A DNA stretch of 64,000 nt, taken from positions 744,001 to 808,000 of the forward strand of contig NZ_CP029684.2 of assembly GCF_004102045.2 (NCBI RefSeq). Direction: 5' to 3'. The notes under the pieces were generated by a model. The model made no database searches, was not told the DNA's origin, and worked only from the letters and a program-made list of their open reading frames with translations. Shown one piece after another: positions 1-64,000 of this stretch; position 1 is the stretch's first letter; each line of letters begins with the position of its first letter. The DNA is from Oenococcus sicerae (GTDB lineage: Bacteria; Bacillota; Bacilli; Lactobacillales; Lactobacillaceae). The translations under genes were made by a program, and so were the position numbers.

Positions 1-2
1 TC

Positions 3-704
3 GCAGAGCTACAAGAAAAACTGTTGACTGGACAAAAGACCGGTAAGACCGCTCGCCAGCTTTTTGGTACGCCAACAGAATATTTTCAGGATCTGACAGA
101 TCCAAAAGCTGCAGCGGCTCGTCGTAAAAAACTTGCACAGCAAGGGCATCATCAAGCAGCTGCATCTTCAGCTGCTGATGCGCGGCGTCCAAAAATTACG
201 CAGCAATTATTTGAATATAGTTTTTGGACTGAATTCTTAGACACTGCCTGGACTTTGCTGATTATGTTTTCAGCGATGTATGCGCTGACTGCTGCTTTGG
301 GAACATCATCTAAGAAAGTACAAGGCGTAGGCTTGGTATCACTCTTTGTTCTATCTATCGTTGCTGGTGCAGTGTATGTTTTTGCAACGCGAGTTCTGAG
401 TCCGGATCCTAGTAAAAAAGAACGGCGTCCAGTCTGGCAAAGAATACTGTTATTGCTGTTGGCGTTGGCGGCTCTGTTCATTGTGTTCACAGCTGCTACT
501 TTGCTCCCAGCTGTGATCAACCCGGCATTAAGTGCTCTTTGGCTGTTTATCATTGCGATCGTGTCAGGTGTTTCTTATTATTTTTGGAGAAAGCAAAGTT
601 CTTTGCCCAAAGGTATTCTAATTATTGGCAGCTTGGCAACTAATGCAACACTTCAGTATCGTCAAAAATATCCAAAAGCCAAGAAAGCGAGAAGCAAAAA
701 ATAA
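3..704 (+). CDS. DUF1129-family membrane protein (5' end cut by window)
   Basis: The open frame runs in from the window edge. A TTG at 24 could be read as a start, but the codons before it stay open and read AELQEKL, which resembles the helical N-terminal part of DUF1129 proteins, so the gene probably begins upstream. The motif TARQLFGTPTEY is typical of this family. An Ala/Lys-rich cytosolic stretch is followed by four or five hydrophobic segments and a Lys/Arg-rich tail. The function of DUF1129 proteins is unknown. The stop codon overlaps the ATG of the response regulator by one base, so it is probably co-transcribed with the VanRS-like pair. Confidence 0.75.
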   Translation, partial: AELQEKLLTGQKTGKTARQLFGTPTEYFQDLTDPKAAAARRKKLAQQGHHQAAASSAADARRPKITQQLFEYSFWTEFLDTAWTLLIMFSAMYALTAALGTSSKKVQGVGLVSLFVLSIVAGAVYVFATRVLSPDPSKKERRPVWQRILLLLLALAALFIVFTAATLLPAVINPALSALWLFIIAIVSGVSYYFWRKQSSLPKGILIIGSLATNATLQYRQKYPKAKKARSKK

Positions 705-1396
705 TGACAAAAATTCTTGTTGTGGATGATGACAAAGAAATCGCCGAATTATTAGAAATTTATATCCAAAATGAAGGCAACGAGCCCGTTTTGGCATATT
801 CCGGTGAAGAAGCTTTATCTAAATTGAATACCAATCCTGACATTGCTTTGATGATTTTGGATGTTATGATGCCAGGTATGAGCGGCTTTGATGTGGTGAA
901 AGCTGTCCGAAAAGACACAAATATTCCTATCTTGATCGTTTCAGCCAAGACAGGCGATATGGATAAGATCCAGGGTCTGATCACGGGTGCTGATGATTAT
1001 GTGACTAAACCTTTTAATCCCTTGGAGGTAATGGCACGAGTACGTTCTTTGCTGCGCCGTTCTTCTAATGATGTTAAAGATGAGGCACCGGAAATCATTG
1101 ATGCTGGCGCCTTGACAATTAATAAGGATTCTCACGAAGTCAAGACAGCAGCCGGAGAAGTTGTTCAGTTAACGGCTTTGGAATTTGGTATTTTGTATTT
1201 ATTGGCCAGCCATCCAAATCGTGTTTTTTCAGCTGATGAGATTTTTGAACGTGTTTGGCAAACGGAATCAGTTGTTTCAGCCAAGACAGTGATGGTCCAT
1301 GTTTCTCATCTCCGTGACAAAATCAAAGAAGCCACCAATGGTGACGAGGTCATCCAAACGGTCTGGGGTGTTGGCTATAAAGTGGAAATTAATTAG
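704..1396 (+). CDS. OmpR/VanR-like response regulator
   Basis: A 230-residue response regulator. The receiver domain (about 1-120) has the acidic pocket DDD at 8-10, phospho-acceptor Asp53 in LILDVMMPG and the Lys of the TKPF loop. A winged-helix Trans_reg_C domain (about 135-228) ends in VWGVGYKVE. It should be phosphorylated by the kinase encoded next and act as a DNA-binding regulator. The ATG overlaps the preceding stop by one base and its own stop overlaps the GTG of the kinase, so the three genes are translationally coupled. The sequence is closest in style to VanR-type regulators. Target genes cannot be told from sequence, although the adjacent DD-carboxypeptidase suggests a cell-wall role. 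Confidence 0.9.
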   Translation: MTKILVVDDDKEIAELLEIYIQNEGNEPVLAYSGEEALSKLNTNPDIALMILDVMMPGMSGFDVVKAVRKDTNIPILIVSAKTGDMDKIQGLITGADDYVTKPFNPLEVMARVRSLLRRSSNDVKDEAPEIIDAGALTINKDSHEVKTAAGEVVQLTALEFGILYLLASHPNRVFSADEIFERVWQTESVVSAKTVMVHVSHLRDKIKEATNGDEVIQTVWGVGYKVEIN

Positions 1397-2541
1397 TGAA
1401 ACTCAGAGCGAAAGAAATAAGACATTTGACTTTTTTTGGAGCAGTTACGGCAATCGTACTGCTTTTTTTGGACTGGTCAGTCTTTATTTTTTTTGCTGCT
1501 TTATTATCCAATTCTTTTAGAATTAGTCGTGGCAAATTTTGTTCTTCTGTCCGCGTCATGTTTGATGGCCAGAATTTTACACCGAAAAATGCGCAGTGGT
1601 GGGGATTTGCGATTATTCTGATTTTAGGAATTATTTTATGGATATTTTTGTTTTTGCGTGAATATCAACAACTTCAATTAAAACGTCTGTCTGATGAAAT
1701 CACAAAAATAAACGAGACAAACGATAATGATCGTATCAAAATGTCTTCAATCGATCCGATGGTGACTAATTTGGTTTCGCAAATCAACCAAATGACGCAA
1801 GCCAAGCAGGCTATTTTAAATACAGAGCGGGAAAATGAAAAAAAACAAAAAGAACTTGTCACCAATGTCTCTCATGATTTAAGAACGCCGCTGACGTCGA
1901 TTATTGGTTATTTAGGGCTGATTGAATCGAACCCCGATATTCCCGCTGATCAGATGCGAAAACATGCGTCAACTGCTTATTCCAAGGCACAACAGCTTGT
2001 CGCGATGGTGGAAGATCTTTTTTCTTATTCCCAAACACAAACCAATGGTGAGAATCTTCATTTTCAACCAATGGAAATATCTGAGTTCTTTGATCAGCTG
2101 ATCGTTCAATTTAGCCTTGATGCAAACAAGCATCACATTACCATGTCTAGTTTGACCAATCCAGATCAGATCCAAATTGTAGCTGATCCGGAAAAACTAG
2201 CACGTTTGTTTATGAATTTAATCAATAATGCATTTAAATACGGTAAGACGATGACCTTTATTAAATTAACCGCAGCTAAAAGAGATGATAAAGTCGAAAT
2301 CAAGGTTCAAAATGATGGCGAGCAGATTCCAAAAGCGAGTCTTTTGAAATTATTTGATCGTTTTTATCGAGTGGACCAATCAGGTAATAAAGAAATTTCC
2401 GGCACAGGTTTGGGCTTGGCGATCTCGCAAGGCATTGTTCAGCAGCATCATGGTTCAATTCATGCCGAATCAAACAGTCAACTGACTAGTTTTGTCATCG
2501 AACTGCCAGTTGACGCATCGTTGGGGCTAGCACACGATTAA
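1396..2541 (+). CDS. VanS-like sensor histidine kinase
   Basis: A 381-residue membrane sensor kinase starting with GTG that overlaps the regulator stop by one base. Two hydrophobic segments (about 10-40 and 72-92) flank a short extracytoplasmic loop. A HisKA domain carries the phospho-acceptor His160 in the NVSHDLRTPLTS motif, followed by a HATPase_c domain with N-box (LMNLINNAFKYG), F-box (LFDRFYRVD) and G-box (GTGLGLAIS). All catalytic motifs look intact. The extracellular loop is short, as in intramembrane-sensing or VanS-type kinases. Its stop codon region overlaps the probable ATT start of the carboxypeptidase gene that follows. Confidence 0.9.
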   Translation: MKLRAKEIRHLTFFGAVTAIVLLFLDWSVFIFFAALLSNSFRISRGKFCSSVRVMFDGQNFTPKNAQWWGFAIILILGIILWIFLFLREYQQLQLKRLSDEITKINETNDNDRIKMSSIDPMVTNLVSQINQMTQAKQAILNTERENEKKQKELVTNVSHDLRTPLTSIIGYLGLIESNPDIPADQMRKHASTAYSKAQQLVAMVEDLFSYSQTQTNGENLHFQPMEISEFFDQLIVQFSLDANKHHITMSSLTNPDQIQIVADPEKLARLFMNLINNAFKYGKTMTFIKLTAAKRDDKVEIKVQNDGEQIPKASLLKLFDRFYRVDQSGNKEISGTGLGLAISQGIVQQHHGSIHAESNSQLTSFVIELPVDASLGLAHD

Positions 2542-3871
2542 AAAACAGCATCAAACAAAATATATTGGTAGAAAAATTTCAATAGGCGTTTTTTTAGGCC
2601 TTTTAATCATTTCTTTTTTGATTGGCTTTTTTATCAATGATGAAGTCAAACAAGAAAAGCTGTCAACTGTTAATGGAGAACCCATCCAGCTTAAAGAAAC
2701 GGCTAATGCTGCTTTGGTCGTTAATTTTAAAACGGGCCAAATCGTTGCCGAACAAAATCCAAAGCAAAAACTGACGATTGCTTCAACAAGCAAGCTGCTG
2801 ACCACCTATTTAGTTTTAAAAGCGATTCGCAGTGGAAAACTTTCTTGGCAGCAAAGAATCAAATCGAATAACGAAATCTATCGGCTCTCCCAAAATACTG
2901 AATTAATGAATGTGACCTTGTATCCAAATGATTCGTATACAGTTAAACAGTTATTAGAATCGACTTTATTGATTTCGAGCAATGCGACTGGTGTTTTGCT
3001 GGGGGATGCTATTTCTGGCAATCAAACTAATTTTGCCAAACTCATGAATAAGACCGCTGCCTCTTTTGGAATTCCAAAATCGGAATTTAAGTTTTACAAT
3101 GCGGTCGGCATCTCTAATTCGTATCTTGGTAGTGGCAAAATCAGGGATATATCAGACAAGGCAGAGAATCTTGCTTCAGTTAAAGCACTATCAACGATAG
3201 CTTATCGCTTATTCACTGACTACCCTGAGGTGATGAAAATTATGCAAGAAAACCAACTCAATTTTCAGTATCCGAACAGCAGCCAGCGTTTTCAATCGAT
3301 AGGAACCTTGTCTAAATTCAATGCAGAAGTCGCTGATACGAAGATTAAATTTATTGCAGCCAAGTCCGGGGCCTCACGTTCTGCTGGTTCGGTTATGTTG
3401 GGATTGACCGATAAATTAGCAAATGGTCAGCAGTATTTATCAGTTGTTATGAATGGATCTGACTATGAAACACCTTTACCAACTTGGCAGCTTGTAGCAA
3501 ATATGGTTAAAGAAGTCATGAACCAAGGAACTAACCACGTGATTAAAAAAGGTCATGCCATCACTGGCTCTAAAAATCTTTATTTACAGAAAACACAGTT
3601 GAATCAAATAGCCTTAAAAATCGCTTCGACATTTTCTTTTTGGACAAATGGTGAGGGACCTCAACGTATATCTGCACAAGCCATTCCTTATGATCGAAAA
3701 TCTGCTGCAGTCAAAAGGGGCCAGATTTTTACTAGCAAAATCAATAACACAAAGCATTTTGATTATTTGTATGGGCTGGATCAGTTTCACAAAATAAAAT
3801 TGCAGGCGACAAAGTCCACAAAAATATCACATAATTTATTTATCAGGTACTGGCGTTGGCTGACACATTGA
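2537..3871 (+). CDS. dacA: D-alanyl-D-alanine carboxypeptidase with probable ATT start
   Basis: A penicillin-binding, DacA/PBP5-like enzyme that trims the terminal D-Ala of peptidoglycan stem peptides outside the membrane. It has the catalytic STSK (Ser codon at 2783), an SxN triad as SSNATG and a KSGAS box (usual KTG). The first ordinary start codon is a TTG at 2618, but that cuts through a membrane anchor. The frame stays open back to a TAG at 2528 and reads IKKQHQTKYIGRK followed by about 20 hydrophobic residues. ATT at 2537 overlaps the kinase TAA (ATTAA), matching the 1-base overlaps earlier in the operon, so I set the start there; no ATG, GTG or TTG exists in this extension. A signal anchor is expected for the family. 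Start codon uncertain, function well supported. Confidence 0.85.
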   Translation: MKKQHQTKYIGRKISIGVFLGLLIISFLIGFFINDEVKQEKLSTVNGEPIQLKETANAALVVNFKTGQIVAEQNPKQKLTIASTSKLLTTYLVLKAIRSGKLSWQQRIKSNNEIYRLSQNTELMNVTLYPNDSYTVKQLLESTLLISSNATGVLLGDAISGNQTNFAKLMNKTAASFGIPKSEFKFYNAVGISNSYLGSGKIRDISDKAENLASVKALSTIAYRLFTDYPEVMKIMQENQLNFQYPNSSQRFQSIGTLSKFNAEVADTKIKFIAAKSGASRSAGSVMLGLTDKLANGQQYLSVVMNGSDYETPLPTWQLVANMVKEVMNQGTNHVIKKGHAITGSKNLYLQKTQLNQIALKIASTFSFWTNGEGPQRISAQAIPYDRKSAAVKRGQIFTSKINNTKHFDYLYGLDQFHKIKLQATKSTKISHNLFIRYWRWLTH

Positions 3872-3926
3872 TCTGGTGAAAGGCCCTTTGTTTGCGATAT
3901 GATTAATAAGGAATCTTGGAGGAAAA

Positions 3927-4640
3927 ATGGCTAAATTAGTATTTATTCGTCATGGTCAGTCTGAATGGAACGCTTTGAATCTATTCAATGGCTGGGTTGA
4001 CACAAAATTATCAGCAGAAGGCATACGTCAAGCTAAAGAGGCTGGCGAACTGCTTAATGAAAAAGGAATTGAATTTGATCAAGCTTATACTTCTGTCTTG
4101 ACGCGTGCGATTCAAACTTTGCATATCGCCCTAGAGGAAGTTGGGCAGCTTTGGATTCCTGAAGAAAAATCTTGGCGTTTAAATGAACGCCATTACGGTG
4201 CTTTGCAGGGTCTGAACAAAAAAGCATCAGCTGAGAAGTGGGGCGATGATCAAGTACATATTTGGCGTCGTTCATATGACGTTTTGCCGCCCTTGCAAGA
4301 TGAAATACAAAAGTCGATCACAGTTGATGGAACGACTTATCCAGCCTTGGATCGTCGCTATGCGGAGCTTGATCCTCAGACTTTGCCGCTTGGTGAAAAT
4401 TTGAAAGTCACTTTGGAACGTGTTATGCCTTTTTGGGAAGACAAAATCGCACCAGACTTGCGCGCCGGCAAGAACGTCATCATTGCGGCTCATGGAAATT
4501 CATTGCGTGCTTTATCAAAGTATATCGAGCACATTTCTGATGCTGATATTATGGGTCTTGAAATTGCAAACGGCCAACCGATCGTTTATGATTTTGATGA
4601 AAATCTCAATTTTACAAACAAAGAACTGCTTGCTAAATAA
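3927..4640 (+). CDS. gpmA: 2,3-bisphosphoglycerate-dependent phosphoglycerate mutase
   Basis: A cytosolic glycolytic enzyme that interconverts 3- and 2-phosphoglycerate. Its 237 residues fit the dPGM family. The phospho-histidine motif IRHGQSEWN (His9) lies at the N-terminus and the second catalytic His is in [10 protein letters not shown]. The LNERHYG signature is also present. A strong Shine-Dalgarno (ttggagg) sits seven bases before the ATG. The gene appears monocistronic, followed by a bidirectional terminator. Confidence 0.96.
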
Positions 4641-4650
4641 ACTCATAAAA

Positions 4651-4690
4651 AAAACGTTAGACCACAAAAATTTGGGTCTAACGTTTTTTT
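4651..4690. terminator. Bidirectional intrinsic terminator, gpmA / Ala-Ser-rich gene
   Basis: AAAACGTTAGACC (4651-4663) pairs with GGTCTAACGTTTT (4675-4687), with T-runs outside the stem on both strands. It can terminate both convergent units. Confidence 0.9.
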
Positions 4691-4692
4691 AT

Positions 4693-5412
4693 TTAAGAAA
4701 ATTCATCAGCGATCAGTGCGCTGATTTGATCAATTGATTTGGGGTCTTTGATCAAAGACAGAATTTGATAACGAGCCTGATCTAATTGGCTATCTGTTTC
4801 GGGTGCTTGATAGTCTTGGTTTTCTGCCTGCTCAGCGTAACTGCTGGTATTTGCTTGTGAGAGAGCCGTTTCTTTAGCAAAATCAGAAATCATTTCCGAC
4901 ACGGAAGGGGCAGCGGGACTAGGACCGATACTGCTGGCATCCGTTTTCGTTAACACTGGACCGCTTGACGCTACCTTGCCAGAAAGGGATGGCAAGCTGC
5001 TGGCAGCAGCTTTCGTTAGCACTGGTTCGGCACTTTGAACTGCCGCCAGTGCTGCTTGTGATTGATTTAATTGATCAATAAGGTTTTCGACGACTAGTCG
5101 CTGATTTTGATTTAGGCGAGCAATTTTATCAGTTAGTTCTGTGACATCTATTGTTGGTGATTGGGCTCGATGGGTGTGAAACTGATCATTGGTCGGTTGA
5201 TTCAATGCTGCGATTTCATTTGGGTCTTCCACGAAAGTCCTTTGTTGTTTTGGATAATCAGCTTCAGAGATATTGATCGCTGCCGTTGACGAGGGGATCG
5301 CAGGAGCAGATGAGACCGGATTGATTTCTTGTGCTGGTGCTTTACCTGCTGTTACTGTCTTCTGATCTTTTTTTCCAATAATAATTCGATGCAAAACAGC
5401 TGTTAATTTCAT
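4693..5412 (-). CDS. Ala/Ser-rich protein of unknown function
   Basis: A 239-residue protein I do not recognise. It has a short basic N-terminus (MKLTAVLHRIIIGKK) and a long low-complexity Ala/Ser/Pro/Gln-rich middle. A mid-protein segment (about 95-120, ELTDKIARLNQNQRLVVENL) could form a helix or coiled coil. An imperfect repeat of the form PVLTKxxASS occurs twice. The C-terminal 30 residues look folded and helical. There is no signal peptide or membrane segment. It starts 14 bases after queT with a GAGAGGA ribosome site, so the two are probably co-transcribed. Any link to queuosine is by position only. Confidence 0.6.
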   Translation of the reverse strand: MKLTAVLHRIIIGKKDQKTVTAGKAPAQEINPVSSAPAIPSSTAAINISEADYPKQQRTFVEDPNEIAALNQPTNDQFHTHRAQSPTIDVTELTDKIARLNQNQRLVVENLIDQLNQSQAALAAVQSAEPVLTKAAASSLPSLSGKVASSGPVLTKTDASSIGPSPAAPSVSEMISDFAKETALSQANTSSYAEQAENQDYQAPETDSQLDQARYQILSLIKDPKSIDQISALIADEFS

Positions 5413-5426
5413 GTCCTAGTGTCCTC

Positions 5427-5936
5427 TCATTTTGATAAATCGATGGTTTTAGAAACAGCATAAATAATAATTGAACCAACGACCATCGAAGCTAATTCGC
5501 TTATAAAGAGCATGCCATAAGTGAGCCAGAAACCACCATCTGCCATTTTTGGGAAAAAGATGACCAGTTCGGCAGCTATCCAGAACATAAAAATGCTAAC
5601 AATTAAAGTGGATGCAACGAATTTCAAAGGTAGTTTTTTGATTTTTCGCGTCACGACATAAATGATCCAAGTCATCGTTAATGTTTGTAGTCCGCCAATA
5701 ATGGCATCAAGGATCCCAAGACCAAAAAACATATTAAAAATGAAAACACCAACCGTTTGAGCAATGATATATCGTTTGTTAAAAATAACTAGGTTATTGA
5801 AGCCTTCTCCAAGACGAATCTGAACGGCACCGCCACGCAGATTAAAAGGCGGGATCATACCAATTAAAATGTACAATGCTGCTACAGCACCGATCAGTGT
5901 TATATTCTTAGCTTGACTTTTGTTTTGTTTATTCAT
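5427..5936 (-). CDS. queT: QueT-family queuosine precursor ECF S-component
   Basis: A hydrophobic protein of about 169 residues with five or six membrane segments. The motif GGAVQIRLGEGFNNL resembles the conserved region of QueT (DUF988) proteins, the substrate-binding S-components for a queuosine precursor that work with a shared ECF module. An alternative start at 5948 (MMVTM) has no ribosome site. I prefer ATG 5936, because a TATGAT hexamer ends seven bases before it and would make the mRNA leaderless. No preQ1 riboswitch was recognised upstream. Confidence 0.75.
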   Translation of the reverse strand: MNKQNKSQAKNITLIGAVAALYILIGMIPPFNLRGGAVQIRLGEGFNNLVIFNKRYIIAQTVGVFIFNMFFGLGILDAIIGGLQTLTMTWIIYVVTRKIKKLPLKFVASTLIVSIFMFWIAAELVIFFPKMADGGFWLTYGMLFISELASMVVGSIIIYAVSKTIDLSK

Positions 5937-5943
5937 AGTTACC

Positions 5944-5949
5944 ATCATA
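5944..5949 (-). promoter_or_regulatory. Candidate -10 element of queT (leaderless)
   Basis: TATGAT on the minus strand lies seven bases before ATG 5936 and overlaps the alternative ATG at 5948. No convincing -35 is seen. Confidence 0.35.
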
Positions 5950-6081
5950 TAAAAAATAAGCTTTTGTTTCTGTTCTTTAACAATAAAATATGAAATGGTC
6001 TAATACTGATAACTTTTGCAACAGGTATACAGTTATTTCAGTTAAGGACAAGATGAGATCGATTCATTGCAATACAGAAGA

Positions 6082-7293
6082 TCAAGCATGTTTTTCAGGA
6101 TCTTTTGGATGTCGTTTGGCTAAGCGCACCAGGGCGATCAATAGGGCGATTAGTAAACAAGCCCAGCCAAAATAATAGAAAACGGCTGACAACTGGTTGC
6201 CTATCCCTAAAAATTTGTCCAGAAGAATGAAAAGATAAGGTTCGATAAAAACACCGATATTAAAACCGATCAAGATCACCGAAGTAACAAAAGTTTGTTT
6301 GTCGCTCGGCGCTAAATTAGGCAGCAAGTGAAAAGCAAGCGGTGAAATGAGCTGTAAAGGAAAGCCGATCAGTAAGAAGCCAAAAATCAAGCTGATCAAA
6401 TTATGGTGGGCGTTTGTCACGATGAAATTGGAAATAGCAAACAAAATGAGTGCAAAGTAGATTAGTTTGAATCGCATCCAACTATAAAAACGGCCAAAAA
6501 ACATGCCGCCTAGCATGGCCACAATGAGCATAGCTGACATTATTGGAGAAGCATTATAGTCCTTACCGATGATATTTGTGGCCATCTGCGCGAACCTAAC
6601 TTGCATGCCGATATAATCAGCCACCAGCAAAGCCATTAAAGCAGCTAAAAGCCAAACCAATGGACTTATTTTAGTAATTTTATTGTGCGGATCAATGCGG
6701 CTGCCCCCATCATAATCAGGCTTTATTTCTTTGACTGCATGTTCCTTAGGAACGAAGAAATTGAACAGAAATAAGATCGGCAGCGCCACTAGGTAAACCA
6801 AAAAAGGTGTTTGCCAAGAAAAACTCATCAGCAAACCAGCAGCAAAAGTTAGAATTGCTTGACCGATCTGTTCGATGCTTGCTCGAAAACCTAACAAAGC
6901 TGCAGCTTTTTGATCTTTAAAATAAGCACTGATCAAAGATACTGCAAGCGAATTAATCATACCGATGCCAGCTCCTAAAAGGACGCGAGCGGCTAGGATC
7001 AATAGATAATTTTTCGTAAAAGCAGGGATAATACCAGCTAAGCCGATGATGGTCAACCCGGTATTGACTGTAGCTCGCTCACCGATCCATTTACAAAGCG
7101 GACTAGAAAAGAGAACCAATAAAGCTAAGGCAAAACTCGGTATCGTAACAAGTGTTTCAACTTGAGGCTGTGTGAGCTTAAGTTCGGCGCGAATCAGCGG
7201 CAAGGTACCATTAATTGCATACGTACTTGTGGTGATGAAAGAAATAGAGAGGATGCCAACTGTTGTTAATAAATTGTTTGTTATTTTTTTCAT
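6082..7293 (-). CDS. MFS transporter
   Basis: A 403-residue major facilitator carrier with about 12 hydrophobic segments and a central charged loop (about residues 185-215). GAGIGMINSLAVSLISAYF fits the conserved helix-4/5 region of anion/cyanate-type MFS carriers (CynX/NimT style), but the substrate cannot be named. The gene begins just after the zwf terminator with no Shine-Dalgarno sequence. A TAAAAT hexamer sits seven bases before the ATG. Confidence 0.85.
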   Translation of the reverse strand: MKKITNNLLTTVGILSISFITTSTYAINGTLPLIRAELKLTQPQVETLVTIPSFALALLVLFSSPLCKWIGERATVNTGLTIIGLAGIIPAFTKNYLLILAARVLLGAGIGMINSLAVSLISAYFKDQKAAALLGFRASIEQIGQAILTFAAGLLMSFSWQTPFLVYLVALPILFLFNFFVPKEHAVKEIKPDYDGGSRIDPHNKITKISPLVWLLAALMALLVADYIGMQVRFAQMATNIIGKDYNASPIMSAMLIVAMLGGMFFGRFYSWMRFKLIYFALILFAISNFIVTNAHHNLISLIFGFLLIGFPLQLISPLAFHLLPNLAPSDKQTFVTSVILIGFNIGVFIEPYLFILLDKFLGIGNQLSAVFYYFGWACLLIALLIALVRLAKRHPKDPEKHA

Positions 7294-7300
7294 TTGATTT

Positions 7301-7306
7301 ATTTTA
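7301..7306 (-). promoter_or_regulatory. Candidate -10 of the MFS gene (leaderless)
   Basis: TAAAAT on the minus strand lies seven bases before ATG 7293, directly after the T-run of the zwf terminator. No consensus -35 is present. Confidence 0.35.
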
Positions 7307-7310
7307 ACGC

Positions 7311-7338
7311 AAAAAAAAACTCATACTTTTGTATGAGT
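7311..7338 (-). terminator. zwf: Intrinsic terminator of zwf
   Basis: On the minus strand ACTCATAC pairs with GTATGAGT around a four-base loop and is followed by nine T residues. The stem lies at 7319-7338. Confidence 0.9.
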
Positions 7339-7353
7339 GTGAAAAATAGTTAA

Positions 7354-8826
7354 TTAACCGCGAAAAATCCAACGATCACCAGTTTCAGCTAGTAGACGAT
7401 CGGCAGCAACCGGGCCCATTGTTGCTGATTCATAGGTTTCCAGTGGTACTTTGTCTTCGGCCCAAACTCTGGCAATCTGATCAACGAATTTCCAAGAGAT
7501 AGCTACCCCTGTCCAATCAGCGAAGTTAGAGCCGTCGCCGTTCATCGCATCATGAAGCATCCGTTCATACGGATCGGGCGTTTCTACTTTATCTTGGTCT
7601 GAAATCGACCAATTTAGCAGATTTGAGCGGGTCTGGAATTCAGTCGTAACATCTTTACCATTCAAAGAAAATTCAATGCCGCCTACTGGATCGATCAAAA
7701 TACTAAGAACCGGTTCGGTTAATTTGTCATTGTTGGCTTCTCCAAAATCAAAAACAGATTTCTTGTACACAATGTCGACACGTGTCTGTTTAGCAGCCAA
7801 ACGTTTGCCTGTTCGAATGTAGAAGGGCACGCCTTCCCAACGATCGGTTTCAAATTGAAGACGACCTGCAACATAAGTGTCATTCTTTGAGTCAGCTGGA
7901 ACATCTGGTTCTTCAGTATATGATTTTTGCCAAACTTCGCGGCCGCGGCCATATTGTCCACGAACGAAATTAGCAACAACACCTGTCTCATCGTACATTT
8001 TCAATTTAGAAAAAGCAGCATTTTTAGCTGCACGAATATCTTTATCGTTGAAAGAATTCGGTTTTTCCATTGCTAGCCAACCAACGATTTGAAATGTATG
8101 ATTTTGAATCATGTCCAGTAATGCACCAGCGGTATTATAATATCCGGCACGTTCTTCGACACCAAGCTGTTCTGACAGTGTGACTTGAATATTTTTGATA
8201 TAGTCTTTATTCCAAGTGGCATCAATGAAAGGATTACCAAATCTGACAGCTGGAATGTTTTGAACCATTTCTTTGCCGAGGTAATGATCGATCCGAAAAA
8301 TCTGATTATCGGAAAAACCAGCTTCAAGTTCATTTTGCAATTCTTCAGCTGTATCGTAACTAGTTCCGAAAGGTTTTTCCACCATCAAACGGTTGTAGCC
8401 GTTTTCTGACATCAAGCCTTCAGATTTAATAGCTTGAGCGATCTGGCCAAAGAAACGCGGCGCCACTGACATGTAGAAAATACGATTTTCTTGTGCAGTG
8501 TATTCTTGATCCAGCTGTTCTAACAAAACTTTCAATTTGCCATAATCTTTGAGATCGGTCACATCATGACTACGATAACGGAAATGAGCAGCAAATTCCT
8601 TTACTTGACCTTCAGTGCCGTTTTTAGCAATTGACTGACGGACGATTTCTTGGAATTTATCATCATCCAAGGGATGACGCGCGGTTCCGATCACAGCGAA
8701 ATGTTTTTGCAAATAACCTTTTTTAAATAAGTTAAACAGCGAAGGGTATAGCTTGCGTTTTGCCAAGTCCCCAGTGCCGCCAAACAGTAGTAAAGTCAAT
8801 GGTAATTCAGTAGGTTTATTGTCCAT
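7354..8826 (-). CDS. zwf: Glucose-6-phosphate 1-dehydrogenase
   Basis: Oxidises glucose-6-phosphate to 6-phosphogluconolactone, the entry of the heterofermentative phosphoketolase pathway. The 490-residue protein closely resembles the well-studied Leuconostoc mesenteroides enzyme. It has the nucleotide-binding motif FGGTGDLAKRKLYPS, the EKPFGTSYDTA motif and the active-site motif RIDHYLGKEMVQN. The Leuconostoc enzyme accepts NAD and NADP; the same is likely here by similarity. I chose ATG 8826 (MDNKPTEL), which has GGAG six bases upstream, over an in-frame ATG at 8847. It is divergent from the next MFS gene. Confidence 0.97.
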   Translation of the reverse strand: MDNKPTELPLTLLLFGGTGDLAKRKLYPSLFNLFKKGYLQKHFAVIGTARHPLDDDKFQEIVRQSIAKNGTEGQVKEFAAHFRYRSHDVTDLKDYGKLKVLLEQLDQEYTAQENRIFYMSVAPRFFGQIAQAIKSEGLMSENGYNRLMVEKPFGTSYDTAEELQNELEAGFSDNQIFRIDHYLGKEMVQNIPAVRFGNPFIDATWNKDYIKNIQVTLSEQLGVEERAGYYNTAGALLDMIQNHTFQIVGWLAMEKPNSFNDKDIRAAKNAAFSKLKMYDETGVVANFVRGQYGRGREVWQKSYTEEPDVPADSKNDTYVAGRLQFETDRWEGVPFYIRTGKRLAAKQTRVDIVYKKSVFDFGEANNDKLTEPVLSILIDPVGGIEFSLNGKDVTTEFQTRSNLLNWSISDQDKVETPDPYERMLHDAMNGDGSNFADWTGVAISWKFVDQIARVWAEDKVPLETYESATMGPVAADRLLAETGDRWIFRG

Positions 8827-8852
8827 ATTTACTCCAAATCTTAACAACTAAA

Positions 8853-8858
8853 ATTATA
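8853..8858 (-). promoter_or_regulatory. zwf: Candidate -10 of zwf
   Basis: TATAAT on the minus strand, 26 bases before the zwf ATG and upstream of its GGAG ribosome site. The -35 is poor. Confidence 0.5.
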
Positions 8859-8868
8859 ACCTAAGAAA

Positions 8869-8896
8869 TTCACTGAGTTTGTGAAAATGTTATATT
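8869..8896 (+). promoter_or_regulatory. Promoter of MFS gene 8903 (leaderless)
   Basis: TTCACT (8869-8874), a 16-base spacer and an extended TGT-TATATT (8891-8896) end six bases before the ATG at 8903. There is no Shine-Dalgarno sequence, so transcription should start at or next to the ATG. Confidence 0.5.
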
Positions 8897-8902
8897 TTAT
8901 AC

Positions 8903-10132
8903 ATGAATGATTCTATAGAAGACCAAATACCAGTTCGAAGACCGCCTTTATTCTCTCGGCCCAAGAAGCTGAAATCTGTTTATATTTATGTTGAATATTT
9001 GATTGGAAATGCCGGTGCCGCTATGACTTGGCCGGTCACTTCTTTGTATCTGCACAATTATTTGCATCAATCTTTTTTTATTACTGGCATTGTTTTAATG
9101 CTGGGTTCAATTGTTTCTATGATCGCTTCTTGGCTGGCTGGGTTTATGTTTGACCGCTGGCGTCCCTATGATAGTTTCATCATTTCACTTTTGATTGCAA
9201 TTTTGGGCTCTTTGATGATGCTTTTTTTCCATGGCTGGCCAGTGTATCCGGCCTGGTTAATGGTGCTGAATGTCGGAATTGGTATGTTTCAAACATTGAT
9301 TAATTCTTATGGTGTGTACGTTTCTACAGATAATCCAAAGAAGTTTTTTTCGAACATGGCCATTATGCTCAACATTGGTACTGTCATTGGTACTTTTTTT
9401 GGCACTTGGATTTTCGATAAACTAAAAGTTGAAGGCATGATGGGCTTGGGAATTATTTTTTATCTGATTATGCTTGGTATCGCTATTTTTTGTTTTCATG
9501 TGAAAATTGATCCAATGGCCAAAGTGCCCAAGGCCAAACAAGCGGATCGTTTGAAGTATTCCCGCTTGCTTCTGGCGATTGGCGCTTTAACGACTATCAC
9601 TTACTTGACTTATCAATTTTGGGAAACAGTTATGAGTCCGCGTATGGTGAATTTAGGTATGACAGTAGAACAATATGGTTATCTTTGGACAATAAACGGT
9701 ATTGTGATTATCTTGTTCCAAAACTGGATTACAAAATTAACCAGACACTGGTCCTTTATGAAATCGGTTGTCATTGGCACGATGATTTTCGCTTGCACTT
9801 TTCCACCTTTGATTTGGGCAAACAAATTTTGGCAAATGGTCGTTATCACGATTTTCCTAGTTTTTGGAGAGATGCTTTTTTCACCAGGAACGACAGCTTG
9901 GGTCGCCAAAATTGTGCCGGAGCAGTTTCAAGGCCAAGGCATGGCTTTTATCAGTGCAGCTATTAGTCTTGGACGCTCAATTGGACCCGTTTATGCAGGT
10001 GTGTTTATGGATCGCGGCTGGATCTTTGCTTTATTTATGAGCAGCTTTGCTGTTTTGATCATCCTAGACATTCTGGTCTTCATTCTGGCTGGGAAGGGAA
10101 ACACTATTTCACAAATAAAAAGATTCCTATAA
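8903..10132 (+). CDS. MFS multidrug-type transporter
   Basis: A 409-residue carrier with about 12 membrane helices and a basic N-terminal tail (RRPPLFSRPKKLK). The loop motif AGFMFDRWRPYDS corresponds to the MFS motif A region. The late GQGMAFISAAISLGRSIGPVYAG segment resembles helix 11 of drug/H+ antiporters such as YqjV-like proteins. The substrate is unknown. It shares a 76-base divergent promoter region with zwf and lacks a ribosome site. Its stop codon lies in the loop of a bidirectional terminator. Confidence 0.85.
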   Translation: MNDSIEDQIPVRRPPLFSRPKKLKSVYIYVEYLIGNAGAAMTWPVTSLYLHNYLHQSFFITGIVLMLGSIVSMIASWLAGFMFDRWRPYDSFIISLLIAILGSLMMLFFHGWPVYPAWLMVLNVGIGMFQTLINSYGVYVSTDNPKKFFSNMAIMLNIGTVIGTFFGTWIFDKLKVEGMMGLGIIFYLIMLGIAIFCFHVKIDPMAKVPKAKQADRLKYSRLLLAIGALTTITYLTYQFWETVMSPRMVNLGMTVEQYGYLWTINGIVIILFQNWITKLTRHWSFMKSVVIGTMIFACTFPPLIWANKFWQMVVITIFLVFGEMLFSPGTTAWVAKIVPEQFQGQGMAFISAAISLGRSIGPVYAGVFMDRGWIFALFMSSFAVLIILDILVFILAGKGNTISQIKRFL

Positions 10133-10145
10133 GGGAATCTTTTTT
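10117..10145. terminator. Bidirectional terminator with a stop codon in the loop
   Basis: AAAAGATTCC (10117-10126) pairs with GGAATCTTTT (10134-10143) and has T-runs on both sides. The TAA of the MFS gene lies in the loop. It serves the MFS gene and the converging CNNM gene. Confidence 0.9.
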
Positions 10146-10152
10146 AGAATAT

Positions 10153-11547
10153 TTATTTTTCAGAGGCAGGATTTGATCTTTCTTCAAAATCGCCATTGCT
10201 TTGATACTCTTTTTCTATCTCTGTCACTGTGAAAAAATTGATGTAAGCATCTTCGTAATCGTTAGCTGTGATCTTAAATTTAACATCATCATTCTCGACG
10301 ACGACAGTGTCATCTTTTCTCATGTCTGGGTAGTTGTTTTGGATGAAACCAGCCAAAGTAACGGCTTCATCTTCATCGAATTCTGGAATTTTCGTCTTGA
10401 AAAAGTCTTCTAAATCATAAAGAGAAATTTTTCCAGCCAATTGAAAACGATTATTACCTAACTTCTTGATCATTTCATCGTCTTCATCGTCTTGTTCGTC
10501 TTTAATATTGCCAAACAATTCTTCGTAAATATCTTTATCGGTAATGATACCGGAAGTGCCGCCATATTCATCGATCACAATAGCCATCGGAACACGATGA
10601 GCACTCATCTCATCCATGGCGTCCGGAACCTTCATATTCTCTGGAATTGAGACAATGTCACGCATGATCGTTGAAACTTTAGCCTGATCATCGATTCTTG
10701 CTTGACGGACAATATCGTAGTTGTAAGCATAGCCGATAATTTTGTCTTTATCGTTATCAGCGGTGACCGGGAAACGCGAGTATTGTTCTGCTAAGTAGAG
10801 TTTTAAAGCATCGGCAATCGTATCATCCACATCCACCACACTCATCGAAGTACGGTCGACCATCACATCACTGGCGACTTTATCATTCATTTCAAAAGCG
10901 CGTTGCAAAAAATTGGCGTCTTCTTCATCGACCTCTGAATCACTAGCTAAAGCCGAATTTTTCGTCAGGCTGATAATCTCGGTTGGCGAATAAATATCTT
11001 CATCAGTTGCTGTTTTAAAACCGAGCATATTGGTAATAGCCGCGGCGGTCCGATCGAACAACCAAATCAGCGGAAATAGCATGACATGAAAAAAACGGAC
11101 AGGACGGGCAATACCTAAGAGCACTTTAATAGGTTCATCAATCGCGATATTTTTTGGTACTAAATCTGTAAAAACCGCATGAACAAAGGTAAAAATCAAG
11201 ATACCGACAATTGATGCAACAACTAATTCGGTTTCTTTGCCCAGAAAGGCAAAAATGCCAGAACTTTGCAAAAATTTCGAGGCAGCGTCTTCGCCCAGCC
11301 AACCAATGATCAGTGATGTTAGCGTGACACCAGTTTGAGCAGTAGACAAATACTCATTCAGGTGATCGGTCATATGAATAGCTAGGTCAACGCGTTTATT
11401 TGGCTTTTTTTGGTCTTTTTGTATTGCTTTTAAAGCAGATGGACGTGAACGAATCAGAGAATATTCTGTTAGTGTGAACATAACAGCTAAGATGAGGGAA
11501 ACAAGTAAAGCAATCGTTGAAACTAATATTGAGGGGTCAGAGTCCAT
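10153..11547 (-). CDS. CNNM/HlyC-type membrane transporter (DUF21-CBS-CorC)
   Basis: A 464-residue protein with an N-terminal DUF21 membrane domain (about 1-190, three or four helices). A CBS pair follows (about 215-340), including VMVDRTSMSVVD and the IVIDEYGGTSGIITDKDIYEELFG motif. A C-terminal CorC/HlyC domain spans about 365-445. Such proteins are often annotated hemolysin-like, but family evidence points to Mg2+ or other cation export. It has its own promoter just beyond nrdI. No clear Shine-Dalgarno precedes the ATG. Confidence 0.9.
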   Translation of the reverse strand: MDSDPSILVSTIALLVSLILAVMFTLTEYSLIRSRPSALKAIQKDQKKPNKRVDLAIHMTDHLNEYLSTAQTGVTLTSLIIGWLGEDAASKFLQSSGIFAFLGKETELVVASIVGILIFTFVHAVFTDLVPKNIAIDEPIKVLLGIARPVRFFHVMLFPLIWLFDRTAAAITNMLGFKTATDEDIYSPTEIISLTKNSALASDSEVDEEDANFLQRAFEMNDKVASDVMVDRTSMSVVDVDDTIADALKLYLAEQYSRFPVTADNDKDKIIGYAYNYDIVRQARIDDQAKVSTIMRDIVSIPENMKVPDAMDEMSAHRVPMAIVIDEYGGTSGIITDKDIYEELFGNIKDEQDDEDDEMIKKLGNNRFQLAGKISLYDLEDFFKTKIPEFDEDEAVTLAGFIQNNYPDMRKDDTVVVENDDVKFKITANDYEDAYINFFTVTEIEKEYQSNGDFEERSNPASEK

Positions 11548-11591
11548 TTTTGGGGTTTGGCATCTACTTTCTTAAAAATAATCTAAACGTA

Positions 11592-11621
11592 ATTATACCA
11601 AGCTTTAAGTCTGTATATCAA
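11592..11621 (-). promoter_or_regulatory. Promoter of the CNNM gene
   Basis: On the minus strand TTGATA, an 18-base spacer and TATAAT with an extended TGG give a near-consensus promoter about 45 bases before the ATG. Confidence 0.65.
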
Positions 11622-11625
11622 ATTA

Positions 11626-12090
11626 TTAAGCATCCTTAGGAATATTATCGATGATTTTGGCATAAAAATTTTCAACGTCTTGTTTGATACCTGATAATTC
11701 ATAAGAATAAAGCAGTGGTTTGCCATATTTTGCTGCGTAGCGTTTAGCAGTTAAAACGAATTGAACATTAAAATTGCGATTCCCAGAAGCGAAAATGCCA
11801 ATCATTTTTTTATAATTATCTTGGTAATCTAAATAATCTCCTAAGGCATTCGTGAAAATTTCATGGATCTCTGGACCATCCCCAGTGCCGCCCTCTAGAT
11901 AGGTTGGGACATTAACGAAAAATAGCTGTTGTTCTTTTGCGAAATCAACTGAATCACTGATCTCTACGGCCTCTATTTCGATATTGTTCGGATTTTGATG
12001 ATTTTGTTCCTTGGCATATGCCACAAGTCTTTTCATAAAATTACGTGAATTTCCTTCAATTGAGATATACAAAACACGAACTTTTTTCAT
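11626..12090 (-). CDS. nrdI: NrdI flavodoxin-like protein
   Basis: A flavoprotein of 154 residues that supplies the oxidant used to build the dimanganese-tyrosyl cofactor of class Ib ribonucleotide reductase. It shows YISIEGNSRNFMKRL (flavin phosphate loop), NVPTYLEGGTGDGPEI and GIFASGNRNF. I chose ATG 12090, preceded by AAGGAG at a good distance; an upstream ATG at 12135 adds 15 residues that do not fit the family. It is divergent from nrdHEF rather than inside that operon. Confidence 0.92.
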   Translation of the reverse strand: MKKVRVLYISIEGNSRNFMKRLVAYAKEQNHQNPNNIEIEAVEISDSVDFAKEQQLFFVNVPTYLEGGTGDGPEIHEIFTNALGDYLDYQDNYKKMIGIFASGNRNFNVQFVLTAKRYAAKYGKPLLYSYELSGIKQDVENFYAKIIDNIPKDA

Positions 12091-12433
12091 GCGAAACACT
12101 CCTTTTTTAGGAAATAACGTTCTGTGGTTTTTCAAGCAGGCAAGAAGACGGCTAATTCCTAATTTAACTCTTTCTTAATATTTATTAAGACGCTGAAACG
12201 CCTTAATACAGGCATTTACATGCTCTATAGCTTGCTACATTTTAAAAGTTATTGCAAGTTGGTAAAGACAACAAAATGTAATATTTCGCTCAAATCCGCG
12301 CCCTTTCTGACTTTCACAAGCATCTAGATGGTTACTTACTAAAAGGACCCCTTGTAAGTTTATTTCAAGGCGTTTATATTAATAAACATCAGTTAAATAA
12401 ATCTACTAAAACCCAAACATTAAAGGAGGAAAA
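12091..12433. promoter_or_regulatory. 343-bp divergent nrdI/nrdH control region
   Basis: No gene is seen here. It contains three symmetric elements: TCTTAA-N6-TTAAGA at 12173-12190; a bulged hairpin at 12335-12358 (CTTAC..GTAAG enclosing AAGG-ACC-CCTT); and a 16-bp perfect palindrome GTTTATATTAATAAAC at 12372-12387, 46 bases before the nrdH ATG. They could be operators or leader structure for the ribonucleotide reductase genes. I could not match them to the NrdR-box consensus. Confidence 0.5.
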
Positions 12434-12679
12434 ATGGCAGATATTACGGTTTATACGAAAAACAATTGCGTACAGTGCAAGATGACCAAGAAGTTTTTGG
12501 CTTCTATGTCAATTGATTTTAAAGAAATAAATATTGACGAACATCCCGAGTTCGTTGACCAACTAAAAGCTGAGGGTCATCGTCAGACGCCAGTCGTTAA
12601 AATTGCTGGTTTTAATGCAGTTTCTGGATTTCGCCCAGATTTCTTGAAAAAAGCAATTTCTACTGAAGCAGCAGCTTGA
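12434..12679 (+). CDS. nrdH: Glutaredoxin-like NrdH-redoxin
   Basis: An 81-residue thioredoxin-fold electron donor to NrdEF. The redox-active CVQC (Cys12, Cys15) is followed by KMTKKFL and the RQTPVVKIAG cis-Pro region. The GFRPDFLKK ending is typical of NrdH. A strong AAAGGAGG ribosome site precedes the ATG. It heads the nrdHEF cluster but is followed by a terminator-like hairpin before nrdE. Confidence 0.95.
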   Translation: MADITVYTKNNCVQCKMTKKFLASMSIDFKEINIDEHPEFVDQLKAEGHRQTPVVKIAGFNAVSGFRPDFLKKAISTEAAA

Positions 12680-12697
12680 GAGCCATTATCCAAAGTA

Positions 12698-12725
12698 AGC
12701 GCCGGAACTTATCCCGGTGCTTTTT
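12698..12725 (+). terminator. Terminator/attenuator between nrdH and nrdE
   Basis: AGCGCCGG (12698-12705) pairs with CCGGTGCT (12714-12721), including a G-T pair, followed by a T-run. Read-through would be needed for nrdEF unless a second promoter exists. It may set an excess of NrdH. Confidence 0.8.
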
Positions 12726-12749
12726 AATCACATTTGCTAGGAGTTTTAT

Positions 12750-14921
12750 ATGCCACTAAAAGAAATTGATCTTGAAAAAGTTCATTACTATGAATTAAAC
12801 AACGAAGTTAACATTCCCAAAAATAATACGATTCAGATCGCTAAAGATCGTGAAGCAAGAGATGCTTTCCTTCGGGAAAATGTCGTACCCAATCTTTTAA
12901 AGTTTCCTTCATTAAGAAAACGGTTTGACTGGCTTTTGGAAAATGATTTCGTGGATCATGCGCTGGTTCAGAAATATGATTTTAAATTTATTGAAAAACT
13001 CTATGAATTTTTAGACGCAGTTCATTTTCAATTTCAAAGTTTTATGGCGGCCTATAAGTTTTATACGCAATATGCCATTAAAACCAATGACGGCAATTAT
13101 TATGTGGAATCGTACGATGATCGAATTGCTGTTAATGCTTTGTATTATGCCAATGGCGATGAAGAATTAGCTATGCGGATAGCTGACGAGATGATCCATC
13201 AGCGTTTTCAGCCAGCAACACCAAGCTTTTTAAATGCCGGGCGGGCACGACGAGGCGAATTGGTCAGTTGTTTTGTCTTGCAAACGACTGATGATATGAA
13301 TTCCATTGGCCGTTCGATCAATTCTGCTATGCAGCTGTCAAGAATTGGCGGCGGTGTTGGCATTAATTTGTCTAATGTCCGTGAAGCTGGCGCAACAGTG
13401 ATGGGTCTGGCTAATATGGCTGGCGGTGTTGTGCCGATCATGAAATTAATGGAAGATGTTTTTACATATAGCAATCAAGCCGGTGCCCGTCAAGGAGCTG
13501 GTGTTGCTTATTTATCTATTTTTCATCCAGATGTGATGGCTTTTCTGTCTACTAAAAAAGAAAATGCCGATGAGAAAATTCGTGTTAAAACATTGTCGCT
13601 TGGCCTCACGGTTCCGGATAAATTTTACGAATTGACCGAAAAGGGACAACAAATGGCACTTTTCGCACCGGCTGATGTTGAAAAGGTTTATGGCGTTCCA
13701 TTCAATTATGTGGATCTGACCAAGGAATATGACAACATGGTCGCCAACGACCAAATCAAGAAATATTGGCTTGATGCACGTAGCTTGGAAACAGAAATCT
13801 CCAAGCTGCAGCAAGAGTCTGGCTATCCTTATTTCATCAACCTAGATACAGTTAATCGTGCTAATCCGATTTATGGGAAAGTCGTTACTTCGAATCTTTG
13901 TTCTGAAATATTGCAAACGCAGACAGTTTCTTATCTGAATGATGAGCAGGAATATACAAAGCTGGGCGCAGATATTTCTTGTAATTTAGGTTCGATTAAT
14001 ATCGATAATATGATGCACACACCAGATTTCGGCAAGTCAATTGAAGCCATGACGAGAGCTTTGACTTTTGTTTCTGAAAACTCAGATATTTCAGTAGTGC
14101 CGTCCGTACAGAACGGTAATCGTCAAAAACATGCGATTGGACTTGGAGCTATGGGTCTGGCTGCTTTTTTGGCTAAAAACAAAATTTATTATGGTGATGA
14201 GATCGCTTTGGATTTTGTCAATACTTTCTTTTTGATGACCAACTACTATACCTTGCTGGCGTCTAATAAAATCGCCCAAGACCGTGGCAGTTCTTTCTTT
14301 GAATTTGAAAAATCAGCTTATGCTGATGGCAGTTATTTTGATAAATATTTGGAAAAGGATTGGGGACCAAAAAGTAAGAGAGTTCAAGATCTATTCAAAA
14401 AATATCATATTCCGACAGTTGAAGATTGGCAGATTCTTAAGCAGGCTGTTATGAAGAACGGTCTTTACAACGCTTATCGGCAGGCCGTGGCACCTACTGG
14501 TTCAATTTCCTATGTCAACGACACGACGGCTAGTCTGCAGCCAATCGTTTCGCGTGTTGAGGCACGTGCTGAAGGCATGACTGGACGTGTTTTCTATCCA
14601 GCTAACGGCTTGAATAATGAAACACTGCCTTATTACGTGTCGGCTTATGATCTAGACCAGAGAAAAGTGATTGACACTTACGCTGCTGCTCAAGAACATA
14701 TTGATCAGGGGATGGCCATGACCTTATTCATGCGTTCTACAATTCCAGCAGGTATTTATGATTGGAAACAGGGCCATACGGACAAAATGACCACGCGTGA
14801 TTTAACGATTCTGCGTCATTATGCTTTTCGTAAACATATCAAATCAATTTACTATATTCGGACTTTTACGGACGATAACACCGAAAAAGGCGTCAATGAG
14901 TGTGAATCCTGCTCGATTTAA
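12750..14921 (+). CDS. nrdE: Class Ib ribonucleotide reductase, alpha subunit
   Basis: The catalytic subunit reducing ribonucleoside diphosphates to deoxyribonucleotides. At 723 residues the length fits NrdE. Visible motifs are TPSFLNAGRARRGELVSCFVL (first active-site Cys), NLCSEIL (second active-site region), PTGSISYVNDTTAS and the C-terminal redox tail ECESCSI. Class Ib enzymes lack the N-terminal ATP cone and none is seen. The ribosome site is AGGAG. It works with NrdF, NrdH and NrdI, all encoded nearby. Confidence 0.97.
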   Translation: MPLKEIDLEKVHYYELNNEVNIPKNNTIQIAKDREARDAFLRENVVPNLLKFPSLRKRFDWLLENDFVDHALVQKYDFKFIEKLYEFLDAVHFQFQSFMAAYKFYTQYAIKTNDGNYYVESYDDRIAVNALYYANGDEELAMRIADEMIHQRFQPATPSFLNAGRARRGELVSCFVLQTTDDMNSIGRSINSAMQLSRIGGGVGINLSNVREAGATVMGLANMAGGVVPIMKLMEDVFTYSNQAGARQGAGVAYLSIFHPDVMAFLSTKKENADEKIRVKTLSLGLTVPDKFYELTEKGQQMALFAPADVEKVYGVPFNYVDLTKEYDNMVANDQIKKYWLDARSLETEISKLQQESGYPYFINLDTVNRANPIYGKVVTSNLCSEILQTQTVSYLNDEQEYTKLGADISCNLGSINIDNMMHTPDFGKSIEAMTRALTFVSENSDISVVPSVQNGNRQKHAIGLGAMGLAAFLAKNKIYYGDEIALDFVNTFFLMTNYYTLLASNKIAQDRGSSFFEFEKSAYADGSYFDKYLEKDWGPKSKRVQDLFKKYHIPTVEDWQILKQAVMKNGLYNAYRQAVAPTGSISYVNDTTASLQPIVSRVEARAEGMTGRVFYPANGLNNETLPYYVSAYDLDQRKVIDTYAAAQEHIDQGMAMTLFMRSTIPAGIYDWKQGHTDKMTTRDLTILRHYAFRKHIKSIYYIRTFTDDNTEKGVNECESCSI

Positions 14922-14954
14922 AAAGGGCATAGAATAGGTTATAGAGGTAACTAG

Positions 14955-15968
14955 ATGGCAGATGAAAAAAATCAATTTACGCATTATGATGCGATTAACT
15001 GGAACAAAGTCATTGATCCGATCGACAAAGCAACCTGGGAAAAATTAACCGAACAGTTTTGGCTGGATACAAGAATTCCGATTTCTAATGATTTAAAGGA
15101 CTGGCGCGGTCTGGGACAGACTGAGCATCGACTCTATGATCATGTTTTTGGTGGTTTGACCATGCTGGACACTTTGCAAAGTCAGGATGGCATGTTTAGC
15201 CTGCTGAAATCAGCTGTGACGCCTCATGAGAGGGCCGTTTTAAATAATATTGAATTTATGGAGTCGGTGCATGCCAAAAGCTATTCCAGTATTTTTGAAA
15301 CTCTGGATACGCCGGCAGAAATTGACGAAATTTTTGACTGGGCTTCTAAAAATGAACAGCTTCAATACAAAGCTAATAAAATCAATGCCCTTTATCATGA
15401 TCCTAATCCATTGAAAAGAAAAGTCGCTTCGGTTTTCCTTGAAACATTTTTATTTTATTCAGGTTTTTACACGCCGCTCTACTTCGTCGGTCATAATAAA
15501 ATGGCCAATGTTGCCGAAATTATTAAGCTGATTATTCGTGATGAATCTGTCCATGGCACTTATATTGGTTATAAATTTCAAGTTGCTTTTCAACAGCTGT
15601 CTGAAAAAGAACAGCAAGAATTGACAACTTGGGCTTATGATCTGCTCTATGATCTATATGATAATGAAGAGAATTACACGCATCAGCTTTACGATGACAT
15701 TGGCTGGTTTGATGATGTGATGGTCTTTCTTCGCTATAACGGCAACAAAGCCTTGATGAATCTTGGCTTGGAACCAATGTTTGCCGATGGGGCCGAAGAT
15801 GTTAATCCTGTCGTTATGAATGGTATTTCAACTTCAACAGCTAACCATGATTTCTTTAGTCAGGTGGGAAATGGTTATCGTTTAGGCGAAGTTGAAGACC
15901 TTAGTGCTGATGATTATCAAGTTGGCGGGTCCAAACAAGCTGGACTTGACTCTGACAAAGAGTCGTGA
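14955..15968 (+). CDS. nrdF: Class Ib ribonucleotide reductase, beta subunit
   Basis: A 337-residue ferritin-like subunit that carries the metal-tyrosyl radical. Metal-ligand motifs are EFMESVHAKSYSSIF and IRDESVHGTYIG. The N-terminal DAINWNKVIDPIDKATWEKLT is typical of NrdF. The AGAGG ribosome site lies close to the ATG, 33 bases after nrdE. A strong terminator ends the operon. Confidence 0.97.
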   Translation: MADEKNQFTHYDAINWNKVIDPIDKATWEKLTEQFWLDTRIPISNDLKDWRGLGQTEHRLYDHVFGGLTMLDTLQSQDGMFSLLKSAVTPHERAVLNNIEFMESVHAKSYSSIFETLDTPAEIDEIFDWASKNEQLQYKANKINALYHDPNPLKRKVASVFLETFLFYSGFYTPLYFVGHNKMANVAEIIKLIIRDESVHGTYIGYKFQVAFQQLSEKEQQELTTWAYDLLYDLYDNEENYTHQLYDDIGWFDDVMVFLRYNGNKALMNLGLEPMFADGAEDVNPVVMNGISTSTANHDFFSQVGNGYRLGEVEDLSADDYQVGGSKQAGLDSDKES

Positions 15969-15990
15969 TTGAACGCTTAAACTTTTTGAA

Positions 15991-16025
15991 AAATAGCCAG
16001 CCCAGGTCAAGGCTGGCTATTTTTT
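15991..16025 (+). terminator. Terminator of the nrdEF operon
   Basis: AATAGCCAGCC pairs with GGCTGGCTATT (stem 15991-16021) and is followed by a T-run. Confidence 0.93.
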
Positions 16026-16041
16026 AATTATTCTGATTAAT

Positions 16042-16063
16042 AAAAAAAGACCTTTCATGGTCT
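16042..16063 (-). terminator. Terminator of the CHAP gene
   Basis: On the minus strand AGACC, loop ATGAAA and GGTCT are followed by a run of T. The stem is short at five pairs. Confidence 0.65.
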
Positions 16064-16084
16064 GTTAGCAGGTTCTATAAGTTA

Positions 16085-16750
16085 TTAAGGATGAATATAA
16101 CGGTAGCTGCCAGCGTTGGCAACGAGCCGAATATTGGATGCTAAACCAGCGAAGTTTCCTTCGGAAATCGTGATTGATCCGTCCCCGTTGACTGCTGTAA
16201 CAACTGCAACGTGTCCAGCTGCACCGGCGGTCGCCTGGCCGGGAGCGAAGACGACAACCGATCCAACTGATGGACTGCTATTGACTAGATATCCTTGAGT
16301 GGCGGCATTGACGGCCCAATTGGCCGCATCTCCCAAGGTGTTAGGTACCCAGGGCAAGCTGTTTTTAACATACCAAGTACAGGTGGCATAAGCGTAGGTG
16401 TTGGCGCCATTCGTAACGGTTGTGTTGTGGCTGTTTTGATTAACTGCTTGCTTTTGCCTTTGACTTTCCTGCTTGGCCGCTGCTTGTTGTTTTGCTTTAG
16501 CAGCTTCAATGGCTGCTTTTTCTTTGGCTGCCTGTTCTGCCTTGATGGCATTTTGTTTGTTTTGTACTTGCTTGTTTTGATAGTTGTTGATCTCAATGGC
16601 ATCATGGGAAAAATAAATCGAGGCTGGTTGATTGCCCTTTGCAGGATCGGTGTCGGCCGCATTTGCTGCTACTGGTATGAGTGCAAGACAGGTAACGGTC
16701 AAGATCGTTAATATTATTTTGTTTAGTGGATAGCTCGGTCGTTTAATCAC
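16085..16750 (-). CDS. Secreted CHAP-domain peptidoglycan hydrolase
   Basis: A 221-residue exported protein. A signal peptide (about 1-31, ending ANAA) is followed by an Ala/Lys/Gln-rich coiled coil (about 55-105) and a C-terminal CHAP domain. The catalytic Cys is in ATCTWYVKN and the His in AAGHVAVVTAV. CHAP enzymes cleave peptidoglycan as amidases or endopeptidases, and a coiled coil before CHAP recalls PcsB-like division hydrolases. The start is GTG with GGAAAG eight bases before it. It is transcribed away from the CiaRH-like pair. Confidence 0.85.
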   Translation of the reverse strand: MIKRPSYPLNKIILTILTVTCLALIPVAANAADTDPAKGNQPASIYFSHDAIEINNYQNKQVQNKQNAIKAEQAAKEKAAIEAAKAKQQAAAKQESQRQKQAVNQNSHNTTVTNGANTYAYATCTWYVKNSLPWVPNTLGDAANWAVNAATQGYLVNSSPSVGSVVVFAPGQATAGAAGHVAVVTAVNGDGSITISEGNFAGLASNIRLVANAGSYRYIHP

Positions 16751-16872
16751 GTAAATATCTTTCCAATTACAAATTACAACAATATTTCTGTTGTTAACAG
16801 CTATGTGACGAATTAAATTTTTTTATAAATATGTAATATACAATAACAGGGCATAGTCGATATAATCCACGT

Positions 16873-17120
16873 AATATTCCGATTGCTGGTTTTTCGCGCG
16901 GTTAATAATTTCTTAAAGTTTGCCCGAATCCAATTTAATTTTTGCTTTACTTATTTTTTATCTTATTTTAATCGGCCAAATGAATAATAAAAAGTGTTCC
17001 AAAGGAAATAGCCAATTAATCCTGAAGAACACTCCCTTAAAAACATCCCTTCCAAATTCAAAAAGAGTCTTCGTAAGACTAAATAATCTAAGCAACGTCT
17101 GTTTTCAGGCGTTTTTCTTT
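16873..17120 (+). ncRNA. Candidate structured RNA upstream of the CiaRH-like genes
   Basis: The 438-bp gap between the CHAP gene and the response regulator holds no convincing protein gene. On the plus strand a TATAAT at 16861-16866 is followed by three hairpins. They are AGTGTTC/GAACACT (16993-16999/17027-17033), AGTCTT-CGT-AAGACT (17066-17080) and CGTCTG-TTTT-CAGGCG (17096-17111). The last has a T-run behind it, which looks like a terminator with no gene in front. A small RNA of about 245 nt is one reading; a terminated leader is another. The promoter is weak. Confidence 0.3.
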
Positions 17121-17130
17121 GCTCACCGTG

Positions 17131-17136
17131 TAGAAT
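17131..17136 (+). promoter_or_regulatory. Candidate -10 of the CiaR-like gene
   Basis: TAGAAT lies just after the orphan terminator at 17096-17120. A consensus -35 is not visible. Confidence 0.3.
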
Positions 17137-17188
17137 AAAGGATGAATTAATCTTAGTTTAATCAGTGAAAGGCAAGCTACTACATAAT

Positions 17189-17878
17189 ATGACAAATAGT
17201 TCAGTGAAAATTCTGTTAATTGAAGATGATAAAATTCTAAATGATGATATTACAGCGATGCTTTCGGAAATTGCGGCAGTCAAACAAGTTTTCAACGGTG
17301 CTGATGGTGAATATGAAGCCGTTGAAGCACCCTATGATCTGATCGTCTCCGATTTGATGCTGCCCGAGATGAATGGGCTAGATATTATTAAAGAAATGCG
17401 TGATTCTCATATTGAGACGCCAGTTTTGATTTTAACGGCCAAGGACTCTGTAGACGATAAAGTCAAAGGATTCGAAGTTGGTGCTGATGACTATTTAACC
17501 AAACCATTCCATCGAGAAGAGCTGATAGCGCGAGTGGAAGCTTTATTGCGGCGCACTGGAATCGATACTGAAAAAAAAGAGATCAATATCGGTGATTTGA
17601 AAATTCATTTAGCTAATCGTACAGTTACGGTCAGTGAACAGAATATTCAACTGGTTGGCAAGGAATACGACATCCTGGTTTATTTGGCTAAAAACAAAAA
17701 TATTATTATTACAAAAGATCAGATCTTTGATCGGGTCTGGGGTCTTGATTCAGACACAACAACAAGTGTTGTGAATATCTATCTTAATAATCTACGCCGC
17801 AAATTAGAATCGGTTGGAAAAAATGATTTGATCAAGACTTTACGAAACGTCGGCTTCATCCTCGAATACAATGAATAA
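17189..17878 (+). CDS. CiaR-like response regulator
   Basis: An OmpR-family regulator of about 229 residues. The receiver domain has EDD (12-14), phospho-acceptor Asp55 in LIVSDLMLPEMNG and the LTKPF Lys. The C-terminal winged helix includes KEYDILVYLAKNKN, IFDRVWGLDSDTTTSVVNIYLNNLRRKL and TLRNVGFIL. These stretches are close to streptococcal CiaR, which responds to envelope stress. I chose ATG 17189 because the family starts near VKILL; a GTG at 17165 would add eight residues. Neither start has a good Shine-Dalgarno. Its end overlaps the kinase start. Confidence 0.87.
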   Translation: MTNSSVKILLIEDDKILNDDITAMLSEIAAVKQVFNGADGEYEAVEAPYDLIVSDLMLPEMNGLDIIKEMRDSHIETPVLILTAKDSVDDKVKGFEVGADDYLTKPFHREELIARVEALLRRTGIDTEKKEINIGDLKIHLANRTVTVSEQNIQLVGKEYDILVYLAKNKNIIITKDQIFDRVWGLDSDTTTSVVNIYLNNLRRKLESVGKNDLIKTLRNVGFILEYNE

Positions 17879-19265
17879 AACAAAAATCAATTCAAAACAA
17901 TATGCTAAATTGTTTCTGCTAGAGGCAATTAGTTTTTTGTTGATTTTCTCATTTGTTGGTGCTTATATTTATTTTTCGTATATCAGATCCGTGCAAGATA
18001 ATTCCGATCAGGTTTTAAATAGCATGGTCACTCGTGTCCAAAAAGATTCCGAAACTAATATCAAACAATTGACGATTCCAGGTCCAAACAGCAGCACCAA
18101 AGGCCAAAACAGTCCTTCCAGTGAAGGCAGCGCAAACAAAAATGGTTCATTATCTCGTCCTGAAGGATCTGGACAAGATACGATTTATTTTGATAAAAAT
18201 GGCAATATCGTTAATTTTTATTCACTTGGTCTGAGAATTCAAACCTATGAAAATTTGTACAAAAAAATTTCCGGGAACTTAACCAGTGTCCAGACGATTC
18301 AAATGGGCGGTTCGTATTTTAGAGTCCGCTTAATCAAACTAAAAAAGCCAATGACAGTGGTTTATAACGTGAATACTAGCTTTGGCAAAATTAGGATCAT
18401 GGGCAAGGCGCAATATGCGGCAGTAGTCTACAGCTTGGATTCCGAACGATACAATGTCAGTGCCTTTCGCACAGTTCTTTTTTGGACACTTATGTTTGCT
18501 GCTTTTCTCTCGTTGGTTGTCAGCTGGTTTGTGACCTTGCGAGTGATGAAACCGATCATGCAGTCTTGGAAACAGCAGCAGGATTTTGTTAATAATGCTG
18601 CTCATGAGTTAAGGACGCCGCTGACGATCATTCAAAACAAATTAGAAGATTTGCTTAGACAGCCAACCAAGTCGGTAGCTAGTGTTTCGGAAAACATTGT
18701 TGTTTCCCTTTCTGAAGTTCGTCGCTTAAATCAGTTGACTTCTGACATGCTGACCCTGGCTAAAACTGGCTCTAATATGACTAAGCTTGATCCGAAAACA
18801 GTCAAGATCAACAATTTTATCAAGGAAGTCGTTGAACCATATTCAGAAATTGCTGAAGCGGCAAATAAAAAATTTACAGAAAAAATTAGTGTGAAAGGCA
18901 ATATGACAATTGATACGCGCCGTGTTCATCAATTGATCGTTATCTTGCTTGACAATGCTTTGAAATATACTGATGACAAAGAGTCAATTGAATTAAAAGC
19001 CAGTCGTGACAAAAACAGTCTCGTGATCGAGGTTTCTGATACTGGTCGTGGGATCTCTAATGAAGCCAAAAAACATGTCTTCGATCGTTTCTATCGTGAA
19101 GAGACATCTGGGAATCGTGATACTGGCGGTACAGGTCTCGGTTTATCAATCGCTAAATGGATTATCGATGCCTTCCAGGGCAAGATAACTGTTTCTGACA
19201 ATTCACCGAGAGGAACTATTTTCAAAGTTGTTTTGCCACAATTAAAAATTACGAAGGAAAAATAA
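17871..19265 (+). CDS. CiaH-like sensor histidine kinase
   Basis: A 464-residue membrane kinase. Two membrane helices (about 14-36 and 200-222) enclose an extracytoplasmic domain with a Ser/Gly/Asn-rich stretch near 65-100. HisKA follows with phospho-acceptor His245 in NNAAHELRTPLTI, then HATPase_c with the N-box (ILLDNALKYTDD), DTGRGIS and GGTGLGLSIAKW. It overlaps the regulator gene by eight bases, as in ciaRH operons. The neighbouring amidase and CHAP genes suggest a cell-wall stress circuit, but no CiaR-type direct repeat was recognised nearby. Confidence 0.9.
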   Translation: MNKTKINSKQYAKLFLLEAISFLLIFSFVGAYIYFSYIRSVQDNSDQVLNSMVTRVQKDSETNIKQLTIPGPNSSTKGQNSPSSEGSANKNGSLSRPEGSGQDTIYFDKNGNIVNFYSLGLRIQTYENLYKKISGNLTSVQTIQMGGSYFRVRLIKLKKPMTVVYNVNTSFGKIRIMGKAQYAAVVYSLDSERYNVSAFRTVLFWTLMFAAFLSLVVSWFVTLRVMKPIMQSWKQQQDFVNNAAHELRTPLTIIQNKLEDLLRQPTKSVASVSENIVVSLSEVRRLNQLTSDMLTLAKTGSNMTKLDPKTVKINNFIKEVVEPYSEIAEAANKKFTEKISVKGNMTIDTRRVHQLIVILLDNALKYTDDKESIELKASRDKNSLVIEVSDTGRGISNEAKKHVFDRFYREETSGNRDTGGTGLGLSIAKWIIDAFQGKITVSDNSPRGTIFKVVLPQLKITKEK

Positions 19266-19308
19266 TAAAATACTCATAAAATCCGTACTAATTTATTAGG
19301 AGGATTTT

Positions 19309-20019
19309 ATGAAAGGGATGAAATTTTTATTCTGCGCAGGAATTAGTGCAGTTGCTTATGCATCTGTTGTTAGTATTCGGGCACAAGCGGATGTTTCAAA
19401 TAATGCGGTCGTCAAATATATTCAAGATGGTATTAAAAATAAGTCTTGGCAGCCAACTAGTGAACAGGATCGGCTGCATAAATCAACGATGCTGCCGCAG
19501 AACAAGTATCGTTTTGGCAAAGCAAGACCGGAAGGCATTGTAATTCATGAGACTGCTAATCCAAAATCAACAATTGAGAATGAAATATCGTATATGTATC
19601 AGCATTGGCGGACCGCTTTTGTTCATGATTTTGTTGATGGCCATAAATTAATTGGTGTTGCTGATACGGATTATCAATGTTGGGGCGCTGGTGCAGTTGC
19701 CAACACGCGTTTTATTCAAATTGAACAGCTTGAAGTGCATTCGAAAGATGAGTTTGCGCGTGAACAATTGCACAGTGCCAAGTTTGTTGCTGACCAGTTA
19801 AGTAAATATCGTTTAGGCAACGCTATTAATCGCAAAAGCGTTTGGACACATGCTGATGTTAGTAAGTACTTAGGCGGAACTAATCATAGTGACCCGATTA
19901 ATTATTGGCATAATTCGTCGAAGAACTGGTTTGCCGGAGATTATACGATCAATGATTTTATTTGGCTCGTAAATCAAATTAAAAACAAGACCTTAATGCT
20001 GGGCGTTGTTAAAAAATAA
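19309..20019 (+). CDS. Secreted N-acetylmuramoyl-L-alanine amidase
   Basis: A 236-residue exported amidase_2/PGRP-fold zinc enzyme cleaving the glycan-peptide bond of peptidoglycan. A signal peptide spans about 1-26. The zinc-binding His is in GIVIHETANPKST, and the later part WTHADVSKYLGGTNHSDPINYW supplies the second His and the Asp. This arrangement is common in lactobacillal amidases. No binding repeat follows the catalytic domain. A perfect AGGAGG precedes the ATG. It lies 43 bases after the kinase and ends at a bidirectional terminator. Confidence 0.88.
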   Translation: MKGMKFLFCAGISAVAYASVVSIRAQADVSNNAVVKYIQDGIKNKSWQPTSEQDRLHKSTMLPQNKYRFGKARPEGIVIHETANPKSTIENEISYMYQHWRTAFVHDFVDGHKLIGVADTDYQCWGAGAVANTRFIQIEQLEVHSKDEFAREQLHSAKFVADQLSKYRLGNAINRKSVWTHADVSKYLGGTNHSDPINYWHNSSKNWFAGDYTINDFIWLVNQIKNKTLMLGVVKK

Positions 20020-20050
20020 AAAAGTGTTTCTTTAGTTAGAAACACTTTTT
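20019..20050. terminator. Bidirectional terminator, amidase / PAP2 phosphatase
   Basis: AAAAAGTGTTTCT pairs with AGAAACACTTTTT around a short loop, with T-runs on both strands. Confidence 0.9.
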
Positions 20051-20712
20051 TAGATGGCGTCGTACTGTAAAGCGGCAATTTTATCATGCAGCAGTTTAGC
20101 ATATTTTTCATAAAGCCAGACCCAAAGCGTGACCCAAGCGATGCCAAAGGCAGCTCCCGCAATCACATCACTTAAATAATGATCCTGTAAATACATGACT
20201 GCTTCCAGCAAAAGCAGTCCAAAGGTCAAGGTACCCCAACCGAACCATAGCTGTAGGCTAGGCGAGGAAAGATTTGGCAAAATCAACACAAAAATAATCG
20301 TAATGATAATAAAAGTTGTTAAAGTATGATTCGAAGGAAAAGCATAACCCGAAGCCAAATGTCCCAATGGTCGAGCCCGACCAACAGCTACTTTGAATAT
20401 TTGTCCAGCCGCTAGACCGGTTATATAAGTTGCCAAGACCCAAATAGCTGGAATTCTCAAATTGGAAAAATAAAGAAGTCCAGCAATAACGACGGCATAT
20501 ATAAAAGTAGCCAAAGGTGATCCAAGTGCGGAAATAATTGTCATGAAGGCATCTCCAAAAGAAAAGCTGTCATCCCCTAGCAAACTTGTCAGCCATTTAT
20601 CGATGGAAATGGTAATTCCAAATTTAATGCCAACCAAAATCAGCAGTAGCAGAAAAATGCCGGCTGCAATCAGCCCTGTCTTTTTTAAATATTTTGGCAT
20701 TCTAACAATCAT
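20050..20712 (-). CDS. PAP2-superfamily membrane phosphatase, atypical motif 3
   Basis: A 220-residue membrane protein with about six helices, in the family of undecaprenyl-pyrophosphate and phosphatidate phosphatases. Motif 1 is KVAVGRARP, motif 2 is PSNHT (normally PSGH) and motif 3 contains DHYLSD, with the catalytic His and Asp. The Arg normally six residues before that His is a Val here (AVMYLQDH), which is unusual. The ribosome site is AAGAGG. It could be a divergent lipid phosphatase with reduced or altered activity. Confidence 0.8.
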   Translation of the reverse strand: MIVRMPKYLKKTGLIAAGIFLLLLILVGIKFGITISIDKWLTSLLGDDSFSFGDAFMTIISALGSPLATFIYAVVIAGLLYFSNLRIPAIWVLATYITGLAAGQIFKVAVGRARPLGHLASGYAFPSNHTLTTFIIITIIFVLILPNLSSPSLQLWFGWGTLTFGLLLLEAVMYLQDHYLSDVIAGAAFGIAWVTLWVWLYEKYAKLLHDKIAALQYDAI

Positions 20713-20979
20713 CTTGACCTCTTAATAAAACCTTAATTAGTTCCATTATAACGGAAAAAAGAAATTTCATACTTTTATTACTTTTAACTTGATTATAAAT
20801 AATTTTTCGCGGAATTATGCTTTAATGTTCGGTTATTACGAACGATCAACAATATTATATGGCATAATCACGTATTTTGTGGTAAAAAAATAAAATCACA
20901 AACGTACGATATCATAATTATGGTAGTATTTTCTTAGCCAACTAGGGTGGCAAAAATTTGGAAGAGGGTCAATCTGTTT
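20713..20979. promoter_or_regulatory. Divergent control region, PAP2 / phnD
   Basis: This AT-rich gap contains the hairpin GTTCG-N7-CGAAC (about 20827-20843) and the palindrome CATAATTATG (about 20911-20920), about 60 bases before the phnD ATG. The latter could be an operator. No riboswitch was recognised. Confidence 0.35.
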
Positions 20980-21894
20980 ATGAAAAAATTCGCGCATTCT
21001 GCTGCAGTGTTTGCGATTATTTCAAGTGTCGTGGCAACAACAGCTCCAATTGCTGCTAATGCTGCTCAACCGGCAAATCCAAAAACGATTCGTGTGGGAT
21101 TTGTACCATCGAGTAACGCCACGACTATGGAAGCTCGTGCAAAACCTTTAGGGAAAATGCTCTCGAAGCAATTAGGACAAAAGGTAGTTGTCACTGTTTC
21201 AACTGATTATAATTCAATTGTTGAAGCACTTGGATCTGGCAAGATCGATGTTGGCTTTTTGCCACCTGATGGATACGTTCAAGCGCATAAGCAATATGGT
21301 GCCAAGGTACTTTTGCAGACTGTCCGTAATGGTGTTAATAATGACGGCAGCCTTCAGAAGAAAATGGTTAATTGGTATCGCGCTTTGATTATTGTGCGCA
21401 AGGATTCCAAAGTTAAGTCGGTTAAGGACTTAAAGGGCAAGAATATTGCCGTGCAAGATGTTACTAGTTCTTCGGGATATATTTTTCCGATTTATTATTT
21501 GCAAAAAAAAGGTATCAACGTTGTTAAGAATTCCAATCTTGTGACCGTTAAAGGGCACGACCAAGGTGTTTTGGCAGTTGAGAATAAACAGGCTGATGCT
21601 GCTTTTATTTTCCAGGACGCACGTAACCTAGTTAAAGCAGATGTGCCGAATGTCTTTAAGGACACAAAAATTCTCGCTGAAACGATGAAGATTCCTAACG
21701 ATACAGTCACCGCTAGAAAGACACTTTCCAAGAAGCTGGATACTAAAATCCAAACAGCCTTTATCAAGATCGCTAAGACGAAAAAGGGTGAAAAATTAGT
21801 TGAAAACCTCTATGATATTGCTGGTTTTTCTAAATCAAAAGATGCCAACTTTAAAATTGTTCGCACAGCTGATAAGGCTGTTGTAGGGAAATAG
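20980..21894 (+). CDS. phnD: PhnD-type phosphonate/phosphate ABC substrate-binding protein
   Basis: A periplasmic-binding-like protein of 304 residues. A signal peptide ends at ANAA, then the mature part begins with TIRVGFVPSSNATTMEARAKPLG. The features STDYNSIVEALGSGKIDVGFLPP and the late Ser/Thr-rich VTSSSGYIFPIYYLQKKG match PhnD/PtxB/ThiY-like folds. I chose ATG 20980, with AGAGGG upstream, over a GTG at 20947. No lipobox Cys is present, so membrane tethering is unclear. A terminator follows, which could favour the binding protein over the transporter subunits. Confidence 0.85.
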   Translation: MKKFAHSAAVFAIISSVVATTAPIAANAAQPANPKTIRVGFVPSSNATTMEARAKPLGKMLSKQLGQKVVVTVSTDYNSIVEALGSGKIDVGFLPPDGYVQAHKQYGAKVLLQTVRNGVNNDGSLQKKMVNWYRALIIVRKDSKVKSVKDLKGKNIAVQDVTSSSGYIFPIYYLQKKGINVVKNSNLVTVKGHDQGVLAVENKQADAAFIFQDARNLVKADVPNVFKDTKILAETMKIPNDTVTARKTLSKKLDTKIQTAFIKIAKTKKGEKLVENLYDIAGFSKSKDANFKIVRTADKAVVGK

Positions 21895-21903
21895 CATTTG
21901 TTG

Positions 21904-21933
21904 AAAATTGAGTGTTTTTAGCTCAATTTTTTT
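21904..21933 (+). terminator. Intrinsic terminator between phnD and phnC
   Basis: AAAATTGAG (21904-21912) pairs with CTCAATTTT (21922-21930), followed by T. Partial read-through would lower transporter subunit levels. Confidence 0.8.
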
Positions 21934-21964
21934 CGTACATACTGACTAAATAGAATAAAGAAGA

Positions 21965-22750
21965 ATGATGACTGATACTAATTTGATTGAAATCAAGAAT
22001 GTCAATAAAATCTACGACAACGGAGTCGTTGGTTTGAAGGATATTAATTTAAATGTTAAAAAAGGTGAATTTATTGTGATTGTTGGTTTATCCGGTGCGG
22101 GGAAATCGACACTTTTGCGTTCGATAAATAGACTACATGATGTTAGTTCGGGTGATATTTTGATTGATGGTCAATCCATTCAGAAAGCCACTGGCAAAAA
22201 ACTACGGAGAATGCGCCGTGATGTGGCTATGATTTTTCAGAATTTTAATTTAGTTAAACGAGCATCAGTACGCCGAAATGTCCTTTCTGGTCGAGTTGGT
22301 TATTATGGTTCTTTTAAATCGACTTTAGGTCTTTTTAAAAAAAGCGACGTTGATTTAGCGGTAAAGTCTTTGCAACGAGTTAATTTGGCGGAAAAATTTT
22401 ATGATCGGGCTGATGCACTGTCTGGCGGCCAACAACAACGTGTTGCAATCGCCAGAGCTTTGATGCAGGAACCGAAAATCATGTTGGCTGATGAGCCAAC
22501 CGCCAGTTTGGATCCAGCTACCTCCACTTTGGTCATGGATGACTTGAAATCATTGAACAAAGATTTGGGAATTACGGTTGTAGCGAACCTTCATAATGAA
22601 GGACTAGCATTAAAATATGGTTCTCGCATCATTGGCTTACGGGCTGGCGAATTAGTTTTTGATAAAGCAGTTGAACAAGTTTCGGAAACTGATTTTGATG
22701 AAATTTATGGTCGAACAGGCCAGATAAAAATTAAAGGCGGTAACAAATGA
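21965..22750 (+). CDS. phnC: PhnC-type ABC transporter ATPase
   Basis: A 261-residue ATPase with Walker [19 protein letters not shown]-loop [11 protein letters not shown], signature [15 protein letters not shown], Walker [14 protein letters not shown] and the switch His in ANLHNE. These are characteristic of the phosphonate-type importer family. The start may be ATG 21965 or the adjacent 21968. Its stop overlaps the first permease gene. Confidence 0.92.
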
Positions 22751-23541
22751 TCTCACTGCCAAAAAGAACTGTCGTTGAACGTTTCCATATCAAGGAAATT
22801 GTTTATTTTTTGTTGATCATTTTTTTATTAATGATTTCTTCATTGACAACGGGAACAGTATTAAGCGAGTTTTTTAATCATGATTCTTTAGGACAGTTTG
22901 CAGTTCTCTGGCAAAAAATGTTTCACCCGGCTTGGTCTTATTGGTCTTATGTGGTGAGTCCTTTATTGGATACGATTCGCATGGCTCTAGTTGGGACCTT
23001 ATTAGGGACAATTATTGCGATACCTTTTGCTTTATTGTCAGCCAGTAACATTGTTACCGTTGCTTGGATTCGGGGTGTGGTGCGTATTATTTGTAATCTG
23101 GTGCGAACTTTACCAGATTTGTTATTAGCTGCAGTTTTTACCGCAATTTTAGGTTTTGGACCCTTGGCTGGTGTTGTGACTTTGCTGATTTTTACATTTG
23201 GACAAATGGCAAAGCTAATGTTTGAAGCGATCGAGACAATTGATAAAGGGCCTTTGGAGGCTTTGGAAGCGGTTGGTGCTAACAAACTTCAGATCATTGT
23301 CTTTGCCGTAGTACCACAAATTATGAATACTTTTTTGTCGAACTTTTTATATACTTTCGAGGTTAATGTCCGTGCTTCAACTGTCATTGGTTATGTTGGT
23401 GCGGGTGGAATTGGCCAACTTCTGCAAGTTACGATCAATCAATTTCGTTACGATGAAACAGCTGTTATTATTTTTGTGATTTTGATTGTCGTTGTGGGAA
23501 TTGAGTTTATGAATAATTATTTGCGGGAGAAACTGGCATGA
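22747..23541 (+). CDS. phnE: PhnE-type ABC permease 1
   Basis: A 264-residue permease with about six helices. The cytosolic coupling loop reads [21 protein letters not shown], followed by [19 protein letters not shown], typical of PhnE. It overlaps both neighbours by four bases (ATGA), so translation is coupled. It pairs with the second permease as a likely heterodimer. Confidence 0.9.
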
Positions 23542-24605
23542 TCAACGTTCCTAAAAAAAGTTTCACTCAACGAATTCGGCCCTATGTTATTGCATTGGTC
23601 ATTATTGCAATTTACGTTTGGGCTTTTGCTGGCATCAAATTTAACGGTATCCAGGAAATGGCTGGTCAGATAACGGCCTCTGTCTGGCATGGCTTGCTAC
23701 ATCCAGATTGGCAATTTGTATCAGCACCGCTGGACCGCTGGTTGAACGCGAATTTTCACATGGGCATTTCATCAAATTTTACTGATGCTGATGGTGAAGA
23801 CTTGGTTGCTAAATTGCTCCAAACAGTTGCGATCGCTTTTCTGGGAACTTTTGTCTCGGCTTTTTTAGCTATTCCGGTCGCCTTTTGGTCAGCTCGTACA
23901 GAAGGCCGCGACAAAACATCTTGGCTGCAGCAGTTTAAGACGATCGCTTATCTTGCTTTGGGCATTTTTACTGTTGTTTTGCTAATTTGGGGATTTCGTC
24001 TTATCTTCGATTTCACAGCGTTTCCAAAAAATCTTTTTATTTTCGCACTGATTCTTTGGTCTTTTGAAGCACTATTAATTCTCGTGAATGCTTTGGTGAA
24101 ACAGCTGACACGACACACGATTTTTCATTCGAAATCTACGAATGGCAAATTTGTTTTAACTTTGATTCGTGTCTTTCCTGAGATCGTGTTAGCACTCATG
24201 TTTATTAAAGCTGTAGGTCCTGGATCGTTTGCAGGTGTTTTAGCTTTGTCCGTTCATTCAGTTGGCATGTTGGGCAAACTTAACGGCGAGGCAATTGAAA
24301 ATCTTGACCGGGGACCTAATGAAGCGATTATTGCTGCTGGGGGCACTCAATTAGACACACTTGTTTATGCGACGCTGCCAAATGCGATGCCCAATTTCTT
24401 AAGCAATACTTTGTACCGTTTTGAGATTTCTGTTCGATCGGCTTCAATTTTGGGCATGGTTGGTGCCGGAGGTATTGGGCAAGATCTTATTTTGAGTACA
24501 CAGGTGCGTGATTGGCCGCGGGCAGGTATTATTTTAATTGGCGTTGTGATCATGGTTACACTGATTGACTTTATTTCGGGACAATTAAGAAAGCGGATTA
24601 TTTGA
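23538..24605 (+). CDS. phnE2: PhnE-type ABC permease 2
   Basis: A 355-residue permease, longer than its partner because of an extra N-terminal region and an insertion near residues 130-200 holding additional helices. The C-terminal half contains NEAIIAAGGTQLDTLVYATLP and [19 protein letters not shown]. Paired, unequal PhnE permeases are common in Firmicutes phosphonate-type importers. No C-P lyase or phosphonatase gene is in the window. Confidence 0.9.
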   Translation: MINVPKKSFTQRIRPYVIALVIIAIYVWAFAGIKFNGIQEMAGQITASVWHGLLHPDWQFVSAPLDRWLNANFHMGISSNFTDADGEDLVAKLLQTVAIAFLGTFVSAFLAIPVAFWSARTEGRDKTSWLQQFKTIAYLALGIFTVVLLIWGFRLIFDFTAFPKNLFIFALILWSFEALLILVNALVKQLTRHTIFHSKSTNGKFVLTLIRVFPEIVLALMFIKAVGPGSFAGVLALSVHSVGMLGKLNGEAIENLDRGPNEAIIAAGGTQLDTLVYATLPNAMPNFLSNTLYRFEISVRSASILGMVGAGGIGQDLILSTQVRDWPRAGIILIGVVIMVTLIDFISGQLRKRII

Positions 24606-24608
24606 TAA

Positions 24609-26171
24609 ATGAAAATTTATTTATTGTCTACTTCGGATGTCCACGGTTATATTGCACCAAGCAATTTTGTGGATCAACAATCTACGTCCTTTGGCTTAGC
24701 AAGAGCCAAAACGTTAATTGATCAATTTCGTGCTGATCATGCCGATGATATTGTCTTGACAATTGAAAACGGTGATTTTATTCAAGGATCGCCATTAACT
24801 AATTATATTGCGCAAAAAAGAACTGATTATGTTGGTTTGTATGAAAAACTAGCTAAAATAGTCGGCTATGACGCACGTGTTTTAGGGAATCATGAATTCA
24901 ATTACGGCAAAGAATATACACAAAGTGCTATTCCAAAAAATGCTGGCGTGCTGGATGCAAATGTTTTTGATCGAAAAGCGCATTTCTATGCTGATCCTTA
25001 CAAAATTTTTGATTTTGGCGCAGTTAAAATTGGTATTCTTGGTCTGACGACTGAATATATTCCACATTGGGAATCAGCCAGCCATTTAATGGGTCTAACT
25101 TTTGAAAATCCTGTGCAGACGGCCGAAAAATATGTGCCGATCATGAAAAAAGCCGGCGCTGATGTGATCGTTGTGGCCTATCATGCTGGTTTTGAGTGTG
25201 ATTTAGATACTGGCCAGGCAACAGAAAAAATAACGGGTGAAAATCGCGGCTATGAACTGTTGCAAAAAGTTTCGGGTATTGATGCTTTAATTACCGGTCA
25301 TCAACACCGGGAATTAGCCCAACTTGTTAAAACGCCATTTGGTTCGATACCGATCACCCAGCCTGGTTATCAGGCGGCTGCCGTTGGTGCAATCAGACTA
25401 GATTTTGATCCCGATTCTAAAAACATTATTCATCGGGATGCCAAACTATTACTTACTGCGAAGTTCCCAGCTGATTCGAGAATCATGGAGAGTTTGTCAA
25501 TTGTTCAACCGGAACTCGATCGTTTTTTAGATGAAAAAATTGGTGAGATCGATCCTGATATGTTGATTCATGACCATTTTAATGCTCGTTTGCACGGCCA
25601 TCCTTATTTGTCATTAGTTAATAAGGTTCAGGCTGAGGCTGTCAATGCAGATATTTCAGCTAATGCTTTATTTTCAAATGCTGTGCTTGGTCTGCCTCAT
25701 GAGACTACGAGACGGGATATTGCGACCAACTACTTATTTCCAAATACAGCTGTAGCGGAGGAGATTACTGGTCAGGATCTATTGAACGCTCTTGAACGAG
25801 CGGCTGAATACTTTGTTTTAAATAAAGATGGCAGTATCTCTGTGTCGGATCGATTTGGCAAACCAATTATCAAGCATTACAATTACGACTATTTTTCTGG
25901 TATTGATTATACTTTCGATTTGAGACAGCCAATTGGATCGCGAGTCAAGGATGTCAGTTATCATGGTCAAGCGATTAAAAAAGATCAGATTTATAGGATC
26001 GCTTTGTCTAATTATCGCAGTTCGGGAGTTGGTGGCTATAGCAGCTATTCGGTCACTAAAATAGTTCAAAGCTCAACCGTCGATATGGTTGATTTATTAA
26101 CTACTTACGTTAGCAATAATTCACCGATTCAGTCTTTTTTGCCAAATAATTTGACAATTATCACTAAATAA
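24609..26171 (+). CDS. Cytosolic 5'-nucleotidase / cyclic-nucleotide phosphodiesterase family metallophosphatase
   Basis: A 520-residue two-domain protein. The N-terminal calcineurin-like metallophosphatase (about 1-290) has LLSTSDVHGYI, ENGDFIQGSP, LGNHEFNYG, VVAYHAGFECD and TGHQHRE. A C-terminal 5'-nucleotidase domain (about 320-500) has ANALFSNAVLG, FPNTAVAEEITGQDL and RSSGVGGY. Related CpdB/UshA/YfkN enzymes are usually exported, but there is no signal peptide here, so it should act in the cytosol. It starts three bases after phnE2, so the importer may supply its substrate or use its product. Confidence 0.87.
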   Translation: MKIYLLSTSDVHGYIAPSNFVDQQSTSFGLARAKTLIDQFRADHADDIVLTIENGDFIQGSPLTNYIAQKRTDYVGLYEKLAKIVGYDARVLGNHEFNYGKEYTQSAIPKNAGVLDANVFDRKAHFYADPYKIFDFGAVKIGILGLTTEYIPHWESASHLMGLTFENPVQTAEKYVPIMKKAGADVIVVAYHAGFECDLDTGQATEKITGENRGYELLQKVSGIDALITGHQHRELAQLVKTPFGSIPITQPGYQAAAVGAIRLDFDPDSKNIIHRDAKLLLTAKFPADSRIMESLSIVQPELDRFLDEKIGEIDPDMLIHDHFNARLHGHPYLSLVNKVQAEAVNADISANALFSNAVLGLPHETTRRDIATNYLFPNTAVAEEITGQDLLNALERAAEYFVLNKDGSISVSDRFGKPIIKHYNYDYFSGIDYTFDLRQPIGSRVKDVSYHGQAIKKDQIYRIALSNYRSSGVGGYSSYSVTKIVQSSTVDMVDLLTTYVSNNSPIQSFLPNNLTIITK

Positions 26172-26179
26172 TTTATTTA

Positions 26180-26195
26180 TAAAGCGCTTACACAT
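26180..26195 (+). promoter_or_regulatory. LacI-family/cre-type operator upstream of the rbsR-like gene
   Basis: The reverse complement is ATGTGTAAGCGCTTTA, with core AAGCGCTT. It overlaps the -35 of the regulator promoter and matches the site before rbsK, so autoregulation and/or CcpA control is likely. Confidence 0.7.
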
Positions 26196-26218
26196 AGAAA
26201 GGCTTTTAATTCTATACT
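26188..26218 (+). promoter_or_regulatory. Promoter of the rbsR-like gene (leaderless)
   Basis: TTACAC (26188-26193), a 19-base spacer and TATACT (26213-26218) end six bases before the ATG. No Shine-Dalgarno sequence is present. Confidence 0.45.
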
Positions 26219-26224
26219 TATTTC

Positions 26225-27232
26225 ATGAGCAAGAAAATAACGATTAAAGAAGTTGCCCACAAGGTAGGCTTATCGATCACTGCTGTTAGCCAGATTTTGA
26301 ACGGTAAAGGCGCGCGTTTTTCCGAAGGCAATATTAAAAAGGTGTTTGCTGCCCGTGATGAATTGCATTATGTGCCAAGTCTTGCAGCTAGAAATCTGAG
26401 CAATAAAACAGATGTGACGATTGGTGTTTTGGTACCAGCCATTTCGAATCCTTTTTTTAGCGAATTTTTACAATCAATCGAAAACTATTCTGATCCAAAA
26501 ACACACGTGATGATGATTGGATTGGATGGCGACAGGGGCCAACTTTATTCTGCGATCGAAGGTTTGCTGTCTCAAGGAATTGACGGTCTCATTGTCGCTG
26601 TTGCAGTTGATGGTTATCCAGAAGTTAATGCCTTATTGAAAGAAAATTTAATTCCATATATCGTTTTAGACCAAAATAATACCAAGGATTCTGATTTTAT
26701 TGCGGCGGATGATTTCCATGGCGGACAGCTGGCTGCCCAGTATTTGTGTTCTTTGGGACACGAAAAAATTAGTATCGTCGCGGCTAATTCGGAAGCAACT
26801 ACTTATAATTTGACGGTTCGTTTGAACGGTTTTTTAGAAACTTGCCGCGATTCAGGTATAAAAAAAGAAAACATTCAAATTATTAAAACCCAGTTCACAA
26901 AACATGGTGGTCAGAAAACAGCAGCTGCCATTATTGCATTTAGACCAACAGCAATTTTTACATTAAGCGATGAACTTGCTATTGGTGTACTAGGCGGACT
27001 CAATGACTATGGTTTCAAAGTCCCGGATGATTTTTCCTTAATTGGATATGACGATACCGATTACGCTGAATTTATGAATCCAAAGCTCACAACTATTAGG
27101 CAGCCAATTCCGCTATTAGCCAAGTACGCGTTAGAAATGCTAAAGAACCGCATGATAAATCCAAAGATTAAAGAACAAATTAGAACGGTCGATGTGGAAT
27201 TGATTATCCGTGATTCATGCAAAAAACGGTAA
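26225..27232 (+). CDS. rbsR: LacI-family regulator, probable ribose repressor
   Basis: A 335-residue LacI/GalR regulator. The N-terminal helix-turn-helix and hinge read TIKEVAHKVGLSITAVSQILNG and YVPSLAARNL. The effector domain is periplasmic-binding-like (IGVLVPAISNPFFSEFL, DGLIVAVAV, SLIGYDDTDYAEFMNPKLTTI). It lies directly before rbsKDACB, and near-identical AAGCGCTT operators stand before both, so it is probably RbsR responding to ribose or a phosphate derivative. The HTH motif has ITAVSQILN where many have VSTVSRVLN, still within the family. Confidence 0.88.
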   Translation: MSKKITIKEVAHKVGLSITAVSQILNGKGARFSEGNIKKVFAARDELHYVPSLAARNLSNKTDVTIGVLVPAISNPFFSEFLQSIENYSDPKTHVMMIGLDGDRGQLYSAIEGLLSQGIDGLIVAVAVDGYPEVNALLKENLIPYIVLDQNNTKDSDFIAADDFHGGQLAAQYLCSLGHEKISIVAANSEATTYNLTVRLNGFLETCRDSGIKKENIQIIKTQFTKHGGQKTAAAIIAFRPTAIFTLSDELAIGVLGGLNDYGFKVPDDFSLIGYDDTDYAEFMNPKLTTIRQPIPLLAKYALEMLKNRMINPKIKEQIRTVDVELIIRDSCKKR

Positions 27233-27245
27233 GATTTGATTTTTT

Positions 27246-27276
27246 TGTAAGCGCTTCCTCATAAATTTGATATAAT
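27246..27276 (+). promoter_or_regulatory. Operator and promoter of the rbs operon
   Basis: TGTAAGCGCTTCCTCA (27246-27261) carries the cre/RbsR core. An extended TGA-TATAAT -10 (27268-27276) follows. The operator covers the -35 position, so binding would block RNA polymerase. Confidence 0.7.
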
Positions 27277-27351
27277 TATCATTGTTGGTAAATCGTTTTA
27301 CTGATAAAAAACAAACAAGTTGGTTGTATTTTTACTTGGTGGGAGGGAATT

Positions 27352-28278
27352 ATCAAAAAACAAGGGAAGAAAATCGTTGTCCTCGGATCTTTAAATGTTG
27401 ATACGATTCAGCATTTGGATAAATTACCTAAGCAAGGGGAAACAATTCACATTCAAGATTTAACCAGCGCACCTGGCGGCAAGGGTGCTAATCAGGCTGT
27501 GGCTGCAGCTCGACAAGGTGCACAAGTAAGTTTTATCGGTGCAGTTGGCGATGATGCTAATGGTCGGTTTATGACACAGACCTTAGTTGACAATGGCATT
27601 GACGTATCGCATATCGTGACTAAAAATGTCCCGACTGGTGCCGCTTATATCATGCTGGAGGCTGATGGCAATAACACGATTTTAGTTTATGGTGGTGCCA
27701 ATATGCAGGTCAGTTCCGAAGATGTTTTGGCAGCTTCAGAACTAATTGCCAGGGCCGACTTGATTATTGCTCAATTTGAAACACCTATTGATGCGACAAT
27801 GACAGCATTTGAAATTGCTAAGCAACATCATGTGATGACTATTTTAAATCCAGCACCGGCACAAAAAATTGGACCTGAATTATTAGCTCTGTCTGATTTT
27901 GTGACGCCTAATGAGACCGAAGCAGCAGCACTAATCGGTCGCAGTGTTGAATTTAATCAAGCGTCTTTGAATCAGGCTGCTGCAGCTTTTGAAAAACTTG
28001 GTGTGAAAAATACATTGATCACACTAGGGGAACATGGCTCGTTTTATAAACTTGCTGATCAATCAGGTATGATTCCAAGCTTCAAAGTTAAAGCGATTGA
28101 TACGACAGCTGCCGGGGACACTTATATCGGCTCATTTGCTGCCAATCTGAATGGCGATTTTAGTAATTTAGTCCAGGCATTGACTTGGGCCAGCCGCAGT
28201 TCATCATTAGCGGTTCAAAAGGCCGGCGCATTGCCTTCGATTCCTAATTTTGAGGAAGTTCAGGCGGCGATGCAATGA
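27352..28278 (+). CDS. rbsK: Ribokinase with a non-standard start codon
   Basis: A PfkB-family kinase phosphorylating ribose to ribose-5-phosphate. It shows GSLNVDT at the N-terminus, [33 protein letters not shown] and the anion-hole motif [13 protein letters not shown]. The first usual start codon is TTG 27415, which would remove the first beta-strand and GSLNVD substrate site. The frame stays open upstream and encodes [18 protein letters not shown] strong GGGAGGG (27341-27347) sits five bases before ATC 27352, so ATC (or ATT 27349) is the likely start, or a lost ATG. The end overlaps rbsD by four bases. Confidence 0.87.
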
Positions 28279-28673
28279 AAAAAGGTATCTTATTAAACTC
28301 GCAAATATCAGCCGTGATTGCAGATATGGGGCATTTCGATACTTTGGGGATCGGTGATGCTGGGATGCCAGTTCCCAATACAACAAAAAAAATAGATTTA
28401 GCCGTTACGAAAAACTTGCCGAGATTTAATGATGTTGTCGAAACTGTTTTGCAAGAATTGCAAGTCCAACGAGCTTTCATCGCTAGTGAAATGAAGACAG
28501 CAAATCCTGAGGGATTAAAAAAATTACTAGCTACACTGGGCAGCCAGGTCACTATCATTTATATTCCTCATGAGCAAATGAAGGCTGATTTGCATCAAGC
28601 CCGAGCTTTTGTTCGAACTGGTGAGGAACATCCATATGCCAACGTGATTTTGGAATCGGGAGTTGTCTTCTAG
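28275..28673 (+). CDS. rbsD: D-ribose pyranase
   Basis: A 132-residue enzyme interconverting the pyranose and furanose forms of ribose so that RbsK can act. It has [32 protein letters not shown] with the conserved His and Asp, and the C-terminal [19 protein letters not shown]. Its ATG overlaps the rbsK TGA. Confidence 0.96.
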
Positions 28674-28685
28674 AAAAGAGGAAAT

Positions 28686-30164
28686 ATGAAAATTGAGCTT
28701 AAAAATATTTGGAAGGCTTTTGGCCAGAACTCAGTTTTAAAAGGTGTTAATTTAACAGTCCGACCCGGAGAAGTTCATGCGCTGGTCGGAGAAAATGGCG
28801 CTGGCAAATCTACTTTAATGAACATACTGACGGGCCTATTAAAGGCAGAGAAGGGTGAAATTTTAGTCAATGATAAGGCGACCCTTTATTCAGATGCGAT
28901 GGCTGCCGAACAAGCTGGAATTTCTTTTATTCATCAAGAAATGAATAATTATGGTCAAATGACTGTGTTGCAAAATATGTTTATCAATCGTGAGATCAAA
29001 GGAAAATTTGGTTTACTTGATGAAAACGAAATGGCAAAAATTGCCAAAAGATATCTAGATGAAATGGGTTCAGATGCTGAGCTCGGAGTTGATATCGGCG
29101 ATTTGTCGGTTGGTAAACAGCAAGTTATTGAAATTGCCAAATCTCTTATGACGGATGCAAAAGTGATTATCATGGATGAACCGACAGCCGCTTTGACTCA
29201 ATCAGAAATCAGTGCTTTGTTTGACAATATCCGTAGACTAAAAGCCAAAGGTGTCTCTTTTATCTATATTTCACATCGTATGGAAGAAATTTTTCAAATT
29301 GCTGATGCAGTCACAGTCATGCGTGACGGTGTGACAGTCTCTGCTTATCAAACAGCTGCAACAAATGTTGGACAATTAGTTAAGGATATGGTTGGTCGTG
29401 ATATTGGTGATTTTTATCCATCACGCCATCCAAAATTCGGTCCAGTAGCCTTAAAGGTGGCACATGCTCACGGTGGACACTTCTCTGATGTGAGTTTCGA
29501 AGTTCGAGAAGGTGAGATTTTAGGTTTTTCCGGCTTAATGGGTGCCGGTCGAACCGAAACGATGCGCGCGATTTTCGGAGTTGACAAGCTTGAGTCTGGC
29601 GATGTTTATGTGCATGGCAAGAAAATTAGAATAACAAGTCCAGCCGAGGCGATCAAAAATAACATTGGTTTTGTTACAGAGGATCGTAAAGACGAAGGTC
29701 TAATTTTGGATTTTGATCTCAAAGAAAATATTTTGCTGCCGACTGTGGATGGTTTTAATAAAAAAGGTTTGATTGACGAAACTGCTATCGATGAATTTTC
29801 GCAAGCATTGATAAAACGTTTAACGGTTAAGTCAATGAGCGAGCATGATCTAGCTTCAAGTTTGTCAGGCGGAAATCAACAAAAATTGGTCTTAGCTAAA
29901 TGGGTTGGTGCGGGCAGTAACGTCTTGATTTTAGATGAACCGACTCGTGGAGTCGACGTCGGTGCTAAAAGAGAAATTTACGATTTAATGAATGAACTGA
30001 CCGATCGAGACGTCGCTATCATTATGATTTCATCGGATCTGCCTGAAGTGATTGCAATGTCAGATCGAATTGCAGTGATGTATGAAGGCCGTTTAACTGG
30101 TGAAATTAATGGTAAAACTGCGACGCAAGAACAAGTAATGGCACTTGCTACTGGAGGGAAATAA
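28686..30164 (+). CDS. rbsA: Ribose ABC transporter, dual ATPase
   Basis: A 492-residue tandem ATPase. Domain 1 has Walker A GENGAGKST, signature LSVGKQQ and Walker B IIMDEPTAAL. Domain 2 has the degenerate Walker A GLMGAGRTE expected for sugar importers, then LSGGNQQK and LILDEPTRGVDVG. The ribosome site is AGAGG. It energises ribose uptake with RbsC and RbsB. Confidence 0.95.
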   Translation: MKIELKNIWKAFGQNSVLKGVNLTVRPGEVHALVGENGAGKSTLMNILTGLLKAEKGEILVNDKATLYSDAMAAEQAGISFIHQEMNNYGQMTVLQNMFINREIKGKFGLLDENEMAKIAKRYLDEMGSDAELGVDIGDLSVGKQQVIEIAKSLMTDAKVIIMDEPTAALTQSEISALFDNIRRLKAKGVSFIYISHRMEEIFQIADAVTVMRDGVTVSAYQTAATNVGQLVKDMVGRDIGDFYPSRHPKFGPVALKVAHAHGGHFSDVSFEVREGEILGFSGLMGAGRTETMRAIFGVDKLESGDVYVHGKKIRITSPAEAIKNNIGFVTEDRKDEGLILDFDLKENILLPTVDGFNKKGLIDETAIDEFSQALIKRLTVKSMSEHDLASSLSGGNQQKLVLAKWVGAGSNVLILDEPTRGVDVGAKREIYDLMNELTDRDVAIIMISSDLPEVIAMSDRIAVMYEGRLTGEINGKTATQEQVMALATGGK

Positions 30165-30166
30165 AA

Positions 30167-31126
30167 ATGGAAACGACATCAAAAACTTCTGTTAAGTCTT
30201 TCATATCAAAATTAGGGCCTTGGGGTGCTTTGATCGTGTTGGTTTTGATCGTAACGATCTTGAACCCAGGTTTTTTGAACATTAACAATATTTTTAATCT
30301 GCTACGCCAAGTCTCGATTAATGCAATTATTGCCTTTGCAATGACTTTCGTCATTTTGACTGGTGGCATTGATTTATCAGTTGGATCAATTCTAGCTTTT
30401 TCGACTGCAATTACTGCACAGCTGATCGTAGGCGGCGTACCAACCATTATTGCTGTGATAGCTGGCATCTTATTAGGCGGTGTTTCTGGTGCTATTAACG
30501 GTTTAATCATTACGAAGGGTGGAGCGGCACCCTTCATTGTGACTTTAGCGACAATGACCATTTTCCGCGGTGCAACTTATGTGTTCACGAATGGATCGCC
30601 TATTACCGGCGCTAAAATCACAAATAATTATTCTTTTCAGGTTCTTGGCCGCGGATATGTTCTAGGCATTCCGGTTCCAGTCTTGATCATGTTTGCTGCC
30701 TTTGTTGTTTTGTATATACTGCTTCATCGTATGAGCTTTGGTCGTAAAACATATGCCATTGGCGGTAATGCGAAAGCAGCTTTTGTTTCAGGGATTAAGA
30801 CTGACAAGGTTTTAATTTGGATTTATACAATTTCTGGCGCTGCCGCTGCTTTGGCAGGAATGATCCTAACTTCGCGTTTATCATCTGCTCAGCCGGATGC
30901 CGGCACCGGATATGAGATGGATGCGATCGCTTCAGTTGTTTTAGGCGGCACTAGCCTAGCTGGTGGTAAAGGCCGAATCGTTGGTACCTTTGTTGGTGCT
31001 TTGATCATTGGTGTTTTAAACAACGGCATGAATTTACTTGGTATTTCAAGTTTTTATCAGCAAATTGTTAAAGGCATTGTCATCTTAATTGCTGTTTTGC
31101 TTGACCGCAAGAAGACCAAGGCTTAA
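30167..31126 (+). CDS. rbsC: Ribose ABC transporter permease
   Basis: A 319-residue permease with about ten helices. Family motifs are ILTGGIDLSVGSILAFS, TKGGAAPFIVTLATMTIFRG and AIASVVLGGTSLAGGKGRIVGTFVGALIIGVLNNGMNL. The GGAGGG ribosome site lies inside the end of rbsA. Confidence 0.95.
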   Translation: METTSKTSVKSFISKLGPWGALIVLVLIVTILNPGFLNINNIFNLLRQVSINAIIAFAMTFVILTGGIDLSVGSILAFSTAITAQLIVGGVPTIIAVIAGILLGGVSGAINGLIITKGGAAPFIVTLATMTIFRGATYVFTNGSPITGAKITNNYSFQVLGRGYVLGIPVPVLIMFAAFVVLYILLHRMSFGRKTYAIGGNAKAAFVSGIKTDKVLIWIYTISGAAAALAGMILTSRLSSAQPDAGTGYEMDAIASVVLGGTSLAGGKGRIVGTFVGALIIGVLNNGMNLLGISSFYQQIVKGIVILIAVLLDRKKTKA

Positions 31127-31137
31127 AAGGGGGAATT

Positions 31138-32106
31138 ATGTTAAAGAAAAAAAGTTCAATTATTTCACTTGGATTAGTTATTGTCATCTTGCTGTCTTTA
31201 TTTATATCTGGTAAACCCTTGCTGACCTTGCGCAATCCATGGGTAGCGGCCGATCAAAATAAAAAAATCAATGCAAAAGATATAAAAATCGGTGTTTCAC
31301 TTTCAACGATGAATAATCCCTTCTTTATCTCGGTTGCTGATGGCATCAAGGTTGAAGCCAAAAATCAAGGTGTTAAAGGATTAATTATTGATGATGGTAA
31401 AAATGACACTTCTAAACAATCGAACGATATCGAAGATTTGATTCAACAACAAGTAGATGTTTTAATTATTAATCCAGTTGATTCTGATGCTGTAACGCCT
31501 GAGGTGAAAGAGGCTAATCAGGCAGGAATTCCTGTGATCACGATCGATCGTTCTTCTACTGGCGGCAAAGTCTTGTCGCTTGTGTCATCTGACTCGGTAC
31601 TAGCTGGGAAAATGGCAGCTGATTTTATGTTTAAAGCAGTTGGACAAAACGCAAAAGTTGCTGAATTGCAGGGGACGCCTGGTGCTTCGGCTGCCCGTGA
31701 TCGCGGTAAAGGTTTCGAAGAAGCTTCTAAAGGGAAACTGAATATCGTGGCTAAGCAGACCGCCAATTTTGACCGTTCTCAAGGATTATCAGTGGCGGAA
31801 AACATTATTCAAGGACATACTGATTTGAAGGGCATATTTGCTCAGAATGATGAAATGGCTTTGGGGACTGCACAAGCTGTCAATGGCAATAATATTGTGA
31901 TTATTGGTATTGATGGTGAGGCTGATGGCTTGGCTGCTGTAAAATCCGGTAAAATGAGTGCTACCGTGGCTCAGCACCCTGAGGAAATGGGGAAACTGGC
32001 GGTTCAAACCGTCATTAAACACTTCAAAGGCAAAAAAGTGGCAAAGTGGACTAAGTCGCCAGTTGCGTTAGTGGTGAATGATAAATATAAGAATTTAATT
32101 AAGTAG
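31138..32106 (+). CDS. rbsB: Ribose ABC transporter substrate-binding protein, no lipobox
   Basis: A 322-residue periplasmic-binding protein. It has IGVSLSTMNNPFFISVADGIK, IINPVDSDAVTPEVKEANQAGIPVITIDR, GTPGASAARDRGKGFEEA and AQNDEMALGTAQAV. The N-terminus (KKK then about 20 hydrophobic residues) contains no Cys and no clear cleavage site. It may therefore stay anchored by an uncleaved helix instead of being a lipoprotein, which is unusual for a Gram-positive binding protein. A strong AAGGGGG ribosome site is present. Confidence 0.94.
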   Translation: MLKKKSSIISLGLVIVILLSLFISGKPLLTLRNPWVAADQNKKINAKDIKIGVSLSTMNNPFFISVADGIKVEAKNQGVKGLIIDDGKNDTSKQSNDIEDLIQQQVDVLIINPVDSDAVTPEVKEANQAGIPVITIDRSSTGGKVLSLVSSDSVLAGKMAADFMFKAVGQNAKVAELQGTPGASAARDRGKGFEEASKGKLNIVAKQTANFDRSQGLSVAENIIQGHTDLKGIFAQNDEMALGTAQAVNGNNIVIIGIDGEADGLAAVKSGKMSATVAQHPEEMGKLAVQTVIKHFKGKKVAKWTKSPVALVVNDKYKNLIK

Positions 32107-32122
32107 TAATTTATATTTGATT

Positions 32123-32145
32123 GAAAACGGCACAGGCCGTTTTTC
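32123..32145 (+). terminator. Terminator of the rbs operon
   Basis: GAAAACGGC and GCCGTTTTTC form the stem around a four-base loop, running into T-rich sequence. Confidence 0.85.
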
Positions 32146-32147
32146 TT

Positions 32148-32153
32148 TATAAT
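32148..32153 (+). promoter_or_regulatory. -10 of the nucleoside hydrolase gene (leaderless)
   Basis: TATAAT starts two bases after the rbs terminator and ends eight bases before ATG 32162. No Shine-Dalgarno sequence lies between. Confidence 0.45.
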
Positions 32154-32161
32154 TAATTGTT

Positions 32162-33070
32162 ATGAATGTAATTATTGATACGGATCCAGGAATCGATGAT
32201 GCAGTTGCGTTATCTGTGATTTTAAATAACGATTGTTTTAATGTACAACTGATCACGACCGTTGCTGGTAATGTGACAGTTGAAAAGACCACGAAAAACG
32301 CACTGAAAATTGCTGATTTTTTTCATGCCACAGTGCCAATCGCAGCGGGTGCTAGTCGGCCCTTAATCAAGACCTTTGAAGATGCCGCACGTATTCATGG
32401 CGAGTCAGGAATGGCAGGATATGAGTTCGCCGAACCGACACGCCAGCCGTCAGTGCAAACGGCCGTTGAAGCATGGCACGAACTTTTGACTCAATCTTCT
32501 GAGAAAATTACTTTGATTTTGACTGGGTCTTATACAAACTTCGCTTTGTGGTATCGCGAATATCCTAAAGATGCTGCTAAGATTGACAAAGTGATTGCGA
32601 TGGGGGGAACTTTATCGTCAGGCAATATGACCAGTGCTGCTGAATTTAACGTTTTCACAGATCCTGATGCGGCCAAGATCTTGTTAGCTTCAGAACTTCC
32701 GATCACAATGATTGGATTGGATGTCACGTTAAAAGCTTTAGTAAATCAAAAATGGCTTGATGATATTTCGGCTTTGAATCAGTCCGGCAGCATGATCGCC
32801 AGCTTGATTTCCCATTATAATGATCGGCACGTCGATGGCTGGCCCCTGCATGATGTCAATACAATCGGATATCTGTGCCATCCGGATTTTTATCAAGCGA
32901 AAAGATTATGGGTCGATGTTATCACTGATGGGCCGGCAATTGGCGAAACAGTTGCTGATATTCGCGCGGCCTATCATCAAGGACAGACTAATGTGACTGT
33001 TGTGACAGATATCAATCAGCCGGCTTTTGCACAATGGCTGAAGACAGAAATTTCTTTGATGTTAAGATAA
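32162..33070 (+). CDS. Inosine/uridine-preferring nucleoside hydrolase
   Basis: A 302-residue calcium-dependent hydrolase splitting ribonucleosides into base and ribose. The N-terminal DTDPGIDDAVAL supplies the metal-binding Asp cluster. VIAMGGTLSSGNMTSAAEFNVFTDPDAA and the late HDVNTIGYL complete the family pattern (RihA/B/C, IunH). The ribose released can enter RbsK directly, which fits its position after the rbs operon. It has its own promoter and no ribosome site. Confidence 0.9.
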   Translation: MNVIIDTDPGIDDAVALSVILNNDCFNVQLITTVAGNVTVEKTTKNALKIADFFHATVPIAAGASRPLIKTFEDAARIHGESGMAGYEFAEPTRQPSVQTAVEAWHELLTQSSEKITLILTGSYTNFALWYREYPKDAAKIDKVIAMGGTLSSGNMTSAAEFNVFTDPDAAKILLASELPITMIGLDVTLKALVNQKWLDDISALNQSGSMIASLISHYNDRHVDGWPLHDVNTIGYLCHPDFYQAKRLWVDVITDGPAIGETVADIRAAYHQGQTNVTVVTDINQPAFAQWLKTEISLMLR

Positions 33071-33072
33071 GT

Positions 33073-33117
33073 ATGGATATGGGGGTGCTGAACATGAAAG
33101 TACGTTTTAAAAACTAA
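33073..33117 (+). CDS. Possible leader peptide ORF upstream of hflX
   Basis: A 14-codon frame (MDMGVLNMKVRFKN) ends 21 bases before the hflX start. Its internal ATG 33094 has GGGGGTG six bases before it, so a seven-residue peptide MKVRFKN is also possible. It could be a translated leader controlling hflX, or chance. Confidence 0.3.
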   Translation: MDMGVLNMKVRFKN

Positions 33118-33138
33118 TTAATTTTTTAGGAGGAACTT

Positions 33139-34449
33139 TTGACAGCTCAACTATTTGATACTAAAAAAGAACAACAAAAAGTTATTTTAACTGCAATCGA
33201 AAACCAGCAGAATTCAAGTAACTTCGCTTATACAATTGAAGAATTCAAAAACTTAGCGGCAGCTAATGACTTGCAAGTAGTCGATGTTTTGACACAAAAA
33301 TCTGATCATCCTAGTGCTGGCACTTATTTTGGCAAGGGCAAAGTCACTGAGCTAAAAGAACTGGTTCAGGCCCGAGAGGCACAATTGGTTATTTCGAACG
33401 ATGATTTAACAGCGACACAAATCAGGAACTTAGAAAGACTGATTGGCAATGGCGTGCATGTTGTTGACCGCACGGCCTTGATCCTTGATATTTTTGCCGG
33501 CCGAGCTAAGACTAAAATCGCGAAATTACAAGTTCGTTTGGCGCAAAAACAGTATCAGCTGCCACGACTGCATACTTCTTTAGCTAACGAACTTGACCAA
33601 CAAGGCGGTGCCGGCGGCGGCTCTTTTACAAGCCGTGGCTCTGGTGAAACGAAGTTGGAATTAAATCGTCGGACGATCGAAGAACAAATTATTCAAATTA
33701 AAACGGAATTAAAAACCTTGCTGGCAGCTTCTTCAACACAACGCAAACAGCGAGATCATTCTGGATTGAAGACAGTTGCTTTAGTTGGCTATACGAATGC
33801 AGGAAAGTCGTCTTGGATGAATCGTATCATTGGAAAATTTGCTGAAAATACCGGCGATTCTGATGAAAAAAAAGTATTTGAGAAGGACATGCTGTTTGCA
33901 ACTTTGGATGCAACTGTTCGTGCAATTCGCTTGCCAAATAAACGACGTTTTCTCTTATCGGACACAGTTGGATTCGTTTCTAATCTGCCGCATAATTTAG
34001 TTGCAAGTTTTCAGTCCACCTTAGACGAAGCAGCACATGCTGATTTATTAATTCAAGTTGTTGATGTTTCTGATGAGCATTATCACGAAATGATTGCCAC
34101 GACCAAGAGCACTTTAAAAGAAATTTCGGCTGACCAAATTCCGATGATCACGATTTTCAATAAAGCTGATAAAGCTGGAATGACTTACCCAGAACGAAAT
34201 GGTGAAGACCTGATCGCCAGTGCCTTAGATGATAAGTCTCTGGATGCCTTGATCAGCTTATTAGACAAGCATTTGTTTGCTGACTTAAAAACAGTTGATA
34301 TGCTGATTCCGTTTGATCAAGGTGCTATCCTAAATCGAATCATTCAAGAAAATCAGATTTTAAAACAAGATTATGAAGATCAGGGTACTCAAATTACAGT
34401 TGAATTGCCGGAAACTCAGATTCATGAATATCAGCGGTTCATTCATTGA
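33139..34449 (+). CDS. hflX: Ribosome-associated GTPase HflX
   Basis: A 436-residue GTPase that binds the large ribosomal subunit and can split stalled ribosomes. The N-terminal HflX domain has HPSAGTYFGKGKVTEL, and the linker has the Gly-rich QQGGAGGGSFTSRGSGETKLE. The G domain shows VALVGYTNAGKSSW (G1), FATLDATVR (G2), LLSDTVGFVSNLPHNLV (G3) and TIFNKAD (G4). The TTG start has a perfect AGGAGG seven bases before it. It overlaps nnrE by one base. Confidence 0.94.
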   Translation: MTAQLFDTKKEQQKVILTAIENQQNSSNFAYTIEEFKNLAAANDLQVVDVLTQKSDHPSAGTYFGKGKVTELKELVQAREAQLVISNDDLTATQIRNLERLIGNGVHVVDRTALILDIFAGRAKTKIAKLQVRLAQKQYQLPRLHTSLANELDQQGGAGGGSFTSRGSGETKLELNRRTIEEQIIQIKTELKTLLAASSTQRKQRDHSGLKTVALVGYTNAGKSSWMNRIIGKFAENTGDSDEKKVFEKDMLFATLDATVRAIRLPNKRRFLLSDTVGFVSNLPHNLVASFQSTLDEAAHADLLIQVVDVSDEHYHEMIATTKSTLKEISADQIPMITIFNKADKAGMTYPERNGEDLIASALDDKSLDALISLLDKHLFADLKTVDMLIPFDQGAILNRIIQENQILKQDYEDQGTQITVELPETQIHEYQRFIH

Positions 34450-35114
34450 TGGGTCGTGAGACAATGACATATATTTCAGCCGAACAATCACGTCTTTTTG
34501 ATGATTTTGCCATTAATAAAATGGGTATTTCTTCGGTTGTGTTAATGGAACGCGCGGCATTGGCAGTCTATCGAAGACTATTGGAGAGTCCTAATTTTAG
34601 TTTAAAAAAAGTCTTAGTTATCGCTGGAACTGGCAACAATGGCGGCGATGGTGCAGCTGTGGCACGGTTGCTTCATCTAAGAGGCATTTCAGCCACGATT
34701 TGGTTGCTAGGCGACCGCCAAAAAGCATCGATTGAGATGCAGAGGCAATTAACGATTGCTGAAAACTATGGTCTTTCAGTCGTATCCAGCGTTGATGATC
34801 TTAAAAATTATTCAACGATCGTGGATGCAATTTTTGGTGTTGGCCTGTCTCGTGATATTAAGGGCAAATTTGCTCAAGTAGTTGAGCAGATCAACCAAAG
34901 TGCGATCCCAGTCATGGCAGTTGATATACCGACTGGTATTCATGCAGATAACGGCCAAGTGATGGCGATTGCTGTAAAAGCCACAGAAACAGTGACCATG
35001 TCTTATAACAAATTAGGTTTAGCTGAGAAAACAGGCCAAGCATTTGCTGGTCTTGTCACAATTTCCGATATTGGTGTTTATGACCCTAACAGCTTAAAGC
35101 GCTATCTTGATTAA
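34449..35114 (+). CDS. nnrE: NAD(P)H-hydrate epimerase (YjeF N-domain)
   Basis: Repairs damaged nicotinamide nucleotides by epimerising NAD(P)HX. The protein is 221 residues and holds only the epimerase half of the YjeF fusion. It has SAEQSRLFDDFAINKMGIS, VLMERAALAVY, VIAGTGNNGGDGAAVARLL, VDAIFGVGLSRDI and VDIPTGIHADNG. The start ATG overlaps the hflX stop (TGATG); ATG 34464 is an alternative. No dehydratase partner is in the window. Confidence 0.9.
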   Translation: MGRETMTYISAEQSRLFDDFAINKMGISSVVLMERAALAVYRRLLESPNFSLKKVLVIAGTGNNGGDGAAVARLLHLRGISATIWLLGDRQKASIEMQRQLTIAENYGLSVVSSVDDLKNYSTIVDAIFGVGLSRDIKGKFAQVVEQINQSAIPVMAVDIPTGIHADNGQVMAIAVKATETVTMSYNKLGLAEKTGQAFAGLVTISDIGVYDPNSLKRYLD

Positions 35115-35242
35115 TTTTCCAAAAAGTAGTGTGGCAATGTTGGCTGTCGCATTTAAATTAATGCAGCATTCTCACAAATAGGATAAGTTTAGGCTTATAG
35201 TTGGAAGGGTTTTCAAAATAAAACGAAGGCGAGAATATTAGT

Positions 35243-36259
35243 ATGTACGAAGCATCTAATGCACGATATGACGGAATGCTTTACAAGCGAGTGGGGAATA
35301 GCGGCCTAAAATTGTCGGCACTTGCTTTGGGATTCTGGCACAATTTTGGTAGTGTCGATCCCTTTGAGAAACAAAAGGCCATTGTTCACGAAGCTTTTGA
35401 TTTAGGGATCACTTATTTTGATCTAGCAAATAATTATGGTCCGACTCCCGGCAGTGCTGAAGAAAACTTTGGCCGTATTCTGGCCGAAGATTTTAAATCT
35501 TATCGAGATGAAATGATTATTGCTAGTAAAGCCGGCTATCAGATGTGGCCTGGTCCTTATGGCGAATGGGGATCACGCAAAAGTATTATCGCTAGTGCTG
35601 ATCAGAGTTTAAAGCGACTGGGCTTGGATTATGTTGACATTTTTTATTCCCATCGTCCAGACCCGGCAACACCATTAGAAGAAACTGCCTTAGCATTAGA
35701 CCAGCTTGTTAGAAATGGCAAAGCTTTATATATTGGTATTTCAAACTATAGCGGTCAGCAAACGCAAAGCATGATTAAATTATTTCGTGATTTGAAAACG
35801 CCTTTTGTCATCCACCAGCCTAGATATAACATGTTCAATCGAGAGGCAGAGACGGATTTATTCCCGATTCTGCACACGGAACATCAAGCCGCTGCGGTAT
35901 TCAGCCCGTTATCGCAAGGCCTTTTAACGAACAAATATTTAAATGGTATTCCAGAAGATTCCCGAGCGAACCGCACATCCAGCCATTTTCTCGAAAGCAA
36001 GCAAGTTGAAGAAACGATCCAAACGGTTCGTCAACTGAACGAAATTGCCGTCAGCCGGGATCAAAGTTTGGCACAAATGGCACTAGCTTGGAATTTAAGA
36101 GTGCCAGAAGTTGCCAGTGTTTTGATTGGTGCTAGCCGTCCAGAACAGCTGGTGGATAATGTCAAAGCTTTGGATCATCTTGCTTTTTCCGATGATGAAC
36201 TGAAACAAATTGACCAGATATTGCTGAGACAGCCTAGGATAGATTGGTCAAACAATTAA
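35243..36259 (+). CDS. Aldo/keto reductase (YghZ/Kv-beta type)
   Basis: A 338-residue NADPH-dependent TIM-barrel reductase. The catalytic Asp/Tyr region is TYFDLANNYGPTPGSAEENFG, the Lys is in IASKAGYQMWPGPYG and the His in IFYSHRPDP. This resembles YghZ-type L-glyceraldehyde-3-phosphate or methylglyoxal reductases. The cofactor region is VLIGASRPEQLVDNV. A 128-base gap with the hairpin GCATT-N6-AATGC precedes it. Its last four bases overlap the end of the converging adenine deaminase gene. Confidence 0.88.
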   Translation: MYEASNARYDGMLYKRVGNSGLKLSALALGFWHNFGSVDPFEKQKAIVHEAFDLGITYFDLANNYGPTPGSAEENFGRILAEDFKSYRDEMIIASKAGYQMWPGPYGEWGSRKSIIASADQSLKRLGLDYVDIFYSHRPDPATPLEETALALDQLVRNGKALYIGISNYSGQQTQSMIKLFRDLKTPFVIHQPRYNMFNREAETDLFPILHTEHQAAAVFSPLSQGLLTNKYLNGIPEDSRANRTSSHFLESKQVEETIQTVRQLNEIAVSRDQSLAQMALAWNLRVPEVASVLIGASRPEQLVDNVKALDHLAFSDDELKQIDQILLRQPRIDWSNN

Positions 36260-37920
36260 GCGGGATTAATATCGATAAATTTAAACTGATCAACATCGAA
36301 CAGGCCTTGATCGGTGATTTTTAGACTGGGAATAACTGGTAAGGCCATAAAAGAGAGCGTTAAAAAAGGATCAAAAGTAATATTTTCTGAAATACTAGCA
36401 AAAGCAGTACGTAAAGCCTTTTGTTTTTTAATTACTTCATCGTAGGGCCTGTTTGACATAAGACCGGCAATTTCTAGCGGTAGTTCACGTGTGAAACCAT
36501 TTTTGTCAACAAGGATTAGACCGCCGCCCATTCGTTTTAAACGATCATAAGCGATAATCATAGCTTTGTCATCAACTCCGGCGATGATCATATTATGTGA
36601 ATCGTGTGCGATCGTTGAAGCGATGGCACCTTCTTTGAGATTGAAACCATGTATAATACCCAAGCCGTGTCCTAAGTCATGATAACGTTCAGCTACAACA
36701 ATTTTGGCATAATTTTCATCAGCCGAAAAATTACCATCGGCATCGCGTTGGACTGATTCAACGGTATGTTTGGTCGTGATGTGCTGCGGTTCGATATTGA
36801 TGACGTGTGCTTTATCGGATCTTAAAGGTAGTTTAAGATCCGATAAGGATAGTGTTGTATTGATGGCAGGGCTTGTGAAGGTCAATACCTGAGAAGCGAG
36901 ATCTGCAACCCATTGGCCATTAGTCATAATTTTTTCAGCTTGGAAGTGTGTGGGATCATTTGTGACGACGAGGTCAGCCACGAAACCGTCTGTCAAAGCA
37001 CCGACATTGTCTATATGCTGAGCGATGGCAGCATTGTAACTGGCCATTGTAAAAGCACGTTCAGCCGGAATACCAGCATCGATGGCTAAACGAACATTAT
37101 TGTCGATCGAACCTTCTTTTTCGATATCGATCGCGGACTTGTCATCAGTACAAAAAGAGAAATAAGACTGATTATTTTTATGTACAACCGGTAGAATCGC
37201 CTTTTCGTCGCGTTCAACCGTTCCTTCGCGAATGAATACCTTCATGCCAGCTTGAATACGCTCTAAAGCCTCGGTGCCAGATGTACTTTCGTGGTCGGTA
37301 TCAATTCCGACTGCTCGATAAACGGCCAATTGCTGACGACTCAAACCAGATCCATGACCATCAGCATGATGACCAGCATTTTGAGCGTCTTTAATCTTCT
37401 GCAGCATATCTGGATCACCCTTTTCGACAGCTGGGAAATCCATGACTTCAGCGAGGCCATTGATTTCTGGAAAACCGTAAAAAGCTTTTAAAGCGTCAGC
37501 ATGTAAAACGGCACCCGCATGTTCAAAACTAGTTGCCGGTACTGAACTAGGCAGCATGTAATGGATATGCAAAGGTGTATTTCTGGCTTCTTCAATCATA
37601 TAAAAAAGCCCGGAAACACCCGAAACTGACCCAATTTCATGCGGATCGGCAAATATACGAGTAATTCCGTGTTTTAATTCCAATTTGGCGAGTTCTGAAG
37701 GCGCTAATAGAGATGACTCGATATGTAAATGGGCATCAATTAGTCCAGGGACAATATACTTGCCTTGCGCATCAAAATTATTTTTTGTGGTCAAATCTTG
37801 AGACTGGCCACGAAAATAAATCGAATTGTGATCAATCCATAAATCAGTATCTTCGAACTTTTGGTTAAAAACATCTAAAATCTTGGCGTTATAAATGTGT
37901 AAATCAACTTGTTTTCCCAT
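36256..37920 (-). CDS. ade: Adenine deaminase
   Basis: A 554-residue amidohydrolase converting adenine to hypoxanthine and ammonia. It has DAHLHIESSLLAPSEL (metal-binding HxH), FADPHEIGSVSG, HADGHGSGLS, DTDHESTSGTEAL and HDSHNMIIAGVDD. The length is close to the family norm of about 570-590. It helps purine salvage alongside the nucleoside hydrolase and Prs. The ATG follows a CATAAT hexamer by ten bases, so its leader is very short. Confidence 0.94.
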   Translation of the reverse strand: MGKQVDLHIYNAKILDVFNQKFEDTDLWIDHNSIYFRGQSQDLTTKNNFDAQGKYIVPGLIDAHLHIESSLLAPSELAKLELKHGITRIFADPHEIGSVSGVSGLFYMIEEARNTPLHIHYMLPSSVPATSFEHAGAVLHADALKAFYGFPEINGLAEVMDFPAVEKGDPDMLQKIKDAQNAGHHADGHGSGLSRQQLAVYRAVGIDTDHESTSGTEALERIQAGMKVFIREGTVERDEKAILPVVHKNNQSYFSFCTDDKSAIDIEKEGSIDNNVRLAIDAGIPAERAFTMASYNAAIAQHIDNVGALTDGFVADLVVTNDPTHFQAEKIMTNGQWVADLASQVLTFTSPAINTTLSLSDLKLPLRSDKAHVINIEPQHITTKHTVESVQRDADGNFSADENYAKIVVAERYHDLGHGLGIIHGFNLKEGAIASTIAHDSHNMIIAGVDDKAMIIAYDRLKRMGGGLILVDKNGFTRELPLEIAGLMSNRPYDEVIKKQKALRTAFASISENITFDPFLTLSFMALPVIPSLKITDQGLFDVDQFKFIDINPA

Positions 37921-37975
37921 ATTGAGAGTAATTATGGCATAAGTTTGTTATCACGAGCGTAAAATGTCAACAAAG

Positions 37976-38677
37976 TTAACCATGATTTGGATTTGTCAGC
38001 ACTTGGGGCGTACCTTCTTTGCCAACGATAACTGTGTCGACCATATTCAAAAACAAACCATGTTCAACGACACCGACAGTCTTAATTAAATAATCGGCAA
38101 GCTTTTTTGCTTCTTCAATTTTTTGCAAATGAAGATCAATGATCAAATTATTGGAATCAGTTTTAAAAGGATGGTCGTCCTTACCGATTCGAATCACAGG
38201 CTTCAAGCCGGCATCATCGAATTTTTTTAACAGATGCTGACTGCCCAAAGGAATAACGTCTACAGCTAAGTGAAAGGCGCCGATCGTATCGACGACCTTA
38301 GACTGGTCAACGACCCAAATGATTTTTTTGGAGTTGATTGCGACGATTTTTTCCCAAAGCAGATTACCGCCGCCGCCTTTAATACCGTTAAAATGACTGT
38401 CAACCTCATCAGCACCGTCAATTGTGAGGTCAATCGCATCAACCATGTCCAAGTCAACGATTTTAATCCCTAGGGACTTGGCCTGTTGTGCTGTCGAAAT
38501 CGAGGTAGCGACACCCGTGAATTGCAAGCCATCTTTTTGAACGCGACGGCCTAGTTCGTCAACTAGCATTGTCACAGTGGAACCGCTGCCAAGGCCCACG
38601 ATCATGCCGTTTTCCACATAATCCGCAGCTTTAACCGCAGCTTTTCTTTTAAGACTATCCTGAAGTTCTTTATTCAT
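37976..38677 (-). CDS. rpiA: Ribose-5-phosphate isomerase A
   Basis: Interconverts ribose-5-phosphate and ribulose-5-phosphate. With ATG 38677 the protein has 233 residues, the usual length. It has GMIVGLGSGSTV, DLTIDGADEVDSHFNGIKGGGGNLLWEKIVA and VEHGLFLNMVDTVIVG. The upstream in-frame ATG codons would add 27 unrelated residues and lie in the promoter. TATAAT sits six bases before the chosen ATG, so the mRNA looks leaderless. It is divergent from prs, whose product uses ribose-5-phosphate. Confidence 0.93.
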   Translation of the reverse strand: MNKELQDSLKRKAAVKAADYVENGMIVGLGSGSTVTMLVDELGRRVQKDGLQFTGVATSISTAQQAKSLGIKIVDLDMVDAIDLTIDGADEVDSHFNGIKGGGGNLLWEKIVAINSKKIIWVVDQSKVVDTIGAFHLAVDVIPLGSQHLLKKFDDAGLKPVIRIGKDDHPFKTDSNNLIIDLHLQKIEEAKKLADYLIKTVGVVEHGLFLNMVDTVIVGKEGTPQVLTNPNHG

Positions 38678-38683
38678 ATGTTC

Positions 38684-38689
38684 ATTATA
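38684..38689 (-). promoter_or_regulatory. rpiA: -10 of rpiA (leaderless)
   Basis: TATAAT on the minus strand ends six bases before ATG 38677. No Shine-Dalgarno and no clear -35 are present. Confidence 0.45.
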
Positions 38690-38711
38690 ATCTATCTGTT
38701 TCATTCGCTGA

Positions 38712-38717
38712 TATACT
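38712..38717 (+). promoter_or_regulatory. prs: Candidate -10 of prs
   Basis: TATACT lies 23 bases before the prs ATG, leaving room for the AAAGGA ribosome site. Confidence 0.45.
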
Positions 38718-38740
38718 AGACAAGAAAGGATTATATTTAT

Positions 38741-39751
38741 ATGACTGCAAATGAACACCGTATGGTTTTGGTGGCCCTTTCGGCTAATCTACCACTTGCC
38801 GAAAAAATTGCGAAAAGACTGCATCAACCGTTAGCTGGCGTCAATTTGGATCGTTTTGCTGACGGAGAAATCCGTTTAAACATCACAAATTCTGTTCGAG
38901 GAGATAACGTGTTTGTTATTGCACCGACGGCTTCTTCGCCGCATGCTAGTGTCAATGACAATATTATGGAATTGTTTATTGCTGTGGATGCTTTGCGCCG
39001 TGCTTCAGCTCATGCGATCAATATTGTAATGCCTTATTATGGTTACGCTAGACAAGATCGAAAGGCTCGCAGCCGTGAATCGATCGCTGCTCGTGTGATT
39101 GCTGATCACCTAGAACAAGCTGGTGTTACGCGTGTCATTGCTTTTGATCTTCATGCTTCTCAAATTCAAGGTTTTTTCGATATTCCAGTTGACCATTTAA
39201 TGGGTGCACCTATTCTAGCTGACTATTTGTTGTCGCATCATTTAGTTGATCTAGATAATGCTGTTGTTGTTTCACCTGATCATGGCGGCGTGCGCCGGGC
39301 TCGTGAATTAAATCAATTTTTAGGACTGCCCGATGCCTATGCTGTGATTGATAAGCGCCGCCCAGTTGATAAAAAAAATACAGTCGAAGTGATGAATTTA
39401 ATTGGTGACGTTGATGGGAAAACAGCCATCATTATTGACGACATGATCGATACTGGTCATACGATCGTTGAAGGTGCCAAACTTTTACGGGCCAAGGGCG
39501 CTAAAAAAATTATCGTTGTCGCCAGCCACGCGCTATTATCAGGGGATGCGCCAAAACTTTTACAGGAGTCTGACTTTGATCATGTGATCGTAACTGATTC
39601 GATTGATATTCCGGAAAGCAAACGTTTTGACAAATTGCAAATTGTGAGTGCTGATGATTTGTTTGCGCGTGCGATCACAGCTGTTCAAGAGAATACCAGT
39701 GTTAGTCCTTTGTTTCAGAACAAATATCATCGCGGTTTTGAATCGGATTGA
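38741..39751 (+). CDS. prs: Ribose-phosphate pyrophosphokinase (PRPP synthetase)
   Basis: Makes PRPP from ATP and ribose-5-phosphate for nucleotide, His and Trp synthesis and base salvage. The 336 residues include FADGEIRLNI, MPYYGYARQDRKARSRE (ATP site), FDLHASQIQGFFDIPVDHL, SPDHGGVRRAREL and the PRPP-binding IIIDDMIDTGHTI. It shares a 63-base divergent region with rpiA. It has a slightly extended C-terminus but no missing motif. Confidence 0.95.
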   Translation: MTANEHRMVLVALSANLPLAEKIAKRLHQPLAGVNLDRFADGEIRLNITNSVRGDNVFVIAPTASSPHASVNDNIMELFIAVDALRRASAHAINIVMPYYGYARQDRKARSRESIAARVIADHLEQAGVTRVIAFDLHASQIQGFFDIPVDHLMGAPILADYLLSHHLVDLDNAVVVSPDHGGVRRARELNQFLGLPDAYAVIDKRRPVDKKNTVEVMNLIGDVDGKTAIIIDDMIDTGHTIVEGAKLLRAKGAKKIIVVASHALLSGDAPKLLQESDFDHVIVTDSIDIPESKRFDKLQIVSADDLFARAITAVQENTSVSPLFQNKYHRGFESD

Positions 39752-39755
39752 TCCT

Positions 39756-40253
39756 TCAAATATTTTTTGTCATTTTCCGATGCTCGATGCCGGCATCCAG
39801 GAAAATATCTCCGAAAGCTGTGTAACCTAAGTTTTCGTAAAATGAAATTGCATGAACTTGAGCTTCCAGCTCAAGTTTTTTTATATTATGTGATCGAGCA
39901 TTGTTTTCAATTGTTTGCAGGACTTGACTAGCTAATCCTAGTCCACGAAAAGCGGCTAAAGTGGCCACGCGACCAATATGCCAACCATCTTTGCCAACTA
40001 AATAAACACGAGCGCAACTAACGGGCTGCCAATTATGCTTGTAAGCAACATAATGGAGAGATTGGCTGTCACGACCATCTATTTCATCTTTTTCACTGAC
40101 TTTTTCTTCAATGATGAAAACTGGTCGGCGGATCGTCATTGTATCATCTAAAACTTTTCCATCGCCAAACTGGCTGGCGATAATTATTTTTTTATAGCTG
40201 GTCGTTGCCGTGCTGCTTTGGTCAGCCGGGTCATTAATCCTGTTAATTGTCAT
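39756..40253 (-). CDS. GNAT-family N-acetyltransferase
   Basis: A 165-residue acyl-CoA-dependent acetyltransferase. It shows SCARVYLVGKDGWHIGRVATLAAFRGLGLASQVLQTIE (acetyl-CoA loop RGLGLAS) and HAISFYENLGYTAFGDIFLDAGIEH, close to the ElaA/YjcF-like branch. The substrate is unknown. GGAGG lies five bases before the ATG. It is convergent with prs and divergent from alr across overlapping -10 elements. Confidence 0.87.
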   Translation of the reverse strand: MTINRINDPADQSSTATTSYKKIIIASQFGDGKVLDDTMTIRRPVFIIEEKVSEKDEIDGRDSQSLHYVAYKHNWQPVSCARVYLVGKDGWHIGRVATLAAFRGLGLASQVLQTIENNARSHNIKKLELEAQVHAISFYENLGYTAFGDIFLDAGIEHRKMTKNI

Positions 40254-40279
40254 AAAGCCTCCAAAAAAAGTCTGATGTC

Positions 40280-40289
40280 ATTATATAAT
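40280..40289. promoter_or_regulatory. Overlapping divergent -10 elements, GNAT gene / alr
   Basis: The 10-bp symmetric ATTATATAAT reads TATAAT on both strands (40284-40289 plus, 40280-40285 minus). The plus-strand copy ends seven bases before the alr ATG; the minus-strand copy leaves a 26-base leader with GGAGG for the acetyltransferase. Confidence 0.5.
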
Positions 40290-40296
40290 TGCCATT

Positions 40297-41412
40297 ATGG
40301 TAGAAGCGATACATAGGCCAACACGCTTGGAGTTTTCCAAGTCGGCGTTGGCATTTAATACTGATTATGTCAAACGGGTTTCTGGAGCCAAAACCTTGTG
40401 GTTGGCTGTGAAGTCAAATGCTTATGGGCACGGACTATTGCTTGTGTCTAAAATTGCCAAGGATTGTGGTATTGATGGACTCGCTGTAGCAGTAATTGAT
40501 GAGGGTATTGCGATTCGCCAAGCCGGAATTAATGATTTCATTTTGATTCTTGGCCCGACACCCGTTGAAGATGCAGCACTAGCTGCTGAATATGGTTTTT
40601 TGACCACGGTTGCTTCTTTGGATTGGCTGAAACAAGCTGACAAAATTCTTGGTGATAACAAACTATCAGTTAATTTGGCTGTCGATACAGGCATGAATCG
40701 AATTGGCGCCCGTTCTAAAAATGTTTTAAAAGCCGAGATCGATTTTTTAAAGCAGCATCCCCATCATTTCTCATATGATGGTATCTATACGCATTTTGCC
40801 AGTTCTGATAATCCTGACGATACTTATTTTCGTAAACAAAAAGAACACTGGTATGCACTAACTGACGGTTTGCCTATGCCGAAATATGTTCATGTCATGA
40901 ATTCTGGGGCCGCTATGTATCATGCTGATGAATTGCCAGCTTGTAATTCGATTGCAAGAGTCGGCACAGTCGTCTATGGTGTCGAACCCTCAGAAGGTGT
41001 TTTGGGACCAATTGATGCTTTAAAAGCTGTTTTCCAATTAAAATCAGCCTTGACCTTTGTTAAAAAAATTCCTGCTGGTGAAGGCATTAGTTATGGATCC
41101 AAATTTGTCACGAGCAAGGATACTTGGATCGGCACGATTCCGATTGGCTATGGGGATGGTTGGCTGGCGGAATATCAAGATTTCTCGTTATTGATCGATG
41201 GTCAGCGCTGTCGACAGGTCGGTCAAGTTGCCATGGATCAAATGATGGTGGTTTTGCCGCATGATTATCCAATTGGAACTGAAGTTACTTTGATCGGTAA
41301 AGACGGTCAATATGAAAATACACTATATGATCTGCACAAGCATTCCGGTGTGCCCCCTTGGAAGATCACGGTTGCATTTTCAGACCGCTTAAAAAGACTG
41401 GTTGTGGACTGA
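40297..41412 (+). CDS. alr: Alanine racemase
   Basis: A PLP enzyme making D-alanine for peptidoglycan and teichoic acids. Its 371 residues have PLP-binding Lys39 in LWLAVKSNAYGHG and catalytic Tyr266 in GISYGSKF. IDTGMNR appears as VDTGMNRIG, and MNSGAAMYH and IPIGYGDGW are present. There is no Shine-Dalgarno; TATAAT ends seven bases before the ATG. Its last base overlaps the reductase start (TGATG). Confidence 0.95.
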   Translation: MVEAIHRPTRLEFSKSALAFNTDYVKRVSGAKTLWLAVKSNAYGHGLLLVSKIAKDCGIDGLAVAVIDEGIAIRQAGINDFILILGPTPVEDAALAAEYGFLTTVASLDWLKQADKILGDNKLSVNLAVDTGMNRIGARSKNVLKAEIDFLKQHPHHFSYDGIYTHFASSDNPDDTYFRKQKEHWYALTDGLPMPKYVHVMNSGAAMYHADELPACNSIARVGTVVYGVEPSEGVLGPIDALKAVFQLKSALTFVKKIPAGEGISYGSKFVTSKDTWIGTIPIGYGDGWLAEYQDFSLLIDGQRCRQVGQVAMDQMMVVLPHDYPIGTEVTLIGKDGQYENTLYDLHKHSGVPPWKITVAFSDRLKRLVVD

Positions 41413-42428
41413 TGGCAAAAGACGTCTTTGATATTGTGATTATAGGTGCTGGCCCCGCTGGCTTGTTTGCACAATTTTACGCTGGTCTTCGCGAATTGAA
41501 AACAGCTTTAATTGAGTCGACGGCACGAGTTGGTGGTCAAATAACTGCTTTGTACCCAGAGAAAACAATTCTTGATCTAGCCGCTTTTATAGGCATCCCC
41601 GGTCGTGATCTGGTCGCAAAGCTCGATCAGCAGGCTCAATTAGTTAACGGCAATACTTTTTTAAACTCCGAAGTGACAGACATTAAAAAAACAGCATCGG
41701 AATTCAGCGTTGAAATTAATCATCACGCTGCAATTCAAGCAAAATCAGTCATCATTGCGACGGGTCATGGCTCTTTCAGTCCAAGAAAAATTGACGTACC
41801 TGGTGCTAGCGAGGCACAGCAAGCCGGATTGTTAGCTTACACGCTGCCTGATTTGTCGCAAACAAAAAATCAGCAGTTTGCCGTCGTCGGTGGTGGCAAT
41901 ACGGCGATCGATTATGCTTTGGAATTAGTCAATCATGGCAAACAAGTCCACTTGATCCATCGTCGCGATAATTTCAGAGCCTTAGAATCTTCGATGACAA
42001 AATTAGAAAATAGTGATTTGACGACTTTTGTGACACCGAAGAAGATCAGCGGCTTGACCAAACAAGCCGGAAAATTGCTGATCCAACTGCAAGATATGCA
42101 TGATGACAGTGTGAATACACTTTTAGTAGATCAGTTAATTGCTGGATATGGGTTCACAGCCTCTTTTGAGACAATTGATCATTGGCAGGATAAACCTCAG
42201 CAATATCAGCAAGGGTTTTTAACGGATACTGCACAGATGACAACCACGCCAGGTCTTTTTGCCGTTGGCGATGCTGCAAGTCATTTGGGCAAATCTGACC
42301 TGATTATCAGTGCTTTTGGTGAAGTGCCAATCGCTGTCAACCAGGCTGTTCGCTATTTCGATCCTGATCGCGGCGGGCCACAGCATTCGACCGCTATCAA
42401 TACAAAGGAGATTTTCAAACATGGCTAA
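41412..42428 (+). CDS. Ferredoxin/flavodoxin-NADP+ reductase (TrxR-like, YumC type)
   Basis: A two-dinucleotide-binding flavoprotein of 338 residues. FAD motif IIGAGPAGLFAQFYAGLREL, RVGGQITALYPEK, NADPH motif VVGGGNTAIDYALEL and FAVGDAASHLGKSDLI are present. The redox CxxC of thioredoxin reductase is absent, which points to the YumC-type FNR class. ATG 41412 overlaps the alr stop; an upstream ATG at 41358 lies inside alr. It overlaps the next gene by eight bases. Confidence 0.9.
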   Translation: MAKDVFDIVIIGAGPAGLFAQFYAGLRELKTALIESTARVGGQITALYPEKTILDLAAFIGIPGRDLVAKLDQQAQLVNGNTFLNSEVTDIKKTASEFSVEINHHAAIQAKSVIIATGHGSFSPRKIDVPGASEAQQAGLLAYTLPDLSQTKNQQFAVVGGGNTAIDYALELVNHGKQVHLIHRRDNFRALESSMTKLENSDLTTFVTPKKISGLTKQAGKLLIQLQDMHDDSVNTLLVDQLIAGYGFTASFETIDHWQDKPQQYQQGFLTDTAQMTTTPGLFAVGDAASHLGKSDLIISAFGEVPIAVNQAVRYFDPDRGGPQHSTAINTKEIFKHG

Positions 42429-42885
42429 TTTAAAAGCAGATTCAATGTTGAGCCAGCTGTTTTTGGCAGCTTACGAAGACGAAACAGATCGGATTGCCAA
42501 TTTGGCCAATGCCGCTGCTGTTTTGATGCAGTTTGTTCCCGACATTAATTGGGCTGGTTTTTATTTGCTCGATGAAAAGACGGATACTTTACTGCTAGGA
42601 CCATTTCAAGGCTTGCCAGCCACTACTAGGATCGATCAGGGCAAGGGTGTTGTCGGTACAGCTTTCATCAAACAAGAAGCAACCTATGTTCCAAACGTAC
42701 ATCAGTTTGCTGGTCATATTGCCTGTGATCCCGCTTCTAACTCTGAAATTGTTCTGCCTCTGACTAGCAAACAAGGCAAAAAAATCGGTGTTTTGGATAT
42801 TGACTCGAAAAAAATTGACCGTTTCGACACACAAATACAGCTGGATCTAACAGCTTTCACGCAGACTTTGCTGGATCATATTTAA
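42421..42885 (+). CDS. msrC: GAF-domain free-methionine-R-sulfoxide reductase, resolving Cys lost
   Basis: A 154-residue single GAF-domain protein of the fRMsr (YebR/MsrC) family, which reduces free Met-R-O. It has INWAGFYLLD, LLLGPFQG, FAGHIACDPASNSEIVLPL and IGVLDIDSKKIDRFD. The Cys in HIACD is the only Cys in the protein. Positions normally occupied by the other two conserved Cys (in a VAC-RI segment and GVCGTA) read ATTRI and GVVGTA. It may need an outside reductant or no longer act as a reductase. An AAAGGAG ribosome site lies in the end of the preceding gene. Confidence 0.85.
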   Translation: MANLKADSMLSQLFLAAYEDETDRIANLANAAAVLMQFVPDINWAGFYLLDEKTDTLLLGPFQGLPATTRIDQGKGVVGTAFIKQEATYVPNVHQFAGHIACDPASNSEIVLPLTSKQGKKIGVLDIDSKKIDRFDTQIQLDLTAFTQTLLDHI

Positions 42886-42906
42886 TGTCCGGCTGTTCAT
42901 CGGCGG

Positions 42907-42912
42907 TATAAT
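42907..42912 (+). promoter_or_regulatory. ltaS: -10 of ltaS (leaderless)
   Basis: TATAAT ends eight bases before ATG 42921, with no Shine-Dalgarno between (ggaaaaca). Confidence 0.4.
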
Positions 42913-42920
42913 GGAAAACA

Positions 42921-45098
42921 ATGGTTCTAGCGCTAAATAATTTTTGGAAATGGCTTTTAAAAAGATTTAATCCAAACAGTCGGATCGGATTTCTGTGGCT
43001 GTTAACGCTTTTTTTCTGGGCAAAAACACTGCTAGCTTATTTCGCTGATTTTGGTGGTTTAGGAGTTGCTGATCCTTTCCAGTTTTTCATCATGATCATC
43101 AATCCAATTGCTATGATCGTGATTATTTTTGCTCTGATTTCCTTTGTGAAACCAAAACTGCCCTTTTACATTACGGCAATTGCTGTTGATGCAGTTTTAA
43201 CACTGCTGCTTTATATCAACTGTATTTATTATCGAGAAATGACTAGTTTTGTTTCGATCAATGTCATGCTCGGCTATTCGAAGGTTAATCAAGGTCTTGG
43301 TGGTGCATCGATCGCTTTGATGCGTTTTCAGGATCCGCTTTACTGGCTTGATTTAATTTTGATCGTGGTTTTTTTGCTGCTTAAAAAAATAAGAATGCAA
43401 GAAAAAGCTATCACGAAACATCAATCAGTTTTAGCTTTATCGTTGGGTATTTTGATTCTCTTTTTCAATTTATTTCTCGCTGACTGTTCGCGGCCGCAAT
43501 TGTTAACTCGCGGCTTTGACGATACTTATTACGTTAAATACATGGGTCTGAATTTTTATACAGCTCAAGATGCTTTTAGCACGATACAGATCAATACCTT
43601 GAGAAATTCGGCCAAACCAAGTGACTTGAATCAAGTTCAGACCTTTATTAAGTCGCATTATGCAAAACCAAACAAAAAATATTACGGTATTGCTAAAGGC
43701 AAAAATGTCATTATTATTCATCTAGAATCCTTTCAACAGTTTGGCATTGATCAAAAAATTAATGGTCAAGAAGTCACACCTTTCTTAAATTCTTTGTACC
43801 ATGGCCAGGATACAATTTCTTTTTCAAACTTTTTTCACGAGGTTGGCCAAGGAAAAACATCAGACGCTGAAAATATGTTGGAGACATCGACTTTTGGATT
43901 ACCGTCAGGATCCCTTTTTACGAAATATTCTTCTAATACCTTTGAAGCAATGCCTGCTATTGTCAATCAGCGGCTTGGCTATTCAACAGCTGTTTTTCAT
44001 GGCAATACCGCTTCTTTTTGGAATCGTAATGTTATGTATAAATCGTTGGGTTATCAGCACTTTTTCGATGCCTCTTTTTATGATGTCAGCGGGCAGAAAT
44101 CCGAGTCTTGGGGACTTAAAGACAAACTGCTTTTCAAAGATTCGATTCCATATTTGGAAAAACTGCAGCAGCCTTTTTATGTTAAATATCTGACCGTGAC
44201 GAACCATTATCCTTTTGCGCTGGATACTGTTGATCAAGACCCTAATTTTAAAACAACCAGTACTGATGACCCGATTATTAATAATTATTTTGTGACGAAT
44301 CATTATCTCGACCAGTCAATCAAGGAATTTTATACTTATCTGGCTAAAGCTGGTTTGCTTAAAAATTCGATTATTGTCTTGTATGGTGATCATTTTGGTA
44401 TTTCTAATTCAGAAAATAAAACTTTAGCATCGGTTATTGGCAAGGATCCGACCACTTGGAATGCTAACGATGATGCTCAATTGCAGCGAGTTCCTTTTAT
44501 GATTGATATTCCGGGGTCGAAACTAGGTCATATTGATCCTACTTATGGTGGTGAGATAGATGTCTTGCCAACGCTGGAACATTTATTAGGTATTTCGACC
44601 AAACGTTATATTCAATTTGGCCAAGATCTTTTGAGCAAACAGCATAAGCAGCTGGTAATTTTCCGCAACCAGGATTTTGTCACACCAAAGTATACATATA
44701 CAGCTGGAAAACTCTGGAATAACCAAACGGACCAAGCGATCGATTCGTCAACAATGTTGAAGAGTCTAGCAGATAAGTTATCTAAATGGCAAAAAGAAGT
44801 TAGCAACGAATTAAATCTATCTGATGAATTAACCTATAAGGATTTGCTGCGTTTTTATAAACCTAAGGATTTCAAAACGATTAATCCGAAGAATTATGAT
44901 TATGGGGTCGTCGCCACTAATAGTTTTTTGAATGCGGAAAATAAAAAACTGGGCCTAAAATCAACGTCTCTATGGTCTAAAAATGGCGATAAGACAACTA
45001 GCGGTCTTTATAAAACTGATGCACCCGAACAAAATGATCCGCGCAAGGACTGGGGAAGAATTCAATTTAGAAATCCTGATGACATCAGCGGCAAATAA
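42921..45098 (+). CDS. ltaS: Lipoteichoic acid synthase
   Basis: A 725-residue polytopic enzyme polymerising glycerol-phosphate onto a glycolipid anchor outside the membrane. Five N-terminal helices (to about residue 200) are followed by a sulfatase-fold domain. The metal ligand Glu269 is in IHLESFQ, catalytic Thr313 in GQGKTSDAEN, and the Asp/His pair in LYGDHFGI. It is slightly longer than typical LtaS, with about 80 extra residues after the catalytic domain. It forms a single-gene unit. Confidence 0.93.
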   Translation: MVLALNNFWKWLLKRFNPNSRIGFLWLLTLFFWAKTLLAYFADFGGLGVADPFQFFIMIINPIAMIVIIFALISFVKPKLPFYITAIAVDAVLTLLLYINCIYYREMTSFVSINVMLGYSKVNQGLGGASIALMRFQDPLYWLDLILIVVFLLLKKIRMQEKAITKHQSVLALSLGILILFFNLFLADCSRPQLLTRGFDDTYYVKYMGLNFYTAQDAFSTIQINTLRNSAKPSDLNQVQTFIKSHYAKPNKKYYGIAKGKNVIIIHLESFQQFGIDQKINGQEVTPFLNSLYHGQDTISFSNFFHEVGQGKTSDAENMLETSTFGLPSGSLFTKYSSNTFEAMPAIVNQRLGYSTAVFHGNTASFWNRNVMYKSLGYQHFFDASFYDVSGQKSESWGLKDKLLFKDSIPYLEKLQQPFYVKYLTVTNHYPFALDTVDQDPNFKTTSTDDPIINNYFVTNHYLDQSIKEFYTYLAKAGLLKNSIIVLYGDHFGISNSENKTLASVIGKDPTTWNANDDAQLQRVPFMIDIPGSKLGHIDPTYGGEIDVLPTLEHLLGISTKRYIQFGQDLLSKQHKQLVIFRNQDFVTPKYTYTAGKLWNNQTDQAIDSSTMLKSLADKLSKWQKEVSNELNLSDELTYKDLLRFYKPKDFKTINPKNYDYGVVATNSFLNAENKKLGLKSTSLWSKNGDKTTSGLYKTDAPEQNDPRKDWGRIQFRNPDDISGK

Positions 45099-45112
45099 AA
45101 AATCGATTAAAC

Positions 45113-45144
45113 TTAACAGTAGACAGTGCTAAATGAACTGTTAA
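45113..45144. repeat. Inverted repeat between ltaS and the acylphosphatase gene
   Basis: TTAACAGT (45113-45120) and ACTGTTAA (45137-45144) are perfect 8-bp arms around a 16-base spacer. It may be an operator or a weak RNA hairpin; no T-run follows. Confidence 0.5.
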
Positions 45145-45178
45145 TTAAATTTAACCACGTATTTTTGTGGAGCTGATC

Positions 45179-45535
45179 ATGAATTTTTTTAAAAAAAAGC
45201 AAAATAAAAACTTTGCACATGAAACAAAGGCTGACCAAACAGCCTCATTAATAAAGCATGGCACATTGATTCGCTACCAGTTATTTTTTTCCGGTCGCGT
45301 ACAGCACGTTGGTTTTCGTTTTGAGGCTGAGCAAGCGGCCTCTCAATTGATGCTGACTGGTTGGGTCAAAAACTTAGATAACGGTCAAGTGGCAATGGAA
45401 TTGCAAGGCAGCGATAGCAAAATAACTCAGTTCTTGACCTATATGCAGTCACTGGAATGGGTCAAAATAACACAGATCGACAAAAAAATTCTGCCCGTTG
45501 ATAGTCAGGAAACTAGTTTCTCAGTGAGAGGATAG
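45179..45535 (+). CDS. acyP: Acylphosphatase with N-terminal extension
   Basis: A 118-residue protein. The C-terminal 90 residues are an acylphosphatase, with catalytic Arg in GRVQHVGFRFEAEQAA and Asn in GWVKNLDNGQVAMELQG. About 28 Lys-rich residues precede the domain. I chose ATG 45179, with GTGGAG before it, over a GTG at 45167 inside that ribosome site. CCAC at 45155-45158 could pair with the GTGG of the ribosome site. Confidence 0.88.
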   Translation: MNFFKKKQNKNFAHETKADQTASLIKHGTLIRYQLFFSGRVQHVGFRFEAEQAASQLMLTGWVKNLDNGQVAMELQGSDSKITQFLTYMQSLEWVKITQIDKKILPVDSQETSFSVRG

Positions 45536-45565
45536 TCTTTGTTAACAATATATTTGGTCAATTAA

Positions 45566-46480
45566 TTAGCGATCAAAGAAGTGAATTTTAAAGAGAATGA
45601 CCAGTTCTACAAGGATCAAAATGCCTGTGATCACAAAAGTAAGGATCCAAGAATAAGCCAAGTGAGCCAGGGGCAGGTGTACATTCATACCATAAAAGCC
45701 TGTGACGATCGTTGGCACGGCCATTAAGGCTTGCAGCATGGTTAACACGCGCAGAGATTTGTCGAGCCTTTGATTGTTGAGATTTGAATAGGCACTAGAA
45801 ATGGTTGTAATGACATCTGCGGTCTGGTTGGCCATATCGATAGCTTGTGTGTTTTCAACCAAGACATCTGCAAAATACTCTTTTTGGTTATCGTTAACAC
45901 GATCACCTAAATAAGCCTGCAGGCGAGAGATGGCCGTTCGATCGGTTCTTAGCGAATCAAGCATATAAATCATTTGCGTTTCCAATTCCATTAATGAGGA
46001 AATGGCACCGGATTGAATTTTCTGCCGTAGATCGGATTGAATGATATTGCGTTTGCGGTTGATTACACTGATTGTGCTAATGTATTCGGCAACTAAGACA
46101 GAAATTGCGTTTAAGAAAACATCAATTGGCGTTAAACTGCTTTTGTCGAGATGATTTTCCCTTGCAAGTGCAAACAGTTTTTCAGAAATACGAGCAGTTG
46201 TTGATCGCGCAATTGTAAAAAAATTTCCTTTCTTATCAATTAGCATGCCAACCGGCTCAGTCGCAGAAAAAGGTGATTCGGGCGTAATAATATCGAAAAC
46301 AATCAACGCATTACCGCTGGGCTGGTCAATTTCTGTTCGTGCAGACTCATTGGGATCTAGTGCGTAAAAAAGTAATTCTCGTGTAACGCCGAGCTTAACT
46401 AACTGGTCTTGTTCAGCTTGGTTGGGATTTTTTGCCTCATACCAAGTCATTTTTTCATTAATATTATGTATTTTAAGCAT
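45566..46480 (-). CDS. corA: CorA-family Mg2+/divalent cation channel
   Basis: A 304-residue protein with a large cytosolic N-domain (about 1-235), rich in charged helices. Two C-terminal helices follow, with the diagnostic YGMN motif between them (GFYGMNVHLPLA). The tail is short and basic. It transports Mg2+ or related cations. Its start overlaps the end of the YdcF-like gene by eight bases, placing it last in the thiamine-transporter operon. Confidence 0.9.
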   Translation of the reverse strand: MLKIHNINEKMTWYEAKNPNQAEQDQLVKLGVTRELLFYALDPNESARTEIDQPSGNALIVFDIITPESPFSATEPVGMLIDKKGNFFTIARSTTARISEKLFALARENHLDKSSLTPIDVFLNAISVLVAEYISTISVINRKRNIIQSDLRQKIQSGAISSLMELETQMIYMLDSLRTDRTAISRLQAYLGDRVNDNQKEYFADVLVENTQAIDMANQTADVITTISSAYSNLNNQRLDKSLRVLTMLQALMAVPTIVTGFYGMNVHLPLAHLAYSWILTFVITGILILVELVILFKIHFFDR

Positions 46481-47570
46481 TAGTCAATCCCAAAAATAAT
46501 GCAATTATGAAACTGTTGATCAACAACAATAATAGCACGAACAAATGCTGTCTTTTTTTTATCAAAAGTATCGCGGCGAATTCTCTAAACCAGCCTGAAG
46601 CAAGATAATTTCTAGTTGTTTTTGCAGGTAGCCCGTTAATAGGCAGCTGCTGAGACAAGGCGATAAAATTGGCTCGAGCGAGATGATAAGAATTAGTTAC
46701 AAAAAGCAGTTGAAGCTGATCGATTTTTCCTTTGGTTTTATTATCTCGAATCACTTTCATAGATTTTTGGAAATTTTCCTTAGTGTTTGTTGACAGATCC
46801 TCCATTAATACTCTGGAAGTTAACAAACCTTTTTTGACTAGCCATTGTTTCATTGCCTGCGCTTCGCTAATACGCTCATCCGATCCTTTACCACCTGACA
46901 CGATGATCTTTGTTTCGGGATGCTGAAGAACAAAATTCAACCCAGCTTGTAAACGGTTCTGGAGATTTTCGGATATTTGGTCGCCCTTTAATAAACCAGC
47001 ACCCAATATAATCAGATAAGCATATTTTTTCCGCCGCAGACTGATTTTGTATCCAATTAAATTAACAAGGATGGTTTGGGTCATAAAGTCAGCAAAAACG
47101 AAACCAAGATAAATGACAAAGAGGGGTACAAAAGAGACTAAACCAGCTATGCTTTTAGGCATGTTGATATGAGCTAGTTGGATAAAAGCAAGCAAGCAAA
47201 GAACTGTAAACATGCTCATGACCAAATGGGTCGAAAAACGATAACGAGACCGATACTTAGCATTTTTGGACATTTTAAAACTCCAGATAACTAAAGTAAT
47301 GCCAGAATAAAAAGCTAATATGACGACCGAGGCGATTAGCAGCAGAATAACAAAACGCGTGACTTGAAAAAGATTGGCATTTAATTGACGTGTCCAAATG
47401 AACAGACCGAACAAAAAACTTTCAATTGCAAGATTCAAGAACCAACCGTTTTTCAAAAAACGATAATCTTTTCTAACGCTGTATGCAAATATGATAAGGA
47501 AAATTAAAGCGAGAGCAAAATAAGGGAATGCTGATCGTTGTGTGAAAGGGATTAAAAAATTTATAAACAC
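46473..47570 (-). CDS. YdcF-like DUF218 membrane protein
   Basis: A 365-residue protein. Five or more N-terminal helices are followed by a cytosolic or membrane-facing DUF218 domain (about 195-320). It shows AYLIILGAGLLKGDQISENLQNRL, IIVSGGKGSDERISEAQAMKQWL, EDLSTNTKENFQKS and FVTNSYHLARA. A final hydrophobic segment ends the protein. This ElyC/SanA/YdcF group is linked to envelope biogenesis in other bacteria, but the reaction is unknown. It follows ykoC by four bases. Confidence 0.8.
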   Translation of the reverse strand: MFINFLIPFTQRSAFPYFALALIFLIIFAYSVRKDYRFLKNGWFLNLAIESFLFGLFIWTRQLNANLFQVTRFVILLLIASVVILAFYSGITLVIWSFKMSKNAKYRSRYRFSTHLVMSMFTVLCLLAFIQLAHINMPKSIAGLVSFVPLFVIYLGFVFADFMTQTILVNLIGYKISLRRKKYAYLIILGAGLLKGDQISENLQNRLQAGLNFVLQHPETKIIVSGGKGSDERISEAQAMKQWLVKKGLLTSRVLMEDLSTNTKENFQKSMKVIRDNKTKGKIDQLQLLFVTNSYHLARANFIALSQQLPINGLPAKTTRNYLASGWFREFAAILLIKKRQHLFVLLLLLINSFIIALFLGLTNA

Positions 47571-47574
47571 AGGA

Positions 47575-48225
47575 CTATTTTATCAGTGCGGCAAGAACAC
47601 TGAGAATGATTAAAGCAAAAAATTCACTTATTTCTTTTAACTGTAAAGGTTTTTTATTATATTGTGTCCTGGCAGCCCCCTCTAAAAAACCGTGCGCATA
47701 CATAGCCTGGCTGAGATTATTGGACCAGACAATTGAATCGTAGATAGCTTTCATGTAGAGCTGGGGTGAAAAAATCGTTAAACGTACACCGCGCATTTTC
47801 CCAGAGGCTTTAATAATTTTGATTTGTCGATCCATTTTGGGTAGAAAATTTAAAGCGCCTAGAATACCGTAAACAAAGGTAGGATTTAATTTTAAATCTT
47901 GTTCCAGACTGCGCATTAATTCGGTTGTAGTCTGGCTATAGGCGATGATACTGCCTAAAAAAATATAGGCATAGACTCTTGTAGCCATAATCCAAGCGAA
48001 GATTTCAGAATGATCGCTGCTCAAATTAAAATACATATACCAACTGCCTACGGCGGGCATTATTCCGATAATGGCCAGCCAAAGGTATTTTTTTAAAGAA
48101 ATTTTTTTGATAAATAGGTAGAGCAAGGCCGCGAAAATAGTTAGAATATTCAACCAAAGCGAACGCACAAAGGCCAGTTCCAAACCAATGATGAAAACAA
48201 GAATGAATTTCAAGGCAGGTTTCAT
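47575..48225 (-). CDS. ykoC: ECF transporter T component (YkoC-like)
   Basis: A 216-residue energy-coupling membrane protein (CbiQ/EcfT family) with four or five N-terminal helices. The cytosolic coupling helix contains ASGKMRGVRLTIFSPQLY and the second short motif AMYAHGFLEGAART (AxxxRG-like). It joins the two S components to the YkoD ATPase. It overlaps ykoD by four bases. Confidence 0.87.
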   Translation of the reverse strand: MKPALKFILVFIIGLELAFVRSLWLNILTIFAALLYLFIKKISLKKYLWLAIIGIMPAVGSWYMYFNLSSDHSEIFAWIMATRVYAYIFLGSIIAYSQTTTELMRSLEQDLKLNPTFVYGILGALNFLPKMDRQIKIIKASGKMRGVRLTIFSPQLYMKAIYDSIVWSNNLSQAMYAHGFLEGAARTQYNKKPLQLKEISEFFALIILSVLAALIK

Positions 48226-49493
48226 GGCAAGCTCTCCAATTGGGTCAAGTGATGGTTATGAATCAGATAAGCTGCATTGATAATTTTGTCTAGGGCAAAA
48301 AGTTGATGACTTGTGAATATTTTAGTTGATCGAGTGCTGTTCAAAAAATCAATTAAATTTAAGACGGAATTTTTATCTAATCCGGTGAAAGGTTCATCTA
48401 ATAGCATAATATCTGGTGCTTGGATTCCAAGCAGCAATATTTGTAGTTTCTTGCGTTCGCCGCCGGAAAGTGTGTACACGGATGAATTTAATAATTGATC
48501 TAAGGACAATTTTTGTAGCCAATCAGTTATTTGATCGTCGGTCAGACTATGATGAAATTTTTTTCTCTTGCTAAGCTCGATCTCTTCTTTAACAGTTATT
48601 TTTAAAAAACTGTCACTGGCATTCTGAAAAGCTAATGACAATTTACCAGTTTTTTTAATCTGACCTTGGTATTTTTCCAAGCCAGCGATGGCTTTTAACA
48701 AAGTGGATTTTCCCGAACCGTTTTCTCCATTGATCAACACATTTTGTGATTCGTAAATCTGTGCTTGGGTTTTTTCTAAAAGTATCTGATCGGGAAAATG
48801 GATGGATAGCTTTTGTAAAAGAATGCGCAAAGGCATTGATCCCTGGACTAACTGGAAATGAGATTCATAGGCAAAGCGCTGATAAAATTCCGAGAATTTT
48901 TCTTTGGAAAGTAGTCTAATTGCTTGATTTTCGAAAAGAAAAATTCGATCAGCCATATCTCTATAAAGTAGTGGATCGTGATCAGCTATGATAATCGTTT
49001 TTCCTTGCTGCTGTAATTGCTGAATTTTTGTGAGCAAAAAACGCGTATTAGTCATATCAACGTTAGCGAAAGGTTCATCCAAAATAATCAAATTAGAATC
49101 CAGATTAACTGCTTCTGCTAAAGCTAATCGTTGTTGCTCACCGCCAGAGAGGGTCTCAACGCTTTGGTTTTTTTTATTCAATAAATTGAAATCTGACAAG
49201 ATATTGTTAATTTTATTTTCAATTTGATCACTTGGCAGACGATTATTCTCTAGTAGAAAAATTAATTCTAAAAAAGGAGTTGCCATCGTGAATTGCTGAT
49301 CGGAATCCTGGAAAACACGAGCAGTCGTTTTCGGGTATTTTTTGACGATCTCATTAATAAAGGTTGTTTTACCAGATCCAGAGACACCCGATAACAAAAT
49401 AAAATCGCCAGAATTAATCGAGAGATCAACTTTTTTTAAAATTATTTTGTCCTCAACGGAAATATCTTGATTGTTGAATAAAATTTGTGGCAA
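48222..49493 (-). CDS. ykoD: ECF transporter dual ATPase (YkoD-like)
   Basis: A 423-residue protein with two fused ABC ATPase domains. Domain 1 has Walker A GVSGSGKTTF, signature LSGGEQQRLALAEA and Walker B LIILDEPFANVD. Domain 2 has NGENGSGKSTLLKAIAG, LSGGERKKLQILLLG and IMLLDEPFTGLDK. This fused form is typical of YkoD, which powers thiamine or hydroxymethylpyrimidine uptake. It begins directly after ykoE and overlaps ykoC. Confidence 0.9.
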   Translation of the reverse strand: MPQILFNNQDISVEDKIILKKVDLSINSGDFILLSGVSGSGKTTFINEIVKKYPKTTARVFQDSDQQFTMATPFLELIFLLENNRLPSDQIENKINNILSDFNLLNKKNQSVETLSGGEQQRLALAEAVNLDSNLIILDEPFANVDMTNTRFLLTKIQQLQQQGKTIIIADHDPLLYRDMADRIFLFENQAIRLLSKEKFSEFYQRFAYESHFQLVQGSMPLRILLQKLSIHFPDQILLEKTQAQIYESQNVLINGENGSGKSTLLKAIAGLEKYQGQIKKTGKLSLAFQNASDSFLKITVKEEIELSKRKKFHHSLTDDQITDWLQKLSLDQLLNSSVYTLSGGERKKLQILLLGIQAPDIMLLDEPFTGLDKNSVLNLIDFLNSTRSTKIFTSHQLFALDKIINAAYLIHNHHLTQLESLP

Positions 49494-50114
49494 TTATTTA
49501 ACTAATCTTGCTCTTTTCAAAAAGAAATAAATGACAAATACGAGGATACCGGCAAAAAATAAAATGGAAACAAACCAAATAATTAGGAGAGACAAAGTAA
49601 AATTGACGGGTATTTTGTCGTACGCAGCGTAAAAATAATTGTAGCCGAAAGAGAGAACTGTGCTTGTTATAGTTGAAAACCATAGACCGACAAGCGGTTT
49701 TTTATAGCCGGCTAGCGCAAACCCTAATTCACTGCCTGCACCTTGAACAAGGCCCCAAATTAGATCAGTGGTGCCCCAGGTAGATCCAATCGCCATTTTG
49801 ACGATTGCAGCCAGCAGTTCACCAAGCAGGGCTGAACCAGGTTTTTTAATGATTAATGCTGAAACAGGGCCAGCCATAACCCACAAACCAATAGTTGCAG
49901 CAGTCATAACCTGTTGAGAAACCTGGCTGGCACCGACGGTCAGTGTGATCGAATGCAACGATAGAAAACTAATGAGTGGTTTAGTTATCGAAGCAAAAGC
50001 ATTATGGGAAATTTTTAAAACATAAAACATGACGCCGAAAATCATACCGATTAAAACAACCATCATGATATCTTTAATTTTCCATCCACTTGTATTAGAA
50101 GTTCTTACTGCCAC
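49494..50114 (-). CDS. ykoE: YkoE-family ECF substrate-binding component, copy 2
   Basis: A 206-residue membrane S component with about six helices. It has WKIKDIMMVVLIGMIFGVMFY, ISFLSLHSI, TIGLWVMAGPVSALIIKKPGSALLGELLAAIV and WGLVQGAGSELGFA. I chose GTG 50114, six bases after GGAGGG. An in-frame ATG at 50207 would translate the riboswitch itself and is rejected. It is a paralogue of the gene at 50275. YkoE proteins bind thiamine or its pyrimidine precursor. Confidence 0.85.
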   Translation of the reverse strand: MAVRTSNTSGWKIKDIMMVVLIGMIFGVMFYVLKISHNAFASITKPLISFLSLHSITLTVGASQVSQQVMTAATIGLWVMAGPVSALIIKKPGSALLGELLAAIVKMAIGSTWGTTDLIWGLVQGAGSELGFALAGYKKPLVGLWFSTITSTVLSFGYNYFYAAYDKIPVNFTLSLLIIWFVSILFFAGILVFVIYFFLKRARLVK

Positions 50115-50132
50115 TGGATACCCTCCGCATAT

Positions 50133-50162
50133 AAAAAGAGTCGAAAGATAACGACTCTTTTT
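50133..50162 (-). terminator. Riboswitch-linked intrinsic terminator
   Basis: On the minus strand AAAAAGAGTCG pairs with CGACTCTTTTT around an eight-base loop, between the TPP-like aptamer and the ykoE ribosome site. It is placed as an expression platform. Confidence 0.85.
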
Positions 50163-50164
50163 CG

Positions 50165-50250
50165 CTATCTCCCCACGCAGGAAATAATCTACGAGTTTGA
50201 TGGACAAGTCTCAGCCAATAAATACGGACACCTTTGTCAGGAATCTCCAA
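50165..50250 (-). promoter_or_regulatory. Diverged TPP riboswitch aptamer (THI-box-like)
   Basis: On the minus strand the region shows AGGTGTCC, the hallmark GGCTGAGA, then ACTCGTAGATTATTTCCTGCGTGGGGA. The last part mirrors the CTGATCTGGATAATGCCAGCGTAGGGA part of THI boxes; CGTAG/CTGCG can form P5 and GACAA/TTGTC a P2-like stem. A terminator and thiamine-type transporter genes follow. Several normally invariant bases differ (GTCC for ACCC, GATTATTT for GATAATG), so ligand binding may be altered. Confidence 0.62.
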
Positions 50251-50260
50251 CTCTTTACTG

Positions 50261-50266
50261 ATTCTA
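50261..50266 (-). promoter_or_regulatory. Candidate -10 for the riboswitch leader
   Basis: TAGAAT on the minus strand lies just before the aptamer and 9 bases after the stop of the upstream ykoE paralogue. There is no consensus -35. Confidence 0.3.
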
Positions 50267-50274
50267 GCATAGAC

Positions 50275-50880
50275 TCACTTGACTATTTTTGCTTTTTTTA
50301 ATAGTTGAAAAATAATAAAATCAATCACACCAGAAAAAATAAAAATCGATAGAAACCAGATCACAAACAAAATCAAGACATAGTCAAAACTAAATTTATA
50401 ATAAGATTTTTCAAAATAGTGATAGATGAAACTGATCAAACTAGCTGTGACAGTTGATAGCCAAAGACCAAGCATTGGTTTTTTATATCTCGTTGCTGCA
50501 AAACCAGCTTCGATTCCGGCACCTTGAACGACTCCCCAAATAATGTCTAGGACACCCCAAGCTGAACCGATCGCTAATTCAACAATTGAAGCCACAACGT
50601 TAGTTAGAAAAGCAGATCCGGGTTTTTTGATAATAAGGGCTGCAATTGGTCCTGCCATAAGCCACAAACCGGTTGTTGCAGCGGTCGTGACTTGCGCAGC
50701 GACTAAGGATGTTGATAATGAACTTGCTAAAGAATGTCCTGTCAAAAAGCTGGCAATTGGTGCTGTCATGCTCATAAAGGCTGTCCAGGGAATTCCAAAA
50801 GCAAAATACAAAACACCGAAAATAACACCAATCAAACCAGCTAAAATGACTTCTCTAATTTTCCAACTATTCTTCTGCAT
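50275..50880 (-). CDS. ykoE: YkoE-family ECF substrate-binding component, copy 1
   Basis: A 201-residue paralogue of the next gene, with matching blocks WKIREVILAGLIGVIFGVLYFAFG, TGHSLASSLSTSLVAAQVTTAATTGLWLMAGP and WGVVQGAGIEAGFAATRYKKPMLGLW. I chose ATG 50880 (MQKNS), with GGGGAG upstream, over an ATG at 50901. No riboswitch was seen before it. It is probably a second S component using the same YkoCD module. Confidence 0.85.
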   Translation of the reverse strand: MQKNSWKIREVILAGLIGVIFGVLYFAFGIPWTAFMSMTAPIASFLTGHSLASSLSTSLVAAQVTTAATTGLWLMAGPIAALIIKKPGSAFLTNVVASIVELAIGSAWGVLDIIWGVVQGAGIEAGFAATRYKKPMLGLWLSTVTASLISFIYHYFEKSYYKFSFDYVLILFVIWFLSIFIFSGVIDFIIFQLLKKAKIVK

Positions 50881-50916
50881 TAATTCTCCCCATTCGCACA
50901 CAAAATTTATCTAAGC

Positions 50917-50930
50917 GCTAAAATTTTAGC
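50917..50930. promoter_or_regulatory. 14-bp perfect palindrome with overlapping divergent -10s
   Basis: GCTAAAATTTTAGC lies between ykoE copy 1 (minus) and the pseudouridine synthase gene (plus). It offers TAAAAT as a -10 on both strands, and an AAGCGCT cre-like core overlaps its left end. Confidence 0.45.
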
Positions 50931-50933
50931 ATA

Positions 50934-51842
50934 GTGTCATCTTATCAATATAGTTTTATAGTCAGTGGGATTTTTGTTAGCAAAAGTGTCAAAGAATTAT
51001 TGCGTTATTGGCTGGTTCCGCGTTTTATTCGTGGCGTGTTACGGCAGAATAAACGCTTATTTGTCAATGGACAGAATGTTTCGACGGCAACAGTCCTGCA
51101 AGATGGCGATGAACTCACTTTTCGACTAAATATTCAGGATTTCCACAAGCAGCAACACTATTCTGCTAATAAGCAGTATCAGGTCAGGATTCTATTTGAG
51201 ACTGAGGATTATGTGATCGTTAATAAGCCGGCTGCTATGAAAATGCACCCGCATTCGCCTGATGAAAACGACACATTATTGAATTACGCTGAAGCTGTGC
51301 TAAAAGATCACGCTTCACGTGGACAGGCGGCCCATGCTTTTATGGTGCATCGCATTGATAAGGATACATCGGGCGTTGTCCTCATTGCTAAAAATCCATT
51401 AGCTGTCGCAATTTTAGATCAACTATTAGCTAAAAAGAGGATTAAACGGACCTATTTGGCCTGGGTATCCGGCAATTTGCAAGACAACGCCGGTATCATC
51501 GATCGAGCAATTGCGGTGGATCCAAATGATCCCTATAAGAGAGTAGTTAGTGATGGTGGCGGATTGCCAGCCATCACACATTGGCAAAAAATCCATACTG
51601 TTTATCAAAATACTTTATTACGGATCAATCTAGAAACTGGCCGGACACATCAAATTCGAGTCCATTTAGCGGCCATCGGGCATCCGTTAGTCGGTGATCG
51701 CCTATATCATGGCCGCGATTATCCACGCCTGCTTTTACATTCAGCAACGATTAAATTACCATCACTTTTTTCCGACTATACGGTGTGCCGATCTATCACG
51801 GCAGCGATCCCTAAGGACTTTCCCCGCCAATTGAAATTGTAA
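50934..51842 (+). CDS. RluA/RluD-family pseudouridine synthase
   Basis: A 302-residue enzyme isomerising uridines in rRNA or tRNA. An S4-like N-terminal part (about 20-65) is followed by the catalytic domain. It shows VIVNKPAAMKMHP, MVHRIDKDTSGVVLIAKNP with the catalytic Asp, and LETGRTHQIRVHLAAIGHPLVGDRLY. The GTG start has no Shine-Dalgarno and lies nine bases after a TAAAAT. Target uridine unknown. Confidence 0.92.
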   Translation: MSSYQYSFIVSGIFVSKSVKELLRYWLVPRFIRGVLRQNKRLFVNGQNVSTATVLQDGDELTFRLNIQDFHKQQHYSANKQYQVRILFETEDYVIVNKPAAMKMHPHSPDENDTLLNYAEAVLKDHASRGQAAHAFMVHRIDKDTSGVVLIAKNPLAVAILDQLLAKKRIKRTYLAWVSGNLQDNAGIIDRAIAVDPNDPYKRVVSDGGGLPAITHWQKIHTVYQNTLLRINLETGRTHQIRVHLAAIGHPLVGDRLYHGRDYPRLLLHSATIKLPSLFSDYTVCRSITAAIPKDFPRQLKL

Positions 51843-51862
51843 ACGCAGCCTGCCATATTACA

Positions 51863-51889
51863 TTGACACAAATAGTAATATGTTATAAA
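51863..51889 (+). promoter_or_regulatory. Promoter of the padR operon
   Basis: A consensus TTGACA (51863-51868), a short 15-base spacer and an extended TGT-TATAAA -10. AT-rich partial dyads around the -10 could bind PadR itself. Confidence 0.5.
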
Positions 51890-51919
51890 TTAATCATAGA
51901 AGCAAGAGGAGGAGGCGGC

Positions 51920-52264
51920 ATGACACAAGAAATATCTAAAGATATGATTCGTGGCGTCACTGAAGCGATTATTTTGAATGTTTTAGAATCTGGCGATTCA
52001 TACGGATATCAGATCTCAAAACAGATTAGAGCTATCACTAATGGTGAATATCAACTTAATGAAGCAACTTTGTATACAGTTTTCCGGCGTCTGTCAGCTC
52101 AGGGCTTAGTCAAAAATTATTATGGCAATGACGATGAAAACCAGGGCGGCCGCAGAAAATACTACAGTTTGACTCCGACTGGTGAAGCTGAGCTCGCCAA
52201 GTCAAAGGCAGAGTGGCGGTTTTCAAAAAAAATTATTGATAAGTTGCTAACGGAGAACAAATAA
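51920..52264 (+). CDS. PadR-family transcriptional regulator
   Basis: A 114-residue winged-helix regulator. It has MIRGVTEAIILNVLESGDSYGYQISKQI, NEATLYTVFRRLSAQGLVKNYYG and GGRRKYYSLTPTGEAEL, matching the PadR core. The C-terminal dimerisation helix is short. An AGGAGGAGG ribosome site precedes ATG 51920; an upstream TTG start would run through that site and is rejected. Its stop overlaps the ATG of the HAAS/DUF4097 gene, a classic PadR-partner arrangement. Confidence 0.92.
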   Translation: MTQEISKDMIRGVTEAIILNVLESGDSYGYQISKQIRAITNGEYQLNEATLYTVFRRLSAQGLVKNYYGNDDENQGGRRKYYSLTPTGEAELAKSKAEWRFSKKIIDKLLTENK

Positions 52265-53388
52265 TGGACACATTAATCAAAAACAAATTAACCCAGTTAT
52301 TTAAAGATTACGTACCTTCTTCGGATTTAGACGATCTGCACGATGAAATGTATGATGATTTGTTTGAAAGCGCCAACGATATCAAACATACAGAACAATT
52401 ATCTGATCAGGAATCAGTGGCCAAAGCTTTTCAGCAAATGGGCGATCTAGCTGACGTAATTGCAAAGACCGGGACAAAGAAAAGCAGTCATTCATTTGCT
52501 TTTGAATTCGTTTTCGACAGTAAAAAACAACAGAAGATTATTTATGAGGATGATTTTTCTCTAGAAAAAATTGACCAAATTGATCTGAGTTTTAAGTCGG
52601 ATGCGGTCAGGATCGTGTCAACCTCGTCAGAGAAATTAAAGGTGACGCAATACGCTAAAACGAATCTATTAAATGAGCCTCTAGTACAAGTAAGTCGCAA
52701 AAACAGTCGACTTATGCTGCTGCTGCCTGAAAATCATCATATTACGATCGGTCTTTTCGCTAGCGACCTGCAGCAACCGAAATTGTTAATTGAACTGCCC
52801 CAAAGGTTCACAGGTCAATTGAATACACGTTTTTCGTCAGGTAGTTTGCACTTAAGCGATCTACAAAACAAACTATTAAGCGAAGCCCATTTTACTTCTG
52901 GTCTTTTACAGATCGACAAGTGTTTCTTTAGTAATTTTAACAGCATTTTTTCGTCCGGTTCCGTTAAAATAAAACAATCTTCTTTCGAAAACTCAAACAC
53001 TAATTTTTCTTCTGGGAGTATTCGTTTGAAGGATGTTGAGGGACGATACGCGATTCAAGGCAGTTCAGGTTCCATTCATCTTGATAATGTGAATGGAGCT
53101 GGTTCGACTGCTATCAGATCCGGATCTGTTCATGCATCTTTTCAAAAAGTAACTGATGACCTCAACTTCTCTGCAGCATCGGGTAGTTTGAAAATACATT
53201 TGCCCCATGAAGATCAATTTAGTTTCAAACTAGCGTCTCGATCAGGCAGTGTTAAAATTCGTGATAATTTCAATGCTGAAATTAATTTTGATATCGATTC
53301 GAATTCAGGAAAACTGGGCTCAGTTGGTGATCCGACCCAATATCGTGTTAGCGCGCAAACTGCTTCTGGCAGTGCTGTGATTGATTAG
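52264..53388 (+). CDS. HAAS-DUF4097 (toastrack) protein, PadR partner
   Basis: A 374-residue protein. The N-terminal helical HAAS-like domain (about 1-75) reads KLTQLFKDYVPSSDLDDLHDEM...VAKAFQQMGDLADVI. A DUF4097 beta-repeat domain follows. From about residue 185 an approximately 18-20-residue unit recurs around a (F/S)SSGS-hydrophobic core (FSSGSLHL, FSSGSVKI, FSSGSIRL, GSSGSIHL, IRSGSVHA, AASGSLKI, SRSGSVKI, TASGSAVI). No signal peptide or membrane helix is seen, so it is predicted cytosolic, unlike many HAAS proteins with membrane segments. The family is thought to act in signalling or surface scaffolding; the role here is unknown. Confidence 0.78.
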   Translation: MDTLIKNKLTQLFKDYVPSSDLDDLHDEMYDDLFESANDIKHTEQLSDQESVAKAFQQMGDLADVIAKTGTKKSSHSFAFEFVFDSKKQQKIIYEDDFSLEKIDQIDLSFKSDAVRIVSTSSEKLKVTQYAKTNLLNEPLVQVSRKNSRLMLLLPENHHITIGLFASDLQQPKLLIELPQRFTGQLNTRFSSGSLHLSDLQNKLLSEAHFTSGLLQIDKCFFSNFNSIFSSGSVKIKQSSFENSNTNFSSGSIRLKDVEGRYAIQGSSGSIHLDNVNGAGSTAIRSGSVHASFQKVTDDLNFSAASGSLKIHLPHEDQFSFKLASRSGSVKIRDNFNAEINFDIDSNSGKLGSVGDPTQYRVSAQTASGSAVID

Positions 53389-53427
53389 AGTTTTTTTAAC
53401 TTAATCTATGTTTAATCGCATCGGGCT

Positions 53428-53433
53428 TATAAT
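53428..53433 (+). promoter_or_regulatory. -10 of the Ser-rich gene (leaderless)
   Basis: TATAAT ends seven bases before ATG 53441. There is no Shine-Dalgarno sequence between. Confidence 0.45.
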
Positions 53434-53440
53434 CTAAGCA

Positions 53441-53827
53441 ATGGCTAAACGAGTTCCACCTTTTTTAACACCTCCGGCAATCGTCTCGATCGTGATCGCT
53501 TTGGGAGCTGTCAATGTTGTCACAAATGCAACGACACACACAAGCGAAGGATCACCAGACGTGAAGCGTCTGTCTAGTTCGAATTCTGCTAGTTCGGCGA
53601 CAATTAAATCAAAATCTAAAAAACCTGCCAAAGATGATTCTTCCAGCAGTTCAACATCGCTCAGCTCTTCTGTAAGCTCCTCTGCAGTATCTAGTTCCTC
53701 GGATGATTCATCTGCGGATGTTTCAACCTCCGCAAGCTCGAGCAGCTCTTCTACGGCTTCGAATTCTGCCGCAGCAGCTTCTTCGTCAAGTTCATCTTCG
53801 TCAAGTTCATCAACAGGAGGCCAATAA
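53441..53827 (+). CDS. Ser-rich single-pass protein of unknown function
   Basis: A 128-residue protein. A basic N-terminus and one hydrophobic helix (about 10-28, PPAIVSIVIALGAVNVV) are followed by a low-complexity tail of Ser, Ala and Thr with a Lys cluster near 57-62. Long Ser runs sit near the C-terminus. There is no LPxTG or other anchor. It could be a membrane-tethered extracellular stalk. Its TAA overlaps the ATG of the next gene by one base and carries that gene's AGGAGG ribosome site, so the pair is coupled. Confidence 0.65.
   Translation: MAKRVPPFLTPPAIVSIVIALGAVNVVTNATTHTSEGSPDVKRLSSSNSASSATIKSKSKKPAKDDSSSSSTSLSSSVSSSAVSSSSDDSSADVSTSASSSSSSTASNSAAAASSSSSSSSSSSTGGQ
53780..53809 (+). 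repeat. 15-bp tandem direct repeat in Ser codons
   Basis: TCTTCGTCAAGTTCA occurs twice in tandem, each copy encoding five Ser. It is in frame, so slippage would change tail length without a frameshift. Confidence 0.85.
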
Positions 53828-54624
53828 TGGGAATCGGCTTATTAACCTTAATTAACCAATGGCTAGGTTTTTTTAGCGTCCGGAATAAAGCTAGAGGCCG
53901 TATCTATTCTCTTGTGGGTCTCGCGGCCAATTTTTATCTGCTGTATATCGGTATCCGTTTGGTTATCAATCAGCAAGTCTGGGGCTGGCTGATTTTGTTG
54001 GCCTTTATTGTGCTGCTGTATTTTTCAATTTTGAATATTATCTACTACTTCACCGATAAGACTGTTAAGTGGGATATTTCGCCCATTATCGATCGCGCTT
54101 TGGGCGGCAGCGGCAGCGAAGAAGAGGCTGCACTAAAAACGGTTCCGGCTAATGGCTTGTATACGCGTGATCAAGTATTAGATACGGTCATCGTTTCTGA
54201 TTATGAGCAGCAGCAGAATTTAAACTTTTTATTTCAGCAGATGCAGGAAGCGAAATTGGTTTCCAATGGTTATGGCCAGATGTCGCATGCTAGTATCAAA
54301 AAATATTTGGCTGAAAATGGCACTATATCAGCTAACCACCCTGGCAGCTTGATTCCTTATTTTGATATGAAATACGCACCAAACGGTTTGATTATTTATG
54401 GTGGTATTAATGAAATTGCCGCTCGTCCAATCGGCTTGATCACAAAAGTTGGCTTAAGCGATGCGATCACCGCCCTGCAAGGCTATCATTTATCCCTTGC
54501 GTCAGCTGTCATTCATGGCGGTACTGGCCAGGTACTGGATCCTGAAACTGGAAAAACTGTTACTGTTCATATTCCGATCTTTGTCACTGCTGAAGTTGCC
54601 TATCAGCGGCGAAGCAGTATTTGA
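53827..54624 (+). CDS. Membrane protein, DUF6681-like
   Basis: A 265-residue protein. Two or three N-terminal helices (about 30-75) precede a soluble C-terminal domain. I recall related proteins from lactobacilli under DUF6681, but that assignment is tentative. The soluble part contains VPANGLYTRDQVLDTVIVSDYEQQ, a helical segment, and a beta-rich end with YGGINEIAARPIGLITKVG. No catalytic motif is recognised. It is translationally coupled to the Ser-rich gene, so the two may form a complex. Confidence 0.6.
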   Translation: MGIGLLTLINQWLGFFSVRNKARGRIYSLVGLAANFYLLYIGIRLVINQQVWGWLILLAFIVLLYFSILNIIYYFTDKTVKWDISPIIDRALGGSGSEEEAALKTVPANGLYTRDQVLDTVIVSDYEQQQNLNFLFQQMQEAKLVSNGYGQMSHASIKKYLAENGTISANHPGSLIPYFDMKYAPNGLIIYGGINEIAARPIGLITKVGLSDAITALQGYHLSLASAVIHGGTGQVLDPETGKTVTVHIPIFVTAEVAYQRRSSI

Positions 54625-54648
54625 CATCGTTCATTAAGGTGTTATTAT
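54621..54648 (+). promoter_or_regulatory. Promoter of the tetR gene
   Basis: TTGACA (54621-54626), a 16-base spacer and TATTAT (54643-54648). The operator at 54661-54678 begins near the transcription start. Confidence 0.55.
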
Positions 54649-54660
54649 TGAAAACTATAC

Positions 54661-54678
54661 GGAATGAATAATCATTCC
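54661..54678. promoter_or_regulatory. TetR operator O1
   Basis: GGAATGAATAATCATTCC has 7-bp arms GGAATGA/TCATTCC around ATAA. It lies between the tetR promoter and gene, and is the exact reverse complement of O2 at 55301. Confidence 0.85.
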
Positions 54679-54701
54679 TAATTTGAGGGGGATGATTATC
54701 A

Positions 54702-55283
54702 ATGCCTGAATTATCAAAAGCAGTGGGCAAAAAAGACGCTATTTTCGCAGCGGCACTGCAGTTGTTTTCTCGGCGAAGTTTTGACGGTACAACAATTCCG
54801 GAAATTGCTAAAGTTGCCGATGTTGGTGCAGGAACGATCTACCGTTATTTTTCTTCTAAAGAAGATTTAGTTAATGAATTATTCATTAAAACGCTGGATG
54901 ATTTTATCAGCCATTTACAAGCGGGAGTTCCTGATCAAGCTGATACTTGGGTTCAGTTTCACCACTTGTTTGAAAATGCTTGGCGATATGTTATGAATAA
55001 CGTCGAGACTTTTCTATTCATCAATCTGCATGATGAAGGTACATATTTGAATCAGCAAAGTCGTGAAAGCTATTCGCGTATGTGGGGTTATATTGCTGGC
55101 ATCATTGAAAAAGGTGCAAAAAAAGGTGATCTGATCGACTTAGATCCCAAGTTCGTGGCTAGTTTAGTTTATGGTCCCTTGATCCCGATCTCGAAGCGCT
55201 TTGACGGTCAGGATCATAAGGCTTCTAAACAGTTGGCGCGTGCTCTAGAGGACGCAACTTGGCGGGCTATTAGCACGAAGTAA
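54702..55283 (+). CDS. TetR-family regulator of the MMPL transporter
   Basis: A 193-residue regulator. The N-terminal HTH reads DAIFAAALQLFSRRSFDGTTIPEIAKVADVGAGTIYRYFSSKEDLVNELF. An all-helical ligand domain follows. The ribosome site is GAGGGGG. Identical-arm operators before this gene and before the transporter show that it very likely represses itself and the efflux gene. The inducer is unknown. Confidence 0.92.
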   Translation: MPELSKAVGKKDAIFAAALQLFSRRSFDGTTIPEIAKVADVGAGTIYRYFSSKEDLVNELFIKTLDDFISHLQAGVPDQADTWVQFHHLFENAWRYVMNNVETFLFINLHDEGTYLNQQSRESYSRMWGYIAGIIEKGAKKGDLIDLDPKFVASLVYGPLIPISKRFDGQDHKASKQLARALEDATWRAISTK

Positions 55284-55300
55284 TTTCGTTTGGTCAAAAA

Positions 55301-55318
55301 GGAATGATTATTCATTCC
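55301..55318. promoter_or_regulatory. TetR operator O2 before the MMPL gene
   Basis: GGAATGATTATTCATTCC has the same 7-bp arms as O1 with the centre reversed (TTAT). It lies 20 bases before the transporter ATG, upstream of GGAG. Confidence 0.85.
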
Positions 55319-55337
55319 GAAAAATTGGAGATGGGTT

Positions 55338-58300
55338 ATGGAAAAAATATTAAAGAAATCAAGAATTTTTATTGTTGCTTTTTGGCTGATAGCGGCTGTG
55401 ATAGCTGCTTTTGCCTTACCGAATGTTGATCATTTAGTTCAGACAAAAGGACAAATTACAGTTCCAAAAAATAGTTATATTCAAAAAGGCACTCGTTTAC
55501 AAAAAAAATTAACACCTGGGCAGTCTAGCAGCGATGATATTATTGCCGTTTTCAATACCGGCAGCAAATCAAAATTAAGCAGCCGACAAATCAGCAAAAT
55601 CAGGCAAGCGGTCAAGAAAGTATCAAAAGATAAGTCGACCTACCACATTAGCAGCGTCACGTCCTTATTGGATGGCAAGTCAATACAAAAACAGCTGACT
55701 TCCAAAGATAAGACGACGATGCTGGTCCAAATTTCGGTTAAAAGTGATCAAAGCCAAATCGGGAATCGATCCAGCAAAATAAAAAAGGCCATGCATATTA
55801 AGGGCCTGACTTTAAAAATGACCGGGACCGATCTAGTTAATTACGATTTTCTCTCCGCATCCCAAAATGGTGTTAAACAAACGGAAATTATTGCCATCAT
55901 TTTCATTTTAATTGTGTTGATTTTCGTCTTTAAAACACCAGTCGTGCCTTTGATCAGTTTAATAACTGTGGGTATTAGTTTTATCGTGTCCTTCTCCTTA
56001 GTGACAAATTTGGTCCAACATTTTAATTATCCTTTTTCTAATTTCACGCAGGTATTTATGGTGGTTGTTCTGTTTGGGATTGGTACCGATTACAACATTC
56101 TCATGTATACACGTTTTAAATCGGAAATAGCCGGTGATGATGACAATAATCGGAGTGCAGTGAATACGATCGCAGCCTCTGGTCGGACTGTTCTCTTCTC
56201 AGGTTCTTCTGTTCTGATCGGTTTTGCCACGCTGGCCTTGGCTCGTTTCAGTCTTTATCAGGCCACTAGTGCTGTTGCAATTGGTGTACTCGTTCTCTTG
56301 TTAGTCTTAACTACTTTGAATCCGGCGCTCATGAGTTTGTTTGGCAAACGGCTTTTTTGGCCTTCGAAGCGCTTCTCCGGCGAAAGCCAGTCCAGATATT
56401 GGCATTTTTTGACCTCAGGAGCTGTTAAACATGGTTTTATCAATGTGCTCGTTATTGTATTGATCGCTGCGCCATTTGCTGCAATTTTCTCTAATAAGCT
56501 GAATTTCAATGATTTATGGGAAGTGTCAAATAAATACGAATCCAAGCAGGGTGTGAATTTAATTCAAAAACATTTTCCAGCCGGATTTTCTTCACCGGTA
56601 ACTGTCGTTATTTCTAGCGACAAGCGTTTGGATAGCAATACGAGTCTTTATGATCTGGATTCGATTCAATCAAAATTAACTAAAAACAAAAATGTTAGCG
56701 AAGTAATGGGCGTCACGCGGCCCTTGGGTGATAAAATCAATCAGCTGTATGTCGACAATCAGCTCGGAACTTTGAATTCAGGTATTACGAAAGCCGGAAA
56801 TGGTGTTTCGACTATCAACAGCGGTTTAAAAGATGCTCAAAACCAGTTGGACAAACAACAGACTAATACGGCGAGCGTACAAAAACTGATTGACGGTACT
56901 AGTCAGCTCCAAAGCGGTTCTTCCGAATTGCAAACTGCATTGAATACTTTGCAGACCAAATTATCAACAGGTGCGGCTGGTGCAGCTGAATTAGATAGTT
57001 CCCTAGGGACTTTATCTAGCAGCACAGCGACTTTAAAATCAGCTGTTGACCAAATTCTAACTGGTAATGAGAAAATTATGTCAGCTGTTCAAAGTTCAGC
57101 CATTTCCGCTAGCGAAATACAGCAATTAGAGGAGCTGGTCGCTTCACTACAACAGTCTTATCCTAATGATCCACGGCTGACAGCATTATCGAAGGCACTG
57201 TCGCAACTGAGCAGTTTGCCTAGCAGTCAGGCAGAACTGATAAGCAATTTGCAAAAATCCAATACGGCTCTTACACAAGTAGACAAAGGTCTTGGCACGA
57301 TGCAGACTGGTATTGCTCAGATGCAGACCGGCGCGAACCAACTCTCATCTGGCATGCAGACGGGTGCTAGCGGCGCTGGGCAGATCGCCTCTAAAACACA
57401 GGATCTGACCAAGGGCTTAGCCCAGGTACAGTCCGGTCAGCAGGAAATGAAGACGGCCTTAAACCAATTGATCAGTAAAAGCAAAGAACTCAAAACTGGT
57501 TTGGGAAAAGCATCAGATGGTTTGAATCAAGTGAGTGATGGTCTAGATCAAGGGCAAAGTTATGTAAGTCAATTGATAGGTAATGCTTCTGACTGGTTGA
57601 ATATTCCTAATTCAGTCTTGCGTTCCAAGACCTTTAAACAGTCTTTGGATCAGTATATGAGCCCTGATCGCAAAACAACCAAAATCACTGTGATTTTAAA
57701 AATGGATCCTTTTTCTCATTCGGCAATGTCTGCAACGAATAATTTACGCAAGGTCGTTTCCCATTCACTGCAAGGCACTAGTCTGGCTGGATCGAAAATC
57801 GGCATTACCGGTACCAGTATGAAAAATTATGATCTGCAGCAAATATCGACCTCTGATTTTTTGAGAACAGCTATCATTATGTTAATTGGTATCACGATCG
57901 TCCTATCCTTCATTACGCATTCAACGCTGCACGCTTTTATGATTATCGCTTCTCTAGCAGGCACCTATTTTGCCTCGCTGGGAATTGGTGAAAAAATTAG
58001 TCAAATATTCCTGGGCCGCGATATGCTTTCTTGGAATGTACCCTTTTTCAGTTTCATCATGCTGGTTGCGCTTGGTGTGGATTACTCGATCTTTGTTATG
58101 AGACGTTTTGACGAAGAGAGAGGAACGACCAAAGAACGGCTGGTTGCGGCTTCAACACATCTGGGTTCTGTCGTCATTTCGGCAGCTGTGATTCTGGGCG
58201 GTACTTTTGCCTCAATGATTCCATCAGGCATTTTAACTTTGGTACAAGTTCCGATCGTTGTTATTGTCGGCTTAGTTATTTTGGCCTTCGTTGCGATTCC

Positions 58301-58391
58301 AATGTTCGTGCCAGCTGGAATTTCGGATATTGAGTGGCTGTTGATGAAACATGTTGATGCAACTAAACGAGCTGCCCATAAAAAAGATTAA
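55338..58391 (+). CDS. MMPL/RND-family transporter
   Basis: A 1017-residue protein. Helix 1 (about 10-28) and an extracytoplasmic domain (about 30-180) precede helices 2-6 (about 182-340), with GIGTDYNILMYTRF, and helix 7 near 370. A large outer domain (about 395-830) has a long heptad-like segment (about 485-760) rich in LQSGSSELQ- and MQTGANQLSSG-type repeats. A second helix bundle (about 835-1000) has LGVDYSIFVMRRF. The GxDYxxF Asp residues are the expected proton-relay sites. Such YdgH-like pumps export lipids, toxic compounds or surface factors. It is controlled by the adjacent TetR. Confidence 0.9.
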   Translation: MEKILKKSRIFIVAFWLIAAVIAAFALPNVDHLVQTKGQITVPKNSYIQKGTRLQKKLTPGQSSSDDIIAVFNTGSKSKLSSRQISKIRQAVKKVSKDKSTYHISSVTSLLDGKSIQKQLTSKDKTTMLVQISVKSDQSQIGNRSSKIKKAMHIKGLTLKMTGTDLVNYDFLSASQNGVKQTEIIAIIFILIVLIFVFKTPVVPLISLITVGISFIVSFSLVTNLVQHFNYPFSNFTQVFMVVVLFGIGTDYNILMYTRFKSEIAGDDDNNRSAVNTIAASGRTVLFSGSSVLIGFATLALARFSLYQATSAVAIGVLVLLLVLTTLNPALMSLFGKRLFWPSKRFSGESQSRYWHFLTSGAVKHGFINVLVIVLIAAPFAAIFSNKLNFNDLWEVSNKYESKQGVNLIQKHFPAGFSSPVTVVISSDKRLDSNTSLYDLDSIQSKLTKNKNVSEVMGVTRPLGDKINQLYVDNQLGTLNSGITKAGNGVSTINSGLKDAQNQLDKQQTNTASVQKLIDGTSQLQSGSSELQTALNTLQTKLSTGAAGAAELDSSLGTLSSSTATLKSAVDQILTGNEKIMSAVQSSAISASEIQQLEELVASLQQSYPNDPRLTALSKALSQLSSLPSSQAELISNLQKSNTALTQVDKGLGTMQTGIAQMQTGANQLSSGMQTGASGAGQIASKTQDLTKGLAQVQSGQQEMKTALNQLISKSKELKTGLGKASDGLNQVSDGLDQGQSYVSQLIGNASDWLNIPNSVLRSKTFKQSLDQYMSPDRKTTKITVILKMDPFSHSAMSATNNLRKVVSHSLQGTSLAGSKIGITGTSMKNYDLQQISTSDFLRTAIIMLIGITIVLSFITHSTLHAFMIIASLAGTYFASLGIGEKISQIFLGRDMLSWNVPFFSFIMLVALGVDYSIFVMRRFDEERGTTKERLVAASTHLGSVVISAAVILGGTFASMIPSGILTLVQVPIVVIVGLVILAFVAIPMFVPAGISDIEWLLMKHVDATKRAAHKKD

Positions 58392-58395
58392 TAGA

Positions 58396-58423
58396 TAAAA
58401 CAGATCTGATGAGGTCTTTTTTT
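58396..58423 (+). terminator. Terminator after the MMPL gene
   Basis: AGATC (58402-58406) and GGTCT (58413-58417) form a short stem including one G-T pair, flanked by A-run and T-run. Confidence 0.6.
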
Positions 58424-58488
58424 ATTGCCTTTTGATTTGGAAGAATTTTCATAAATTGTTAGACTCAGTATAGAAAGAAAAGAGGAAC

Positions 58489-59058
58489 ATGAAAGTAATA
58501 GTTGGGCTGGGCAATCTAGGTGCAAAATACGCAAAAAATCGTCACAATGCTGGTTTTATGGCGATCGACAAGTTAGCACTGCGTTTGAATGTTAAATTTT
58601 CTTTGAAACAAAATCTGCATGCTTTTTTAGCTGTTGCTAACGTTGAAGGACAAAAAGTCTATCTTGTAAAGCCGATCACAATGATGAATGATTCTGGTAT
58701 TGCTGTGAAAGCTGTTTTGGATTATTTTGGCGGCAAGATCAATGATTTAATTGTTTTTGTCGATGATATTGATCGTGATTATGGTCAATTGCGAATCAAA
58801 AAAGCTGGTGCTTCCGGCGGCCATAATGGTTTGAAATCAATTGAGGCTAATATTGGCAGCCGAGAGTTTTTGCGTATTCGAATCGGTACTGGTCGTCCGG
58901 CACATACTGCTCAGTCAGTGATCAAACACGTTTTAGGAGATTTTACGCAACTGCAAATGGAACTCGTCAAGCCAAAAATTGATGATGCTGTTTTAGCGGC
59001 GCTGGATTTGATTCAAGGAGCTGCGCTGAATACCGTGACGAATCGTTACAATAATTAA
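58489..59058 (+). CDS. pth: Peptidyl-tRNA hydrolase
   Basis: A 189-residue enzyme freeing tRNA from drop-off peptidyl-tRNA. It has IVGLGNLGAKYAKNRHNAGF with Asn9 and catalytic His19, KPITMMNDSG, FVDDIDRDYG and GGHNGLKSI. The usual GLGNPG is GLGNLG here. AGAGG lies close before the ATG. It overlaps mfd by one base (TAATG). Confidence 0.95.
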   Translation: MKVIVGLGNLGAKYAKNRHNAGFMAIDKLALRLNVKFSLKQNLHAFLAVANVEGQKVYLVKPITMMNDSGIAVKAVLDYFGGKINDLIVFVDDIDRDYGQLRIKKAGASGGHNGLKSIEANIGSREFLRIRIGTGRPAHTAQSVIKHVLGDFTQLQMELVKPKIDDAVLAALDLIQGAALNTVTNRYNN

Positions 59059-62000
59059 TGATGTATGCATTAACAGGCTTTCTCAGTCAACTGCCACTAA
59101 TAAAAAAAATTGCCGCTAATCAGACTGATAAAAATTCAGTGCAATTAATCAGCGGTGTCAATGATACGCCCAAAGCTGCTTTGGTCGCTGGGATTTTTGC
59201 GCAGTTTAAAGCTGCAAATATTAATAAACGCATCCTGTTATTGACTGATACACAATTCCGGGCTGATCAATTAACGGCTGATTTAACTTCTCTGCTTGAT
59301 GAGGATTCTGTTTTTGAAATGCAGGTCGAAGAATCTTTGGCGATCGAGACGGCTATTGCTTCACGTGATGCTGATTTGAGTCGCGTTCTGGCTTTACAAG
59401 CTTTTCAGTCGAATAATAGTGCGATCATCGTGCTGCCTTTTTCTGGCTTATCACGACGTTATCCGGCCGCCGATGTTTTCAAACAAGCCGTCATCGAGCT
59501 GAAAATTTCTCAATCTTATCCACGTGATCAATTAGCTAGAAAACTAGTCGAAATGGGCTATCATCGACAGTCCTTAACAGCGAATACCGGTGAATTTGCG
59601 ATTCGCGGTGAAATCGTTGATGTCTATCCGATTAATTTCGACCAGCCGATTCGTTTGGATTTTTTTGACGACGAACTGGAATCAATGCGCTATTTTGATG
59701 CTGATTCGCAAAAATCCTTGGATAAAGTGGCATCAATATCCATTTATCCTGTCTCTGATTTTGTGCTGCCTCATGCCGAATTTACTGAAGATGTCAAAGT
59801 ACTGGAACAGGCTTTTATTGACCACCGCAAGAATCTAAAAGGTGCTCAGAAGAAAAAACTGACTGATTTTTTTAATCCTTTGCTAGCATCAGCGAAAAAA
59901 TTTGTTTATGATCGTGAAATTTTGCCTTTTTCTGAATACTTTTTAAAACATTCGCTGTTCGAATATCTACAGCCCGATGATTTAATTTGCATTGATGATT
60001 TTGCCCGCGTTAATGATCAATCACAGCTGCAGGCACAAAAAAATGCCGAATGGGAAACGGATCGCTTAGCTGAATTTAAGCTATTGCCAAATTTAAGCAT
60101 TAAGCTTGATGCTATTGATCTGATCAAACATTCTCAGCAAAAACTATCGAATGGCAGCGGTCGTTTTGCCAACCCAAAAATTTACTTGAGTAATTTAACT
60201 CGCGGTTTAGTTGGTATTACTTTTACGAGCAAGACCGAAGTGATCAGTCGAGTGATGCAGCAGTATTTTGGTCAGATGCCGGCTTTAAAAATGGATCTGG
60301 ATTCATATCGCAAACGTGGTTTTACGGTTATCTTAGAAGCAAGCAGTCGCGAACGGCTGTTGTCTTTACAGCGGACCTTGCATGATTTTTCAATGAATTT
60401 TGCCATTACTGACAGTATTTTGGTCGGTACTGCTCAGCTGCAGGTCGGTAGTTTGTCACATGGGTTTGAATTACCTGAAGAAAAGATCGTCGTGATGACC
60501 GAGGCTGAATTGTTTGCCAAAGTTAAAAAACGCGTTCCCCGCCATCAGACCTTCTCTAATGCTGAAAGAATCACGAGTTACACAGAACTAAAACCTGGTG
60601 ACTATGTTGTTCATGTCAATCATGGTATTGGCCGTTATGAAGGGCTGACAACGCTGGAAGCCAATGGCGGCAAGCAAGACTATATGACGATTGCCTATGC
60701 GCAAAAGGCTAAAATTTTCATTCCAGTCACACATTTGAATCTGGTTCAAAAGTATATCGGTGCTGCCGATGCTACGCCTAAAATCAATTCTTTGAATTCG
60801 ACCGATTGGGCTAAAACCAAGCGACGTGTCACGGCTAAAGTTGAAGATATTGCCGACGACTTGATCGCATTGTATGCCAAACGCGAGGGAGAAGTCGGCC
60901 ATCGTTTTCCAGTCGATGACGACCAGCAGCAGACTTTTGATGATGATTTTGCTTATCCTGAGACGGTTGATCAGCTCCGTTCGATCAAAGAAATCAAGGG
61001 CGGCATGGAGGACAAAAAACCGATGGATCGTCTATTGGTCGGCGATGTTGGTTTTGGTAAAACCGAGGTGGCCTTTCGGGCAGCTTTTAAAGCGATCGAA
61101 GATCATAAACAAGTAGCTTTTTTGACACCAACAACGATCTTAGCCCAGCAGCATTATCAAACAGCTGTTGAACGTTTTTCTGATTTTCCGGAAATCAGAA
61201 TTGGTATGCTATCCCGCTTTCATACACCGAGTCAAAATAAAGCTGTGATCGCCAAATTGAAATCGCATGAAATCGACATGGTCATCGGTACACATCGTTT
61301 ATTATCAAAGGATGTTGCCTTTGATGATCTTGGATTTTTGATTATCGATGAAGAACAGCGTTTTGGTGTTAAACACAAAGAGAAAATCAAACAATTGCGT
61401 GCCAATATTGATGTTTTGACCCTAACAGCAACACCGATTCCACGGACCTTGAATATGGCCTTGGTCGGTGCTCGCGATTTGTCGGTTTTGGAAACACCTC
61501 CGGCTAATCGTTTTCCGATCCAGACTTATGTTTTAGAAGAAAATTGGCCTGTCATCGCCGATGCGATCGAAAAAGAGATGTCACGTGGCGGTCAAACATT
61601 TTTCCTGCATAATCGTGTTCAAGATATCGAACGGACTGTTGCGCAAATACAGCAAATCGTGCCCGATGCTAATGTTGGCTATATTCATGGCCAAATGAAC
61701 GAGACGCAGCTGGAAAACGTTCTGATGGACTTTTTAAACGGTGTTTACGATGTGCTGGTCACCACGACAATTATTGAAACGGGCGTTGATATTCCCAATG
61801 CAAACACCTTGATCATTGAAAACTCAGAACGTTTTGGTCTGTCGCAGCTTTATCAATTACGCGGTCGTATCGGCCGTTCCAATCGCTTGGCTTATGCTTA
61901 TTTCACTTATCCTGGTGACCATCAGCCAAGTGAAGACGCTCAAAAGCGTTTAGAAGCGATTCGCGATTTTACAGAATTGGGCTCTGGCTTTAAACTAGCC

Positions 62001-62624
62001 ATGCGCGACCTGGCTATTCGTGGTGCAGGCGATCTTTTGGGCAAACAGCAGCATGGCTTCATTGATTCAGTTGGCTATGAACTCTATCAGCAGATGCTCC
62101 AGGAGGCCGTTGCACAAAAACAAGGCAAGAGCAAAGATATTAGTCATACAAATGCTGAAATCGTGCTGCAGATAGAAGCCTTGCTGCCAGCAGATTATGT
62201 CAGTGATTCCTCTCAAAAAATTGAGATCTATCAACGAATTCGCAAATCCAAGACAGAAGCTCAGTTCCAAGAAGTACGCCAAGATCTCGTGGACCGTTTT
62301 GGTCCGATCCCGATGGAGGTTTATAATTTGTTTGCTCTGGCCCGCCTGAAAAATGCCACTGATGCCGCTAATGTTACAAACCTGAATGGGGATGTTTCTC
62401 AAGTGAAAATCATGTTTAGCAAAAAAGCCAGCAGGATCTTAGGCGGTGAAAGTATTTTCAAAACATTAAAAGATCTGCCTTACAAAGCACGTGTGAAGGC
62501 AGTCGACGATCAGCTGGAATTGACAATTATTTTAAATCAAGATGATCAGTTGACTCATTTGGCCGTGGTTACGAATTATCTAAAAATTGTTTATGAGGAG
62601 TTGAAAAATAATGCGTCTAGATAA
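59058..62624 (+). CDS. mfd: Transcription-repair coupling factor
   Basis: A 1188-residue translocase that removes RNA polymerase stalled at lesions and recruits UvrA. The N-terminal UvrB-like region includes RGEIVDVYPI. The RNA polymerase interaction domain includes LKPGDYVVHVNHGIGRYEGL. The helicase core has Walker A GDVGFGKTEVAFRA, DEEQ box LIIDEEQRFGVKHKE, TATPIPRTLNMAL and QLRGRIGRSNRLAYAYF. A C-terminal TRCF domain ends the protein. It is coupled to pth and overlaps the next gene by 14 bases. Confidence 0.97.
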   Translation: MMYALTGFLSQLPLIKKIAANQTDKNSVQLISGVNDTPKAALVAGIFAQFKAANINKRILLLTDTQFRADQLTADLTSLLDEDSVFEMQVEESLAIETAIASRDADLSRVLALQAFQSNNSAIIVLPFSGLSRRYPAADVFKQAVIELKISQSYPRDQLARKLVEMGYHRQSLTANTGEFAIRGEIVDVYPINFDQPIRLDFFDDELESMRYFDADSQKSLDKVASISIYPVSDFVLPHAEFTEDVKVLEQAFIDHRKNLKGAQKKKLTDFFNPLLASAKKFVYDREILPFSEYFLKHSLFEYLQPDDLICIDDFARVNDQSQLQAQKNAEWETDRLAEFKLLPNLSIKLDAIDLIKHSQQKLSNGSGRFANPKIYLSNLTRGLVGITFTSKTEVISRVMQQYFGQMPALKMDLDSYRKRGFTVILEASSRERLLSLQRTLHDFSMNFAITDSILVGTAQLQVGSLSHGFELPEEKIVVMTEAELFAKVKKRVPRHQTFSNAERITSYTELKPGDYVVHVNHGIGRYEGLTTLEANGGKQDYMTIAYAQKAKIFIPVTHLNLVQKYIGAADATPKINSLNSTDWAKTKRRVTAKVEDIADDLIALYAKREGEVGHRFPVDDDQQQTFDDDFAYPETVDQLRSIKEIKGGMEDKKPMDRLLVGDVGFGKTEVAFRAAFKAIEDHKQVAFLTPTTILAQQHYQTAVERFSDFPEIRIGMLSRFHTPSQNKAVIAKLKSHEIDMVIGTHRLLSKDVAFDDLGFLIIDEEQRFGVKHKEKIKQLRANIDVLTLTATPIPRTLNMALVGARDLSVLETPPANRFPIQTYVLEENWPVIADAIEKEMSRGGQTFFLHNRVQDIERTVAQIQQIVPDANVGYIHGQMNETQLENVLMDFLNGVYDVLVTTTIIETGVDIPNANTLIIENSERFGLSQLYQLRGRIGRSNRLAYAYFTYPGDHQPSEDAQKRLEAIRDFTELGSGFKLAMRDLAIRGAGDLLGKQQHGFIDSVGYELYQQMLQEAVAQKQGKSKDISHTNAEIVLQIEALLPADYVSDSSQKIEIYQRIRKSKTEAQFQEVRQDLVDRFGPIPMEVYNLFALARLKNATDAANVTNLNGDVSQVKIMFSKKASRILGGESIFKTLKDLPYKARVKAVDDQLELTIILNQDDQLTHLAVVTNYLKIVYEELKNNASR

Positions 62625-62877
62625 ATATTTGAAAATCAGTCGTTTAGTTAAACGGCGCACGCTAGCTAAAGAATTCACAGACCAAGGTCGTGTCACAGTA
62701 AATGGCAAAGTTGCTAAGTCATCTAGTAGTGTTGCTTTGGGCGATGTGCTGATCTTGGCATTTGGCGGCCGTATTTTGACGATCAAAATCACGAATGTTT
62801 CAGAAATTGTCAAAAAAAATGATGCTAGTGAGATGTACGAACTGATTTCTTCGGAAAATCGCTCAAAAGAAAGTTAA
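62611..62877 (+). CDS. rqcP: S4-domain RNA-binding protein (RqcP/YabO-like)
   Basis: An 88-residue protein consisting of an S4 domain: MRLDKYLKISRLVKRRTLAKEFTDQGRVTVNG, then AKSSSSVALGDVLIL. Homologues (RqcP, Hsp15-like) assist RqcH in ribosome-associated quality control. Its position between mfd and divIC is the standard Firmicutes place. A short acidic tail follows the domain. It starts inside the end of mfd with GAGGAG upstream. Confidence 0.9.
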   Translation: MRLDKYLKISRLVKRRTLAKEFTDQGRVTVNGKVAKSSSSVALGDVLILAFGGRILTIKITNVSEIVKKNDASEMYELISSENRSKES

Positions 62878-62985
62878 TTTTTTGATTGGCAAGATCGCCA
62901 GTCGGGGAGAAATTATTAAGATTTATTTGTGATTTCATTAAGATATTTTTATCTTGTGAGTCGTATGCGATATTGAATTTAAGTG

Positions 62986-63423
62986 ATGGCGACTGGTGCG
63001 GCTCAACAACAAAAGAGATCCGATAAAAGAGACTCATCTAATCGTCCGCTTTTGCACGTTGTGAAAGCTGATACAGCAGCTCAGATCCGGGGTGCACAAC
63101 CTCACAATCGCGTTCGTGAGCGACATTATCATAAGGAAATAGCGCGTCGGCGTCGTTTAATTGCTGCTGTTGGTGCGCTTGTATTAGTTTTTTTCTCTGT
63201 TAATTTGTATTCATCGGCTGCCAAACTATACGCAGCTCATTTGCAGTTAACGCAAGTTAATCAACAATTAGCGGAGACTAAAACTGAGAATGGTAAGTTA
63301 AAAGGAACTTTAAAAAATCTTAAACAATCTGATTATCTGGCACAAGTTTTACGCAATAAGTATCAATATTCTAAATCAGGTGAAATCATTTTCAATTTTC
63401 CTAGTGCCAGTCATAAAAAATAG
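62986..63423 (+). CDS. divIC: Septum formation initiator DivIC/FtsB family
   Basis: A 145-residue single-pass division protein. A basic cytosolic N-terminus (about 1-55) is followed by a helix (about 57-78, RLIAAVGALVLVFFSVNLY) and an extracellular coiled coil (about 80-115). The end, YLAQVLRNKYQYSKSGEIIFNFP, is the family signature. It belongs to the FtsL-DivIB-DivIC divisome complex. The start is ATG 62986 or GTG 62983; neither has a ribosome site. The 105-base gap before it holds hairpins GATTGGC/GCCAGTC and AAGATA/TATCTT. Confidence 0.9.
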   Translation: MATGAAQQQKRSDKRDSSNRPLLHVVKADTAAQIRGAQPHNRVRERHYHKEIARRRRLIAAVGALVLVFFSVNLYSSAAKLYAAHLQLTQVNQQLAETKTENGKLKGTLKNLKQSDYLAQVLRNKYQYSKSGEIIFNFPSASHKK

Positions 63424-63450
63424 CACACAAAATACAGCGATCGTGCAGCC

Positions 63451-64000
63451 ATGAAGAGTCTCTATCGACAATTTCAGTTAAATATACAAGGGAAAAAGCT
63501 GTTTTCTTCTGATGAAAATATCCTGCTTGCGATCTCAGGCGGTGTGGATTCGACCGTTTTGGCTGATTTGCTTTATCGTTATGAGAAAGGGGCTACGAAA
63601 CATTTATTCCTGGCTCATGTTGATCATCAATTGAGGCCAGATTCGGCAGAAGAGACGAAGTTGATCGATCGCCAGTTTGCCAGCTTAGGTTTACAGGTTT
63701 TTCATACAAAATGGCCACTGGCTGATCAACCTGTCAGCGGTATTGAGAATGCAGCTCGACAATTTCGTTATGATTTTTATCAGCAGGTCGCTGATAAAAT
63801 CGCTGCAAAAAAAATCATCTTAGCGCAGCATGCAAATGATCAGGCTGAGACTGTGCTGTTAAAAATTATTCGTGGTGGTGATTGGGAAACGGTTTCATCA
63901 ATGGCCTGGTCGCGGCCTTTAGCACAAGACTCTGCTATTCAAATTATTCGTCCCTTGTTAAATATCAAAAAGACTGATATTTATGATTATGCGCGGGCAC
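63451..64000 (+). CDS. tilS: tRNA(Ile)-lysidine synthase, 3' end cut by window
   Basis: The first 183 codons of an enzyme converting the wobble C of tRNA-Ile(CAU) to lysidine using ATP and lysine. The PP-loop motif reads ILLAISGGVDSTVLADLL, followed by FLAHVDHQLRPDSAEE, GIENAARQFRYDFY and AQHANDQAETVLLKIIRGG. The order divIC-tilS is conserved in Firmicutes. No stop codon occurs before the window ends. Confidence 0.94.
   Translation, partial: MKSLYRQFQLNIQGKKLFSSDENILLAISGGVDSTVLADLLYRYEKGATKHLFLAHVDHQLRPDSAEETKLIDRQFASLGLQVFHTKWPLADQPVSGIENAARQFRYDFYQQVADKIAAKKIILAQHANDQAETVLLKIIRGGDWETVSSMAWSRPLAQDSAIQIIRPLLNIKKTDIYDYARA

Follow-up and report, generated by a model that had tools for sequence, protein, structure and literature searches.

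A conserved AUC codon as the probable start of the ribokinase gene rbsK in Oenococcus

RESULTS

The rbs locus of Oenococcus sicerae

The window, by which we mean the whole stretch of 64,000 nucleotides analyzed here (positions 744001-808000 of the 1.66 Mb single-contig genome of Oenococcus sicerae), carries a set of genes for ribose utilization (Table 1). The rbsK reading frame, which is open from 27292 to a stop codon ending at 28278, lies between rbsR and rbsD. Its product exceeded the cut-off of TIGR02152 (299.65 bits) and, at 293.6 bits, fell below that of NF008353 (341 bits), making TIGR02152 the fitting model. The O. sicerae genome yielded no second full ribokinase, the other match being weak (E 9.5e-4) and partial. 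The ATGA overlap of the rbsK stop codon with the rbsD start is common to the window and the Oenococcus genomes G001 and G002 and is absent in G004.

Table 1. Features of the rbs locus, in window coordinates
Feature	Position	Strand	Evidence
rbsR, ribose repressor	26225..27232	+	NF047341, 399 bits (cut-off 382)
cre-like site, perfect match to CcpA operator consensus, TGTAAGCGCTTCCT	27246..27259	+	Sole match in window; 0.11 expected in shuffles
TATAAT, possible -10 element	27271..27276	+	By eye; consensus scan reported no promoter there
Shine-Dalgarno GGGAGGG (core GGAGG 27342-27346)	27341..27347	+	Duplex -11.8 kcal/mol; GGAGG before ATC in 4 other Oenococcus genomes
ATC, inferred rbsK start codon	27352..27354	+	ATC in 5/5 Oenococcus orthologs
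rbsK, ribokinase, 308 residues from ATC	27352..28278	+	TIGR02152, 339 bits; dN 0.16-0.17, dS 2.2-4.5
TTG, first standard in-frame start, rejected as start	27415..27417	+	No Shine-Dalgarno sequence; loses first strand and GSLNVD motif
rbsD, D-ribose pyranase	28275..28673	+	NF008761, 175.7 bits (cut-off 93); ATG overlaps rbsK stop (ATGA)
Three ORFs read as rbsA, rbsC, rbsB (ribose ABC transporter)	28686..32106	+	Names inferred from order and sequence

The cre-like site between rbsR and rbsK was scored against what we take to be the CcpA operator consensus. A promoter scan returned two weak matches, about the number obtained from shuffled sequence, and neither was positioned to serve rbsK. The leader RNA (27282-27400) folded no better than shuffles (z -1.0), and therefore no structural switch is claimed for rbsK.

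The start of rbsK

The first ATG, GTG, or TTG in the rbsK frame from 27292 onward is TTG 27415; the in-frame codons upstream of it include CTG 27301, ATA 27304, ATT 27328, ATT 27349, and ATC 27352. Comparison with two relatives shows the residue to be unchanged in each at 21 of the 25 codons preceding TTG 27415; at 8 or 9 of these the codon itself differs, and this retention of residues through synonymous change indicates that the stretch is coding. Ribokinase homology extends over the same codons, and two solved ribokinases, one of which is presumably the E. coli enzyme, align to the product from residue 6 or 7 onward. The frame, the homology, and the codon comparison thus confirm an earlier sequence-only reading of this DNA, which had placed the conserved N-terminus of rbsK upstream of TTG 27415 with no standard start in frame. 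A near-cognate codon with a central U stands at that N-terminus instead: both homology and the Shine-Dalgarno (SD) sequence, which is very strong, point to ATC 27352. The family score does not itself locate the start, since a product shortened to TTG 27415 still passes TIGR02152 (318.8 versus 299.65 bits).

The GGGAGGG element ends four bases before ATC 27352, and its GGAGG core ends 5 nt before it; the sequence-only reading was right about the strength of the element and one base off in its spacing. Its pairing energy with the anti-SD was equalled by 0.08% of 18,278 22-mers sampled from both strands of the window and was reached by 8% of 507 genes at guessed starts, for which the median was -7.2 kcal/mol. 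The corresponding duplexes in the Oenococcus relatives, at a spacing of 8 nt, range from -9.3 to -11.2 kcal/mol; the value of -9.3 in G004 and O. oeni is unexceptional, 29% of the 507 genes being equally strong.

Conservation within and outside the genus

Orthologs of rbsK were found in five of seven Oenococcus genomes searched, namely, those of O. sicerae, G004, G001, O. kitaharae CRBO2176 (G002), and O. oeni DSM 20252 (G003); G005 and G006, both incomplete, contained only more distant relatives. The window gene is closest to the Oenococcus genes. G004 and O. oeni also carry a second ribokinase-like gene, 49% identical, with an in-frame GTG near its start.

Alignment of the junction, which the sequence-only reading had proposed as a check across strains, was made here across the genus and bore out the candidate start: the aligned codon is ATC in all five orthologs and ATG, GTG, or TTG in none, and GGAGG precedes it in every case, at 5 nt in the window and 8 nt in the other four. 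The earlier choice between ATC and ATT is thereby narrowed to ATC, because the codon before it is not conserved (ATT, ATC, GTA, GTA, and GTC in the window, G004, G001, G002, and G003, respectively) and ATT 27349 would sit just 2 nt after GGAGG. That preceding codon encodes Ile or Val throughout and could itself be translated, while the difference of three bases in the SD-ATC spacer between the window and its relatives fits untranslated sequence. In three species pairs, dN was 0.16-0.17 and dS 2.2-4.5; with synonymous sites saturated and protein change slow, the gene must be functional and under purifying selection. A strain-specific mutation or an assembly error at ATC 27352, the latter raised at the outset as grounds for dismissing the case, was rejected because the same ATC occurs in all five genomes in a gene under selection.

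How much weight the conserved codon bears was gauged against ordinary ATC isoleucine codons at which Ile is also present in G004 and G002; 138 of 1,189 (11.6%) are ATC in all three. Taken alone, the conserved ATC of rbsK is thus a moderately improbable finding and no more, expected for about one ordinary Ile codon in nine, although each of the seven other ATC codons of the window gene is changed in at least one relative. What gives the case its weight is that the ATC, the SD, the spacer, and the boundary of protein conservation occur together. Independent lineages number about four, since G001 is closely related to G002 and the O. oeni type strain has a frameshifted copy. That frameshift lies near an A run (L005, about 3260-3280), downstream of the start.

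In other genera, 95 of 97 genomes gave some rbsK match, and the loci of 26 of the best were read. All 26, from other Lactobacillaceae genera, carry an ATG in frame where residue 4 or 5 aligns, and several have additional standard starts upstream of that ATG. Since that ATG lies three or four codons downstream of the ATC position, the Oenococcus N-terminus is slightly longer and its start is different.

Other near-cognate starts

The genome-wide scan suggested earlier for conserved N-termini lying upstream of all standard starts was carried out over 790 kb (47%) of the O. sicerae genome, against 776 kb of G004 and 728 kb of G002. It was run within Oenococcus, detects solely genes with conserved N-termini, and took in 518 nonoverlapping ORFs with a match, 369 of them matched in both relatives. 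Fifteen ORFs were flagged as having conserved, synonymously changed codons ahead of the first standard start, of which three (3/518 genes) were judged by eye to have a conserved near-cognate start: infC (ATA), rbsK (ATC), and a 58-residue ORF, A656 (ATT). The infC gene was located in six of the seven Oenococcus genomes searched (loci L116-L121) and starts with ATA in every one of the six. The 58-residue ORF (frame 844650-844844 of the genome, plus strand; L284) has no ATG, GTG, or TTG anywhere in frame in O. sicerae; its ATT is conserved in the five of seven genomes with a match, behind an AAGG-type SD at 8 nt. It matched nothing in Pfam over the cut-off and was probably missed by annotation. 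Three such genes in about half a genome are no clear excess, given that an S. aureus study reports four noncanonical starts (PMC13009471).

The other 12 flagged ORFs were dropped by eye. Seven (A160, B1030, A1453, A848, B1211, A1479, and A98) have a standard start behind an SD-like sequence; B1028 has an ATG and a short upstream match; A1462 is a probable ABC-transporter remnant; the match of B58 is followed by its own ATG; the relatives of B864 have upstream stop codons; and B510 has a conserved leader ahead of the ATG of a HIT-family gene. Near 114369, this HIT-like gene, named by eye, lacks an SD and has TATAAT six bases upstream of its ATG; its mRNA is possibly leaderless. An ABC-transporter-like fragment at 719888-720583 (minus strand) has no early start and is a probable remnant. 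A search of shorter ORFs tried 4,709, found matches for 218, and retained 20, most of which fall within rRNA or tRNA regions or share sequence with longer ORFs. At least five (706541, 130475, 820837, 885641, and 315371) do not overlap any ORF of 90 residues or longer, and further conserved nonstandard starts may exist among them.

dacA and mismatch repair

The sequence-only reading had coupled rbsK with dacA, encoding a D-Ala-D-Ala carboxypeptidase, as two genes with nonstandard starts and possibly a shared cause. The dacA ORF (window 2531-3871) has ACG at 2534, and in a MAFFT alignment that column is ATG in G004 and GTG in G002. The alignment is uncertain because the N-terminus is poorly conserved and G002 also has an ATG eight codons later. 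None of the candidate starts (ACG 2534, ATT 2537, and TTG 2618) has a strong SD (-4.7, -4.7, and -2.0, respectively). A lineage-specific ATG-to-ACG transition is the likely history of dacA as read from the alignment; for rbsK, ATG to ATC would be a transversion. Close relatives retaining a standard start at the same place, the sign of recent start loss, are probably present for dacA and are absent for rbsK. With ATC conserved in five of five genomes and the dacA ACG set against ATG in G004, the two starts probably differ in age and route, and the suggested shared cause is not supported.

The only MutS-type protein found in O. sicerae is MutS2 (L125:502-2898); MutS_V gave one match in each of the seven Oenococcus genomes, that of O. 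sicerae being the only one classified. O. oeni is described as hypermutable (PMC6498615). The suggested loss of mismatch repair fits these observations but does not explain an old, conserved codon.

The initiation machinery of the genus

The initiator tRNA of O. sicerae (74556-74631, minus strand; L128:629-704) has the anticodon stem UCAGG/CCUGA, in which A29:U41 replaces G29:C41, so that one of the three hallmark G:C pairs is lost. The search gave one match per genome, with none in 11 of the 61 genomes searched. The tRNA sequence is the same in the five near-complete genomes of the genus; G006 shares the stem, and G005 yielded no match. A29:U41 is thus present in all six Oenococcus genomes in which the tRNA was found, while all 28 loci read from other genera, drawn from 48 such genomes with a match, have GGG/CCC.

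For comparison of the 16S rRNA, 18 loci from other Lactobacillaceae were tried and 16 were used together with E. coli; at 34 positions that these share, five of five Oenococcus genomes differ (L243, L244). The changes near the P and A sites include C967A, G976A, and the pairs A784G/U798C, C1409A/G1491U, and C1411U/G1489A, while G1338, A1339, and A790 are intact, as is the anti-SD at the 3' end in O. sicerae. Position 967 presumably adjoins the P-site anticodon, and we take the paired changes to fall in h24 and h44. Oenococcus 16S rRNA is fast evolving, and these changes may therefore belong to general drift. There was no sign of a weakened IF3, its RF-GR and GR-M segments agreeing with the two solved IF3 chains aligned.

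Published work states that G1338 and A1339 make A-minor contacts with tRNA pairs 29:41 and 30:40, that a change at 30:40 lowers discrimination against CUG, mainly through weaker GUG and UUG complexes (PMC11497404), and that G29-C41 of the initiator tRNA joins a base triple with A37 (PMC4611024). Read against this background, the Oenococcus tRNA and 16S changes are best described as correlates of the near-cognate starts. A literature search on the initiator tRNA gave nothing on Oenococcus among the matches listed, subscription papers being mostly outside its coverage.

DISCUSSION

Judged by comparative sequence evidence, codon 27352 is a real, conserved AUC at the start of a metabolic gene. We think it quite probable that rbsK is translated from this AUC, behind a strong SD, and that it is an old, maintained, low-output start. 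The fMet initiator tRNA would initiate at AUC, with GGGAGGG positioning initiation and compensating for the mismatched third base of the codon. AUC is among the codons, with AUU and AUA, against which IF3 discriminates, as stated in a review (PMC4611024), and low output is therefore expected: rbsK would be expressed at a small fraction of the AUG level, in a manner sensitive to the IF3 level and growth state. The codon goes back to the ancestor that the five genomes share and has been kept since, most likely because it holds ribokinase low compared with the operon's transporter genes. RbsD would also be held low where it is coupled to rbsK.

Other ways of placing the start were judged less likely. 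Initiation one codon earlier, at ATT 27349, would likewise use a known rare start and adjoins the ATC, but the GGAGG merely 2 nt upstream in the window, together with a position that is not conserved and that offers GTA or GTC, poorer candidates than ATC, in relatives, makes it improbable. Very improbable is initiation still further upstream, at species-specific codons, with ATC as an internal isoleucine: G004 and O. oeni do have an in-frame TTG overlapping the SD, and an aliphatic codon precedes ATC in all five genomes, but no SD-like sequence was seen by eye upstream of that TTG, the corresponding stretch of the window, G001, and G002 offers no standard start, such a start would make GGAGG coding, and the spacer length varies by three bases. 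An automatic annotation might choose TTG 27415, a standard codon giving a protein 21 residues shorter that still passes the family model; this we find scarcely credible, as TTG 27415 has no SD (-0.1 kcal/mol), the codons upstream are conserved through synonymous change, and the strand and motif lost are present in the two solved ribokinases.

A different account accepts the missing start and attributes it to decay of rbsK under a high mutation rate without mismatch repair. The MutS2-type protein found alone, the described hypermutability of O. oeni (PMC6498615), the frameshifted rbsK of its type strain, and the probable lineage-specific change in dacA are in keeping with decay, but an ATC common to five genomes at saturated synonymous divergence and strong purifying selection make it highly unlikely.

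Relaxed initiation, also raised by the sequence-only reading, was not shown in its general form, with 3 of 518 genes affected, but the changes in the initiator tRNA and the 16S P site keep a version of it alive. Under a genus-wide shift, ribosomes that tolerate near-cognate starts better would have allowed the rbsK AUC, the AUU of the small ORF, and the survival of dacA with an ACG start; we regard such a shift as rather unlikely.

AUC, AUU, and AUA starts are out of reach for gene callers restricted to ATG, GTG, and TTG, and genes that use them are therefore shortened or missed; the rbsK case illustrates that comparison of a few species suffices to find nonstandard starts. An AUC start retained throughout a genus by the gene for a metabolic enzyme offers a clean natural test of translation-level tuning. 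Because the initiator tRNA and the 16S P site are altered in that genus too, whether start codon fidelity can itself evolve in a living lineage becomes a question for direct study. The rbsK start was absent from the titles listed in searches on Oenococcus start codons and AUC starts, in which subscription papers were mostly outside coverage.

The product matches the bacterial ribokinase family (TIGR02152, PF00294) over its full length from ATC on, and its start resembles others in unrelated genes. The pcnB gene of E. coli, which is unrelated to rbsK, has a similar low-output near-cognate start, AUU. The AUU or AUA of infC is likewise a near-cognate start with a central U, behind an SD and conserved across species, and this textbook case was recovered, as a conserved ATA, by the same scan as rbsK. 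IF3, however, autoregulates through its start codon, whereas ribokinase plays no role in initiation; control of rbsK, if there is any, would therefore be one-way. The rbsK start would join the infC and ccpN kind of attenuated start, without amounting to proof of generally relaxed initiation. In S. aureus, a study using ribosome profiling and reporters describes four noncanonical starts, with conserved AUU and AUA starts behind strong SDs giving about 10-30% of AUG (PMC13009471). While the starts of ccpN (AUA) and cvfC1 (AUU) were seen directly in that study and that of rbsK, an AUC, is deduced from sequence, they are, like rbsK, metabolic or small-protein genes with conserved noncanonical starts and strong, extended SDs (PMC13009471).
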